Shown here: in pieces, positions 1 through 64,000 of the stretch
Layout: each line of letters starts with the position of its first letter
Numbering within the stretch: the stretch's first letter is position 1
NCBI RefSeq assembly: GCF_039555335.1
Contig: NC_092640.1
Location: 41,593,099 to 41,657,098 of the forward strand
Reading direction: 5' to 3'
DNA from: Amphiura filiformis
Lineage: Eukaryota; Echinodermata; Ophiuroidea; Amphilepidida; Amphiuridae
DNA: 64,000 nucleotides
The notes under the pieces: generated by a model
What the model saw: the letters and a program-made list of their open reading frames with translations, nothing else
Told to the model about the DNA's origin: nothing
Databases searched by the model: none
Translations under genes and position numbers: made by a program

Positions 1-59
1 GGGTGATACTGCTTATAAGGCTTAGGTCAACATTCCTTTTTTGGGTCCTACTCATATAT

Positions 60-165
60 CCCAAGAAGGTATGAACCCCCAGGTGACAAATGGTATACCA
101 CAATATATACTGCCGAAGCCTCATGGTTCAGCTTTGGTGCGGTAACCGCTCTAGTTTGTTCTTTT
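60..165. repeat. Dispersed repeat shared with 25385-25530
   Basis: CCAAGAAGGTAT, then CATGGTTCAGC.TTGGTGCGGTAACCGCTCTA occurs here and again near 25390-25530, also in intron 3 of FAR. An unclassified family. Confidence 0.6.
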
Positions 166-243
166 CAGCCACTTTTTGACAATTTTGACATATTTCAAGC
201 CGGATTGTTGACGGTAATGCATGCTATGCTGTCACGTCAAGGC

Positions 244-690
244 CCGGGGGGCACTTGTATTTCAAGGTGGACACCATGCTCGTGTACGCCTACAAAAACA
301 AGTAAAAAGGGTTGTGTTTCAGCATTGGGCAAGTACAGCGCTGTACCTGTTTAGGGTGTCAAAAACGCCAAAAATCAGGAAAAAGAGTATACTTTTCCAA
401 GCAAAATACTTGCTTAGGGTACCAAAGTTTAATAGCAAAATAAAAAAGGATGAAATAGGCTATGTTTGGCTTCTATTAGAACACATCGTAGGGTAAAATA
501 TTAAGAAACATCAAACTACTAATATTAAACAAGAACCTGAACATGAATTTTACTTTCTTTGTGTTAAAAAAATGTCAAAATACTTGTTTAGGGTATGTTT
601 TGCACGCGATGAGTAATACTCGTTTAGGGTGCGTTTCAAGAGACCATACATGACCATGTGTCCATATCACGTAATGTAAGTGCCCCCCGG
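244..690. mobile_element. Inverted-repeat element with CCGGGGGGCACTT ends
   Basis: The 13-bp CCGGGGGGCACTT at 244-256 is repeated in reverse at 678-690. Inside, TTTAGGGTG-like words recur (345, 410, 590, 625). Non-coding; the short ORFs inside have no recognisable product. The transposon class is not clear. Confidence 0.6.
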
Positions 691-2149
691 TAAACGTAAA
701 TGTAAAACCTAAACTAAGAATGTATTATTTCTGATATAGATTAAATCATAAAAGTCGCTAAATTTTCCAACATTGCTGATTAATTTATTTTACATTATTC
801 ACTGAAATATACACATAATTTAGCATCAGAACTTTTATATCTAGGCCTATTATGTGTCCTTATCCGGACGCCACAACTTTTAGCTACGCCACTGTCTAAC
901 TAGTCTTTGACAAAGACGCTCGGTGTCAATCACCGAAGGGGGGGTTCGCGCCGAAGAGGCAACCCCTGCCTCCCCCAAATTACGTAAATCACCACTTTTT
1001 GCGGTAATTTTGCGCTAAATAAGTCGATTTTGCCCCATTCACTTCCCCCAATGCCCCCCGAAGTGCCGCCATTGGTAACTCGCAGGTAAGAAACAGTTTC
1101 CCAGTTTGTAACACAAACTACTGATGTCTAAATGGCTTTAAATGGATTTGTTATCAGTTCAAAAAATTAGTAGCAAAATCAGTGATAAATAAGTTGCTGT
1201 TCAAAGTTTAAAAATGAGGTCCTTTTTACTTTTTTTACAGCCCTATATACGGGTTACCCGTGATAATAAGCAACAACCAAAAAGTCGATTTTAATTATCT
1301 AAATCAATACATTATTGAAAAATAACACTTTGATTCTACACTTTGAAAATATGCTTGATTTATTGTTGTGAATGAGTTATAGGCCTACGTTTTACAAAAG
1401 TGTTGTTATTTCAGTCCTCTTTACAATATAACTCAAGAACCACAGGACCTACAAAAGTATCTGTGATATTTGAATTCTTCTGCACACTCGCTATGAAATG
1501 ATCAATGCAATGTTTGCCAAAGGTCACTACCATTCGCAAGATGCTGTGAACTACTAAATCGCAACAGTTTAAAATAGTTACTAACCTTAAATAATCCATT
1601 CTATCAATACGGGCCTGTTTGTAATTAGAATTACAGCTGCCAAGTCAGGAAATTATTTTCCCTAATTTTTGGGCAAGGAAAAATGAAATTGCCCACCCAA
1701 TTATTTCGTAAGCACCTTCTGTTACAAAAGATAGTAAATCATTGCGCCCTCAGGTTGAATAATTGTTCTTGTATTATAGAGTTGCATTAATAATTTGAAA
1801 TGAGGGCGGCTGTCACATTGTCAGGTGGATTGTCAGGCGGTACGCGACATATACGAGGCTGACAAAACTACTGGATGAAAGCCCGTTTTAAGTTTGTTGT
1901 CGAGCTCCAACGGTCTTAGAAAACCATATTTTGCTTTCACAGCACAACACATAACGCATTTTTGCTCCAACTTGACTTTCACTTTGCACCGCCACAAACT
2001 TAGAATTCAAAAGTCAAACCTCCTTTTGAGATGCACTTACAGGATATGCTTGATATAATTTGATTAGTATTTATAGATTTGATCAAATAAGGCCGAGTAA
2101 AAAAATAAACAAGTTTAGCGTCCCCGCTCTCCTCCTTTTTCGGAGATTT
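691..2149. other. Intergenic, one dispersed repeat, no gene seen
   Basis: AT-rich sequence with no coding ORF. Positions 1260-1620 match 18415-18770 in reverse orientation (see the repeat entry). A short C/G-rich patch lies at 930-1075. Confidence 0.6.
1260..1620. repeat. Dispersed repeat, inverted copy of 18415-18770
   Basis: The stretch with TCAAGAACCACAGGACCTAC and GCAAGATGCTGTGAACTAC reappears in reverse complement in FAR intron 1 with moderate divergence. About 350 bp, unclassified, non-coding. Confidence 0.65.
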
Positions 2150-2547
2150 GTGACGTGTCATATCAAAAGGAGACACTTTTGGGCAGGATCGTAAATGGAG
2201 AAATAGCCAATGCCCGGGTGATTTTTCACAATTTGCGTTTGTTGCGAATTTGTGATGTAATTATTGTTGAAAATATTGTCTGATAGTTTCAGACCCGAAT
2301 ATAACTGGCATCTTGTATTTTTTGAGACATTTTTCAAGGTAATTCCCACTCTCAACATTGTCAATAATATTTTTAAAGGCCGATATCTCAATTTCCAATT
2401 TTATAATATATACCATAACTTACTAATTCAATATCTACATTGGGGAAAACGGCATTGTGGAGCAAAATATCCCTATATTTAAGATATGTAAAAACCTCAA
2501 AATTGATAACCTGCCCAAAAGTGTCTCCTTTTGACATGACACGTCAC
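2150..2547. mobile_element. MITE, GTGACGTGTCA ends, 4-bp target duplication (copy 1)
   Basis: Terminal inverted repeats of ~38 bp begin GTGACGTGTCAT and hold AAAAGGAGACACTTTTGGGC. They are flanked by ATTT on both sides (2146-2149, 2548-2551). A second copy lies at 47845-48265 flanked by AAAT. Two independent 4-bp duplications support real element ends. Confidence 0.8.
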
Positions 2548-2551
2548 ATTT

Positions 2552-5500
2552 TTCAAATTTCTTTATATCTTTTAAATTTTTATTTATAACTTCTTCTCAA
2601 AGATCATGGTTTGAGAAGTTCATTTCGGATATCACAAAAGAGAGAAAGAAGAAAAAAAAGTCCCTCCCCTTTCCATTTTTCAAAACACCAGGACGCTAAA
2701 CATGGCATTTTTACTTGGCCTGAATAGCTGCCCTTTGAGACAAATGGCACTGTACCACAAGTAGCGGACGGAATAGGAAACATGCACTATATATCCTATC
2801 CCAGGCAAGTTTATTTGGTTAAACAAATTGTTATGGCCTTACCTGTATCCTTTCACGCATTATCGTCCTATTCCAACAACCATTTCATGTTCATTGAAGC
2901 ATAACATTAAACAGGTCATGCTGAGGCTACTAAGGTATATAGACCATTATATATTTTAAAGGCGAATGGAATATAAGTTTCCAGTTTTAGCCATTTTAAC
3001 TTTTTAAAACCGACAATGCACTTCTTAAAAAGTTAATATTTAATTGATCTTTATGAGAAATATAGGTAAAGGTAGCCAATAATCGTATTTACGGTTTTGC
3101 AGTTCTTGCATTTAAGACCATAATCCCGCCAATTATATGCTTTGGGCGTTTTTCCCCTCCTGAGAAAAATCATGCACATGGGGTGAACATGACACCCCTT
3201 CTTTTAAGTATTGGGACCTCCATTATAGAACCCATACCATTTTCTTCTTGTGTGTCAGGTAGCTTATAATTTATAATTGTCTCAATATTTGCTTCCCCCA
3301 TACTCTCCTCTCGGCCTGCCAGAAATTGTTCATTTCCCCCTCTCTCTCCCTACCTAAAAATCCGTCCCCTCCTTTTGCACATGCCAAATGTTTGGGTTCC
3401 GAGTTTGCAAATTCGGCATCATTTGAACGTTTCTGACAAGCGGTCGGTTTTCGACAAGAGCGCGAAGAAACTTATCATAGCAGGCAAACGGTTAATTGCG
3501 GGGCCCACGCGAAATATTAGTATGTATCTCATCTTGTAATTTGTATGTATTGCGTTTGTACTTAGTCAAGCGTTCATTGATTCGAAGTGATCATGGCCGG
3601 TAAGATTTTTGCGCTCGCTTGCACAAAATCAGAGCACTCTCGAGAAGATGAGCACAAGACTACCTCAGTCGAGCTGAAAACGTTTGCATAAAAATTCAGG
3701 GTAAAATTAATTTAATTATTAAAATATTTAATGTGACTAATATTTGAACAAGCCATGAAGCTTTAAAAGACAATTATTGTTTAACTTTAAGAGTGATAGC
3801 CAAATATACAACGGAAAATAATACAGATTGCAGAAAAAAAAAATCAAACATCCAACCAATTTCTTTGTTCGGCCAGGCTAGAAACAAGATATATTTTCCT
3901 TCCTATCACCCCACATTTCCTATTGTAATAAGGGTGATTAGTCTGACAGTTCAAAATACAAAGGAAAAATCCGTCTGCTGCAGCTGCCGATTTTTGTTCG
4001 CGACCTTATTTTTTGCCGTACACAAAAATGACGCCGATTAAAAAACTTCTGAAGGCCATCACAAGAACCACTGAAGCAATACTAATCATGTTTGTACCTA
4101 TTTGATCCTATAATTATAAATACAATCAGAATTTTAGGTAAATTTGTAAAAGTTTAGAAAATTTTCACACATTTTATGTAAAATGTGACTGTCGTCTGCA
4201 ACAGACATTTTCGCGCTTAAATGGTTAAGTATATGCACAGAGTGCGCATGTAGCTGCTGACGATATATCGGACGACCCTGATGTGAATAGCTTGTTCCAC
4301 GTGCAGGAAGTGGAAAACTGCCAGCATATATTATTATTATGCCTTGCAATGGTGATGTGAACCGGGGATTCATGTCGGGTACATTTTCCTAAAAAGAAAT
4401 AAAATACAGTAAGTATTGCATAATTTTCTTAAAATATTATTTGTTTAAATACTAGCCTATTTATGCGTCAATATATCGGTGTAAAGCAGCGCTCATAATA
4501 TTTTTCACCAACGGAGAATGAGGTAGACTGGTGCATTTTATATTTAGCCGGGTGATATCGTGTGTGGTTAAATGCGTGTTCTATGCGTGCGAATTGGGGG
4601 CATATCCAAATGATAGGCCATTTATTTATTGCAGCGAGATTTTCCTACAATCACGCTGCTGTAGGATAATTGTCTTAAATAATTAATCCCCTATCATGAT
4701 TCTAAATAATTTATAATTGGCATCAATCTGAAAAAATAGCAATTATTATTGGGACATTTTTGAAAATAAAATCTAAACCCGGCTAAAAATGTATAACCAG
4801 TGCAGTGCAGTGTACCCTTCGTTATCTGTCAAACGGAACCACCTTCCCCATATCGGACACATGATTTCGGAATATTAATTAATGTGTAAGTCGGTGATGT
4901 AAAAAAAACAAAAAAAACATCGAATTAAATAAATATGTGCATGATTCTTTAAGCTCGAGCTCAGAGCATGCATCTACACACGTATCTAAGGTGTCATCCG
5001 ATAACATGTCTCATCTATGGATATATGAGGAGTGCCATCTTAAAGGGGCATTGGTGACAAAATAATACAATATTTATATTTTATGCTATGCAGTCGATTC
5101 GTACAGCGTTTAAGCAAAGTATTCATTGGTTTAAGGTAGGCAATAATGCCAATGCCCGGGTAGCAGACTTGTATCATTGTCGACACAGCTTGCAAACGGC
5201 GCATACTTCCGGCTTTTTTTTACATTATTTAGGTTAAAAGTTCACAGTCTACTAAAAATAACTTTCCCTTTCAAAAATAGGGGCCTATTACATTTAACAT
5301 TTCCGTGTAGGCCCTATTAGCGCATATCTTCCAGGGTCTATCATTGTCTATGGTTAGCGAAATAGCGAATCAAGGGGTCACTATACCCCTGGGCACTATA
5401 CACGATATCTCACTTCGGGGACACAGTTCTTTGACCTCAGATGAATGACACACTCCTTAAATGACTTGAGTATCGACGCTATAAGCTGCTATACTTATCC

Positions 5501-5640
5501 TCCGAAAGATGATACTAATTGCCAAGATTTTCTCTGGTTAATGTGTTTTGAACTGGGTCAATCAAGAAATTTAATGCTATTTCTGATAACACAGAATGAT
5601 AAAGTTTTATATCATTGCGCTGTATGAAAAACACTGTAAA
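2552..5640. other. Intergenic, nothing recognised
   Basis: AT-rich sequence with only short chance ORFs, no family motifs, no long tandem repeat. A homopolymer A run lies at 3833-3842. Confidence 0.5.
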
Positions 5641-6300
5641 ATAATAAGGAGCTGTGCCAGGGGTAAAATATCCAAACAGTGTGTCAAACATTGATCCCCC
5701 CCCCACACACACACCTGCCAAAAATGATGCCACCCTCTCGTCCTGCCAAAAACCTTCGTCCCCAAAAAATCTTTGTGCCCCTTGCACATGCACAATTTTA
5801 GGTTAGGGGTGGTGCAATAATTATGTGTACCCCCGGGGTGGTGAATTATAGGGGGGCAAAGATTTTTGGCAGGCCAAAAGGGGGGGCAAGCATTTTTGGC
5901 AAGTCAAAAGGGGTCAAGCGATTTTTGGCAGGTCGAAGGGGGGTGGGCAAGCAATTTTGGCACAGATATTTTGGGTACCATTTTATATTACGCCCTAAAA
6001 AGGCGTAGGAAAACGTTAGGAACACGTTCAATAGCAAAATTTCCTGCTCGCTGCGCTCGCATTATATGATAAGACAATTTAAGGTTTTAAATTCGGCTTC
6101 CCCAAAATCTTGCATGTGTAAGGGGGGCAAAGATTTTTTGGCACGTCAAAAGGGGGGGGCAAAGGTTTTTTGGCACGTCGAAAGGGGGGGGGGCAAAGAT
6201 TTTTTGGCACGGCCAAAGGGGGGGGCAAGTTTTTTGGCAGACCATTTTGAGAATTCATCACCCCGGGGGTACACATAATTATTGCACCACCCCTTACCAA
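5640..6300. repeat. G-rich repeat cluster, family also at 60.5 and 61.4-61.7 kb
   Basis: Subunits like GGGGGCAAAGATTTTTTGGCA recur about eight times in both orientations, bounded by TGTGTACCCCCGGGGTGGTG and its reverse near 6255. Related sequence with the same GTGTACCCC, TTACGCCCTAAAAAGG and TGCTCGCTGCGCTCGCAT words lies at 60495-60680 and 61390-61680. Open frames inside are by-products of the G-rich repeats. Confidence 0.7.
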
Positions 6301-6639
6301 TTTGCAAAGCTCAAAAATGGTCTAGATAATTGGTATGCTATAGCCTATATATAAATAGCTCACATTGGCACCACCCCTGAAAACGTTTATAATGTTGTGT
6401 TGAACATGTAGGCCTACATGTGCAAAGTTGCATGCTTTTATCACAATCTGAACTATTTTTTCATCACTCGCCAAGAATATGATGCGAGCGTAGCAAGCAG
6501 AAAATTTTGCATATTTGAACGTTTCTGTACTGTTTCCTAAGCCATTTTAGAGCGTCTTATTTAACCCCGCACAGAGTGCCAAAATATCAATCATTATATA
6601 TTATACCAGCCAATTTGAAAGGTAAAGGAAACAACAATA

Positions 6640-6821
6640 ATAACACTATATAATAACACTAATAACAACAACAACAACCGAGCAACAATAATAACAACAA
6701 CAACAATAATAATAACGACAATAATAACAACAATAACAACAAACAACAATAACAACAATAACAACAATAACAATAATAACAATAATAATGACAATAATAA
6801 CAATAATAACAATAATAACAA

Positions 6822-6892
<71 letters not shown>

Positions 6893-6998
6893 ATGATAAC
6901 AATAATAACAATAATAGTAATTCCAACAACAACAACAACAATAACAACAACAACATCAACAATAATAATAATAACAACAATAATAATAACTACTAATA

Positions 6999-7089
<91 letters not shown>

Positions 7090-7170
7090 ATAATAATAAT
7101 AATTCCAACAACAATATCAATAATAACAATAACGAAAATAATAATAATAACAAACAATAACAACAATATT
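6640..7170. repeat. Compound trinucleotide microsatellite (AAC/AAT/ACT)
   Basis: Runs of AAC and AAT interleave with two long perfect ACT tracts at about 6822-6891 and 7000-7089. It yields long spurious Leu, Val, Ser or Tyr ORFs on both strands. Confidence 0.95.
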
Positions 7171-7551
7171 AATAAAAATATAAAAAATAATAAAGCATTC
7201 TTGGGTTGAAGCACGTCAAAGTTCTTAAAATACATTTCACGGCACTTATAATTACTATTAGTAATGGTCAAGTCCACTGCTAATTTCAAGGGAGAATTAA
7301 TCTACAACATCTCTATGCACGCTTGGGATAATATTACTCTACGATTGCAAACAATAGAGAAACTACACCACAAGGCTATTGAAAATATAATAAATCTACC
7401 TTGAACTTTTTCTTTACTATACATATAAAATACTTGGGAAAAAAAGCCGGAGCGCAATTATGTCTCATATTTAGCGAGTTTCATCTATAAGAGATTATTT
7501 TAGAAATCCGCGAGTCATGTCTTTAAGCAATAGGCAGGTGTCATGACAATA

Positions 7552-7787
7552 CAGTCTGTATCAAAAAGATTGGTACCCATTAATTTCCAATGATTATGGA
7601 CATGACTGCCACATTATAATGCAACATAAGATCCACATAATTTGTTGATTTATGTTATAGACAGCCATATAATAATACATTTTGGACATCTCTTTCAGAG
7701 GAACCTTTATGTTGGATTTGGAAGAAAGAGGATGTTCAATAAGCATCATTCATAACTGACGGGTTCCAATCATTTTGATACAGCCTG
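7552..7787. mobile_element. TA-flanked MITE (mariner-like), copy 1
   Basis: The ends CAGTCTGTATCAAAAAGATT and AATCATTTTGATACAGCCTG are inverted, with TA on both sides. 236 bp, non-coding; TA target duplication suggests Tc1/mariner ancestry. Confidence 0.75.
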
Positions 7788-8141
7788 TATAGTGTATATT
7801 CATGATTAAAAAGTCATCTGTTTTTAGCATACACTATTTTATAAATAAATACAGTTTGTTTAGATGAGATCGATATTTTGGAAGTCTTTGAGATATAGCC
7901 CATTGGGTTCTAGCAGTTTTCGGTTTAAAGCGGGTTTTAAAAAGGCCCTATATAGTAGGGCTAGAGATACCATTGATATACTGTGGGTCTTTTCCATAAT
8001 ATTTGTCTAATTAAAATGCATTTAATGAAGCGAAACATACATGAGGTCAATGTTAAAGAAACAATTAATTTGATATTAATAAGAAGTACTATAGTATCGC
8101 AATATGATATTTCAACTTTGTTACTACCCGGGGTTACTACC

Positions 8142-8480
8142 TTAAGGGGGTACTACACCCTGTGGTAAATTTGTGACTATTTTTGCATTTTTCTCAATAA
8201 ATAATAGCACACTGGTAACAAAAAGTCATGTATATTATTTGGGTAAGGAATCCAATTACTACACTGAAATTTCAGTGATTCAAGACAAGCGGTTCAGTAT
8301 ATATGATAGGAAATCGATACCTTATTTCTTATCATAAATAGCGAACTGCTTGTCTTGGGTCACTTACAGTGTAGTAATTGGATTCCTTGCCCCTATAATA
8401 TACATAACTTTTGTTACCACTGTGTTATTAGTTTTGAGAAAAATGACACAAATTTATCGAGGGGTGTAGTACCCCCTTAA
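8142..8480. mobile_element. TTAA-flanked hairpin MITE, copy 1
   Basis: Starts TTAAGGGGGTACTACACC and ends with its reverse. The arms (TTTTTGCATTTTTCTCA, GTATATTAT, GGAATCCAATTACTACACTG) pair along nearly the full length. The TTAA target suggests piggyBac-type mobilisation. Confidence 0.85.
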
Positions 8481-8819
8481 AATACATTTCACGTCACGTA
8501 TAATTACTTAGTATGGTCAAATCAAAGGCTAATTTCAAGGGAGAATTAATCTACAACATCTCTACTTACATGATTTATACACGCGTGGGATAATATTACG
8601 ATTGCAAGCAATAGATAAAAGAAACTACACCACAAGGCTATTGAAAATATAATAAATCTATACCTTGAACTTTTTCTTTACTATATACATATAAAATACT
8701 TGAAAAAAAAAAAGCCGGAGCGCAATTATGTCTCATATTTAGCGAGTTTCATCTATAAGAGATTATTTTAGAAATCCGCGAGTCATGTGTTTAAGCAATA
8801 GGCAGGTGTCATGACAATA

Positions 8820-9056
8820 CAGTCTGTATCAAAAAGATTGGTACCCATTAATTTCCAATGATTATGGACATGACTGCCACATTATAATGCAACATAAGAT
8901 CCACATAATTTGTTGATTAATGTTATAGACAGTCATATAATAATACATTTTGGACATCTCTTTATGAGGAACCTTTATGTTGGATTTGGAAGAAAGAGGA
9001 TGTTCAATAAGCATCATTCATAAACTGATGGGTACCAATCATTTTGATACAGCCTG
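8820..9056. mobile_element. TA-flanked MITE (mariner-like), copy 2
   Basis: Duplicate of 7552-7787, with the same ends and flanking TA, in the second tandem unit. Confidence 0.75.
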
Positions 9057-9411
9057 TATATGATTAAAAAGTCATCTGTTTTAGCATAAGACTATTTTAT
9101 TTGTAAATACAGTTTGTTTAGATGAGAATGATCGGGATATTTTGGGATTAAAACTATATTTTGCGAGTCTCTGAGATATAGCCCATTGGGTTTGAGCAGT
9201 TTTCGGTTTAAAGCGGGTTTTAAAAAGGCCCTATATAGTAGGGCTAGAGATACCATTGATATACTGTGGGTCTTTTCCATAATATTTGTCTAATTAAAAT
9301 GCATTTAATGAAGCGAAACATAAATGAGGTCAATGTCAAAAAAACAATTAATTTGATATTAATAAGAAGTACTATATTATCGCAATATGATATTTCAACT
9401 TTGTTACTACC

Positions 9412-9778
9412 TTAAGGGGGCATACTACACCCTCGATAAATTTGTGTCTATTTTTTGCATTTTTCTCAAAACTAATAACACAGTGGTAACAATGTTATGT
9501 ATATTATGGGGGCAAGGAATCCAATTACCACACTGGAATTTCAGTGACCCAAGATAAGGGGTTCGTTATTTATGATAAGAAATAAGGTACTGCTAGGACG
9601 TACCTCATTTCCTATCATATATACTGAACTGCTTGTCTTGAGTCACTGAAATTTCAGTGTAGTAACTAGATTCCTTGCCCCAATAATATACATAACTTTT
9701 ATTACCAGTGTGTTATTATTTTTTTAGAAAAATGCAAAAATAGTCACAAATTTACCACAGGGGTGTAGTACCCCTTAA
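9412..9778. mobile_element. TTAA-flanked hairpin MITE, copy 2
   Basis: Same family and subtype as copy 1, at the end of the second tandem duplication unit. Confidence 0.85.
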
Positions 9779-10140
9779 TAGGTATGGATTCCAATCTAAA
9801 TATATTTTCTTCAGGCATTGTGTTGCATTGTTACTTGGTCATGATCATTGTACAATGTACATGTTGTACAGGTCAGAATTTGATAGTCGAAATGTCAAAT
9901 TGCAAATATTTTCCCGTATACATGTTACTGTACGATGTATTGTTTTGTTTGATTGGGAGACGATTTAGGCCACTTAAAATTAAAAAATTCGCTTCACGTC
10001 ACCACCTTTTAGAAAAAGTGCGGAAGGAGGGAGGTTTTTTTGTTATTACTAAATTGATACAGGAGTTTTACGTAAAATTGGCATTGCTTGCGGTAAATAC
10101 TGCATCTGCCAGGAAAACGACGAGGCCTTTTTAAAAATTG
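9779..10140. other. Sequence holding an empty insertion site; no gene supported
   Basis: 9780-9895 parallels 12140-12190 joined to 12850-12900 (GGCATTGTGTTGCATTGTT, then CTTGGTCAT and GGTCAGAATTTGATA) but lacks the element at 12189-12848. A 116-codon frame here has no recognised features. Confidence 0.6.
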
Positions 10141-10145
10141 AATTT

Positions 10146-11336
10146 CAGAGATGCCAGTGAGGTTGTCTAAAAAAAGAGGAATCAACTTATTCCAGTGACC
10201 AACTAAAGCGTAGCGAGCGAAGCGAGGGGAGTGTCAACGACCGGGGGCCCAGGGGCCGCATTAAGCCCCCTCGCGGGGTCCAGGGGCAGGGCTTCTGGAC
10301 GCTCCTGGATTCTAGCCATTTTATAGGTCAAGGAATGGCGATTTTCTTACTCAAATTTAATTATGGAAAAATGTTCAAAAAATGATTGTTTCTTTGTACA
10401 AGTTTTTTAATGTTTTTCCTACCCGTACACAAACAGACAAACTCTAACCCACCCCAAACCTTACTACATATATACACAAACCCACCCAAGCCCAACTAGC
10501 CTAACACCCTTGCCCAAACCCCAAAATGGAATTAGGGGTGAAATTAATGATCGGATCTATATTTCGCATGTTTAGTAAATGTATGAATATATATAAAGTT
10601 TCAATTACTTTATTTAGCCTCATCTCATCAAAATTACATTTTTTTAATGGCTAATTAAAAGAAGGAGAAGCATTTCACATAATTTTGGAAATTAAAAAAA
10701 AATTATAATTCTAAAAATACCAAAAAATACATTGGAGTGCCAAAGCTTTTTTCTTCTGGGTAAGAATTCTTTTCTTACATGCAACAGCTTTTTTTCTTGC
10801 AGGTTAGAAATTTGATAAATATGTCCATGCATGCATTTTGTATATGATGACCTATTCATCAAATTTCTAACCTGCAATACAAAAAGCTGTTGAATGTAAG
10901 AAAAAAATTCTTACCCAGAAGAAAAAATCTTGTGCACTCGAATGTATTTTTTTGGTATTTTTAGAATTGTAGAAAAAAAATTAGATTTCCAAAATTATTT
11001 TGTTAGCAATAAAAACAACAATTTCGATGAAATGAGGCAAAATAAAGTAATTAAAATTTTATTAACACATTCATGCATTATAGGTCCTATTTTCAGTTGA
11101 AATCAATTTCGCCCCTAATTCCCTTTTGGGGTATAGGGCAAGGGTTTTGGGTTAGGTTAAAGGTTAGTTGGGCATGGGTGGGTTTGTGTAAGGTTCGGAG
11201 GGGTTAGAGTTTGTGTAAGGGTAGGAAAAACATTAAAAAACTTGCAAAAGTTTTTTGAATATTTTTCTTAACGGATTTTTTTTTCATATTGCAAAAAAGC
11301 GGAATTACGCTTTAAAGCGGAAGACTGGCATCTCTG
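10146..11336. mobile_element. 1.2-kb foldback element, AATTT target duplication
   Basis: The ends CAGAGATGCCAGT and ACTGGCATCTCTG are inverted and flanked by AATTT at 10141-10145 and 11337-11341. The arms pair for most of their length (GGGTAAGAATTCTTTTCTTA, CAGGTTAGAAATTTGAT and their reverses around a centre near 10840). A GC-rich insert at 10200-10310 is present in the left arm only. No transposase. Confidence 0.8.
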
Positions 11337-11431
11337 AATTTTAATTTAAGATTATTAGGGGTTAGACCACTTGGAGTTCCACAAAAACACTTCCAAGTGA
11401 TTCGTGCTGATCATAACCTTATTTATAGGAA

Positions 11432-11797
11432 TTAAGGGGGTACTACACCCCTGCCCAATTTTGTGCCTATTTTTGCATTTTTCTCAGAAATTATAGCGCA
11501 TTGGTGACAAGTAAGATATGTATATTATAGGGGCAAGGACTACAACTACTGCACTGGAAATTTTATTTCAGCACAGATAACAGTTGTGGTGTTACACTCA
11601 AAAATGAGGGAAAACCTATACCGTATTTGATCAATAAATCAATAACTACTTGCCTTGAGTTGCTGAATTTTCAGTGCAGTAGCTGTAGTCCTTGCCCCTA
11701 TAATATACATATCTTACTTGTCACCAATGCGCTATAATTTTTGAGAAAAAATGCAAAAATAGGCACAAAATTGGCCAGGGGTGTAGTACCCCCTTAA
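11432..11797. mobile_element. TTAA-flanked hairpin MITE, copy 3
   Basis: Same ends; the centre differs (CAGCACAGATAACAGTTGTG), defining a second subtype shared with 19402 and 33634. Confidence 0.85.
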
Positions 11798-11989
11798 CAT
11801 AATACATTGCTAAAGTATCCAAAACTTAAAATTTAAATGTGAGAATTGCCAAAGAATATATATATGTACTGTTTGCAGAAATTGAGAAGGAAGGCGGACA
11901 TGAACAGCTGATGAAACGAATTAATTTTATTTGGCCTTATAGATATGGATACGCTTCACATGCTCGTAATGTACTAAATGAAAGTATTA

Positions 11990-12130
11990 TCAAAATGTCG
12001 TTCACCCCAACAGTATCTTCTATTTTCCTAATCTATCGCTTGATAAGAGCTTTGTTGATATTACTATTTATCATCAAACATGTTGAATGTCACAATGTTA
12101 AATATCGTTTGAAATGTCGATGTCCTTTTC
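11990..12130. repeat. Segment duplicated at 13035-13150
   Basis: TCGTTCACC.CAACAGTATCTTC, CTAATCTAT and AACATGTTGAATGTCACA recur about 1 kb downstream, indicating an old local duplication that also includes the 9.8-kb copy. Confidence 0.6.
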
Positions 12131-12188
12131 GAGGCATCCATGATTTCAATCTACATGCTCCTACAGGCATTGTGTTGCATTGTTTATA

Positions 12189-12848
12189 TACTGCGCCAAT
12201 AAAGTATCCTTACACTTGAAAAAATAATCACAATTTCCAAACTGAACACTATTGGGGTAAATTTCTTTTTTTAATAGTTGCACTATCTAATCCTGCACAT
12301 TATGACACCACATTGAATCCAATGTGACTTCAAGAAGTAAAGTTACAAGCATTTGATTAGACGAAGGTCCAGTTTTAAAAGTGACAAACTGGCCTATTCA
12401 AAACTCCACATATCACAAATCTGGTTTGAGAGTGGTGAATGGCTAATTTATGCGTTTGGGTTTAATTTAAAACAAAAGGAACAAAAGAAAACTGAAACAA
12501 AAGAACTGACAAATAAAGTGGAAAGTTATGAAAAGTACAGAGAAGTAAAAACTGAAATAAAAACTGCTCTAAATAACGCTTCATTAAAGAAACTGTGTTG
12601 GCTCTTTGTTGCGCTTATTGGAATCTTTTTGCGCCGTGTATAGGCCAGTTTGTCACTTTTAAAACGGGACCTTCGTCTATTCAGTTGCTTGTAACTGTGC
12701 CTCTTGAAGTCACATTGGATTCAATGAGGTGTCATAATGTGCAGGATGAGATAGTGCATCTATTAAAAAAACACATTTACCCCAATCTTGTTCAGTTTTG
12801 AAATTGTGATTATTTTTCCAAGTGTAAGGATACTTTATTGGCGCAGTA
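12189..12848. mobile_element. TA-flanked MITE with a paralogous empty site
   Basis: Inverted arms of ~200 bp start TACTGCGCCAATAAAGTATC, flanked by TA. The related sequence at 9817-9890 has a single TA where this element sits, which confirms the boundaries. The internal ORF (Lys/Glu-rich, 12353-12643) is not recognisable as transposase. Confidence 0.85.
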
Positions 12849-13159
12849 TACTTGGTCATTAATGTACATGTTGTATCAGGTCAGAATTTGATAAGGCTTA
12901 ATCATTTTAATTAATTCAAATTGCCGTTGCTTTCAACGTTCTGACGATATATATATACTATAGACGATATATCTATAGACACAGAGCACATTAACTGAAT
13001 AAAAAAAACCTATAAAATGAAAGTGACAAAATAAATATCGTTCACCGCAACTTATAGTATCTTCTTCCCTAATCTATGGATATGATAAGAGCTTTGATGA
13101 CATTGCTATTTATATATTTGTCTAACATGTTGAATGTCACATTATTATCACATTATCAT

Positions 13160-14090
13160 CAGAGCTGTCGATGACCTTATATATTGTATTATTACCGAGT
13201 CATGCATTTGTGTAATTGAATGAACTTTAGTTTCAATTACATCCTATTGCAAACTATAAATAGGGATAACCATCAAAATTTCATGTTGACCCTATTGCTA
13301 CAAAAGATTGTTTTCTGGGTAGAACTCATCAACAGAAGTATTTTGGTGGTTAAATGGTCAAAATCGGTCAAAAACTTTTCGAATTATGAATTATCAAAGT
13401 TTCCCATTCTGACCGGTCATTGGAACGAAATAAAATGACAAGGTCCAAAAATAGCAATTGGGAGCAAAATTGGCATAAGCATATATATTTACCTTTATAT
13501 ATTTCTTTATTTTAACATATTTGCAAACATGAAACAAGCATATTGTGAAAGTATCAAAGGTGTTTCTTATGAAATGGCACTTAACTAGTCACTGGCATAA
13601 CTTATTTTTTCAAACCGAGGCATTGAAATCATGCATTTAGAGGACATTTGCCAAAAATCATCCAAGATAGCCGATATGGCACAAAATCAAAATTGCACTA
13701 AGTAGGTGAACTTTTTTTTCACAACCAAGAATTTCAATGTTATTGGGTTTAATATAACCAATTAGTAGGTGTATGTAAACAAAATCTTAAGTTTTGAAGG
13801 TCATTGACTCATTCACAACAATAGAGATTATCCACTTCACTCATCATGCTCATGTGTGACTTCTAACAAAAGGCGCTGGTTCCTGTAGTATTCCTCATTC
13901 AAAACATACCTATGTTCAAACCAAAGATACTCAATACATTGTGAGTATCTTTGTTCAAACCAATTCAATGCTTGACCTCGGAGTTACCTGCATGACTGTC
14001 GCGGGCTATTTTGAAACAGTTATGGTTGCACATTCAGGTACTTCTTTTGAAAGTCCTAAACAAGGTATAGCCAGCAGCAAGTTGTAGATG
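13160..14090. other. Intergenic, nothing recognised
   Basis: AT-rich, no coding frame. A small hairpin (AAGATACTCAAT/ATTGTGAGTATCTT) lies at 13924-13952. Confidence 0.5.
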
Positions 14091-14293
14091 TTATTCGCTA
14101 CTTGCACGGTTCCGCCATTATGCACTATGTGCGGGAGAGCCTCGAACTGGCAGCATACATGAATGGGAATTGAACTAGTCATAACGTTCTGTGTAGGGTT
14201 ACATAATTCTTCCTTTCATGTATGCTGCCAGTTCGAGGCTCTCCCCGCACATAGTGCATAATGGCGGAACCATGCAAGTAGCGAATAGGCCTA
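14086..14293. repeat. Inverted repeat, ~70-bp arms
   Basis: The arm TATTCGCTACTTGCACGGTT...CAGCATACATGAA (14091-14165) is reversed at 14213-14288 with few mismatches. It resembles a MITE, but target duplication is unclear. Confidence 0.7.
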
Positions 14294-15230
14294 AATATAA
14301 GAAAACGTTTAGGGTTGATATCAGGTGAAAAATACATCGAATGAGCACGAAACTTCACATTTATGTTCAGAAAGGTGTCTTCTTAACATGATTTGAAAGG
14401 AGTATGGAAATTCCAAAGGGAAGGTGGTGATTTAATTTGTAACTCAAGATCTACTTGTTCAATTTTTTAACCTTTTTACAGAGGGTATGATAGAGGTATT
14501 ACTGGCAACTCTGCCAAATTACAGCTCAGTAGGCCACGTTTTTCACCTGATCTTACTGATTTGAATATTTTGTGCCATTCTTGAGCAGTACTAAACTCAG
14601 CCACTGGCAATTAAGCGCACTGTGGCGATGGACCAATTTTGACTCGCACTTACAGAAAAACGAAACAAGTTATGTTGCTGTAATTTGCAAGATAGTTACA
14701 AAATATAATTGGCAGTAACTTCCCCAATTTTTACAGAAAAATATTGAAAAATAAAAGAATGAGATCAATTTAGAAATGTTTGTGCAAGCAGTGCACAGTT
14801 GAGCTCCCTGCATGTCTATGGGAGTGTTCTAATCAAGTTGATGGTTCATTGGTCATCCCTACTATAAAATAACGAAGCAACACTTAGTGGACAAGTAAAG
14901 TCAGGGGTAAGGGACGCCGCCCAAAATCGGAGACCTGAAGAATTAACAAAAATCTACAAAATCTACGTTTGTCTTTGTGAAATCTTACCTCTGTAATAGC
15001 CCCCCCCCCACTTCGAATGCTTTTAAAATTTGATAACGGAGGATGAAAAAAAAGAGAGGAAATATTCCAGACGAGAGGGGCGGGTCCAGGTAGTTATATG
15101 TCACTATGCTTAAAGCATTTCATTTTAAGCACTATCATTGCTCTCCACGAGTAAAAGAGAGTTTACAATAAAATTTGTGAATATTAGACATATAAATCTA
15201 AAAATGAAGAAAGCAGCAAATGTATGAATT
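14294..15230. other. Intergenic, nothing recognised
   Basis: No coding frame; a C run at 15001-15009. Nothing else identified. Confidence 0.5.
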
Positions 15231-15231
15231 T

Positions 15232-15425
15232 CAAATGTAATGAATATATTAGGCAGTTCCATTTGAATTTCATACACCCTCTGAGAAAGGTTAACTTCAT
15301 CTTTAACAAAGGGAGGGCGCATTTCAAATAGAGTTGATTAATTAGCCAATTCCATTTGAAATTCATACCCACAACGTGGAAGATATTTCCTAATCTTCCA
15401 CAGGGGGAGTATGGAATTCAAATGG
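15232..15425. repeat. CCATTTGAAATTCATAC repeat family, copy 1
   Basis: Units of the type CCATTTGAAATTCATAC, GTGGAAGATATTTCC, AATCTTCCACAGGGGGAGTA, TTCAAATGG in both orientations. The family also lies at 18008, 36848, 42146 and 43913. Confidence 0.75.
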
Positions 15426-16208
15426 ATTAGTACAATTGGGTGTTGCTGTAAATGTTCGTACGGACCGAAAAAAACCCCAACACCTCCTTTTCTATCTAAT
15501 ATCTTACACAATTTGCATAAATTGGGCTAGTACAACTATTCTTCTTACAAAATGCAAAATTAAATTTTTTTAATTACAATATAATCATATTTATATAATT
15601 TATATTATATAATATAATCAGTTATCATGGTTATAGTACCTTTAAGTATATCTTTTGACACAAAGCACGTTATAATTGCATGTCAGATGTATTTGTTTAT
15701 CTACCAAATTGTAAATACATGTGTCAAATAGATAACCGTTGTCAGCCAACCGTCAGAGATAGACTATACAGTAGAAGCCAACAATTTTGTTGATAGGACA
15801 TATTCCCCGTATTCAGAATGCTATTCGATCAATGTGCTCCCATGTCCCACAAAAATACTCTGCAAACGTTGCTATCCGAGCCCTTAACTGTAGCATGTTT
15901 GGCCATGAATCAGGTCACCATCACATCCAGTTTGTATACAAGTCTTATCTATATAAAGGTTGCATAATTGTTTATGCATTATCAAAGTGCCAATAATCAA
16001 AAAAAATAATTATTGCAACATACATTACAATTGGTTAATCAGCAAAAATTTAACGGTACAAGTATCCACAGCTGTAACAGGTTCGTTCTGTACTTTTTAA
16101 ACATTTTGTTTCGATTTTGCTTCTGTTCAGAAGTATCGGTGAACATTAGGCGACAGGCCCGGTTTATGCCAATATAGCCTACATGTAGGCCTATACGATG
16201 TCATTATA

Positions 16209-16416
16209 CTGTAAAGCTATTTAATTTCGCTAGTACTTAATTTCGCTAATTGCCAATGATCACCATTTTTGTGGGTATTTAATTTCACTAATCCAGCAAT
16301 TTATGTGTACAATTCAATGTAAAACTGTTCAATTTGCGGGTATTTAATTTCGCGAATCAAGGCTTCAAGCGAAATTAGCGAAATTAAATCCCTAGCGAAA
16401 TTAAGTGGTTTTACAG
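16209..16416. mobile_element. TA-flanked MITE, CTGTAAAG ends
   Basis: CTGTAAAGCTATTTAATTTC at the left and GAAATTAAGTGGTTTTACAG at the right, flanked by TA. TTAATTTCGC words are repeated inside. 208 bp. Confidence 0.75.
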
Positions 16417-16597
16417 TACTTTATTCATTTTGCAATTTATTGCAAAAAATGTTTTTGTGGAAAAATATCCGCACAGAATGTTTGGTGGCGAATACTTTCA
16501 TCTGCACCCAAAATACTTTTTTTCATCAACAAACACTCGTCAGAAGATCAAAATGCCTTGACACACTTGACACAGAACGAATTTGCAGTAGAAGTGG

Positions 16598-16885
16598 TGT
16601 AATGATCGGATTATTATACCATAGCAATAGGGTAAAACAATTTATTGTTGAATATACCGCGCTGCACTGGTACGTTCACGCGGTACCTCTGCATTGTTAA
16701 CCATATATCATGTTGATCACTCGCACCTGTAAGATTAATAATATATTTGAAAAGACCGGTATTGTATTCAATCTATAATGAGCGCAACCTGCTTGTAGTG
16801 CAGCGCGATCTATTCAAAAATTGTTTTCACCTATTGCTATGGTAGTTAATCCGATTATTACATCACTTCGCCAGCGTATGGTACA
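16598..16885. mobile_element. MITE family AGCAATAGGTGAAAACAA, copy 1
   Basis: Inverted ends GAAGTGGTGTAATGATCGGA and its reverse near 16850-16875. Inside are AGCAATAGG, CGCGCTGCACT and GCACCTGTAAGAT. Related copies at 30089 and 30648. Confidence 0.75.
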
Positions 16886-17575
16886 CCAGTTCGAATCTTT
16901 TGTTTAAAAGCAATTGATGAAAATGCTGAGGGGTCCTTGTATGGTATACGCTTACCAGAGATGTACACGCATTCAGTTATAGGCCTACATTGCAGCTCTT
17001 TTCAGGATGTTTCATGTTTGACAAGGTGCACTATATCAAATTTAGTGATATCTCAACACATGAAGCTGCATTAATGTATCTTAAAGTACTACGAATGGAA
17101 GAAATATGGCTAACTGTTATCGTAGGTTTATTTGACAAGTTCATACTACCATGACTTTACCCTAGCAGGATGGTTAGGTATGTGTTACGCTATATAGCTT
17201 ATTATCCTGTATACGAGTTGACTATTTGCAGTGTGATGCACGTTACAGCACGTATAGTTGAACCTACGATTAAAGTTAGCCATATTGAATATGATATTCG
17301 TCGAGCTCTATTTTACTTTATATTGCTGTTGAGAATGTATTGGATGAATGATTTGTTCAGACTCCGAGATCAGACACTTCTCTTCTATGATCCGGAGGGT
17401 AGACAGGTGTAATCCTGATGGGAACTAACGGAGAAGCCTTTGTCTGCTACATGTGCCACATTGTAATGCAGTAGGGCCAATAGAGGTGCAGTTTATATAC
17501 TGCTCTATCTCATCCACCTGAGCGTGTATTCAAATCATATGATTAATAGTAATAATTGTCATTACTCTTTTTCAG
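16886..17575. other. Region just 5' of FAR exon 1; promoter not identified
   Basis: No coding frame recognised (an 80-codon frame at 17170-17412 has no features) and no clear TATA or initiator assignment. An upstream 5' UTR exon may lie here or further away. Confidence 0.4.
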
Positions 17576-17804
17576 GGCATCGCCAAACTCTTCATCAATG
17601 GATCATGCAGCTAAACCTGATATTCCTGAATCCTTTGCCGGCAGGAGTGTCCTTATTACTGGTTCAACAGGGTTCATCGGCAAAGTTCTAGTGGAGAAGA
17701 TCTTAAGATGTTGTCCAGATGTCAAGAAGCTGTATCTTTTAATAAGACCAGGAAAAAAAGGAGATTCCATTCATAAAAGATTGGAACAAATGACGAAAGC
17801 AAAG
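17576..17804 (+). CDS. FAR1: FAR exon 1 (first coding exon)
   Basis: The acceptor ends at 17575 after a pyrimidine-rich tract; 22 nt of 5' UTR precede the ATG at 17598. It encodes residues 1-69 with the NADPH-binding loop TGSTGFIGK, then KLYLLIRPGK. The donor is AAAG|GTTTGT at 17804/17805, phase 0. Confidence 0.9.
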
Positions 17805-20800
17805 GTTTGTATTGATTTCAAATTCATATTATAATTCTATAATTCAAGACAGAATTAAAAATACTATAGTTTGCGTCTAACGTCAGGGCGCGACGTGATT
17901 GATTGCTCACCTGCGCAATACGACATTTTGGATCTAGTTGACAGGACGTCATACGCAAACTAGTCTTATTAATTCGGTCTTGAATTATAGAATGATGCAT
18001 CTTAGAATTGAAATGGGCTATTCCAGATGAAATCCACACACCCCCTGTGGAAGACATGATCTTAATCTTCCACACAGGGAGTGTGAATTTCAAATGGGGT
18101 TATCTGAATGGGCGACTCCATTTGAAATCTTTACCCATCTGTAGAAAAAAGTTTGAAAGTTGAAATGTCGTCTTCTTGGCAGTGACTATTCAACGGGGCG
18201 GTGGAATAACGATATGAAACATCAAAAGTTTGCTTGACAAAGATTTCAAAATGATTTAAAACTATGATATTATAAGTAACATGATAATTCAAACACATGT
18301 TTGATAGTCTTTATTAGTAAAGGGGAAGTCAACAATGTATGATTGCATTTTTATATAAGTCCAGTTCATAATACATCGTAAGTGTTAAGATTTGACCCGG
18401 ATTCAGGTTGCTACGAAATTAAGGTTAGCAACTATTTTAAACTGTTGTGATATGGTAGTTCACAGCATCTTGCAAATGGTAGTAAGCTTTGGCAAAATTA
18501 CATTGATCAATTCATAGCGAGCGTGTAGAAGAATTCAAATATCACATAGTACTTTTGTAGGTCCTGATGTGATTTTGAGTTATGTTATAAAGAGGGCTGA
18601 AACAACATCACTTTTGTAAAACGTACATAACTCATTCACAACAATAAATCAAGCAAGTTTTCAAAGTATATGATTTGTAGAATGAAGTTTTGCAAAACAT
18701 CAAAGTGTTATTTTTCAACAATATATTGATTTAGATAATGAAAATCGATCATTGCTATGATATTAAATACCAGACTTTCTACAGGTTTTACTATAGCTTC
18801 TATTATAATATGCTATATAGATAATTAAGAGCTTTAGAGTTTTTTTCTTTTAAGCGCAAAGCATTTAGGCATCCATCAATGCCTATTGGCCATGAATGTC
18901 ATTGTATTTTATTTTACATTAATAGTTAACCTAGAAACCAAGGCTAATACTTAATATTCTCCGCTTTTAAGTAAAAGTCTGTGAGTAAAGTATAATTATG
19001 CGACCCTGTGTAATTTGAAAAAATATTGATTTCTTATGTTAAAATTATCATCTTTTTATAGAACTCTTAGCTCGATCAATGCATATAGACCTTGACCAAC
19101 TGTAAAAGCGAATAACAACTATACTTGATTATTTCTTATATTAATAATTTACCATGATAGGCATATGTCCAAATTCCTGTGTGTTTATTTATTTTTAACC
19201 CATTTTGGGGCTTTTTGGCCTGCAATACACATGCTTTTTCAGGTTTTTCTCACCAGTTTTAGGTTTTTTGAGTGAATCCGAGTGGCATCTCTGTATGATA
19301 TTAACTCTACAATGTTGTTGGTGCTGCCCCTGGTTGGTGTCCCAATTTGGTATAGGACTCGGCTTTATATTTCTATCATAATGAAATATATTACACTCAT
19401 TTTAAGGGGTACTACACCCCTGCAAAATTTTAATGGCTGTTTTGCATTTTTCTCAAAAATTATAGCGCATTGGTGACAAGTAAGATATGTATATTATAGG
19501 GCAAGGACTACTACTACTGCACTGAAAATTCAGCAACTCAAGGCAAGTAGTTATTGATTTATTGATCAAATATTGGTTTTCCCTCATTTTTGACTGTAAC
19601 TCCACAACTGTTGTCTGTGTTGAAATAAAATTTCCAGTGCAGTAGTTGTAGTCCTTGCCCCTATAATATTACATATCTTACTTGTCACCAAAGCGCTATA
19701 ATTTTTGCGAAAAATGCAAAAATAAGCACAAAATTGGGCAGGGGTGTAGTACCCCCTTAATCAGACACGAGTTCTTTCATACCCACCTTCTTCATGTTTT
19801 TGCAGCTTTTCGACCGATTACGAGAAAGTCAGGAAGGCTTCGAGGACAAACTCGTTGCAGTTCAGGCCGATCTACTACAACCCAAACTCGGTCTCAGCGA
19901 TGATGATATCAAAACACTTCAAGCAAATGTTTCTATTGTGTTTCATGTAGCTGCAACCATCAAATTCAACGAGGTTTTGAAGTAAGTCTGTTACCATGGT
20001 TACACTTTGTCGAGATTGTCTTGAAGAGGTGAAGATTCAAATGCTGCTCGTCAAGAGATAACACAAAATTTATGTTTTAAAACGTTATAAACTTGTTTTG
20101 GTTTTAAATGACGTGTTTGGGGCTCGAGCAAACTGACATATGAACATTTTGAGAGAGACAAAAATCAGGACTCAGCAGGGATTGAACTCCGGTCGCTGGA
20201 TTACCGGTCCAGAGTCTAACCACTGTACTACCTGAGTTCACAGTCGTTACTCAGGCAATCTCAACTTCGGGATATGGTAACCCAATATGATGTATGGTAT
20301 GATATGGGGATATATTGTAATCCAACATGGTGTATGGTATGATATCCTTATATGGGGATACAGTAAACCCAATATGATGTATGTTATGATATCCTTATAT
20401 GGAGATATGGTAACTCAACATGTTTGGTATGTTATCTTTTATATATGCGGTGTGGTAACCTAATATGATGACGTGTAGTATGATATCCTCATATGGGGTA
20501 TATTAACCAAATATGTGATGCGATCAAGCAAAATCAGTCGGAACTCGGCAATAATAAATTTTCAGTTTCTAACAGAATAGTAAAAAACATTTACAAAGCT
20601 GGGTTTTGCAAAAAACCCCATTGGAATTGAACATTCAGTTCCAAAGATATGAGCAATTCAAGAGTTTCCAAAACAATAGGAAACAAAAGGAAATATTTCC
20701 TTCATTTGGCTATATCTCAAAATCAATATTTCCGAGTTCCGACTGATTTTGCTTGATCGCATCACATATAATGGGTCGCATGTCATAAGTTGGGAACAAT

Positions 20801-23800
20801 TTCCATTACATGGTCAAAAATGACAAAAAATTTATTATTTAATATGTTGTATATATTGACAACCTCTAATAATTAACACCATTTTAAACCTTAACACATG
20901 CTTAATTTTTGAGATAATGCTTTATTACTAATTAATTAATACACTGGCGTCTATGTAAATCTCAATTTTCAAATGCGTTTTTCTCAAATCGGACCTCAAT
21001 TACAAAAATGACTGTAAATTTTTTATTTTATGCAAGAATGTCATCAGATTTGGAGGATATGTTCTCAATACATTAAGATTAATGCTTCAAATGAACTATT
21101 TAAAATAATTGTACGTATGTTAATTACATTGCGAAGGTCAATGACCTTTTACGAGTAATTAGCGAGATGGTTATTCTATTATTGAGGAAATGAATATCAA
21201 GAAGAGAAATGTACATTATCATATTGCTAAAAATACTGAAATTCAACTAAGATTTCATTAAAAATGAAAAAAAATGGAACATATAACCCTTTAAGGTGGT
21301 ACTACACACCTTGATAAATTTGACTATTTTTGCATTTTTCTCAAAAAATAATAACACACTGGTAACAAAAGTTATGTATATTATAGGGGTAAGTAATCCA
21401 GTTACTACACTGGAATTTCAGTGACCAGACAAGCAGTACATTATTTATGATAAGAAAAGTGGTACCGCTAGAATGTACCTCATTTCTTAACATATATAAT
21501 GAACCCCTTGTCTTTAATCACTGAAATTTCAGTGAAGTAATTAGATTCCTTACCCCTATAATATACATATAACTTTTGTTACCAGTGTGTAGTTACTTTT
21601 TGAGAAAAATGCAAAATTAGTCACAAAATTGATCAGGTGGTGTAGTACCACCTTAAGTAGTCAGTAATTGTTTAAATTGTACAAATTCAACATTCAAAGC
21701 TGTCAATACATCATACCCTCCCTAGATTTGAAAAAAGTAACCAGTAGTTTTGACATGCTGACATGTGAATTTTCACATAGGCCCTATTGCACACTACCGC
21801 ATCCGCCTGCTCCACATCCGCCTGCTCCTCCACCCCTGGCATTTTTCATTTCAACTGATGTGATTTTTTTACTGAATTATGTATGATTACATGCTTCAGT
21901 AGACTGAAAGAGTATAATATTAGGCTTAAAATGAGGTATCAACCAATGCTGTAGGATATGGGGTTACGGAAAGCCAATCAAATTTGCATCACAATTTTCA
22001 GAAAAGTGTAATCCCTCCACCCTTTTAGCATACCCAACTTATGACATGCGACCAATGATGTGTGGTATGATATTCTAATATAGGGATATGGTAATCCAAT
22101 ACGATGATATAGGGTATGATATGCTTATATAGGGATATGGTAACCCATTGATGATGTGTGGTATGATATCCTTATATTGGGATATGGTATTCCATTATGA
22201 CGACGTATCATATCCTTATATGGGTATATGGTAACCAAATACAATGATATATGGTGTGATATATGGGGATATGGTAGCCCAATATGTGTGTTATGATATT
22301 CTTATATGGAATATATGGTAACCTAATTTTATATGATGATGTGTGGTATGATATCCTTATATTGGGATATGGTAACCCAATATGATGTGTGATGGGATTT
22401 ATGGTAACCTAATGTGATGATGTGTGGTATGATATGGTAACCCAATATGATGTGTGGTGTGATATTCTTATATGGGGTATGGTAAACCATTATGATGATG
22501 TATGGTATAATATCTTCATATGGGGATATGGTAACCCAATATGATGGTATGATATCTCAATATGATGATGTTTGATATGATATCTTTTGTGGTGATATGG
22601 TAACCCAATTTGATGGTGTGATATCCTTACATTGGGATATAACCCAATATGATGTATGGTATGATATGGGGATATATTGTAATCCAACATGGTGTGTGGT
22701 ATGATATCCTTATATGGGGATACAGTAACCCCAATTAATATGATGTATGTTATGATATCCTCATCGTATTGGATTACCTTTAAAACGAAGAATTGTGTTC
22801 TGTTTTCTTCAGGTTATCACTTCAGCTGAATGTAACGGCCGTCCAAATGCTTTTAGATCTATCAAGAGGAATGGACCTACAAGTACGTATCTATAATAGA
22901 CATAAATAATTATACTCAAATTGTTGTGCACACCTTCAATATAAAGTGGATGTATATTCCGTTGTGCACGCGCGTTTCTTTTTGGGAGCAATTCTGCAGT
23001 ATTTTAGATTTTTTATTTGAGACCTCGTAAAAATATGTACTTTCGTGCATAAAATGCGAAAGACAACTATTGTCAAAATATTTTTAGTTTGTTTAAAATC
23101 AAGATAAAATCAAGAACACATGAAAGTTATATTTTTCACATCTAAACCGGTCTGTGCAATTGATGCAATTGCATATTAAGGTGGTATTGGATGCATTTTC
23201 TAGAAATAAGGAAATGCTTTGAGCATGTTTTAAACAGATTAATTGAGTAGGGTAAAGTACACTGATCAATATGCCTTTTGTTTGAAGCAAATCGGACATA
23301 CGGTTTCTATACTACATCAAATTATATTTTCTTTGTATCTTATTGTTTTTATCAATAATCAATATAGTTAATGAGCTAAAAGGACTGTAAAGGCTCATTA
23401 ATATGTAATTTTTTTCAATATTTTGCTAAAAATCAATGCATAAATGTTCATGGTACTTTTATTTTGCATACTTTTGCCCTGAAACTTGGTCAAAGTGTTT
23501 CTAATATGTTCTAATGTATTATATAGTGAAGCCGCCCCCTCATGTGCATATTTGCATAATTAATGAGCTAATTTGCATAAATGCTAATTAATTATGCAAA
23601 TTAGGGCGGCTAGCTCATTAATTATGCATAAATTATCTGGAAGTCATTAGGAACACTTTGACCAAGTTTGAAACCAATATTCTGTTAAATAAAAATGTTA
23701 TGAACATTTATGCATTGATTTAACAAAATATTAACAAAAATTACATATTAATGAGCACTTTCAAGTCATATTAGCTCATTAACTGTATTGATTATTGATA

Positions 23801-26800
23801 AAAACAATACAATACAAAGACATTTAAAATCTATGTATTATGAAAACCGTATGTCCGATTAGCTTCAAACAAAAGGCATATGGATCAGTGTTCTCTGCCC
23901 TACTCAATTAATATGTTTAAAACATAAATAGAGCACTTCCAAAATGGGTCCAGAACCACCTTAATGTAATTAAAAAAAAAAGAAGTTTTTCGAATATCAC
24001 ATTTGCTGCACTTTTGTATTCCCTTGTTTTAAATTTAGTATGTATGTTGTAAATTGTCTTATTTTTCTTCATATAAACTTAATTTCTATGAGCAAGATAA
24101 ATGCATAAAACGAAGAAACCAAAAGCACACAAATGAATTGAATAGAGACCGTTTTACATTTCGGTTTCATACGAAAGTTGAATATTAAAATGAATAAAAA
24201 CAACGGAATAAAATAAAAACACGACATTTGGTGTTTTATCACTAAATTCCTCTCTACTTCCGTCCGAAAATATGAAACATTTTATCAATCATACACGTAC
24301 CATGTGTTTTGTAACGTGTGTATTAAATGGCATGGCAGAAATTCTACGTGGCTAAAATAACATAATTCGCAAATTACTATTCATTGTAGATTGAATTGAT
24401 TACAGAGGTATCACTGTGTGCGTTGTAGCATGTTGATTTGCATTTCCGTTAATTATGTTATCGATTTAACCAGACGAGGCCACGTGTTAAATAATTGATT
24501 TAACCACCATAACAATTAATATTCCAATGAATTGAAACAATAACACAATCTGTGGTAATCTTGAAAATCACTTTTATCTAATTAGATAAAACAAGAACTG
24601 TCTTTAAAAAGACAACGCCGCCACAGACGAAGATCATGTTTCATAATAATTTTGCATTAAATACTGGTAATTTGTTTTGTGTGTGGAAAAATTAACTAGG
24701 CGTGAAATACCAGTATTTCTTGATACCACCCAGGACATACTAGGAAATGCCGTTAAAGTATTCAAGAATTGTAATTTGATGTTGAAAGCTGGACATGACA
24801 TGTCATCTTTTACCAGGTGGTGGTCGCATTGCATTCTCTAAATTCAGTAAATTTTCATCGTCAACCGTGTAATTGAATGGGATTATTTTGAAATTTTAAA
24901 ACGCTTGAAATATCACAAACAAACAGGCCTATGTTAATAAATAATATAAATACAAGCTAAAACCGTTGGGGTTCGATAATGAACCCCACAAAACTAACCT
25001 AGTATAGGGGCCTATGGAAAATATCATACGGCCGGGCGGTTTCACAAGTTGCTGGCTCGATCATGCCATTCGCCGCCTGTCTTTTAGCTACTCAGTTGTT
25101 TAGTCTGGATTGTGTGTTTCCTCTTCAATCATTAAGTTGAATGTCATAATAATCATTCAATAATGTTTCATTCCTAAACCATGAAATGGTATCAGCCTAT
25201 AAGTGTATATCACTTGCTTGCTTACCAGTGGTGTAGCCAGTACTTTTTAAAAGGGTGGGCGGGCCGGGGCGGGCGGGAGGGGGCAAGACAACTGGTCGCA
25301 AATGGTCGCAAATGGGCTAAATTACAGCCAGCGTCCCACGGGCATACCTTCTCGGGGGGGGCTACCCCTGTGCCCCTTTCTTGTAATGCCAAGAAGGTAT
25401 ATCCCAGTGGTGTCAAATGAAAGAGAACAAAGTAAAGAATATAATAAAAATAATTTTCCCACCGGGGTCCCCCCTCTCCAGGGCTGAAGTCACATGGTTC
25501 AGCGATGGTGCGGTAACCGCTCTAATTTATTAATATTAAATTTATTTTTCCATTCCACAGGCTTTCGTCCACGTTTCTACAGCATATTCCAACTGTCCAT
25601 TTAAACATATAGAAGAGAAAGTCTACCCACCGACAGTGGATCCATACAAGCTTCTTAGTACTGTTGAGTAAGTCTGTTCTGTATTTTATTATTTATTTTT
25701 GTAAATTTATTTGTTCGTTATTTATTCAGGAAAATTCCACGAATATAAAAGTACTGGTCTCACTGGAAGCCCTGATAACATACATCATTCATATACAAAT
25801 AACATTATAAGAATATGAATAATTATTGTACATAGAACAAGTTCAAATTAACAAACTAAATAAGTTCCTTAAATACATACATAAGGCATTTTTGATAGTG
25901 TATCCAAATTTAAATACAGTATCTTGGAAAAACATCTCTGGTGCATCTTTGTAATCACGGTATCTGTTGAAGGCCACCCTGTTATTTCTGCAAAAAGAGT
26001 CCCCATCTATGTTATGCAATACTGAACGTGGCATGACGGTGAAATCAATTGGTGTCCCTGTCTTAGGTTAGTCGCTGCACGCCCCTGTTTGTTGCTAGAT
26101 AATAATGTGCACGCTCAATACTCCTCGTCATTACATTCCATGGTGTCAAAATTGTGATCTTAAAGTTTGTTTTTTGTTTATATTTCTGTGATATGGGATT
26201 AGAACATATCAGAATGCTGTTCAGTGTTTTCAGTGATCCCAGCTAGAATGTAGAATGTGAAAAAAAGTTTATAAAAATGATAAAAGTGAAGGATAAGTCA
26301 TTAATATTTTCTTAATGAAAAATTTGGCAAAATACAAGGAAAACAGTAATATTGAAGTTGAAGCCCGGGATTTGAAGCAGGGAACTTACTATACATATCG
26401 GGAAATGCCTTTCACTCAAGGAAACACACAATTACGTGGTCCGTAAGTGGTATACCCTGCTCCATAGCTCATTTTGGAAATGTCCGCGCTTTTTCATTCA
26501 TTTGATTGTATTTCAAAGCTTTTTTCCCAGTAACACTGGCAAGTGGAATTAGTCATTTTCAGAAAGCAAACATGGACATCCAGACATTTCTTTGATTGCA
26601 AAGTTACTCCTGTATAGGGGGTGCACAGCGTCATCATCCCTATATCTTCGTGTCAAAAATTGCCGTGATAGTACGGCGAATCCACTCGTTCTTCAACAGC
26701 CACGCATGGCGATTTTGTTCGAGATAGGCCGAGCGACTCAGGCTAAGCATATCACTTACATGTACACAATTATGAGATACCGCAGCGTTTCCATTCATAC

Positions 26801-29800
26801 AAGTTTTTACGATCTGCGCATGCTCAGTACCCCATATGATGTTGCCATTACAAGAAAATTCGATTTGTTGTCAGGTAAAACACAGGTTTTGTTTTCAATA
26901 CACTAACTGGAAATTCAATCATACACTCAGCTGCGATTGCTGTTTTCTTTAAACACATATATTTTACTGCATTTTCACCGAAATGTTTTTAAATCGTACG
27001 ATAATAATGTGATATATTCAACTGTTTGAGAAATATAATCATATAAAAAGAACAAGCCAATCCCATTCAGCTAAGATCCTCGTGCTGTATATAGAATATT
27101 AAATCACAAGTCTAAATACAATGTACCATAATGAGACACTATACAACTTTCTTTTTCTTGCGTTCGGTGAAATACCAATCGCCCGTCGCTCACCAATGGA
27201 GTATTAAGACGTGATTCATTGTAGGGAAAAATATTTATTTACAGGTCGTCGACACTGTGGGGTGTGTGCTTATTTTCTGGAATAGCCCAATATGCACTTT
27301 GGTCTTGATCGACGTGCACAAAGTCATGACCATGTGCGATTACCTCGACTAAATGCACTGGGCTCAGCGTATTCCCCCTCGGGATTCTCTCAAAGTAAAC
27401 ATACACTATCTACAAGTAAACATCATAACATATACTGTATTTCATTTGGGCGGTATATTTGACGTATTCTTTTCAATAGTCTGCTCCAAAAGTGTTTTTT
27501 TGTCGTCTGCAATGCGTTTTTACCTGACACCCGGCCGGACCTGACAGAGCAGCGCTGTTGTTCTGCCATGAAAACTGCCGTGCAAAATAATAATAATAGT
27601 CTACATGGAGAAAGTTTGTTTAACCAGTCGGTCCGGGTGGACACACACTTGGGTCCTGATGGGACCAGACCCACGCAAAATGCTCAAGCCAAGCTTAAAA
27701 ACATAGGGCCTATATAATTATGCTGTCCTGTATGAAGAGAAAACTAAAGAAACGGAATGAAGAAAAAGGAAAAGAAAGGCCACTCCCAACAAATCAATTG
27801 TACAATTTTGCTCTTAGCCCTTGAGTCGAGAAATAAAGAAATTGGGAATTCTTATTCCGTGGCCCACTACAAAGGCTGGTTAATTATAAATTAAAGACTT
27901 ATTTCCGAATAATCCAAACATGGCCATTTTATATTTTTAATGTAAGTTGGTGTAACCTCATACAATGACTTGTATCTCTCATATAGTTGGATGTCAGACG
28001 ACATGGTCATAGACATGACGCCTTATTTCCTTGGAGATTGGCCGAATACATACACGTTCACCAAAGCTATAGCTGAGACTGTTATAGTTAAGGAAAGCGT
28101 AGGAATGCCATTGTGTATCGTTAGGCCGTCCATCGTAGGAGCGTCTTGGAAAGACCCCATTCCGGTAAGCAAGAAACCTGATCAAGTAATTAATCAAGCA
28201 ATCGCAGCCAATTGATCGATTGTATTTCAATCCATTACATCCCATTCCGACACGACACGACATGACAGATCCGTCATCGCACCACTCAACCACCATCACG
28301 CGCTTTATCATTGACACCCACGTCACTTGAGTGTTAGAGTACCCGCCTTTGGTGTATGAGGTTCCGGGTGAAATTCCCGACCATGGCAATTTGCTGTAGT
28401 AGGCAAAACACGAATAAAAGTTTTTGTGACCCCTGCAAAATGACAAGATTGTTAGATTGAGTGATTTGTCACTGTTTACTATTTGCCAAATAAGTAAGTC
28501 ATCGGTATACCGATATACAACATCGGTATACCGATATACAACATCAGTATACCGATATACAACATCGGTATACCGATATACAACATCGGTATACCGATAT
28601 ACAACATCGGTATGCCGATATACAACATCGGTATACCGATATACAACATCGGTATACCGATATACAACATCGGTATACCGATATACAATATCGTTATACC
28701 GACATACGGTATCGGTATACCGACATACACCAGCGGTATACCGGTATACAACATCGGTATACAACATCGGTATACAACGTCGGTATACAACATCGGTATA
28801 CAACGTCGGTATACCGATATACAACGTCGGTATACCGATATACAACGTCGGTATACCGATATGAAACGTCGGTTTACCGATGTGAAACGTCGGTTTCTCG
28901 ATATGAAACTTCGGTATACCGATATGAAACATCGGTATACAACATTGGTATATCATTACAATATTGGTATACCGATGTACAACATGGGCGATGCTATGTA
29001 ATTGTGTGGATAAAATTAAATTTTTGAAGGTATTTGGTCCCATACCGGAAATGACCCTTTTGGACGCTGGCTATATCCGATCCATATGTGCAAGTGACGT
29101 TATTCTGCTATCTAATATTTGGAAGGAGCATTTTGAAAGTATTTTTGTCCTATACTGGAATGACCCCTAAATGACATTCGACCTCAATTCCGTGTGCACC
29201 CGAATAAATGCTGGCTATAGTCAAAGTGTTATGTCCAAATCATGTTGCTATGCTGCACAATTTATGGAAGAAGATACATTTTGAAGCAAAAATCACGTTT
29301 GGATGGCCTTTGACCTCGAGTTGGTCATGTGACATTATTATATTCACCTGGCATTGATCCTAATGACCAAATTTGGTAGAAATAACCAAAACATATGGCT
29401 ACGATGGCTCATTACTGATTGCCAGAAAAGCATTAGGAATAACTGAACTCATATATTAACCTTATTAATTATAATTCGTGGTTTTTATCAATGTTGCTTT
29501 ACAGGGTTGGGTAGACAATCTAGCAGGGGCTTCTGGTCTTTTGATTGCAGTAAGTACTTTTTACGGCTGATTTTCATTTTTCGTCATATCACGCAAAATA
29601 TCTAAATGTTCAATGAGGAAGATATATATATCACTACTTTCGGGTTCTGTTGCTTTAGTATACTATCCAGAGGGCGCGCTCGATTCTCGCGATACACGCT
29701 TTATAATGTTCACGAGACCACATATTACGGCTATGGAGGAATATTCTAATAATTTGCTTTGTTTACTCGCAGTCAAGGAAGACTCATGTTTGCTCATTTT

Positions 29801-32800
29801 TTTCTCTCCTTACAGAGTCACAAAGGAATGATACAATCTGTACTAGCCAATGAAGATATGGTTGCTGATATCACTCCTGTAGATATGGTTGTAAATACAT
29901 TGGTCACATCAGCGTGGCATATCGCAGTTAACAGGTACGAGCACATACGAGCACCAAAGATGAGTAAAAAATTCAAATAATTATTACATAATTCGTTCAC
30001 CTCCAAGCTTTCTAAGAAAAGACAAAAACAAATGTAGGCCCATACGACTGTATTAGTGTTTGTTTTGGTATCAAAATTATGATACTATACGCTGGCGAAG
30101 TTACGTAATTAATCGGATTAATAGCAATAGGTGAAAACAATTTTGAACATATCGCGCTGCACTACAAGCAGGTTACACTCATCCCCTGTGTATGTCTGCA
30201 ATCATAGATTGAATACAATACGGGTCTTTTTAAAGATACTAATCTTACAGGTGCAAGTGATCAGCATGATATGGTTCAATGCAGTGGTACCGCGTGAACG
30301 TATCAGTGCAGCGCGGTATATTCAAAAATTGTTTTCACCTATTGCTATGGTAGTTAATCCGATTATTACGTAACTTCGCCAGCGTATAGCCATCAATAAG
30401 CATAATTCAAAAGCTTCTCTTTATTTCAAGACTTTAATTCAAACATAATACCTTTACGACATCTCTTACACAGGCCCACACAGATTCCAGTTATCAATCT
30501 TGTCACAAGTCCAAACAATCCGGTAACGTGGAAAGATGTTGGTAAGTACATCGAAGGGTCAAGGTCACTCAGTCAAAGTGGAAATTACAGCACATTATGA
30601 AAATGGTCTACACTCCTTTAATATCCTAATGCTGTCTAACAATTCGCCCTAGAAGTGATGCTGTAACAGGATTAACTAACATAGCAATAGGTGAATTATT
30701 GAATATATCGCACTGCACTAGTACGTTCACGAGGTACCTCTGCATTGAACCAAATCGTGCTGATCACTTGCACCTGTAAGATCATTGTATCCAATCTATG
30801 ATTGTAGATATACATAGGTGATGAGTGCAACCTGCTTGTAGTGAAGGGCGATATATTCAAACATTGTATTCACCTATTGCTATGGTAGTTATTCCATGTT
30901 ACATCATCACTTCTACGGCGAATTGAGGGGGAGTATTTAGGTCTCAATATTATCGTGAAAATGTTTTAATAGTTATTAAAGATTAGGTGGCTTAGTTATT
31001 TTTGAAGACATATATGCTATCTAACAATATTTGAACATCGTTATAAAATTAATTACTTTCCTTAATTAGTATGTGATTCAAATAAATGTTTCTAGTTATC
31101 CAGCAAATTCATAATTTAGCACACAATCATATTATTTTATTATATTTTGAATATTGGAATAATTTGTTAGGCTAATGGTGGATAATTTCTGTTTAGTCAG
31201 TGTTACATTACGGTTACTCTTGCTTTCTTGCCCTGCGTGACCATTATATTGGGGTCCCACTTGGAGTGTTTAGTTGTCGTATGGAGTTGCCGGCATCGGG
31301 CCTGCCGGCCCTGCGGCCTTGATGTTTTTTGTTGATACTGTGCCAATGTGCTTTTCAATATTTTAATTTCTTCAATGTACTTAAAGCAATGTATGTACTA
31401 AATGATGTTATTTTCTTTTCTTTTAATGCAGCAAATCATATATGCCCGCCAACATTTTCATACACAGAGAACCAGTAAGTATTCATATGTGACCCGTTAT
31501 CATGGTTACAGCAAAAGATACCTTAAGCCGGGACCTTAAGTCGGGTGCTACATGTATCTCATTTTGCTAGTGCCAAACCAATCAATAAGCTTATTGTTGA
31601 AGATGATAATAAGCTTGATTTATAGAACTGTTTGTATACAGCTCCAGTCTTTGTTTGCTTTTGCTAAATCTTATTGAGTGGTGGGTTGCAAAAGCATTGT
31701 ATTTGGTCTAGGTATGCATTAGGCACCCATTAACAATGAGAGAACATTCCTGAACCTCGTTGACTTTGGAATTATTTGAAGTGACCGCCTATTTAGAGAC
31801 TGTTTAGACAATTTAGAGCTTGTTTGATGTTTACTGCCAACATTGTGTAAAGTGAAACACAGCCATGTAGCAACCGACATAAGGTACTTTTTGCTGTAAC
31901 GGGTCAATGATAACATTTACCAGATTTCTATTGACAAATTCCCGCTGGACTTATAATATTGCTAAATAGTAATCAGATATAAAATTTAAACAAATTGAAT
32001 TGATAATCCACACAAAGGTACAAACCTTTATTGTTTGCCATTATGTACACATTGCATAATGCAGAGCTGTCAACTACTGATATACTTGAATTTTGACATG
32101 TTTGAGCTTGGCAAACATTTCAGTTGACCTAAATATAATATTCTTATTCAATGGGTGCGTCTTGTAAAGAATTCACGTAATTTGATTGGTTTTCGGGTGT
32201 ATAATATCTCACAATAGTTGATAGTGATATTTGTCAGGGCGCGCGCCGCCACGCAACGGCGGCACGCTTGTTGCTCCTCAATGATCGCGCGATAATGCGT
32301 TCGCGTAATACACGTGCGACCACTAAGAACGCGATTCGGCGGCTTAGATGTTCGTGATGGTTTCGTTCATTTAAAACAACAGGGATGTCCTCACAAAAGT
32401 AACTTTATTTTTTTCTGAAAAAAGGCAGTTTTTCTCGCAAAAATTACATTAAAACTGAATAAGAATGAGAATAAATGATAGGATTTTGTCTTTTGCCTAT
32501 CCAATATTGTGTCATAATGGATAGGCTGGCCAATATTTTTATCGTAGTGGATACCGGCTGCGCCGGCATCCACTACTCAAAATATTGGCCAGCCCATCCA
32601 TTATGACACGATATTGATAGGCAAAAGACAAAAAATCCTATCATTTATTCTCTAAATATCAAACTTAAAGGAGCAATGTTACGACAGGAGGATCAATCTA
32701 GTTAAGATCATCTTACGTGATCTGAAAAAAAAACCCTTGCCTACGCATCTTCCTCTTTGAATTTAATCCTCATTGATTGGATTTTATTGAATCTGATGCA

Positions 32801-34916
32801 TGCTAAGTCTGAGACTATAGTTTTTGTCAGAGAAGAACGGCGCTTGTTTACATTTTGAGAGCATGTAGAGCGTAAAGTGGGGTTCTGATTGGCTGAATCA
32901 ATCGTCTGACAATCATAGCACTAACAGACCGATAATCTGATTAGCCGATTGTGCGTCAAATCGTTGGTCGGCGCATATTGGCGCCTTTGAAGTGAACACA
33001 AAGCTCCGCGTATGTCGCTCATTAACAGGGCGCTCGCGTCAATCCGAGCAAGGGACCGTTCTTCTCTGAAACCCAGTGTAGAATATTGGTCTCTGTGCAA
33101 ATAATTGCATTACTTCAATGCGTGAAACCCCATTGTTTATCTATATAGGTGATCCCATTGTCTTATCAGACAAGGTCAGGATCAGCCTCATCTGTCCTTT
33201 GATCTCATTGAGTATTCTATTTATAAACAGAGAATCATTGTGTTCATAAGAGTTCACGTAGAGTCTAGTCTAGACAATACCGATTTATTAGATAGGGATT
33301 GTTATAGTGGTGGTTGTTAGCAACGCGGTTATATCCACAAAGCCACAAAGAAAATCAATACATATTAAAATATGTATTGATTTTCTTTTATGCCTTTGTG
33401 GTTAATTCAAATTCCAACTCACTGTTCAGAATTGTTCATTGTTAGTACACAAAAGGAGAACAACATTATTTTATCATTCAGATTTATGGTGTTTGCGTGA
33501 TTCGGGTGGGCAAACAGGTTCTGGGCACAATAAGTCCACCAATAGCCAACATAAGGCTTAGAAAAGTTTTACAACCAAACTCATCAACATAAATCCTATC
33601 TAAGCAGCCTACTCCCACAGTACCACAAAGTGTTTAAGGGGGTACTACACCCCTGGCCAATTTTGTGCCTATTTTTGCATTTTTCTCAAAAATAATAGCA
33701 CATTGGTGATAAGTAAGATATGTATATTATAGGGGCAAGGTCTACAACTACTGTACTGAAAATTCAGCAACTCAAAGCAAGCAGTTATTGATTTATTAAT
33801 CAAATATTGGTTTTCCCTCATTTTTGACTGTAACTCCACAACTGTTGTCTGTGCAGAAATAAAATTTCCAGTGCAGTAGTTGTAGTCCTTGCCCCTATAA
33901 TATACATACTTTAGTATCTTACTTGTTCCCAATGCGCTATAATTTTGAGAAAAATGCAAAAATAGGCACAAATTGGCCAGGGTGTAGTACCCTAAATCAT
34001 ATGCGTATTAAGTTATTCCTGTTTTCTATACCAGCTGGGTGAAATGATATCGAATTATATCTTTGCTGCATTGTGGCAAACTAGAATTCCAGCACTATCC
34101 GTCAGAAACGAGCAAAGTTTTGTGGATGCGTTTCAACCACATGATTGGTGTGAAAAATAACACAGATTTCAATGTTTGATAGCCGCAGTACGAACACGCA
34201 TACATTGTGAAATATGGATGAAAGCATACAGATTCAATTGTGGCCGTGTTTGGAACAAGCCTATGGATGGCGGAAACCTTCAAAACACGCCTAAGAATAC
34301 GCCTAACCTTAGACGTCTAAGATGCAATCTTAGACGTCTAAGATGCATTCTTAGGCGTCCAAGATGCAATCTTAGGCGTCTAAGAAATTCGCGGTAGACT
34401 TAAATCAACGAATCACAGGACTAGAAATCCCAAACAACCAATCATCTTAGGCGTATTCAATTATTTACCAATGAAATCTTAGACGCCTAAGATTTTACAC
34501 GCCTAAGAATTCTTACACGTCTAAGATTGATCATTTGACCGTGACTAGTGATGGACGGTATCGTAAATTCGATCAAAACGTACAACGTCAATCGCAAAGA
34601 GAAAGGGGTGATGGGGTGGGAGGGGGATAGGGTACATGTTCTCCCACCTTTCGGCACAATGGCCCATTGTTTTGTTCTTTTCAGCCACTCTTTGACAATT
34701 CAGGCGGAACAATGTATTTTTACATAATAGGCTTTTTTTCATTTGAACATAATCTAGCAGTTGATGTTGTTGTTGTAAACTGATAAAACTTTAATTTGTT
34801 TTAAATATTTTGTTTTTCTGATGACTTGCAGTTAATGTAAGATTTCTATTTGTGTGGCTATAGCGTAAATGATGATGATAATGATGATGATGATGATGAT
34901 GATGAGTTGATGACGG

Positions 34917-35011
<95 letters not shown>

Positions 35012-35671
35012 ATGGATAATACAAATGATGTCAGATGATTATTAGAGTCGTGGTGGTGATGATGATGGCAGTGATGAGGGATTAAATTTAGTATGAAATT
35101 TTCACCCCCCCCCCCCGCACCCACCCAATCAATGTTGTTTTGATACTGAGATAGGAACGGACTAGTATTGGCTCCAACATTGATTGAATATGAAACATTA
35201 ATGTTTGCCACTCACGTTACTTGTAATGTTTAAACAAAGAGCACATGTCTATGGTGTCACCCTGCTCACTTTTCATGTATGTTTTTTTTTTTCTACGTAT
35301 GCTATGACTGAGCCAAAATACACAGTTAAGAGACCTCGATACCTCCATTCAACAAGAAAGTTAACCTGACGGTGTAGGGTATGATGCGTTTATATCCAAT
35401 ACGTTCAGAGGTCAAGTTATTACTGCACACACATTATAAGGTCAACCAACTATGTCTTTATAATTCGAACAGCGTGTGATATATTTTCGAAGGCCCCCGG
35501 CCAAGGCCAAAGCGTCTTTTATAATTGAAGAGATCAGATATGCATAATTTCAGTCTGCAAAGTGCAAGAAGACAATTAGAGGTCAAATTTTCTATGTTAA
35601 AAATAGAATCATGGAGGTATATAAATATATGCTAGGCATGTTTGTTCCTCTTTGGTGTTTGTGTATTAATT

Positions 35672-35748
<77 letters not shown>

Positions 35749-38700
35749 ATCATCATCATCGTCGTCGTCGTCATCATGCTCATCAACATTAATACCTGAC
35801 TACTACTAGCCACACCAAACAGCACACCAAAACCAACGAAAATAAAATCAAACCAATTAATCAATTTTGCTGCAAGTCCTCAGAGAAAATCACCTTGGTG
35901 ATACCGTCCATCACTAAAATATCAATCTTAGACGTGTAAGAATTCTTAGGCGTGTAAAATCTTAGGCGTCTAAGATTTCATTGGTCAATAATTGAATACG
36001 CCTAAGATGATTGGTTGTTTGGGATTTCTGTTCCTGTGATTCGTTGATTTAAGTCTACCGCGAATTTCTTAGACGTCTAAGATTACATCTTAGACGCCTA
36101 AGAATGCATCTTAGACGTCTAAGGTTAGGCGTATTCTTAGGCGTATTCTTAGGCGTATTTTGAAGGTTTACGCCATCCATACAAGCCATGTTAAAGTGCT
36201 GATGCATTTTGTTATTAATATTTGTATTCCAAGATGCACCGAAGTTAATGTAAATCATTTTCCCTAAGGCACCAGGACCAAATTTGTTCGATCTTTGGAT
36301 CGACCGCCGATGCTGCTTCGATGCCTATTATTAATGATCTATCAACCAATTAATCAGAATTACTGGTAAATGTGTATTGATCAATATCATAACATGCACA
36401 GATTCATAATGCTCTCACGAGTATTAATTGATTTCAAAAATAATAAGGATCGACCAAGCATCGATGGAATTTAATTGTATTGCCTAATGACAAAAAGATC
36501 ACTGATCACATTGACTTTATTGTCATGGAATGTAAAAATAAAACGACGCCAATCACTTAGTGCAGTGTCTTATTACATAATTCTACACCATTGTACCTTT
36601 TTTTCTACTATTTTTTACCGCATTGTCTGTTTATTGGAAGTGAATTATCATAAACTTCCAAATCGGGTTCAATTTCCCGATGGTGCTCCTGTAGAAAGGA
36701 GGGATTTACGACTATACTAATACTACTACCATTTGTTGTTGCAGCTTATTATTCGAGTATTTGAACTTCTTTGGTTGTAAACTGCCATTCACTTTGATTG
36801 ATCTCGTCGTGAAAATGGTGGGCAAAAGAGCAAGGTAAGTCACCGAATGGGCTGTTCAATTTAAAATACACACAACCCATGTGAAAGATTCTGGAAATAT
36901 CTGCCACAGGTGGAGTAGGCCTATGAATTTCAAATGGAATAAACACATTAGCAGCTCTATTTGAAACTTACCATCCCTTTGTGGAAGATTCAGGTTGAAT
37001 CTTTAACATAGGGTGTGTGAAATTCAAATGGAGCATCCTAATTAATGTGTTTGAAATTCATACTCCCCCTGTGGAAGATATTTCCAAAATCTTCCACATG
37101 GGTAGTATGGAATTTAAGTGGAACAGCCCAATGAAAGGAATTAGCACTACGTAAAATATAGGCCTACTGTACAAAAAACATGCTGTAAGAACCTCTTCCT
37201 GATCTAAGTACATCAATTCTCTTCTCTTGTACATACAGTGTATTCACAAATTATCTCCTTATCAGGGGCGTACCGGTGACACCGAGCCATGGGGAAAAAT
37301 ATCAAAAATTTCCAAAATTCCCACTGACCAGATACTAAAATGGCTTTTGGAATTTTAATGCAAAAATGGACCAAAGAGAGGACAATCGTGGTCCCTATGT
37401 TAATTTAACTTTGTAAATTGTACCTAATATGGATAAATTGTACCCTTTTTGTCAAGGGGGGCTTTGGGTTAACATTTTATAATTCAATAAAGCCTTTGAA
37501 TGGTGAAGTGACCATACTGTGTTATCTCAAATATGTCGATATAGACATGAAATTACTTTTTCAATTCGTTTCTTCCTTTCAGAATGATAAGGACATACGA
37601 TCAGATCCTGAAGAGTATGCATCTACTTAAATACTTCACCTGCAACGAATGGATATGGAACCATAGCAATTATGAGAAACTCATGAAAACAATACCAGAA
37701 ACGGACAGACAGGTGAGTGTTTGTTGCATTGTGTTATGGTCAGCTAGCTACAATCTTGGAAATAAGTCTTGGAACACGTGTAAAGAATGGAAAACAGTCA
37801 CCCCCTCTCCGCAGTGCAATGTTGAGAAATGCCAATGTCTTCAGGGGTTTCCTACAATGTGTTCTAATATTGATTGATGGGCAGAGGGGATATGGGTAAA
37901 TCATTGTTGTAGATGCTATGTTTGTTCCCAAGCACAATATACGTCATTCCCATGATCATGAGCAATTCTGCACGGAATTTCGACAGAGTGTGCCAAGCCT
38001 TCCAAGTACTTTTTTCCAAGATTGTAGGCTAAGAATAGGATTCAAATTAATATAAAGTGGTTGTATTTCTCGTTGTAGATTTCTTGGTATAGGCTGTATA
38101 GTCATCGTAATCATTAATTTCACAAGTTTTCTCCAACTGCTGCGATATTTGGCCATTGGCTGCAGCATTCCATCAATGTCATCCAACAGGTGCTGAACAT
38201 AATTATTGCAAAAACAATGGACTTCACTCACGAAGTCATAGGGCTGTGACTTGTGTCATGTGTATTTGTTATGCAGTTATGCAATGTAATGTCCATCTGT
38301 GGCTCAGTTGGTTAGAGTGTCCTGCTAGTATTACAAAGGTTGCCGGTTCGAATCTGGACCAGATGCGCTAGTGTTTGGTTTTGTTTGTTTTTCATTATTT
38401 GTGTTGAATGATTGTTTGATTCGGATGTTTTTTCCTTGTTATTCTATCAGGAATTCTTTATGGATGCTAGGCCCCTTGATTGGAGGGACTACTTGCAGAC
38501 TTATATTGGAGGGTAAAACAATTTGTACTAAAGGAAGACTTGGGATCTACAAGAAGACATTTAATCAGGTGAGAAAAATTGGAAAATTATGAATAAAATC
38601 TTTCGAAATTTTCGTCCAATCTGATTTACTTCTTTTGGCAACTGCGCAGATGTAGTGTTGATTGTAGTTGGAAATTGAACGGAAATTCGCAAGTTTTAAA

Positions 38701-39792
38701 AATCAGTCCAGTATTTTACCCATAATTTTCAAATTGTTACTACACCAACATTACTACTGCTGGTTGTATACTAATATACACCAACATTTATTCAAGTGAC
38801 AATATATAGCATACAGCACAGGTATATGTCATGCTCATATACCTGCTCACACGTTTTGAAAAGTAGTTAGCTACCAAAATACTTAAATGCTAGCTTAAGA
38901 TTTACCGCACCATATGTCACAAAACTCATTATTATACCAGATTATGGTTGCTGTCGCCCAAGAGGTACACTACCGCGCAGCTACTTTGTTGGTACTCTAG
39001 CATGTCTAGAGTACCCGTGTGGGTACTACAGAGTACGCATATCGGAATCACACGTACAGTACACACACATGTATTACTGCTGGGCAGCAGTGTACCTCTG
39101 GGATCGGCCGCACGGCAGCAATAGGAATTATGGTAATGATATGTCCCCCAATATACATTCTCCTCCACACACCCCACACCAACATACACAAAGCAACACC
39201 ACCACCTCACATGTTATATAATTTTCTAATCTCTCTGTGTCAGGTGGCGCTATGTAGCGCTGCTGTGGTCTTCACAAGAGTACGCCATCTCACTCGATCT
39301 GATGCCAAGTGCGTTGCACCTTGCATTCCTTAGATAGAAACCAGCTTCACGTCATTAGTCCAAGATGTTGATGGACGTCCTCTTCCTCGTCGGCCTTTCA
39401 TAGCCCCTTGCAAAATCTGTTTTTCTACACCGCCATGTTTCCTGACAATATGGCCAAATTACTTCAGCGTTCTCTCCATTATGCCGCTTCTGATGGTTAG
39501 ACTTGTACCAAACTTATCGAGGATCCAGGAATTTGTTCTCCTGTCTTTCCATGTCACTTGTAGAAACCTCCTGTAACACCACATCTCAAAAGCATCTAAT
39601 AAAATGTTATAATTTGTCATTTACAGAATGCGAATGCTACGATGGTTAATTAACACAGTGATCATTGCTGGACTATGTAGAATCCTGATCAGCAACTCAC
39701 AGATGGCACGAAACATGTGGTACTTAATTCTTCACACCGTCTTCCAAGTATTACGGTTGTTCAGGACATCCGTTCCTATGCTTAAGGCCTAA
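17598..39792 (+). CDS. FAR1: Fatty acyl-CoA reductase, FAR1-like, 13 coding exons
   Basis: Exons: 17598-17804, 19806-19981, 22813-22882, 25561-25667, 27987-28164, 29505-29549, 29816-29934, 30474-30541, 31432-31474, 36745-36834, 37583-37712, 38451-38568, 39627-39792. The family reduces fatty acyl-CoA to fatty alcohol with NADPH at the peroxisomal membrane, for ether lipids and wax esters. Seen: an N-terminal Rossmann motif TGSTGFIGK (residues 21-29), FHVAAT, HVSTAYSN, the catalytic YTFTK (Y209, K213), RPSIVGA, then the C-terminal FAR domain (YFTCNEW, LDWRDYL) and a hydrophobic tail ending at TAA 39790-39792. All introns are GT-AG and phases agree across every junction except within exon 12, where an in-frame TAA (38514-38516) precedes conserved sequence in another frame. 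With one base restored the product is about 505 aa, near the usual ~515. The start at 17598 is the first ATG after a splice acceptor ending at 17575, so an upstream non-coding exon is likely. Family identity is secure; whether the gene is intact is not. Confidence 0.9.
18008..18135. repeat. CCATTTGAAATTCATAC repeat family, copy 2
   Basis: GGGCTATTCCAGATGAAATC, CCTGTGGAAGACATGATC, AATCTTCCACACAGGGAGTG and TTCAAATGGG, in FAR intron 1. Confidence 0.75.
18415..18770. repeat. Dispersed repeat, inverted copy of 1260-1620
   Basis: See the entry at 1260: reverse-complement match over ~350 bp. In FAR intron 1. Confidence 0.65.
19402..19760. mobile_element. TTAA-flanked hairpin MITE, copy 4, beside FAR exon 2
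   Basis: Second subtype. Ends 45 bp before FAR exon 2, in intron 1. Confidence 0.85.
19806..19981 (+). CDS. FAR1: FAR exon 2
   Basis: Starts in phase 0 after TTTGCAG and encodes residues 70-127 plus two bases. It contains VQADLLQPKLGLS and the conserved IVFHVAATIKFNE. The donor is GAA|GTAAGT. A TTAA-flanked MITE ends at 19760, 45 bp before this exon, so the branch point may lie at or inside the element. Confidence 0.9.
20170..20237 (-). repeat. tRNA-Thr-like sequence in FAR intron 2
   Basis: On the - strand the ends ACTCAG and CTGAGT pair. An anticodon arm CTGGA/TCCAG encloses the loop CCGGTAA (anticodon GGT), and the T loop reads GTTCAATCC. Position 33 is C where tRNAs have T, so a SINE head or pseudogene is more likely than a functional tRNA. 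Confidence 0.45.
20262..20512. repeat. Minisatellite, part 1 (GGTAACCCAATATGATG family)
   Basis: Degenerate ~40-50 bp units containing GGGATATGGTAACCCAATAT and GGTATGATATCCTTATATGG, interrupted by insertions from 20514. Confidence 0.85.
20514..20766. mobile_element. TA-flanked MITE, TGTGATGCGATCAAGC ends
   Basis: TGTGATGCGATCAAGCAAAA at the left and TTTTGCTTGATCGCATCACA at the right, ~36-bp inverted repeats with TA on both sides. Inserted in the minisatellite. Confidence 0.82.
20771..22052. mobile_element. Larger insertion with GGTCGCATGTCATAAGTTGG ends
   Basis: TGGGTCGCATGTCATAAGTTGGG near 20771 is reversed near 22029-22052. It splits the minisatellite and itself contains the TTAA MITE at 21291. 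AT-rich, non-coding. Confidence 0.65.
21291..21656. mobile_element. TTAA-flanked hairpin MITE, copy 5
   Basis: A divergent copy of the first subtype (ends AAGGTGGTACTACAC), nested in another insertion at 20767-22052 in FAR intron 2. Confidence 0.82.
22050..22765. repeat. Minisatellite, part 2 (same units)
   Basis: About 15 further units of the same motif, resuming after the insertions and ending ~50 bp before FAR exon 3. Confidence 0.88.
22813..22882 (+). CDS. FAR1: FAR exon 3
   Basis: A 70-nt exon between TTCTTCAG and GTACGT, encoding K128 to Q151 (LSLQLNVTAVQMLLDLSRG). The motif NVTA..MLLDL is typical of FAR Rossmann helices. It follows directly after an ~0.7-kb minisatellite that ends near 22765. 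Confidence 0.88.
23176..23964. mobile_element. 789-bp TTAA foldback element
   Basis: TTAAGGTGGTATTGG at the left and CCAGAACCACCTTAA at the right. The arms pair across ~350 bp (GCATAAATGTTCAT, GAAGCAAATCGGACATACGG and reverses), with a palindromic core rich in TTAATTATGCA near 23560-23630. In FAR intron 3. Confidence 0.78.
23965..25200. other. FAR intron 3, nothing recognised
   Basis: AT-rich, no exon-like or repeat signal seen. Confidence 0.45.
25220..25530. repeat. G-rich repeat and copy of the 60-165 repeat
   Basis: CCAGTGGTGTAGCCAGTAC opens a G-rich stretch (25255-25285, 25352-25362). The right part matches the window start (GGTGCGGTAACCGCTCTA). It ends 30 bp before FAR exon 4. Confidence 0.6.
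25561..25667 (+). CDS. FAR1: FAR exon 4
   Basis: Starts after CCATTCCACAG and encodes residues 152-186 with the family motif FVHVSTAYSNC and the sequence EEKVYPP. It ends GA|GTAAGT, phase 2, and the codon is completed by T of exon 5. Confidence 0.92.
25700..27980. other. FAR intron 4, no feature recognised
   Basis: No coding exon or clear transposon seen. Short open frames (26592-26906, 27353-27544) show no motifs. Confidence 0.45.
27987..28164 (+). CDS. FAR1: FAR exon 5, catalytic exon
   Basis: Encodes residues 187-246: WPNTYTFTKAIAE carries the catalytic YxxxK (Y209, K213), followed by LCIVRPSIVGASWKDP. The acceptor is CATATAG and the donor CCG|GTAAGC, phase 0. The 21-bp palindromic satellite begins about 340 bp downstream in the intron. 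Confidence 0.95.
28500..28985. repeat. 21-bp palindromic satellite, about 20 units
   Basis: Unit ATCGGTATACCGATATACAAC, containing the perfect palindrome TCGGTATACCGA. Nine or so near-identical units run to ~28690, then diverged and shortened units. In FAR intron 5. The unit length is a multiple of three, so long ORFs on both strands are artefacts. Confidence 0.95.
29505..29549 (+). CDS. FAR1: FAR exon 6 (45 nt)
   Basis: A 15-codon exon, GWVDNLAGASGLLIA, between TTTACAG and GTAAGT. It matches the conserved PGWVDN(L/F).G..G segment of FARs and is in phase 0 on both sides. Confidence 0.9.
29816..29934 (+). CDS. FAR1: FAR exon 7
   Basis: Encodes residues 262-300 plus two bases. ADITPVDMVVNTLVTSAWH is the conserved D..PVD..VN motif of FARs. 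The acceptor is CTCCTTACAG and the donor AACAG|GTACGA. Confidence 0.92.
30089..30390. mobile_element. MITE family AGCAATAGGTGAAAACAA, copy 2
   Basis: Ends TACGCTGGCGAAGTTACGTA and TACGTAACTTCGCCAGCGTA form ~45-bp inverted repeats with TA at both sides. In FAR intron 7. Confidence 0.8.
30474..30541 (+). CDS. FAR1: FAR exon 8
   Basis: Encodes PTQIPVINLVTSPNNPVTW then KDV plus one base, matching the family's I.N..S...NP.TW segment at the end of the Rossmann domain. The donor is GTTG|GTAAGT. The two 3' neighbours joined directly give a product about 10-15 residues shorter than usual at this point. Confidence 0.88.
30648..30922. mobile_element. MITE family AGCAATAGGTGAAAACAA, copy 3
   Basis: CGCCCTAGAAGTGATGCTGT and its near reverse at 30903-30922. 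Same interior words as the other copies. In FAR intron 8. Confidence 0.75.
31432..31474 (+). CDS. FAR1: FAR exon 9 (43 nt)
   Basis: A short exon between TTAATGCAG and GTAAGT, reading NHICPPTFSYTEN. Joined to exon 10 it gives PTFSYTENHLLFEYL, which lines up with the RPN.N.TSNHLLYHYW stretch of animal FARs. Phase agreement on both sides supports it. Confidence 0.75.
32440..32650. repeat. Inverted repeat, ~90-bp arms
   Basis: ATAAATGATAGGATTTTGTC and ATAATGGATAGGCTGGCCAA are repeated in reverse after a GC-rich centre at 32555 (CCGGCTGCGCCGG). In FAR intron 9. Confidence 0.75.
33634..33996. mobile_element. TTAA-flanked hairpin MITE, copy 6
   Basis: Second subtype, with a decayed right end (CCCTAAAT instead of CCCCCTTAA). 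In FAR intron 9. Confidence 0.8.
34866..35015. repeat. GAT/GTT trinucleotide microsatellite
   Basis: (GAT)n, then about 17 GTT units, then (GAT)n, inside the foldback element. Confidence 0.95.
35672..35775. repeat. CAT trinucleotide microsatellite
   Basis: About 25 perfect CAT units, then ATCATC and a short CGT run. The poly-His frame is spurious. Confidence 0.95.
36745..36834 (+). CDS. FAR1: FAR exon 10
   Basis: Reads LLFEYLNFFGCKLPFTLI then DLVVKMVGKRAR, matching the hydrophobic stretch and (M/V)xGkrpR motif that opens the FAR C-terminal domain. The acceptor is TTGTTGCAG and the donor GCAAG|GTAAGT. The intron before it is 5.3 kb and holds a 1.9-kb foldback element. Confidence 0.85.
36848..37135. 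repeat. CCATTTGAAATTCATAC repeat family, copy 3
   Basis: Two linked units (36848-36980 and 36985-37135) with TTCATACTCCCCCTGTGGAA and AATCTTCCACATGGG, in FAR intron 10. Confidence 0.75.
37583..37712 (+). CDS. FAR1: FAR exon 11
   Basis: Encodes MIRTYDQILKSMHLLKYF then TCNEWIWNHSNYEKL. YFT.NEW.W.N is a hallmark of the FAR C-terminal domain. The acceptor is TTCCTTTCAG and the donor ACAG|GTGAGT, phase 0. Confidence 0.93.
38294..38365 (+). repeat. tRNA-like sequence in FAR intron 11 (probable SINE head)
   Basis: The ends pair (CATCTG with CAGATG). The A box GGCTCAGTTGG and B box GGTTCGAATC are present, with a T arm CCGG/CTGG. The anticodon arm does not fold cleanly, so this is a tRNA-derived repeat or pseudogene rather than a working tRNA. 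Confidence 0.5.
38451..38568 (+). CDS. FAR1: FAR exon 12, with apparent 1-base loss
   Basis: Starts in phase 0 with EFFMDARPLDWRDYLQTYIG, the conserved D.R.LDW..Y segment, then meets TAA at 38514-38516. From 38513 the other frame reads VKQFVLKEDLGSTRRHLIR, the next conserved FAR segment, and exits in the phase that exon 13 needs. One base is therefore missing in the G run at 38511-38513, through mutation or assembly error. Confidence 0.85.
39627..39792 (+). CDS. FAR1: FAR exon 13, C-terminal membrane anchor and stop
   Basis: The acceptor is CATTTACAG. It reads MRMLRWLINTVIIAGLCRIL, then ISNSQMARNMWYL and a second hydrophobic stretch, ending at TAA. R.L.SQMARN(I/M)W is the usual FAR1 C-terminus, and the hydrophobic tail is the expected peroxisomal anchor. 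Confidence 0.9.
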
Positions 39793-42145
39793 GATATGCC
39801 TAGTGTAACGACATTATTATTGCCAAATAGACTATGACGTCAGGTAAATTAAAAGCTACCAAACAAACCTTTTGCACTCTGGTTTATACTATTATAAGAT
39901 GACGTCAGGATGACTGAATTTTTGGTTCAGGCTTGTGAATGACTTCATCGGTTCTATCCAATTATATAAATTCCAGAGGATTAGGGTGAGGTCATATTTA
40001 TCACAACGAACGGTTTCTCGAGTAATTCTGGCTGCTTTGGAAAGTTACGTCGATTCTTTACAAAAGGCCATGATGACGTCATGTCAACTAATCCATCCAC
40101 ATAAATGTAACCAATCAGCACTGGTTTTATATAATTTCCATGTGCCATGTTTGTTGAACGCACCAATTGCGTGTAATGACGCATACTATGCGTACCGTGG
40201 AAATTTATACGTAACTGTTCACTGTATAATATTATTTGAAACATTTTCCTTGGATTGTGTCCCTTTCAAAGGACCCAAAAGTTATAACGTTGAAACGTTC
40301 ACCGCTATGAGTTTGGATAACAGAAATAGCTACAATACATTATCAGAACATTTTTGGCTGATTTCAATAATTTCTGTGTTCTATTGTATGGTGTTGGTAT
40401 GTGAATCGTACGGGAATGCATACTGCGGTTGGAACTGGTTTCTATATTGTTCTAAACAATGGAACGCGGTTTCCGGTAACTGCCGGAAGCCGCCGGTCAA
40501 ACGCCGGTAGAGTTTTGATTTATTCACTCAGGCAAGATGAGATGAGCGCAATTTCTACTGATAATTTTCACATTCATGACATTCAAGGTTATGACATAAT
40601 GGTTTATAGTGCTTCTTTTCAACAATGTTTTATCATCTTCAAGTATTATTCCGTTTGAGTAACATTGCCTCTGATTGGTCAATTACATGATATCTTCACT
40701 TTAAACACTAATCAGAATGGAGCTTTGCAAATAAATTCACCCCAATTTTTTTGTGTGGTGAAATTATTCTAACAATGTTGCTGATTGGTCCAATTGATAA
40801 TGAAAACTTCTTTTTGACCAATCGGCAGGTAGTTCTCATGGAGGTTAACATAATTATATGGTTTTTAGCTTGAAGGTGTTATGAAATTGAATTAGAAAAG
40901 GTTTGTTTTTTAAATACAAGTTGTATTTTATAATAATCCGTGTTTTATGTATAAAGAGAATTCTCTCGCATCCTTTGCATAATAGATATGTATCTTTTAA
41001 AATGTTTTATATATAATTTGATCAGCTCGTAATCGGCGGGAATTCTTAGGTTTTTACCACTACGCCGAAAAGTAGACCGCCGTTCAAAGTGATATAGTTG
41101 ACCTGAATGGACTATTATTTTGCGTGTTAAAGAAAGTAGGCGAAGTATTATGACTTCAATGAATAAGTTATGATACTTCTGGCAAGATGCCACAAGACAA
41201 TCCTCCGTAAAACATATTGATATTAATCCGCGATGTTATAAGGCCCGCCGATTATACGAGCTGATCTGTTTTTATGAGTTCAGGTATACCCGGTGGTGAT
41301 GGATGATGGAGGGTTAATGCAACATAGTGCCATTGAGGTGATCATGCGGGTGGAGAGAAATGCGCCCAATTGGGCGCATTTGGGCAAAAATGCCCTTAAA
41401 GCGCCCAATTATGGCAAATTTGGGTGCTTTTTAGGTGCTTTTTCTTGAAAATTGGTATACTGATGGGTAGCAAAAACAACAAAAAGTAGGTATAGAGAAA
41501 GTCAGCATCCGAAAGTCTGCGTGGCACATCCCCGTACAGAATTTTTCGAAGAACCCCCCCCCCCCGGGATTTAAATATAAGATTGCTAAACTTGCTTAAA
41601 TACATGCTTAGTTAATTTATTAAAAAAAAATGAAGTAGCCATTGGTGTACAATTCTTACCATTTTCTTTTGCATAAGAACTTTTTAAACAGGTGTTTGGA
41701 AATGCTGAAATTACAAGTAAAATATTAGCGTGGAAACGATGAAGATGTTAATAATATGCATGTATATACCCAAAAAAGCGGTTAGCATGGTTAAAGGCAT
41801 GGACCAGGGCCGAATCGGAACCTACTCCAAGAAAAGTTACCTTTCTTTCTTAATTTGAGTACATCAAGGAGAACAACTCGAAGTGCACGGGTAAGTGCAA
41901 TAACTGCCATAGCTGCCATGTGTTACAGTACACTGTGTGTAAATTGCCAAATGTTCATAGGGCAGCTATAATTGCACTTACCCACTTCTGGCACTGAGCA
42001 GTTAACATGGGTATGAGTCGAATTATGTCGCACTCTCCATCACACCACTGAGTATACCAAAGAAAAAGGTGATTTTGTTTTATACCAATGTTGCAATTGT
42101 CTTTCATTATCCTAAATTCTTTCGATGTAAATTCGATTTGCAATT
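39793..42145. other. FAR 3' flank, no second gene supported
   Basis: Probably starts with the FAR 3' UTR; AATAAA occurs at 40729. A 191-codon open frame (39935-40510) shows no motif or signal. The rest is AT-rich with a C run at 41556. Confidence 0.45.
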
Positions 42146-42335
42146 CCAGTTAAAATCCACACACCCTTTGGAAGACATGACCCTAATCTCCCACACAGGG
42201 AGTGTGAATTTCAAATGTGATTGCCTGAATGGGTGACTCCATTTGAAATTCACAATCACGGTACGCGGTATGGAAGATTAAGTTGATGCCTTCCATAGGC
42301 ATGATAGGTTAGTATGGATTTCAATTGGAATGGCC
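42146..42335. repeat. CCATTTGAAATTCATAC repeat family, copy 4
   Basis: AATTCCAGTTAAAATCCACA, AATCTCCCACACAGGGAGTG and TTCAAATGTGATT, then a second half unit. Confidence 0.7.
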
Positions 42336-43144
42336 CAATTTCCCCGGACCGCATTCCTCTGTAAAGAATAATCCCACAGTAGTTGCCAATTATAGATCTT
42401 ATCATGTAGAGAAAATTATCTCGCTTATTGTATTGAATCGTATGTCCTATCGTTTTGCGTTTAAACATATTTCTTAGAAATGTCGTTAGGCCATAGAGTG
42501 ACTTACATAGGCTACCGTACTCTCTGAATATTGATTACTGCATTTAAGGTCACATGCAACAGGTTATTTCAAATATTACATAAAGTTCATTTTGATGGCA
42601 TTTATTGCTGTTGGTCAAAGTGTCAACTAAAGTACCAAATAATACCGTTAGCAGGCCATGATTGGTCAAGACTACAATTCTTTCGAGTCTGCATCGGGCT
42701 TTAAGGTCATTCTGTCGACCTTTATTTTTTCCAGTAGTAATCTCAAGCGTGCTCGGTCGAGATATCATAAGAGAGAGCCGATATTAATACCGGTACCGCG
42801 CGATGAGAATTTTCGCCGCCGAGCTTGTAAAAAGCTATAGCTCAGATTTATTCATCGGATTTTCTCATTGGAGTCTGCATCGGGCTTTAATGTTTTGGGT
42901 TTTTTAATTTCAATTCGCCAAAGCTAAAAATCGTTTGATGCTCCTATATGTTGGTAGAATGCATGTGAGAAATGGAAATTCTACCGAAGCGATCAGAGTA
43001 TAAATTTATGTTTGAATGGTCACAAAAGAGTCACGAAGACCACATGTATCAACTCAACTATATATTTTTTATGTATGAAATGTAACCTAATGATGGGTTT
43101 TGGAAACCCTGATAAATGTTATGATAATAATTGTAATCTCTTCA

Positions 43145-43435
43145 TGTAAAAGGGTGAAAACCTCGCTCTCCAAAAGAGTGAGAAGAGTGACATTATTCTA
43201 TGTCCCTTATCATTCCTTGAAAGAGTGGGTTTCACTCTTTTAAGAGTAATTTTCACTTTTTAGGAGTGATTTCCACTCTTTTAGAGTGATTTCCACTCTT
43301 TTAGAGTGATTTTCACGCTTTTGGAGTGATTTTCACGCTTTTGGGGGTGATATCACTCTTTTGGAGTGATTTTCACTCTTCTAATTGTTTTTGGAGAGTG
43401 AGATTTTCACTCTTTTACATTAAGAGAGTAACAAG
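43145..43435. repeat. 20-22 bp tandem repeat (TTTTAGAGTGATTTTCACTC)
   Basis: About ten units of the form GAGTGATTTTCACTCTTTT, flanked by CTCTCCAAAAGAGTGAGAA and a near-reverse at the other end. The unit is close to self-complementary. Confidence 0.85.
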
Positions 43436-43442
43436 CACAATA

Positions 43443-43654
43443 CCGTAAATATTCGCCTAATGGCGCACTTGGACTCCTTTGCGAGGGGTAAATTTCTTGT
43501 AAATAGAGATCTCCCTCCTCTGAAATCCAACAAGAATTAAGGTTCCGTGCCCTTATTTGCTGGTGGAAATTTTACGGGAGGGCACTTTTAGGTTGTACCT
43601 AAAAGTTCACTTATGTCAAATGAGCACATGGCGCCATTAGGCGAATCTTTACGG
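43443..43654. mobile_element. TA-flanked MITE, CCGTAAATATTCGCC ends
   Basis: CCGTAAATATTCGCCTAATG at the left and CATTAGGCGAATCTTTACGG at the right, with TA on each side. 212 bp. Confidence 0.8.
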
Positions 43655-43912
43655 TATATTCTATATATGACTGACTATATACAGCAATTTTAATTTCCAT
43701 TATTTTATACTCTTCCAGCACACACAATGCTTGGTGTCTATTTTGTCTTTAAGACTTTAAATATTGGCTGAAAATCAGAATTTATTTTTTAGACTTGCTA
43801 GCCTCGAACAATTAATGTGAATGCATTTAAAAATTATATTGAGTAATATATTTCGAAATTTTGATTAAGTATTCAGTAAATATAGCTGAACAAAGCATTT
43901 CCTTTTAACTAT

Positions 43913-44195
43913 TGGGCTATTCCATTTAAAATCCACACTACCCCTGTGGAAGATTTAGCTGAAGTCTTACACAGAGGGAGTATGAGTTTTGAATAGAATA
44001 AACAATTGGGTAACTTCCATTTAAAATACTCACTCCAGTTGTGGAAGGTATAGGTAAAACCATAATAAAGGGGGAGCATGGGTTTCAAAATAATTAACCC
44101 TGACTAATTACATTTGCAAAACATACTCCCCCTGTAGAAGATATTTCTAAAATCTTCCACAGGCGTAGTGTGGATATCAACTGGAAGAGCCCATT
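43913..44195. repeat. CCATTTGAAATTCATAC repeat family, copy 5
   Basis: Two units, with CCTGTGGAAGATTTAGC and CATACTCCCCCTGTAGAAGA, opening with GGGCTATTCCATTTAAAATC. Confidence 0.72.
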
Positions 44196-44394
44196 GCTTG
44201 GCTGAAAATGTTTATTTTTTAGACTTGGTAGAACAAATGTGAATGATATAGATTTTAGAATTATATTGAGTAATATAATATTTCAAACTTTTTATTAAAT
44301 ATTTGAGGAAAATAAGTAAAGCCGAACAAAGCCGGCGTTTATCTTTTATTTAGTACATCACGGTATGTGTTACGATGAAGAAAATTATTTACCA

Positions 44395-44795
44395 GGGGTA
44401 GGGTTAGACTATCGGCCTATATGATTAGAGTGATGGTTATGTTTTGGGTTATGAGATAAAGTTAGGGTAATGTTAGGGTTAGGATTAGAGCTGAGATTAT
44501 AAGTTGGGTTAAGACGAAGTTTGTGGGTAAATGTTAGGGTTTATACGTAATTGGGTTTCGGACTAATGCTTTTTCATACTATGAACCTGTATACCAAGTT
44601 TACTTTGAACACGATTTATTTTCAATATGGACTCAAAAAAGTCAATTTTTTAATATAAAAAAGGTTAAAAAGGGGGACAAATTCATCTGGAATTTGCAAT
44701 AGATTTTGATGATTTAGGGTAGGGTTTAGAGTTTGGGTTATATGACATAAGGTTAGGGTTTGAAATTATGATTTTAAGGTTAGGGTTTAGATTTA
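44395..44795. repeat. Degenerate GGGTTAGGGTTA-rich stretch
   Basis: Irregular GTTAGGGTTA-like words, not a clean telomeric array. The complement gives short Asn/Pro-rich frames. Confidence 0.6.
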
Positions 44796-44799
44796 GGGT

Positions 44800-46610
44800 T
44801 ATGATATCTTTTTTTAAATGATGAAAGTAAATTGCAATTTTTAGATAATTTTTTTGGTCATTTGAAGAAGAAAGAAGCCTGCAATGTAGCCTATTATTTA
44901 CGTTTGAGATATGAATGTTTTGAGGTCGGTAACCATGGTAACTGCCCTCGAATGTCTCCTGTCTATATTTCATGCGTTTGATTCAAAGGTCTCTAAAGGA
45001 ATAAACATATAGGCCTAATTAGTGGTAGGCCTACGTATACGCTGACGGGTTATTCAACAGTGCCAATTGGTTATAACGACATCACAAATCTGTTAAGATT
45101 TCGAGACAACTACAGTTTGGCTTGTCTCAAGTTGAGAGTAACGCCATGATGGATTTCGCAGTGGCAAATTCGAATCGCGCGCGTTAACCAAATACCGCGG
45201 GCGTATACACACGCGTACAAGGGCGATTTGTCCGTACGCTCGGGACGCAACCGCGTAAACGCACTAATTCGAATCTTGTCATTGCGTCTCGGCACTGCGT
45301 GTGTTGAAGAGACTCTTGTCTCCAGTATGTTTTTGTACGTATCCAGGACTGACATCCTGGAATCATGTGTTGACATGTTTGTCTTAACTGTTGCTAGTAC
45401 GGTACATTGGTCTCAAATGACGTGAAGCGAATGTAAGCCAAGTTTGTCGAAGAAAATTTGAACGATTTATACTTGTTGGAGGTACATATTATTTGAAAGT
45501 AATATTTCGTGATGACATTTCATATCAAAAGATAGTTAAAGTTTGAAATCTTAAATTTTGCAAATTTGGAGCGTTCATATCCAGATTGCATAGATAATCG
45601 GTTGTGTAATTCAAATGGTTTGCCGAGTGTACTTAATATTATTTTATCCAATGACATTACAATCTTTTCAATAGTCGGGGGATACTGTTAATAAATAATC
45701 TTGATAATTCACTCTGTCTATGCTTATATCATGTATGTTTTCGTAATAAAACTCCAGCCTTTGCTATTGTTTTGTCGTGTTGCATTTATATTTAAATATT
45801 TAGTTTGTTCCCTAAGTGTGTTTGTAGTACGGAATCCTTGAAGTTGAAATAAAATTTTCACGCATTTAGATACACTATGGATCACAATGACCTCATCTTA
45901 ATGGCATAGTTCAATAACTTCAATTAAACACTTACAGTGCAAAATTTGACATCAAGTTGCAGAGTATGAGTTTTTGTACCCAAAATTTCGATGGTCATTC
46001 AATGAATGTACAAATGTATTGGGGTTAAAGAACGGTGCCCTGATAGATGAACATGTTGTGGATCCTAGTGACAGCACAAAGCACACGTTCGACCACAAAG
46101 AGTGTAATTTTAGGAACCGTTCAATATTGACGCCGGGGAAAATGGGAGTTTTAAGAAAGGAATTCGATTCTTTTTTTTTTTTTTTTTGTGGGGGGTGTTA
46201 AGTTTTAAATGGAGAAAAGGGTGAACATGGTGAAACAAGAGGGAATCCAAAAATTGTGAGCGGTCGCGATGGGAACACCATTGTTGTTGTCTTTTGTCAA
46301 AATTTTCACTCCCCCTGTCGTAAATATTAAACGGTTCCTTAGACAGAACGCAAGAAATAAGGGGAGTGATTATGTCCTGCAAGAATAACACTCACTCAAC
46401 AGAAGAGTCAGCCTTCGCCAATTTAGCAGAGCTCTACAATTCTGTAATCAAAATCATTCCGATAAATAAGAAGTTTGACTCAAAATGAACAATTGCTGCC
46501 AGATCAACAGTGCAGTTCAGTTAACCTGAAGATGCACCTGAATGGTGCGATACCGTAGCCTCTCAAAAAAGTGAGTCCATTGGGATAATTGAGTTCAAAA
46601 TCATATTTTA
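44800..46610. other. Intergenic, nothing recognised
   Basis: One CpG-rich patch at 45165-45300 (CGAATCGCGCGCG, ACCGCGGGCG) and a T15 run at 46171-46186. No exon seen. Confidence 0.45.
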
Positions 46611-46679
46611 AATATCAGCATAATGATATGTGTTACCTTTGGGCTATCTGCACTAAATAGCAGCATAATAAGTATTACC

Positions 46680-47440
46680 TTCGTACTTTATCTTCAGTAG
46701 ATAGCAACATTGAAGCCATCTTCAGTAGATAGCAGCATGATGATAGGCGTTACCTTTGTATTTTACTTTATCTTCAGTAGATAGCAGCACAATGAAAGGC
46801 GCTGCCCTTGTATTTAAGCTAGATATAATTCCTGTCGATCATGCCACTGTTTTCCAAAATGATAGGTGTTCCTTTGTATTTTATCGTCAGTAGATAGCAG
46901 CATATTATGATAAGCGGCACCGTCGTATTTTAAGCTATCTTCAGTAGATAGCAGCATAATAATAAGCGGTACCTTTGTATTTTAAGCTATCTTCAGTAGA
47001 TAGTAGCATAATGATAACCGGTACCTTTGTATTTTAAGCTATCTTCAGTAGATAGCAGCATATTATGATAAGCGGTACCTTTGTATTTTAAGCTATCTTC
47101 AGTAGATAGTAGCATAATGATAAGCGGTACCTTTGTATTTTAAGCTATCTTCAGTAGATAGTAGCATAATGATAAGCGGTACCTTTGTATTTTAAGCTAT
47201 CTTCAGTAGATAGTAGCATAATGATAAGCGGTACCTTTGTATTTTAAGCTATCTTCAGTAGATAGTAGCATAATGATAAGCGGTACCTTTGTATTTTAAG
47301 CTATCTTCAGTAGATAGTAGCATAATGATAAGCGGTACCTTTGTATTTTAAGCTATCTTCAGTAGATAGTAGCATATAATGATAAGCGGTACCTTTGTAT
47401 TTTAAGCTATCTTCAGTAGATAGTAGCATAATAAGCGATA
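46680..47440. repeat. 52-bp minisatellite downstream of the reductase gene
   Basis: Unit starts GATAAGCGGTACCTTTGTAT and holds CTATCTTCAGTAGATAG. About seven near-perfect units with exact 52-bp spacing (47067-47430), preceded by diverged units. It lies 130-900 bp past the reductase stop, so it may be in the 3' UTR. Confidence 0.93.
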
Positions 47441-47572
47441 TCTGTTACTATCGTATTGTGAGCTTTTGGTAACATCAAAAAGAAAAACCCGTGTATTTTT
47501 TCTACTCAAAGTTTTAAAAACAAGACAGTTTGTGATTACTAGGGTGACGTCATGCCATGCATGCCATGTGCA

Positions 47573-47823
47573 TCATAATTTGATTTCATTAGGCACAGGT
47601 CTCCCTTCAATAGCAGCTTTTATGTTCTCTAAACAAATTTGGAACTTGACATATAATGTCTCTACGGTGTCCCCTGCTGCGTGTGGCGTGACGATGACGT
47701 TGGACATCTTCAGTAGCGGGTGATCGGGTGGTAATGGTTCGGGTGTTGTCACATCAAGGGCTGCGCCTTGGATGGTGTTGTTGTTGAGTGCTTCGATTAG
47801 GGCATCTTGGTCGATTACATCAC
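47573..47823 (-). CDS. Reductase exon 4, catalytic Glu and His, stop
   Basis: The acceptor is CTTTCTCCAG. Reads GDVIDQDALIEALNNNTIQG, ALDVTTPEPLPPDHPLL, SNVIVTPHAAGDTVET and finishes GRPVPNEIKL, stop TGA at 47575-47573. A transposon ends 21 bp upstream of the acceptor, at 47845. Confidence 0.93.
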
Positions 47824-50800
47824 CTGGAGAAAGTAGGATAAAATGTGACGTGTCATGTCAAAAGGAGACACTTTTGGGCAGGATCGTAAATGGAGAAATA
47901 GCCAAAAATCTGCATGGGGTGATTTTTTCACAATTTGGGTTTGTTGCGAATTTGTAATGTTATTAATGTTAAAAATATTGTCTGATAGTTTCAGACCCGA
48001 ATATAACTAGCATCTTGTAGTTTTGGAGACATTTTTCAAGGTAATTCCTACTCTCAACATTGTGAATAATATTTTTAAAGGCCGATATCTCAATTTCCAA
48101 TTTTATAATACCATAACTTACAAACTAAATATCTTCGCTTAGGAATGTCCGATTACATTGGGGAAAACGGCATTGTGGAGCAAAATATCTCAATATTTAA
48201 GATATGTAAAAAGCTCCAAATTGATAACCTGCCCAAAAGTGTCTCCTTTTGACATGACACGTCACAAATGATCGTAGAAACATTTTATAGGCCTTTGGTG
48301 ATTACGGTACCTTTGTACTCAAGTTGAGTACAATTTAATCAATATTGAGCATGTTGAGTTCTATTTACTCATTTTGTTCCTTTTATGAATCCACATTGAG
48401 TAATTTTGTATTTGCAGTGTGTATAGCTAGGCGCTTCCATGTCTGATTGGATGATGCATGACGTCAGTCTGGCCCCCTCCGCTTCACACTATAATTAGCG
48501 ACGGTTGAATATATTGTATAGTATGCATTAGATATCAGATAGTCAGTTGGATATGTAAAGCAGCATATAGCTTCGATGGGCCCGACTAACGTTTGAAACT
48601 TACGCTACATGGTGGCATTTAATATAAGGCGCATTGTTTCACAATACATAATTTTGCTAATGACAAATATTATTTACCCATCAGTACTATTATAGTTTGC
48701 CTTTGATAAAAATCAACAACAACTTACCACGTGAAATGTTGATTATTGCAGCATTAGGCTTCATCAGTTTCAGTTCCCTCGCACCAATCATGCTTTTCGT
48801 TTTGTCACTTAAAGGTACTGTCAGCATCACGTGATCAGACGTGCGTAGTAACTCCTCGAGATTTTGACAATATTTAGCATTAACACGTTCTTCGTCCTCC
48901 TTACTCCTGGCAGTGGCGGATTTAGAGGGGGGCGCACGCGGCGCGCGCCCCCTCTATTTTGTGCAGATCGGCGCCTGACTCTGTGTATTTTTGCAGAGTG
49001 GCGCCTGACTTTGTGTGGGCGCCGAGCCGCGGCGGCGGTGGCGGTGGCTCGGCGCCCCCTCTATTGAAAATTCCTGGATCCGCCCCTGCCTGGGGTAAAA
49101 CAAAAGATGCGGTGTTGTCATCAATAATACGGAAAATATTTGTACGTTTCCATTTCAACTCTTTGGGCCGATTTCTTGAAACGCGGCTAGAGGCAATTAT
49201 GCCAAAGGGCTAGCCCTACCAATGCAGATTTTTTATAAATTCGATGAAATAAACAATGACAAAAGGTATATAAAAGAAAATAGAGTCAAACCCTAATTCG
49301 GCGTCTCAAGGGCGTTCTTATAGCCTTCCATCTAGCATGTCTAGCCTAGCATATTTGAGCGCATATTACCTTTGGGTTCGATTATGATAGACAATCTTCA
49401 TCTTAAAGGCGGCTGCTCTCTCTGCAATCTGATATCCTATTCTTCCCATACCCACAATGCCAAGCGTGGAGTCCATTAGAAGCGATCCTGAATTCACCAT
49501 TAAGTAGGTACACCAATTGAAGTCTTCGTTAAGGTACGCGTGCATTCCTGGGTAAAATGACCACAAAAAAAAAAACATCAACAAAAAACACTTAGATATT
49601 GAGACAAAATAACATGAATCAAGCGAACACACAAGAGGAATCGTACTATGGGTTCCATAAAGGAACAAGGCTTGATATAATTGGTGTCGTTTCCGTCAAA
49701 TGTACATGGTTTTTCGCGGGAGGGGGACAACTTCGTCGTTTTTGCACTATGATTGTTTTATTGAGGTTATTGGACAATACCATTGCGATGAGGCCATTGT
49801 GGTTCACAGTGATGGTATTTGCACTTAAATATTGAGGCAAATAAAGCTGACACACAAGAGGAATGAAATGGGTCCTATAAAGGATATCCTAAGGCTTGAT
49901 ATAAAGAGTGTCATAATCCCTGTCCGTCCAAAACTTTCGTTTTGATATTATTGGCCTTAACTCAAGAACCACAAACCTTTGGAAATCTAAATACGATTAT
50001 TGGTTTCCTTCGGACTTATTTATATGATCAAGGTATTAATATTTTTAAAAGTACACTGCAATTGTTTTAGTTAAGGGATGGGGTATGAACGTTTGGACAG
50101 CATTTATTGTGGGACATGAGAGCACATCAGACATATCGAATTGCATATTTCAGAATACGAAGAATGTCCTTCTGATATCAAGTAATTTTGATTTTGTGAA
50201 ATTCGCAACGTAATACACATTTTATGGCAAATCATTAAAAATTGATATTTTTGATATTTAACAGTACTCGAAGTAAACCCTGATAATTTATACTTAAAGT
50301 GTATGTAGGTGGGATGAAAAGCCGACGATCAATTGAAAATTTTGACCTTTCGTATTGAAGATATGGATTTTTTTTCCAAAACACCCAAATAAAATGAGGT
50401 CTTTTTGGGAAAAAAATCCATATCATCAATATGAAAGGTCAAAATGTTCAATTGATCGTCGGCTTTTCCTCCCAGCTACATACACTTTAAGAATATATCA
50501 TTAGATTTATAAAATATACTTCGAGGACAGTTATATCAAAAATTTGAAAAATATCAAATTTTAATAATTTGTCATAAAATTTGTATTATATCGTGAATTT
50601 CAAAAAATTAAAATTATTTGATATCAGAAAGACATGCTTCGTATTTAGAATGCAATTCGATACGTCTGAGGTGCTCTCATGTCCCACAAAAATACTGTCG
50701 AAACGCTCAAAACGCTCATTCCAGATCCCTTAAATCACCAAAACTGCAACGGATTCCTGCCATCCCACTCGCCAGATCATCCTGGGCCTGGCCTGGGGCG

Positions 50801-53309
50801 GATTTCACTAAACATGTCATTGTTTTATTTCATACACTATAATTCATCATGTATCCCAGCAAACACAAAAACGTTTTAAAAACGTTTTAAATATATATTT
50901 TGGCTTTTGGTTTAGGTAAAAACGTTTTAATAACATTAAAATGTCGGGTTATATAAAGGTCATGATAACGTTTTAAAAACGTTTTGTATGAAAACACACT
51001 ACAACAATATTTTTAAATGTTTTCAAAAAATGTTATTGTAAACTTTTTTTGCAAACATTTTTGCCAAATATTGTGTCAATACTTTAACATTATGTTAAAA
51101 TATTTAAACCCAGCAAACACAGAAATGTTCTTAAAATGTTTTTTTCAGAACCTTTTAATAACATTTAAATGTCGGGTTATATAAAGGTCATGAAAACGTT
51201 TTTAAAACGTTATTGAAAATATTTTGGGCAAACATTTTTCGCAAAATATTTTTCAACTCCCAAAATAACATTCTGTTTAGAATGTTTTGTATCATGTTTT
51301 CAAGAATGTTTTTGGAATATTATTAAAACGTTTTTATACCCTTTATATAACCCGACATTTAAACGTTTTCTATAAAACATTTTTGTTTGCTGAGCAGTAG
51401 ATTATCAAAAAATGTTTTTTAAGGTTATGAAAACGTTTTATACTGTTAATATACCCTTTATATAACCCGACATTTATACGTTTTGTGACAACCTTTTATA
51501 ACCTTTTGCGAATGATGTCGAAAACGTTTTGTGTTTGCTGGGATCTTCATAAGTATATGTGACCGTCCACCACAAACCAGCCATAAAAGTCTGCCCCGGT
51601 CAATTTGGTTTTGTTGCGTGTTTAGAAAATATGTATCATAAGCTTTAAAATGGTATATCATATGACTTCAAACGATATCCAGAAGCGGGGTTATGATTTG
51701 TTGAACTTTGCTCCTTCAACAAAATGGTACCTATAGGCCTAATTGGCGGTCATTTCAAATCATCCCCAAGTCAACGAGGCACATCGACTTCGCCTGGTAA
51801 ATAATTACATTGTACAGCAGGGAAAGTAAAATCAATACTCGGGATCGATACACGTGTATGTGCTATGCACGATTTGATATTCAGACGATAAATCTTTGGA
51901 TGCCGGGGGAGAAAATGATGAATATCTCCCGTAATGTTTGCTTTCTATAGAAGCCGATTAAGGCTTGCACATGTATATATGTGTTAAAAGAACATGATAG
52001 TCGTTAGCGAGCGTATTGACAAACAACCGTGCGTTTTGAAATCAAAAACTGACAAAAAAAATCAGATTTTATATGTGCAGAACAGAAAAAAATGACAGCT
52101 GCCCTCATTAGTAAACAATCGGGGTAACGAAACATATCACGTTACAAGCGCAATGTGGACCACTGGTGGAAGCAGTCTAATGCAGATGACGTACCAGGCT
52201 CACTGAGATCTACAGAGGTCAGTCACCGGCTATTGTCAATAGCCTTAGTCGGATGTCCCTCGGCCCATTATGCGTCTCAAACTATTAATCAGAAATGCGT
52301 GGTTATTGAAGAACAAGTGGATTCGTCCTATCATGGCGATTTCTGCCATGAAGATGTCGGGGCGATGATACTGTGCGAGGTTCAGGAATGTCCTCTTATT
52401 GTTAATTGTTGGTTATATATACCTAGACAAGATATAATGCATTGTAACCCCCACTTGAACAGGATTTAGCCACAAACAAAGGCTAGAGCTATTTAAGAAT
52501 TCTATAGACATAGGTAGAAACTTATTATCCTCTTCAACAATAGAATTATTGATTGGTTTAAAAGGTGTTTGACTGGCTCTAGCAAAATGAGATAGATGTC
52601 GCACCAACTTGGGGTACCTATGAATACGACCTTCATGCACATTTTACATTGTAACTCAGAATACAATTTGCCGACTTTACGGCTGGTTTGTGGTGGACGG
52701 TCACATATGACACCGACACAACGACACACGACACAAAGTCGGTGTCATGTCATTTTCCGCTCATTACATGTCAAACTGGAATCTCGTCTCAAAAGAGTAT
52801 AATGTTGACAAGTTTTGCGGTAGCAGGTCACAATTGCACCCACCCCCACCCCACACCCACACACCCACACCAATTATCAGATTATTATAAGCATAAATAG
52901 GCCTACCTATTTGTATATTTCTAGCCAATGCAAGCATTAATCCAAATCCAAATTCGGCAGTCGTGTTTGTGATCATTGATGTTACAACATTCGACACTTT
53001 AATACCACGTCTATTCAACATTTGAACATCAAGATGACTGTATCCTGTAGACGGAGTTGCAACTATCTTCAAATTTGGAAACAAAGAGATGAATTTCTCG
53101 TCCTTTATCAAGTTTTTATAACCAAACATATCAGGGATTGGCGCCATTAAAATGCCTTCAATTTCTTCATGTTTTTGACCCGATGAATCAGCAACGAAGT
53201 CTTCATAATACTTAATACGAAAATGTTTTTGGAAAATCGCAAGAATTGCATTCCCTTCCAGTAGGAATTTTCTTGATGAAACTATGAAGGGTAGGCCCCC
53301 TAGTGCCAT
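47573..53309 (-). CDS. D-2-hydroxyacid dehydrogenase, glyoxylate/hydroxypyruvate reductase-like, 4 exons
   Basis: Exons on the - strand: 53309-52907, 49547-49370, 48906-48728, 47823-47573, together 1011 nt (336 aa plus stop), normal for the family. The family reduces glyoxylate and hydroxypyruvate with NAD(P)H in the cytosol or mitochondria. Seen: substrate-domain start with VATPSTGYSHLDV and MITNTTAEFGFGLMLALARN; nucleotide fold GMGRIG (167-172); then the three catalytic residues Arg253 (NISRG), Glu282 (DVTTPEPLPP) and His301 (TPHAAG). All introns are GT-AG with agreeing phases and no stops. The gene sits tail-to-tail with FAR. A second first exon lies at 54837-55230. Transposons abut the acceptors of exons 3 and 4. 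Members of this family differ in substrate (glyoxylate, hydroxypyruvate, 2-ketogluconate), so the exact substrate is not settled. Confidence 0.92.
47845..48265. mobile_element. MITE, GTGACGTGTCA ends, 4-bp target duplication (copy 2)
   Basis: Same family as 2150-2547, flanked by AAAT at 47841-47844 and 48266-48269. It sits in intron 3 of the reductase gene, ending 21 bp from the exon 4 acceptor, so only the polypyrimidine tract of the old intron end remains outside it. Confidence 0.82.
48728..48906 (-). CDS. Reductase exon 3, catalytic Arg
   Basis: Reads SKEDEERVNAKYCQNLEELL, then DHVMLTVPLSDKTKSMIG and PNAAIINISR with the catalytic arginine. The donor is CGTG|GTAAGT. The acceptor CCAG|G overlaps the target-site copy of a transposon that fills 48911-49088. 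Confidence 0.92.
48911..49088. mobile_element. 178-bp element at a splice acceptor, CCTGG target duplication
   Basis: Ends CAGTGGCGGAT and ATCCGCCCCTG (inverted with one mismatch), flanked by CCTGG at 48906-48910 and 49089-49093. GC-rich, non-coding. Inserted exactly at the 3' splice site of reductase exon 3 (- strand). Confidence 0.85.
49370..49547 (-). CDS. Reductase exon 2, nucleotide-binding motif
   Basis: The acceptor is TTTTACCCAG; reads MHAYLNEDFNW, then LGIVGMGRIGYQIAERA and KIVYHNRTQ. The GxGxxG loop defines the Rossmann fold. The donor is CAAAG|GTAATA, leaving two bases that pair with G of exon 3. Confidence 0.92.
49560..50090. other. Reductase intron 1, partly repeated
   Basis: CAAACACACAAGAGGAATCG, GGTTCCATAAAGGA and AAGGCTTGATATAA at 49624-49680 recur at 49846-49900, a local ~220-bp duplication. 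No exon. Confidence 0.5.
50099..50697. mobile_element. 600-bp foldback element, GTGGGACATGAGAGCAC ends
   Basis: GTGGGACATGAGAGCACATC at the left and GGTGCTCTCATGTCCCAC at the right. The inner arms pair around a centre at ~50380 (GCCGACGATCAATTGAAAAT, CATATTGATGATATGGATTT-like). One arm only is found at 15795-15875. In reductase intron 1. Confidence 0.75.
50854..51543. mobile_element. Element with TCCCAGCAAACAC ends and AAAACGTTTT subrepeats
   Basis: TCCCAGCAAACACAAAAACG at the left and CGTTTTGTGTTTGCTGGGA at the right. Inside, AACGTTTTAAAAACGTT and GTCGGGTTATATAAAGG (and its reverse) recur. About 690 bp, non-coding, in reductase intron 1. Confidence 0.78.
51555..52712. mobile_element. 1.16-kb element with ATATGTGACCGTCCACCAC ends
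   Basis: ATATGTGACCGTCCACCACA at the left matches the reverse of TGTGGTGGACGGTCACATAT at the right; the arms extend ~50 bp. No transposase frame seen inside. It ends ~200 bp from the exon 1A donor. Confidence 0.65.
52907..53309 (-). CDS. Reductase exon 1A
   Basis: Starts at the ATG (MALGGLPFIVSSRKF) and runs 134 codons plus one base to the donor ATAG|GTAGGC. It holds most of the first half of the substrate-binding domain, including FGYKNLIKDEKF and ARNIQ. It is the nearer of two similar first exons to exon 2. Confidence 0.9.
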
Positions 53310-53554
53310 TTTCAGTAACTTGCCTGAATAACATTCAGTCGTAGACGGGTCTATCTATACAATGTAAAGTAAACCTACCACAGTACATGACCATGACATG
53401 ACTGCCCGGCATGACTGAGAACTTGACATGCCCTGTTCAAATACGAAGGTGATAATAGAACTATAGTTCACCAGGTCACTGAGTCTAACTTGCTTTATCT
53501 GGATTGCCTTTCGGTGAGTAAAACCGCATTCAGCTGCACTCTAAATTTTCAAAG

Positions 53555-54080
53555 TCATGTTAGTGCTAGTATACTAACACATATTTGTCCCAAAAATACA
53601 AACGCATACAACGCATGTATGCTATGTGTTAGTAGGCCTATATACTAGCACATAAACACTAACACATAGTTGTCCCAAAAAAACCAAACACATACAATTA
53701 TACATACACATGCTAACCGTTAGTACACTAGCACATACACATTCTGAGTGTTAGTAGCACATACATACTAACACATAGTTGTCCAAAAAAACAAACACAT
53801 ATAGGCCTACATACACACCCCAACCGTGAGCATTCTTAGTATACTAACACATACACATTCTGAGTGTTAGTAGCACATAAACACTAACACTAACGCATGT
53901 ATGCTATGTGTTAGTAGGCCTATACTAGCACATAAACACTAACACATAGTTGTCCCCCCCCCAAAAAAAAAACCCCACATACAATACATACACATGCTAA
54001 CCGTTAGTACACCCCCACATACACATTCTGAGTGTTAGTATATAGCACATAAACACTAACACATAGTTGTTGGGGTTTAA
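53555..54080. repeat. Degenerate minisatellite between the two first exons
   Basis: Units of CACATAGTTGTCC, ACACATGCTAACCGTTAGTA and CACATTCTGAGTGTTAGTA recur at least four times. It lies upstream (5') of exon 1A on the - strand, where a promoter would be expected. Confidence 0.8.
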
Positions 54081-54363
54081 ATGGGCAAAATGAGGTTAAT
54101 TTGGTCAGAAACCCATTATCAGGCGTCAACATTGGGGGGATGATTGTATGGACCATCCCCTGGCAAAATATGGGGGGGGTAAATCCCCGGATCTACGCCT
54201 ATGAAAGTAGCCTACCGAATGATATACCGTAAACACAAAGCTGGGGCACAATGACATTTTGTAAGGCTTGTTTTCCACTCATTACAATGTCAAACTGGAA
54301 TCTCGTCTAAAAAAGTTTAATGTTGACAAGTTTTGTGGGAGCAGGTCACAATTACACACACTA

Positions 54364-54817
54364 TCTCAAAAAAAGTAACTAACCCCCCTTAAATAATGGT
54401 CATTATTCAAAAAGGGGCTACTGTATTACAAATCTGTAAAATGCATTGAAAGCAGAATTTATTTCTGCGCATTTTGACACCTCATTTGATACGATAGCCC
54501 AGAAAACAATAAAACACCGGTCAATTTAATGTATAGTGAGGTCCAGATTTGAAAGTTGCACTTACATACACATTTTTACAATACAAAAAACATTACACTG
54601 AATACAAAATCAATACAATTTACTGCAACTTTCAAATCTTGGGTTACATTGATTTAAATGTACGCTGTGACGTCAATATTTAGTCAATTGCTGCAAATGA
54701 GGTGTCAAAATTTGCAGAAATAAATTCTGCTTCCAACGCATTTTACAGATTTGTAATACATTCACCCGTTTTTGAATAATGGTCATTATTTAAGGGGGGT
54801 AGTTACTTTTTTTGAGA
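54364..54817. mobile_element. 454-bp inverted-repeat element next to exon 1B
   Basis: TCTCAAAAAAAGTAACTA at the left and TAGTTACTTTTTTTGAGA at the right. The long arms include AATAATGGTCATTATT and TTTGACACCTCATTTG with reverses. It starts 19 bp past the donor of exon 1B. Confidence 0.8.
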
Positions 54818-54836
54818 TGTTTATAAATAAGCCTAC

Positions 54837-55230
54837 CTCTGTGTATATTTCTAGCCAAAGCAAGCATTAATCCAAATCCAAATTTGGCAGTCGTGTTTGT
54901 GATCATGGATGTTACAATATTCGACACTTTAATACCGCGTCTATTCAACATTTGAACATCAACATGACTGTATCCTGTAGACGGAGTTGCAACTATCTTC
55001 AAATTTGGAAACAAACAGATGAATTTCTCGTCATTTATATAACCAAACATATCACGAATTGGTACAAGTAAAATGCCTTCAATTTCTTCATCATTTTGAT
55101 GTCTTTGACCCGGTGAATCAGCAACGAAGTCTTCGTAATATTTAATACGAAAATGTTTTTGGAAAATCGCAAGAATGTCATTCCCTTTCAGTAGGAATTT
55201 TCTTGATGAAATTATGCAGGGTAGTTCCAT
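54837..55230 (-). CDS. Reductase exon 1B, duplicate first exon
   Basis: An intact copy of exon 1A: MELPCIISSRKFLLKGND, the same VATPSTGYSHVDVQML and ARNIHR, with small in-frame indels (three residues gained near residue 45, three lost near FGYINDEKF). It ends AGAG|GTAGGC, in the same phase 1 as exon 1A, so it could splice to exon 2. No second exon 2-4 set lies between it and exon 1A. It is either an alternative first exon with its own promoter or a stranded duplicate. An element at 54364-54817 starts 19 bp past its donor. Confidence 0.8.
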
Positions 55231-55330
55231 TTTCAGTATTAAACTTGCCTTAATAGCTCTTAATCTCTGGCTCTTAATAGCATTCAGTCGTACACAGTCT
55301 ATACATGTAACCTACCACAGCACTTGACTG

Positions 55331-57070
55331 CCCACTACTACCCCGGGGACTACTACCAGGCGGCTGACACTGAAAAATTTGCATGGAAAAATGACCCGTC
55401 TCCTCCGCAGCCAATTTGGTTCCGCTCCATCGAAATCAAGCCGGTCACGGAGGAGACTACCCTCCTTTGTGTTTGTTCATTTGTGTATGGAGAGCCCTTT
55501 TGGAGTCGGGAATGACTTAGGCTACGCTCTCAGCTAGAGTCCGACGCTGCATTGCACTAGAAATACCTTTTCTGTGAAATCGCTATAGAGCCAACCGGGA
55601 GCACGTATTCGTTTTGAAAATATAGCATTAAAATTAGTATCACCATTGTGGCCACCGTGCAGTGGAAAACCTTAATTCTTTCATTAAAAGGAAATGAAAA
55701 TTAAAAAAAACACGGATCTACTTGTGCACCAATAAAATTGGCACAGCAATTTGTCTCAAATATGAATGAATTTTAAGAAACATACGGGGTATGATGAACA
55801 TTGACCTGACGCCATGATAGTAGGATCTATTAGTCGTTTTATATACAATGTATATACCGTATTGTCATAATACCAATATTTGTCATTATATATAATGAGT
55901 AATATCTAGCAACGTAAATGTGCAGTTCATATGCACAAACGAATACTGATCTTTATGATATTCAGGTATTTGTACATCACATATAACATGTCACATAGGA
56001 GGTCATACGTGTTGACCTTCATCTATTGTATTTGTTCATCTGTGTATGGAGAGGATTAGCGCCATTAAACGCCATTAAAACGCCATCAGTATTAGGGCGT
56101 AGTTCAGTGAACTCACCGGATTGCTATTCCAAGTACTTTGATAATACAGATAATATGTATTAATGGGTCGAGGCGATTGCATTGAAAAACCTAATAAATT
56201 ATTCATAACAGTTACGTAATCAATCGATAGTGCGGACACTTTTATTTGCAAACCACCAAAATTCGTGATCTTTTAGCGTTGGAAAAGAAACCACGTGAAT
56301 AGAGTGCCCTCTCAAGAATATCAACTCTCTGCTACTACCTTCATGGACTGACCGTACCACTCCTCACTGCGGCATGCTCCTAGTGTTTCTAGAATGCTGT
56401 TAAAATAAGAACGATTTTAATGCTAATTTATTGCACATTCATGCTAAGGAAGCCTGATTAACTTTTTGAAATAGCCGTGTGGGAGGATTTTCAATGAAAT
56501 ATTTTTTGTGTAAAAACTGAAGCATCCTATGTATAAAATTAAAAGAATATATGAATATTAACTGCACATCATAACGATTCGTGATACCAATTGTGGTACA
56601 AATCCGTACAAAAAGATGTCGTTTAGGAAGCAGGGAATTTTATTTGAATTTTATATACGCCGAAACAATTTTTGAATTTAGTGAAAATGAAGACTGAAAA
56701 GTTGGTGAAAAAATCTATGCAAAAATACATAAAACCACGCTAAAGACTACTGTTTCGTTTTTATGGTAATCTAATCTTTTAATTTCTTAAATTAATCATA
56801 GGGTTCTATGCGGAAATTTTATATAAAAGGGGAAAAACCCAAAAAATGTCAGGCTCATAAACACATTGCACTGACCGATAGGTCCTACCATTCACAGTCA
56901 AAATCGATATGTATTGTGCGCATGTATATAAAGGCCTATGCAGAAACACGCAACTTAACAACAATTTAGCACTACATGTATAAAACACATTAAAGTTTTT
57001 AAGCAGATAAGATTCTAAAATATGCTACGTTTTCTTTTTTTGCTTTGCTTGTCATGATATTGTTATATTC
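55331..57070. other. 5' flank of exon 1B, no gene recognised
   Basis: A GC-richer patch at 55320-55510 has a 63-codon + strand frame without known motifs. The rest is AT-rich. A promoter for exon 1B, if used, should lie near 55231-55400, but no core element is clear. Confidence 0.4.
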
Positions 57071-57074
57071 TATA

Positions 57075-58140
57075 CCCGATATGTTGGAGTTACACATACC
57101 CACTTGGAAAAATTATCCAGAAACACAGATTGAACTATCACATATACGCAGATGATACGCAAATATATACAGAATTTAATCCCCGCATACCTGGAGATAG
57201 TGTAACTGCTCTTTTCAAATTGGAATCATGTATTGCTGAAATCAAGAATTGGATGAATGTAAATAAGCTTAAACTGAATGAAGATAAAACCGAATTCTTT
57301 GTTGCTAGCTCTGCATATAATTTGAAATAAATATATGAACCAACTCTTAATGTATGTGGAACAATTATCAAACCATCTGATTCTGTACGCAACCTTGGAG
57401 TTCTTTTTGATTCAACCATGTCTATGTCATCTCAAATATCTGCTGTCTCTCGCTCTTTAAATTATCATCTTCGTAATATAGGACGCATTCGCTGTTATAT
57501 TGATAAAGATACTTGCAACCATGCTGTCCGCTCACTTGTTATTTCTCGAATTGATTATTGTAACTCTTTATTATATGGAACAACTGTAAAAAACACACAA
57601 AAACTACAAAAGATACAAAACAGAGCTGACAGACTTGTTTTCAAGGCAAACCGTATGGAACACACCACTCCTCTGCTGAAAGAGCTTCACTGGCTTCCAG
57701 TAAATGAGCGTATTACCTACAAACTACTCACATTCGCTTATAAAAGTAGACATGAAACAACACCACTGTACATACAAAATCTCCTAAAATCTCACACATT
57801 TTCTGATGGTATGTTCCTACGATCACATGCTGATGGCAGTCTGCTTGAATGTAAAAGAACTCACACAACATATGGGAATAATGCCTTCTGTAATTCTGTG
57901 CCAGCTCTCTGGAACAAATTACCTGTAAAACTTCGTACTTCACATAGTCTGGCCACTTTTAAATCTAATCTGAAAACATATTTGTTTCCAAACTAAGTTT
58001 TTTATTTTTAATTAAGTTGTACATTAAGTGTAGCCTAAGATGTAGTGTAAGTTGTACTTTTTAAGATCATTGTAAAGCGCTTTGTTCATACTTTATGCTA
58101 AGGCGCTATATAAATTCCGTTTATTGTATTGTATTGTATT
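57075..58140 (+). mobile_element. 5'-truncated non-LTR retrotransposon (LINE) with reverse transcriptase end
   Basis: The frame reads YPLGKIIQKHRLNYHIYADD, carrying the reverse transcriptase YADD motif, then NWMNVNKLKLNEDKTEF, a TAA at 57328-57330, then a clean frame to 57996 (VRNLGVLFDS, SRIDYCNSLLYG, LHWLPVNERITYKLL, PALWNKLPVKLR). This is the end of a CR1/L2/jockey-type polymerase. The 3' tail has AAGCGCTTTG, GGCGCTATATAAAT and a run of TATTG. Only the last ~300 codons survive and one codon is nonsense, so the copy is dead. Confidence 0.88.
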
Positions 58141-59490
58141 GGAGTTGCCTATACACCTATCCGACTTCGCCATTACTGCGGTGTCCCCGATGTAAAACTG
58201 CGGTGTCCCGAGGTCGGGGGTTCTATCCATTATTTATTGTGTGCTATACAGAATTGTACCCGGAATTGTACACAATAGTGATATTCAATACACAATCATG
58301 AGTATTGAATTACGAATTAAATCTCCCGCTCTGGTACATCTGTGTTGCCGTCAATAGAGGGCCAAATACAGTAAACGCTTCTCGGATTGGTGTATAGGCC
58401 ACGGCCCTGCACTTCTTAGATCGCCTTGATAAGAGTTCGAAGCCCTGTCGTCAACAGAGGGCAGTAAACTCGAGGTAAAGAATATCCCATATCGCGCTAA
58501 TGAGCTGGGCAGTAACCGTAGAAAAAGCTCATTTCTGGCGAAAATTGACAAGTAACTTGCACAAATTTCTAGATACAGTTACTATAAGGTCGTGCGATGT
58601 ATTCAAACCATTAGCTACCATTTGTTAATCATTTTATTTTTAGGGAGCAATAATTATTTATCATGAATATTATTGTCATGTTGATGACATCATAGTTACT
58701 CATTTTTCAAATTTTGAAACATTTAACGCTCAAAAGTCACACAAAATCAATCACGTATATTTTTCTTTATTTCACCAGAGTGTCCTTACCAAGATTCTAG
58801 CACCAGACCATGCGCTTTCTCAAGATACAGCCTTCATAAGTGTTAGATCACTTCTGTACAATTCTTATAATTTGTTTCATGCATACAAATAGCGATGCAT
58901 GTTTTTGTTGTGTTTTTGATAGGTTTTCATGTCCGATTTTAACGATGAAACATTATTCCCTATAGAAAAACAATATGGCAAAAGATACAACAGTTTGTAA
59001 CATTCTCCATGAACTTAACCATCTATGTTTGGATTGTGATGTAATTAACGTGTGTAATGAGATTTTCTCTTTCTGAATCTGACTTGTAAATATTATTTTT
59101 CAGCACAATTTCTCATCAAATTCATACATTTCTGGGTCAAAAGTCAGGTAAAACACTTTGTGGTTTTGACATTTGGTTTAGAAATAACGCTAATAAAATC
59201 ATTTGGGTTGATCAAGCAGTTGCTTTTTATGATTTTCAAGTCAATATGCATAAATGATGAATCTGCATGTACATAATTTTTCACTTCAGTAAGCTCGTCT
59301 TTTGACCAACGTTCATTATTGATCACGGGTTATATTGTATGCGATTGACATCAAAGAACCACATGTGTATGAGCTTGTGCATTGAATTGAATTACACAAT
59401 GGTTATTCAGGTTATTGATCGCTAGATGGAAGCAAACATGATACATATTACGTAGGATTCCATGACTGTGCGGGGATTTGAACCCTAGCG
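58141..59490. other. Intergenic, no gene recognised
   Basis: Directly follows the LINE tail. The GGTGTCCC word is repeated at 58180-58215; otherwise AT-rich with chance frames. Confidence 0.45.
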
Positions 59491-59589
59491 ACCAGAACTA
59501 TGAACACTTTGAAGTATTAGCACCTTGCAGGGCCGTGAGGCCTCTATGTTCAAAATTCAAAATGGCTACCAATAAGTCAGGCCCGGGAG

Positions 59590-59900
59590 GGGGGCTGGCA
59601 TCGAAAAATTTGGTGGGTATGCTCCACCGGAGTTTTGAGGTGGTAGGTGAGCTGACGGCGTACCGATAAAAGGGGGTCTTTTGGAGCTATGAACAAGTAA
59701 AATGGGGACTTTTGGAGCTGCGAACAGTCCAAATATCAAGAATCTTTCTTGGCTTTCTGGCTGAGAATCACTTGAAAAAACATTTCAGAGCTGAAATTAT
59801 CAAAATCAAGGGTCTTTCGGAGCTCTATTTTGGTCAAATATAGGGGGTCTTTCGGAGCTGCGAAATCCAAAAAGGGGGGTCTTTCCGGGGGGAGCATATA
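59590..59900. repeat. Degenerate G-rich repeat (GGGGGTCTTTCGGAGCT)
   Basis: About six variants of GGGGTCTTTTGGAGCT-GCGAA between 59665 and 59890. Confidence 0.65.
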
Positions 59901-59949
59901 CCCGTATGGTCATTTGTGTTGAGTGCCCCCCCCTCCCTCCGAGAAGTCA

Positions 59950-60013
59950 GGTGGCCGACTGGTCTAGGGCGCTAGAAGTATATACTGTAGTTGCGGTGTG
60001 GGTTCGAGGCACA
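59950..60013 (+). repeat. tRNA-like sequence (Leu/Ser-like boxes)
   Basis: Has an A-box-like TGGCCGACTGGTCTAGGGC and a B box GGGTTCGAGGC at tRNA spacing, flanked by GGTG and CACC, which pair. Probably the head of a tRNA-derived SINE; no clear intact tRNA fold. Confidence 0.4.
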
Positions 60014-60099
60014 CCAACTAAATTCCCCTTTTTTATTTCATATTAGGGAAATCATGGAAATGGGCTGGGCGAATTTATGTATGGCGCGTAAGGAGGACT

Positions 60100-60210
60100 G
60101 ACACTTGATATGACTCGGCATGACTGAGAACTTGACTCTGACTCATTGCATGCTCTGCTCAAATGCGAAGGTGATAGTTCACCAGCTAGGTCACTGAGTA
60201 TGCTGAGTCT
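60100..60210. repeat. Copy of the 5' flank of reductase exon 1A
   Basis: CGGCATGACTGAGAACTTGAC, CAAATGCGAAGGTGATAG and CAGCTAGGTCACTGAGT match 53405-53490. A further trace of duplication of this locus; no exon 1 follows. Confidence 0.6.
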
Positions 60211-60494
60211 AAGAGACGCACCATTAGATTCTCAGGTGGGGGTAGGAAGTTTTTGAAAAAAAAAAACCTCACCCACTACATGAGCAAAAAACCTTTCCCC
60301 ACCAGCACTGAAAAAAAAACCCAACAAACTTTCCCCACCTAACTGTCATTTTATAAATGCATGAAATTAAAAAAAAAACTTCGCCGCCTTCGGCGGTTCG
60401 GCGGCAAAATTTTGCAAAATAAAACTCACATTCGGTTCTAGTCAATAGATCTATGTACCTGGACTTTGACTTATTCTGTTACATGTTTTGGGAT

Positions 60495-60680
60495 GGTGCA
60501 ATGACTATGTGTACCCCCAGGTGGTGAATTATTGGGGGCAATTTTTTACACAGATATTTGGGCACAATTTCGATATTTCCCCAGGATATTACGCCCTAAA
60601 AAGGTGTAGAAATATGTTTATATAATAGGCCTAGGAAACGTTAAAAATGCAATATTTTCTGCTCGCTGCGCTCGCATCCC
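60495..60680. repeat. Copy of the G-rich repeat family of 5.8 kb
   Basis: Shares TGTGTACCCCC, TTACGCCCTAAAAAGG and TGCTCGCTGCGCTCGCAT with 5822-6065. Confidence 0.65.
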
Positions 60681-60974
60681 CTGCTTGGATAATGGGCTAT
60701 TCCAGAAAATAAGTACACACCCTTATGGAGGAGTAACTTTCCAATAAAAGAAATGTCTGGATTTCCAAAATTGCTTTCTAGAAACAACTGTAATTCCAGT
60801 TGCCAATGTTACTGAAAAAAAGCTTGAAAATGCAATCAAATGAATGAAAAATCACAAAATTGACCAAATCAAGCCTCTCAAATTCAGGGTTTTTTACCTT
60901 TGGACAATTCAAAAGTCTGGATTTTCAGCAATTATGACGGCACAAAAAGTCAGGAAATCCGAACTCCTCTATAG

Positions 60975-61391
60975 GGAGTGCGAGCTAGCGCAGCGGTAGT
61001 TCCCTCGCTTTGCACCACTGAGGTCCCGGGTTCAAGCCCCGGCGTGGCCCAAGGACTCATGTGCACACTTGGTTTATCCCGATTCCATGCTCGCTCTCGC
61101 AGGTTTTCTCCGGGATCTCCGGTTTCCTCCTGTATTGCAAAAATCGGTGATTAGTTGTTTGGTTATCAAAACTTCCTTCACCCAATGGAATTTGGGGAGC
61201 TGCACAGATAATTGGTGGATGTTACAATCTAAATGCGGATAGGTGTGCGCCGTTCGGCAGCAACTGGCCTAGTTGGTGCGACGTGATCGTGATGATTCAC
61301 CATTGCAGCGAAATTACAGCGCTTTGAGTCCTCTAAGATCTGGAGAAAGGCGCTTTATAAATCCAAAATTTATTTTATTTATTTTTATTTA
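60975..61391 (+). mobile_element. tRNA-derived SINE
   Basis: The head has an A-box-like TAGCGCAGCGG and a B box GGGTTCAAGCCCC, as in a tRNA. A central stretch (GGTTTTCTCCGG, CTCCGGTTTCCTCC) resembles SINE core domains seen in marine invertebrates. The tail has AGCGCTTTGAG and AAGGCGCTTTATAAAT followed by a TTTAT-rich end. It is about 415 bp and looks near full length. Confidence 0.8.
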
Positions 61392-61680
61392 GGGGTGTGC
61401 ATCTATTTTTTGGAATATTAATAGCCCAATTTAAGGTTTTAAATTGGTAGTTCCCTAAAATCTGGCATGTGTATACCCGGGGTGTATACGGCATCGATTT
61501 TCGGCATGTCGAAAGGGGCAGGCCAAGATTCTTTGGCATGTCGAAATTAGGGGAAGGCAAAGATTTTTTGGCATGTCGGAGGGGCTATAGATTTTTAGGC
61601 GTGTCAAAAGGGAAGGCAATCGACTTTTGGCAGACCACTTTGAGAATTCACGACCCGGGGTAGGCCTACATTGCACAGCT
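61392..61680. repeat. Second copy of the G-rich repeat family, 3' part
   Basis: TTTAAGGTTTTAAATT, GGCATGTGTA and repeated TTTTTGGCATGTCG-like units match 6075-6290. It directly follows the SINE tail. Confidence 0.6.
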
Positions 61681-61729
61681 CATATTTATGATTATGAGTG
61701 TGATATGATTTTGATCATAATAAATGTAA

Positions 61730-61985
61730 GGGACAGTTCACAAACCCTTGTTAGGGGGGCTGATGCAACAAAACTTCATCGCGTCACTTTACAGACCTCA
61801 AAAATTTCAGGGTCCCCCTTTTTGACATGAAAATTATGGGTCAACCCCATAGAAAAGCATATTATAAACTCAATTTTCCAAGGAAAATTTGTGGTCATTT
61901 TTTCAGCCCCCCCTTAGGAGGGTCAACATTTTCAGGGCCCCCTTTTTTTATCAGTCCCCCCTAACAAGTGTTTGTGAACGGTCCC
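61730..61985. mobile_element. MITE with TAA target duplication (Harbinger-like)
   Basis: GGGACAGTTCACAAACCCTT at the left and its near-reverse GTGTTTGTGAACGGTCCC at the right, flanked by TAA. 256 bp; the 3-bp TAA duplication suggests the PIF/Harbinger type. Confidence 0.75.
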
Positions 61986-62075
61986 TAAGCAAGTGACTTT
62001 GGGGTCAAGCACGGTCACTTGCCTTTAACTAATTGTTTAGTGACTATGCATATACCCCAAAGTCACTTGCATTTA
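61986..62075. repeat. Small hairpin (GCAAGTGACTTTGGGG)
   Basis: AGCAAGTGACTTTGGGGT and its reverse ACCCCAAAGTCACTTGC flank ~50 bp containing a further CACTTGC. Confidence 0.65.
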
Positions 62076-62598
62076 TTTATGGAGGGCATAAGCCATCTGT
62101 TGCCGAAATGAGTAACATGTAATTTGCACAAACCCACTTCTAGGCCAATCAAATTTAAAAAATCACCCACCACTAATTGCAACAGAAACCATTTAATCAC
62201 CATTAATTTCAGAAAAATGTATTACAGAACATTAAAATTCTCCAACAGTGTCTAATTTGCATGGATCCAAAATGGCCGCTTATGCAGGGGTGAAATTTCA
62301 AATTTGGTCAATTGTTTATAAAACCATACCAATGTATTCCTTTCGTAATAAGGATTCAGAAAAAGTATAGTTTGACCTATCTCCGATATACGTTTCTTGA
62401 GTTATAGGTGAAAAGGTCAAATGTCAAAATTTGGATTCCACAGGGGGACAAAAATTGAAAAATGCTCTGATTTTGATCAAAATGGTTTCATATTGCTCCG
62501 CGTGCAGAAACATTTAAAAAAAGAATAGTTTGCCATATATCAGGTGGTTTGTTACCTTGGTAACAAGGCAAAGAAGATGAGCCCTGTTGACTTTGACC

Positions 62599-62711
62599 TA
62601 GTAGCAGGTGATCGGGTGGTAATGGTTCGGGTGTGGTCACATCGAGGGCTTCGACTTGGATGGTGTGGTTGTTGAGTGCTTCGATTAGGGCATCTTGGTC
62701 AATTACGGCAC
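62599..62711 (-). pseudogene. Reductase exon 4 relic (5' part)
   Basis: After ATTTTATCCAG it reads AVIDQDALIEALNNHTIQVE, ALDVTTPEPLPPDHLLL, matching exon 4 of the gene at 47.6 kb almost base for base. The match stops abruptly at about 62599, before the catalytic His motif. It is a broken copy of the last exon and indicates a former tandem copy of the gene. Confidence 0.8.
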
Positions 62712-62784
62712 CTGGATAAAATGATCGCACAAAATAGTTATACAAGTTGAATACAGTGCCAAGTTGCCAACCCCATAAAAACAT

Positions 62785-62886
62785 TGTTTTGACAGTTGCC
62801 CCTGCTGCGTGTGGGGTGACGATGACATTGGACATCTTCAGCTCGAGTGGTAATGGTTCAGGCGTGGTTGTTGTGTGCTTCGCATC
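62785..62886 (-). pseudogene. Reductase exon 4 relic (middle part, deleted)
   Basis: Reads TTPEPLP, then KMSNVIVTPHAAGATVKT, with the upstream IQGAALDV segment and the PDHPL codons deleted. It then runs into unrelated sequence. It overlaps the neighbouring relic in content (TTPEPLP), so these are two separate damaged exon copies rather than halves of one. Confidence 0.75.
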
Positions 62887-63115
62887 ATCCCTAGTGCATT
62901 AGACGCGTCAACATCTGAGATACCTATTAGTAACTGCATAGCGCCACCTTAAAAGAGGATGGTACGATCATGCATACTGCAGTTACTGTCCGTTTTCCTA
63001 TACACAATACACAGTGCTCTTTCCCATTGACGCGTGACCTCTACAAATAGCCCTACGTTATAAGTATGGGGATATGACTAGTTAACGTCGCTGTGTGAAA
63101 AATAACCGGCCAATA
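62886..63115. repeat. Duplicated segment, unit 1
   Basis: GCATCATCCCTAGT through GTTAACGTCGCTGTGTGAAA recurs at 63776-64000 with only a few changes. Confidence 0.9.
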
Positions 63116-63365
63116 TTAAAAGTACTCTTCTAATGTTCTAGAAAATATAGTTTTGTAACATGTCCTAAATTTTTAGCTAATTTAGATGTTTGGAAATATT
63201 CGTACTTTGGTGTTTTAGTTAATGTTATAGGTAATAGTACATTGCTTAGTTAACGTCGCTGTGTGAAAAATAACCGGCCAATATTAAAAGTACTCTTCTA
63301 AAATTCTAGACAATATAGTTTTGTAACATGTCCTAAATTTTTAGCTAATTTAGGTGTTTGGAGAG
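63075..63365. repeat. Direct repeat, ~120 bp, two copies
   Basis: AGTTAACGTCGCTGTGTGAA, TAACATGTCCTAAATTTTTA and AGCTAATTTAG occur at 63079-63195 and again at 63248-63362. Confidence 0.85.
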
Positions 63366-63775
63366 GTCGTACTTTTGTGTTTTAGGAAGGATATGTAATC
63401 GACAGATAACACCATAAATATGAAGAAATTATTTCCAAACCGTGTTAAGTGAACAATCATTATGTTGCTCATTTTCAAGAATGCTGGTTTACAAAAAGCA
63501 CGCCATTGTCTCATTTCGTGAACAAAGGTACACATACCATTGTTTCCTTTCGTTTCCTTTATAATCGGTTACCCAACTGAAGCTATAATACAAACTTTAT
63601 TGCGATATCGCACATGAAAACAGTCACATGTGCACAGCCAGAGAAGATCCGATTTAATCAGTTGAGCTGTTTCAATGAGTGTTATCTTGGTTTAATAGCT
63701 TTTAATGGGGTTAAGTCCTGCAAAGGTCGAGATGAATTCTACTGTAGACATGACTGCATCATGGGCCCTCATCCC

Positions 63776-64000
63776 ACATCATCCCTAGTATACATTAGAC
63801 GCATCAACATCTGAGATACCTATTAGTAACTGCATAGCGCCACCTTAAAAGAGGATGGTACGATCATGCATACTGCAGTTACTGTCCGTTTTCCTATACA
63901 CAATACACAGTGCTCTTTCCCATTGACGCGTGACCTCTACAAATAGCCCTACGTTATAAGTATGGGGATATGACTAGTTAACGTCGCTGTGTGAAAAATA
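63776..64000. repeat. Duplicated segment, unit 2 (runs off the window)
   Basis: Near-identical to 62886-63115. Spacing of ~890 bp suggests a recent tandem duplication that continues past the window end. Confidence 0.9.

Follow-up and report, generated by a model that had tools for sequence, protein, structure and literature searches.

A MITE-like insert between two copies of the exon 3 acceptor in a reductase gene of Amphiura filiformis

Results

The reductase gene

The window analysed here is a stretch of 64,000 nucleotides of Amphiura filiformis, and all positions are counted from its first letter. Its minus strand carries a gene of four coding exons, located at 54837-55230 (exon 1), 49370-49547 (exon 2), 48728-48906 (exon 3) and 47573-47823 (exon 4, with the stop codon). 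All four exons are open and their borders are GT/AG. The best match to the conceptual protein (among the best 120 of 5,140) was P0001, a protein of 333 aa from Amphiura filiformis itself, whose source name is glyoxylate/hydroxypyruvate reductase B-like. The translation of the four exons reproduces P0001 with zero residue differences. Both 2-Hacid_dh (E 1.1e-12) and 2-Hacid_dh_C (E 3.8e-61) were found in the protein, and the gene is a D-2-hydroxyacid dehydrogenase (GRHPR-like). In a protein-level comparison, the paralogues P0002 and P0003 have the identical peptide TQRSKEDEE spanning the exon 2-3 junction. This suggests that the junction is probably older than the insertion described below. A translated search of the window returned no second copy of exon 2 or exon 3, so that the window offers no paralogous empty site for comparison.

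Other parts of the gene do recur in the window. A second open copy of exon 1, at 52907-53309 on the minus strand, lies between exon 1 and exon 2 and is absent from P0001. It has a GT donor and an unchanged phase, making it a candidate alternative first exon. The segments 52893-53330 and 54823-55255 are 86.9% identical, with a dN/dS of about 0.60 by a simple count over 128 codons. Two partial copies of exon 4 (83% over 41 aa and 71% over 34 aa) are situated at 62590-62868 on the minus strand; they may be left over from a rearrangement or from additional copies of the gene. Repeats are also frequent around the gene. Intron 3 contains, at 47844-48266, about 423 bp with long inverted ends (judged by eye) and an 88% identical copy at 2149-2548, probably another non-autonomous DNA transposon within the reductase gene. 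The 418 bp at 50941-51358 have perfect 11-nt inverted ends, ATGTCGGGTTA, with TTAAA on both sides, and are a candidate DNA element. Just downstream of the gene, units of roughly 52 bp are repeated in tandem (46609-47464). A minisatellite at 28500-28990, whose units are mostly 21 bp apart and contain CATCGGTATAC, has long open frames on either strand, which are probably spurious. Finally, an open frame of 192 aa at 57418-57996 on the plus strand, which had no Pfam match at E 0.001, appears to resemble the end of a reverse transcriptase from a non-LTR retrotransposon.

The insert and its ends

The first-pass annotation had placed a 178-bp inverted-repeat element, with CCTGG at either side, at 48911-49088, and both its coordinates and the duplication were confirmed. 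The two CCTGG copies, at 48906-48910 and 49089-49093, are identical, and both read CCAGG on the minus strand, which is the gene strand. The insert begins and ends with CAGTGGCGGAT and ATCCGCCCCTG (end motif CAGNGGCGGAT). Its terminal inverted repeats are CAGTGGCGGAT at 48911-48921 on the plus strand and CAGGGGCGGAT at 49078-49088 read on the minus strand, and they agree at 10 of the 11 positions. The G+C content of the insert is 65.7% compared to 36.5% for the window; the published value for the Amphiura filiformis assembly is 36.67% (PMC11310086). The insert and its target duplication are confirmed as genuine. At 178 bp there is no space for a transposase and the insert is non-coding; two of its translations, searched against proteins, had no match up to an E of 1. 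An Rfam search of positions 45000-56000 returned nothing at gathering thresholds.

In order to have an expectation by chance, we scanned for 11-nt inverted ends with at most one mismatch, flanked by an exact 5-bp repeat and spaced 60-800 bp apart. The scan found 53 matches in the window; the minisatellite at 28.5-29.0 kb accounts for 48, and five, among them the insert, lie elsewhere. The same scan gave a mean of 0.7 matches over 20 first-order Markov sequences. With the ends given, two 5-bp flanks at a spacing of 178 bp match exactly at 167 of 63,805 positions of the window (0.26%). Taken alone, 11-nt inverted ends with an exact 5-bp repeat are therefore unremarkable and not rare. The insert is convincing because its ends match a published MITE terminus and because the duplicated pentamer is the acceptor of a gene model that is exactly reproduced.

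The search for further copies gave no second copy of the insert in the 64-kb window, no match in the phages searched and no match of the terminus pattern in viral contigs. A single match in a genome contig, from a Coriobacteriaceae MAG (locus L001, 213 bases examined), was taken as chance or a contaminant, since a rough estimate expects several such matches. A 37-bp match to one record of a plasmid collection (E 4e-3) was likewise taken as chance.

Family assignment

The ends of the insert resemble those of Pegasus-like MITEs, and Pegasus belongs to hAT. Among the literature matches listed for the end sequences, only one was MITE-themed by title (PMC2997013). It describes the silkworm Pegasus-like MITEs BmMITE-13, -14 and -16, which have the ends CAAGGGCGGATCCAG, CAGTGGCGGATTA and CAGTGGCGGATTT, 8-bp duplications and lengths of 263-431 bp. 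Like these MITEs, the insert is short and has terminal inverted repeats like CAGTGGCGGAT, a comparison made on the ends. However, the insert is 178 bp long and has a 5-bp duplication; its 8-bp flanks, ACTCCTGG and CCTGGGGT, differ. An 8-bp duplication is also reported for a Drosophila hAT MITE (PMC3517528). The animal hAT group with 5-bp target duplications is hAT5 (PMC12730594, citing Kapitonov and Jurka 2007), and the duplication of 5 bp in place of 8 bp is the reason for which we read the insert as hAT5-like. What the insert has in common with hAT5 is the length of its duplication, CCTGG on both sides. Since the insert contains no transposase, the term does not place it phylogenetically. 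As far as its termini and duplication indicate, the insert is probably a non-autonomous hAT MITE, hAT5-like.

Two acceptors of exon 3

The inner copy of the duplication provides the acceptor ...CCGCCACTGCCAG|GAGTAAG, with exon 3 starting at 48906, right after the CCAG, so that the copy at 48906-48910 holds both the acceptor AG and the first base of the exon. The outer copy provides the ancestral acceptor, ...TTTTGTTTTACCCCAG|GCAGGGG, at 49089. When the insert is removed in silico, the joined flanks read ttttgttttaccccag|GAGTAA, a canonical acceptor, and therefore the insertion hit the acceptor and duplicated it. That the duplicated CCAGG holds the acceptor AG of exon 3 had been proposed in the first-pass annotation, and the exact exon model of P0001 bears out the position. 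The same annotation held that the inner acceptor keeps the frame, which agrees with the full 333 aa obtained when exon 3 starts at 48906, and that the outer one would add about 183 bp of element, for which we computed exactly 183 nt. Intron 2 is 463 nt long with these 183 nt and 280 nt long without them, in the latter case with a canonical acceptor.

We then considered all 17 AGs between a point 60 nt before the outer acceptor and the tenth nucleotide of exon 3. Only three of them give a full frame: 48906 (333 aa), which has the highest consensus score of the three, 48951 (348 aa) and 48903 (332 aa). None of the 16 AGs other than 48906 yields 333 aa. Although the 183 nt are a multiple of three, the outer acceptor leads to an in-frame TAG and the protein ends at 235 aa. 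By arithmetic, about 226 nt separate this TAG from the last exon junction, which follows it. Nonsense-mediated decay applies to stops that precede this junction by more than 50-55 nt, and decay of the message from the outer acceptor would therefore be expected.

The strength of the acceptors was scored with approximate consensus frequencies that were not fitted to echinoderms, and the scores serve for ranking only. On this rough scale the outer acceptor reaches 8.5 versus 1.4 for the inner one, with 5.9 for the acceptor of exon 2 and 10.2 for that of exon 4. A second AG four bases beyond the outer acceptor (exon start 49085) scores 5.8 and would likewise truncate the protein. Of the 6,138 AGs on both strands of the window, 8.9% score at least as high as the inner acceptor and 0.23% at least as high as the outer. 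The outer acceptor retains its pyrimidine tract (13 of 16 pyrimidines); this ancestral tract, TTTTGTTTTACCCC at 49092-49105 on the minus strand, now lies upstream of the insert. What speaks most against use of the inner acceptor is the much better rough score of the outer one. The first-AG rule also favours the outer AG; the 60 nt scanned before it are free of AG, and 12 more AGs lie between outer and inner. By eye, the last 45 nt of the insert contain no perfect branch-point motif of the usual consensus. The source name of P0001 has no isoform label and those of P0008 and P0009, also of Amphiura filiformis, are labelled, which leans slightly towards the inner acceptor.

Predicted fold of the insert

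The gene-strand RNA of 49140-48896 has a predicted folding energy of -114.4 kcal/mol compared to -79.5 (sd 4.65) for 200 shuffles, corresponding to a z of -7.5. Both CCAGG copies and a few flanking bases are within the predicted stem, whose arms are 21 nt long and 86% complementary. The stem of the terminal repeats extends through the two copies because CCAGG is a near-palindrome. Unpaired probabilities were calculated as means over three flank lengths. The predicted values are 0.36-0.37 for the outer and 0.34 for the inner CAG, and the CAG in the joined-flank control reaches 0.50-0.81; they are 0.13 for the 18 nt before the inner AG and 0.19-0.42 for the outer pyrimidine tract. The predicted hairpin would thus mask both acceptors, the inner one if anything more. 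A strong hairpin is typical of any MITE, and the fold is therefore no evidence of a selected function.

Discussion

We consider it fairly probable that a hAT5-like MITE inserted in the acceptor pentamer CCAGG, that the pentamer was duplicated, and that splicing now takes place mainly at the inner AG with the protein unchanged. A MITE of hAT type, whose target duplication measures 5 bp, would have entered the CCAGG that forms the 3' splice site of intron 2, and repair of the target would have copied the pentamer, leaving AG|G at each side of the insert. With the inner AG mainly in use, as we infer, the insert would be spliced out with intron 2 and the protein would remain intact. Two ways of serving the inner AG can be envisaged. 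A branch point and the pyrimidines CCCCCCTCT within the end of the insert, which is free of AG over about 43 nt, may do so; or the hairpin of the insert may place the inner AG beside the former branch point and pyrimidine tract. The public model, the intact frame and the missing isoform label favour the inner acceptor. Some of the splicing is likely to take place at the outer AG and to yield a truncated product.

If the outer acceptor were the one still used, the message would carry the 183 nt and the TAG and would probably be degraded, and the locus would be a loss-of-function or strongly reduced allele of a gene that is otherwise intact. The pyrimidine tract and high score of the outer acceptor, the score being equalled by few AGs of the window, and the position of the TAG with respect to the decay rule are what this alternative would predict. 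However, the public model takes the inner acceptor and arrives at a full-length protein, every downstream exon is intact, and the outer CAG is predicted to be unpaired less often in the hairpin than in the joined flanks. We regard this alternative as unlikely on balance, keeping in mind that the public model may have been picked for its open frame and not from reads.

The insertion may also be polymorphic and present on one haplotype. The transcripts possibly behind the public model would then come mainly from the empty allele, and the choice of acceptor would be scarcely under selection. According to the genome report (PMC11310086), the k-mer spectra have a heterozygous peak, half of which is not in the primary assembly once haplotypes have been removed, and repeats, chiefly DNA transposons, went through a burst of activity 10-15 million years ago. 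The identity of the two duplication copies also fits this explanation. We give this explanation only a small weight. That there is no transposon at all, and that a GC-rich inverted repeat met a 5-bp repeat by chance, is barely credible: such ends with a repeat do arise in simulated windows and no further copy of the insert was found in the window, the phages or the viral contigs, but the ends match a published MITE terminus (PMC2997013), the G+C content is far above that of the window, and the joined flanks restore a canonical acceptor at the ancestral junction.

For the preferred reading, an insertion that copied the acceptor with splicing mainly at the inner AG, a close precedent is the canine merle SINE in PMEL (PMC7349775, PMC6091007). 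As described in these reports, it occupies the original acceptor where intron and exon meet, and on both sides it has a 15-bp target duplication, which is tied to the end of exon 11 with the original acceptor. The length of its poly(T) is reported to shift splicing between a cryptic and the original acceptor. The two cases have in common the boundary insertion with target duplication and, for merle, an upstream acceptor that competes with the original one and keeps the frame. The merle element is a retrotransposon, with the alternative acceptor and its pyrimidine tract inside the element and the original acceptor downstream, whereas here a DNA element separates a strong ancestral acceptor upstream from a weaker copy downstream. 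Introners offer a second comparison; many families are described that end in terminal inverted repeats, make short target duplications and draw their splice sites from the duplication (PMC9860276). However, introners create new introns, and the insert at 48911-49088 only lengthens the existing intron 2. A further paper, PMC2613891, was dropped as it proved to be no parallel. In a few, narrow literature searches we did not find a DNA MITE copying an existing acceptor in an echinoderm, nor a report pairing CCTGG with a target site duplication and terminal inverted repeat. The principle is already known, and the case of Amphiura filiformis is a neat example of it and no new mechanism.

A more far-reaching idea, which we think very improbable, is that a family of hAT5-like MITEs in Amphiura prefers the near-palindromic CCWGG and hits 3' splice sites above chance, each time leaving a tandem acceptor separated by a hairpin. 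If so, the family would be a mobile source of splice-site duplication, tolerated since the copied AG keeps the frame and the palindromic duplication lengthens the hairpin that loops the element out.

For the reductase gene itself, the locus presents a natural experiment in which the spliceosome has a choice between two CCAGG acceptors, one with a good pyrimidine tract and the other a hairpin of 178 nt away. It also illustrates how a gene whose splice site is hit by an insertion could be saved by the duplication of the target site.
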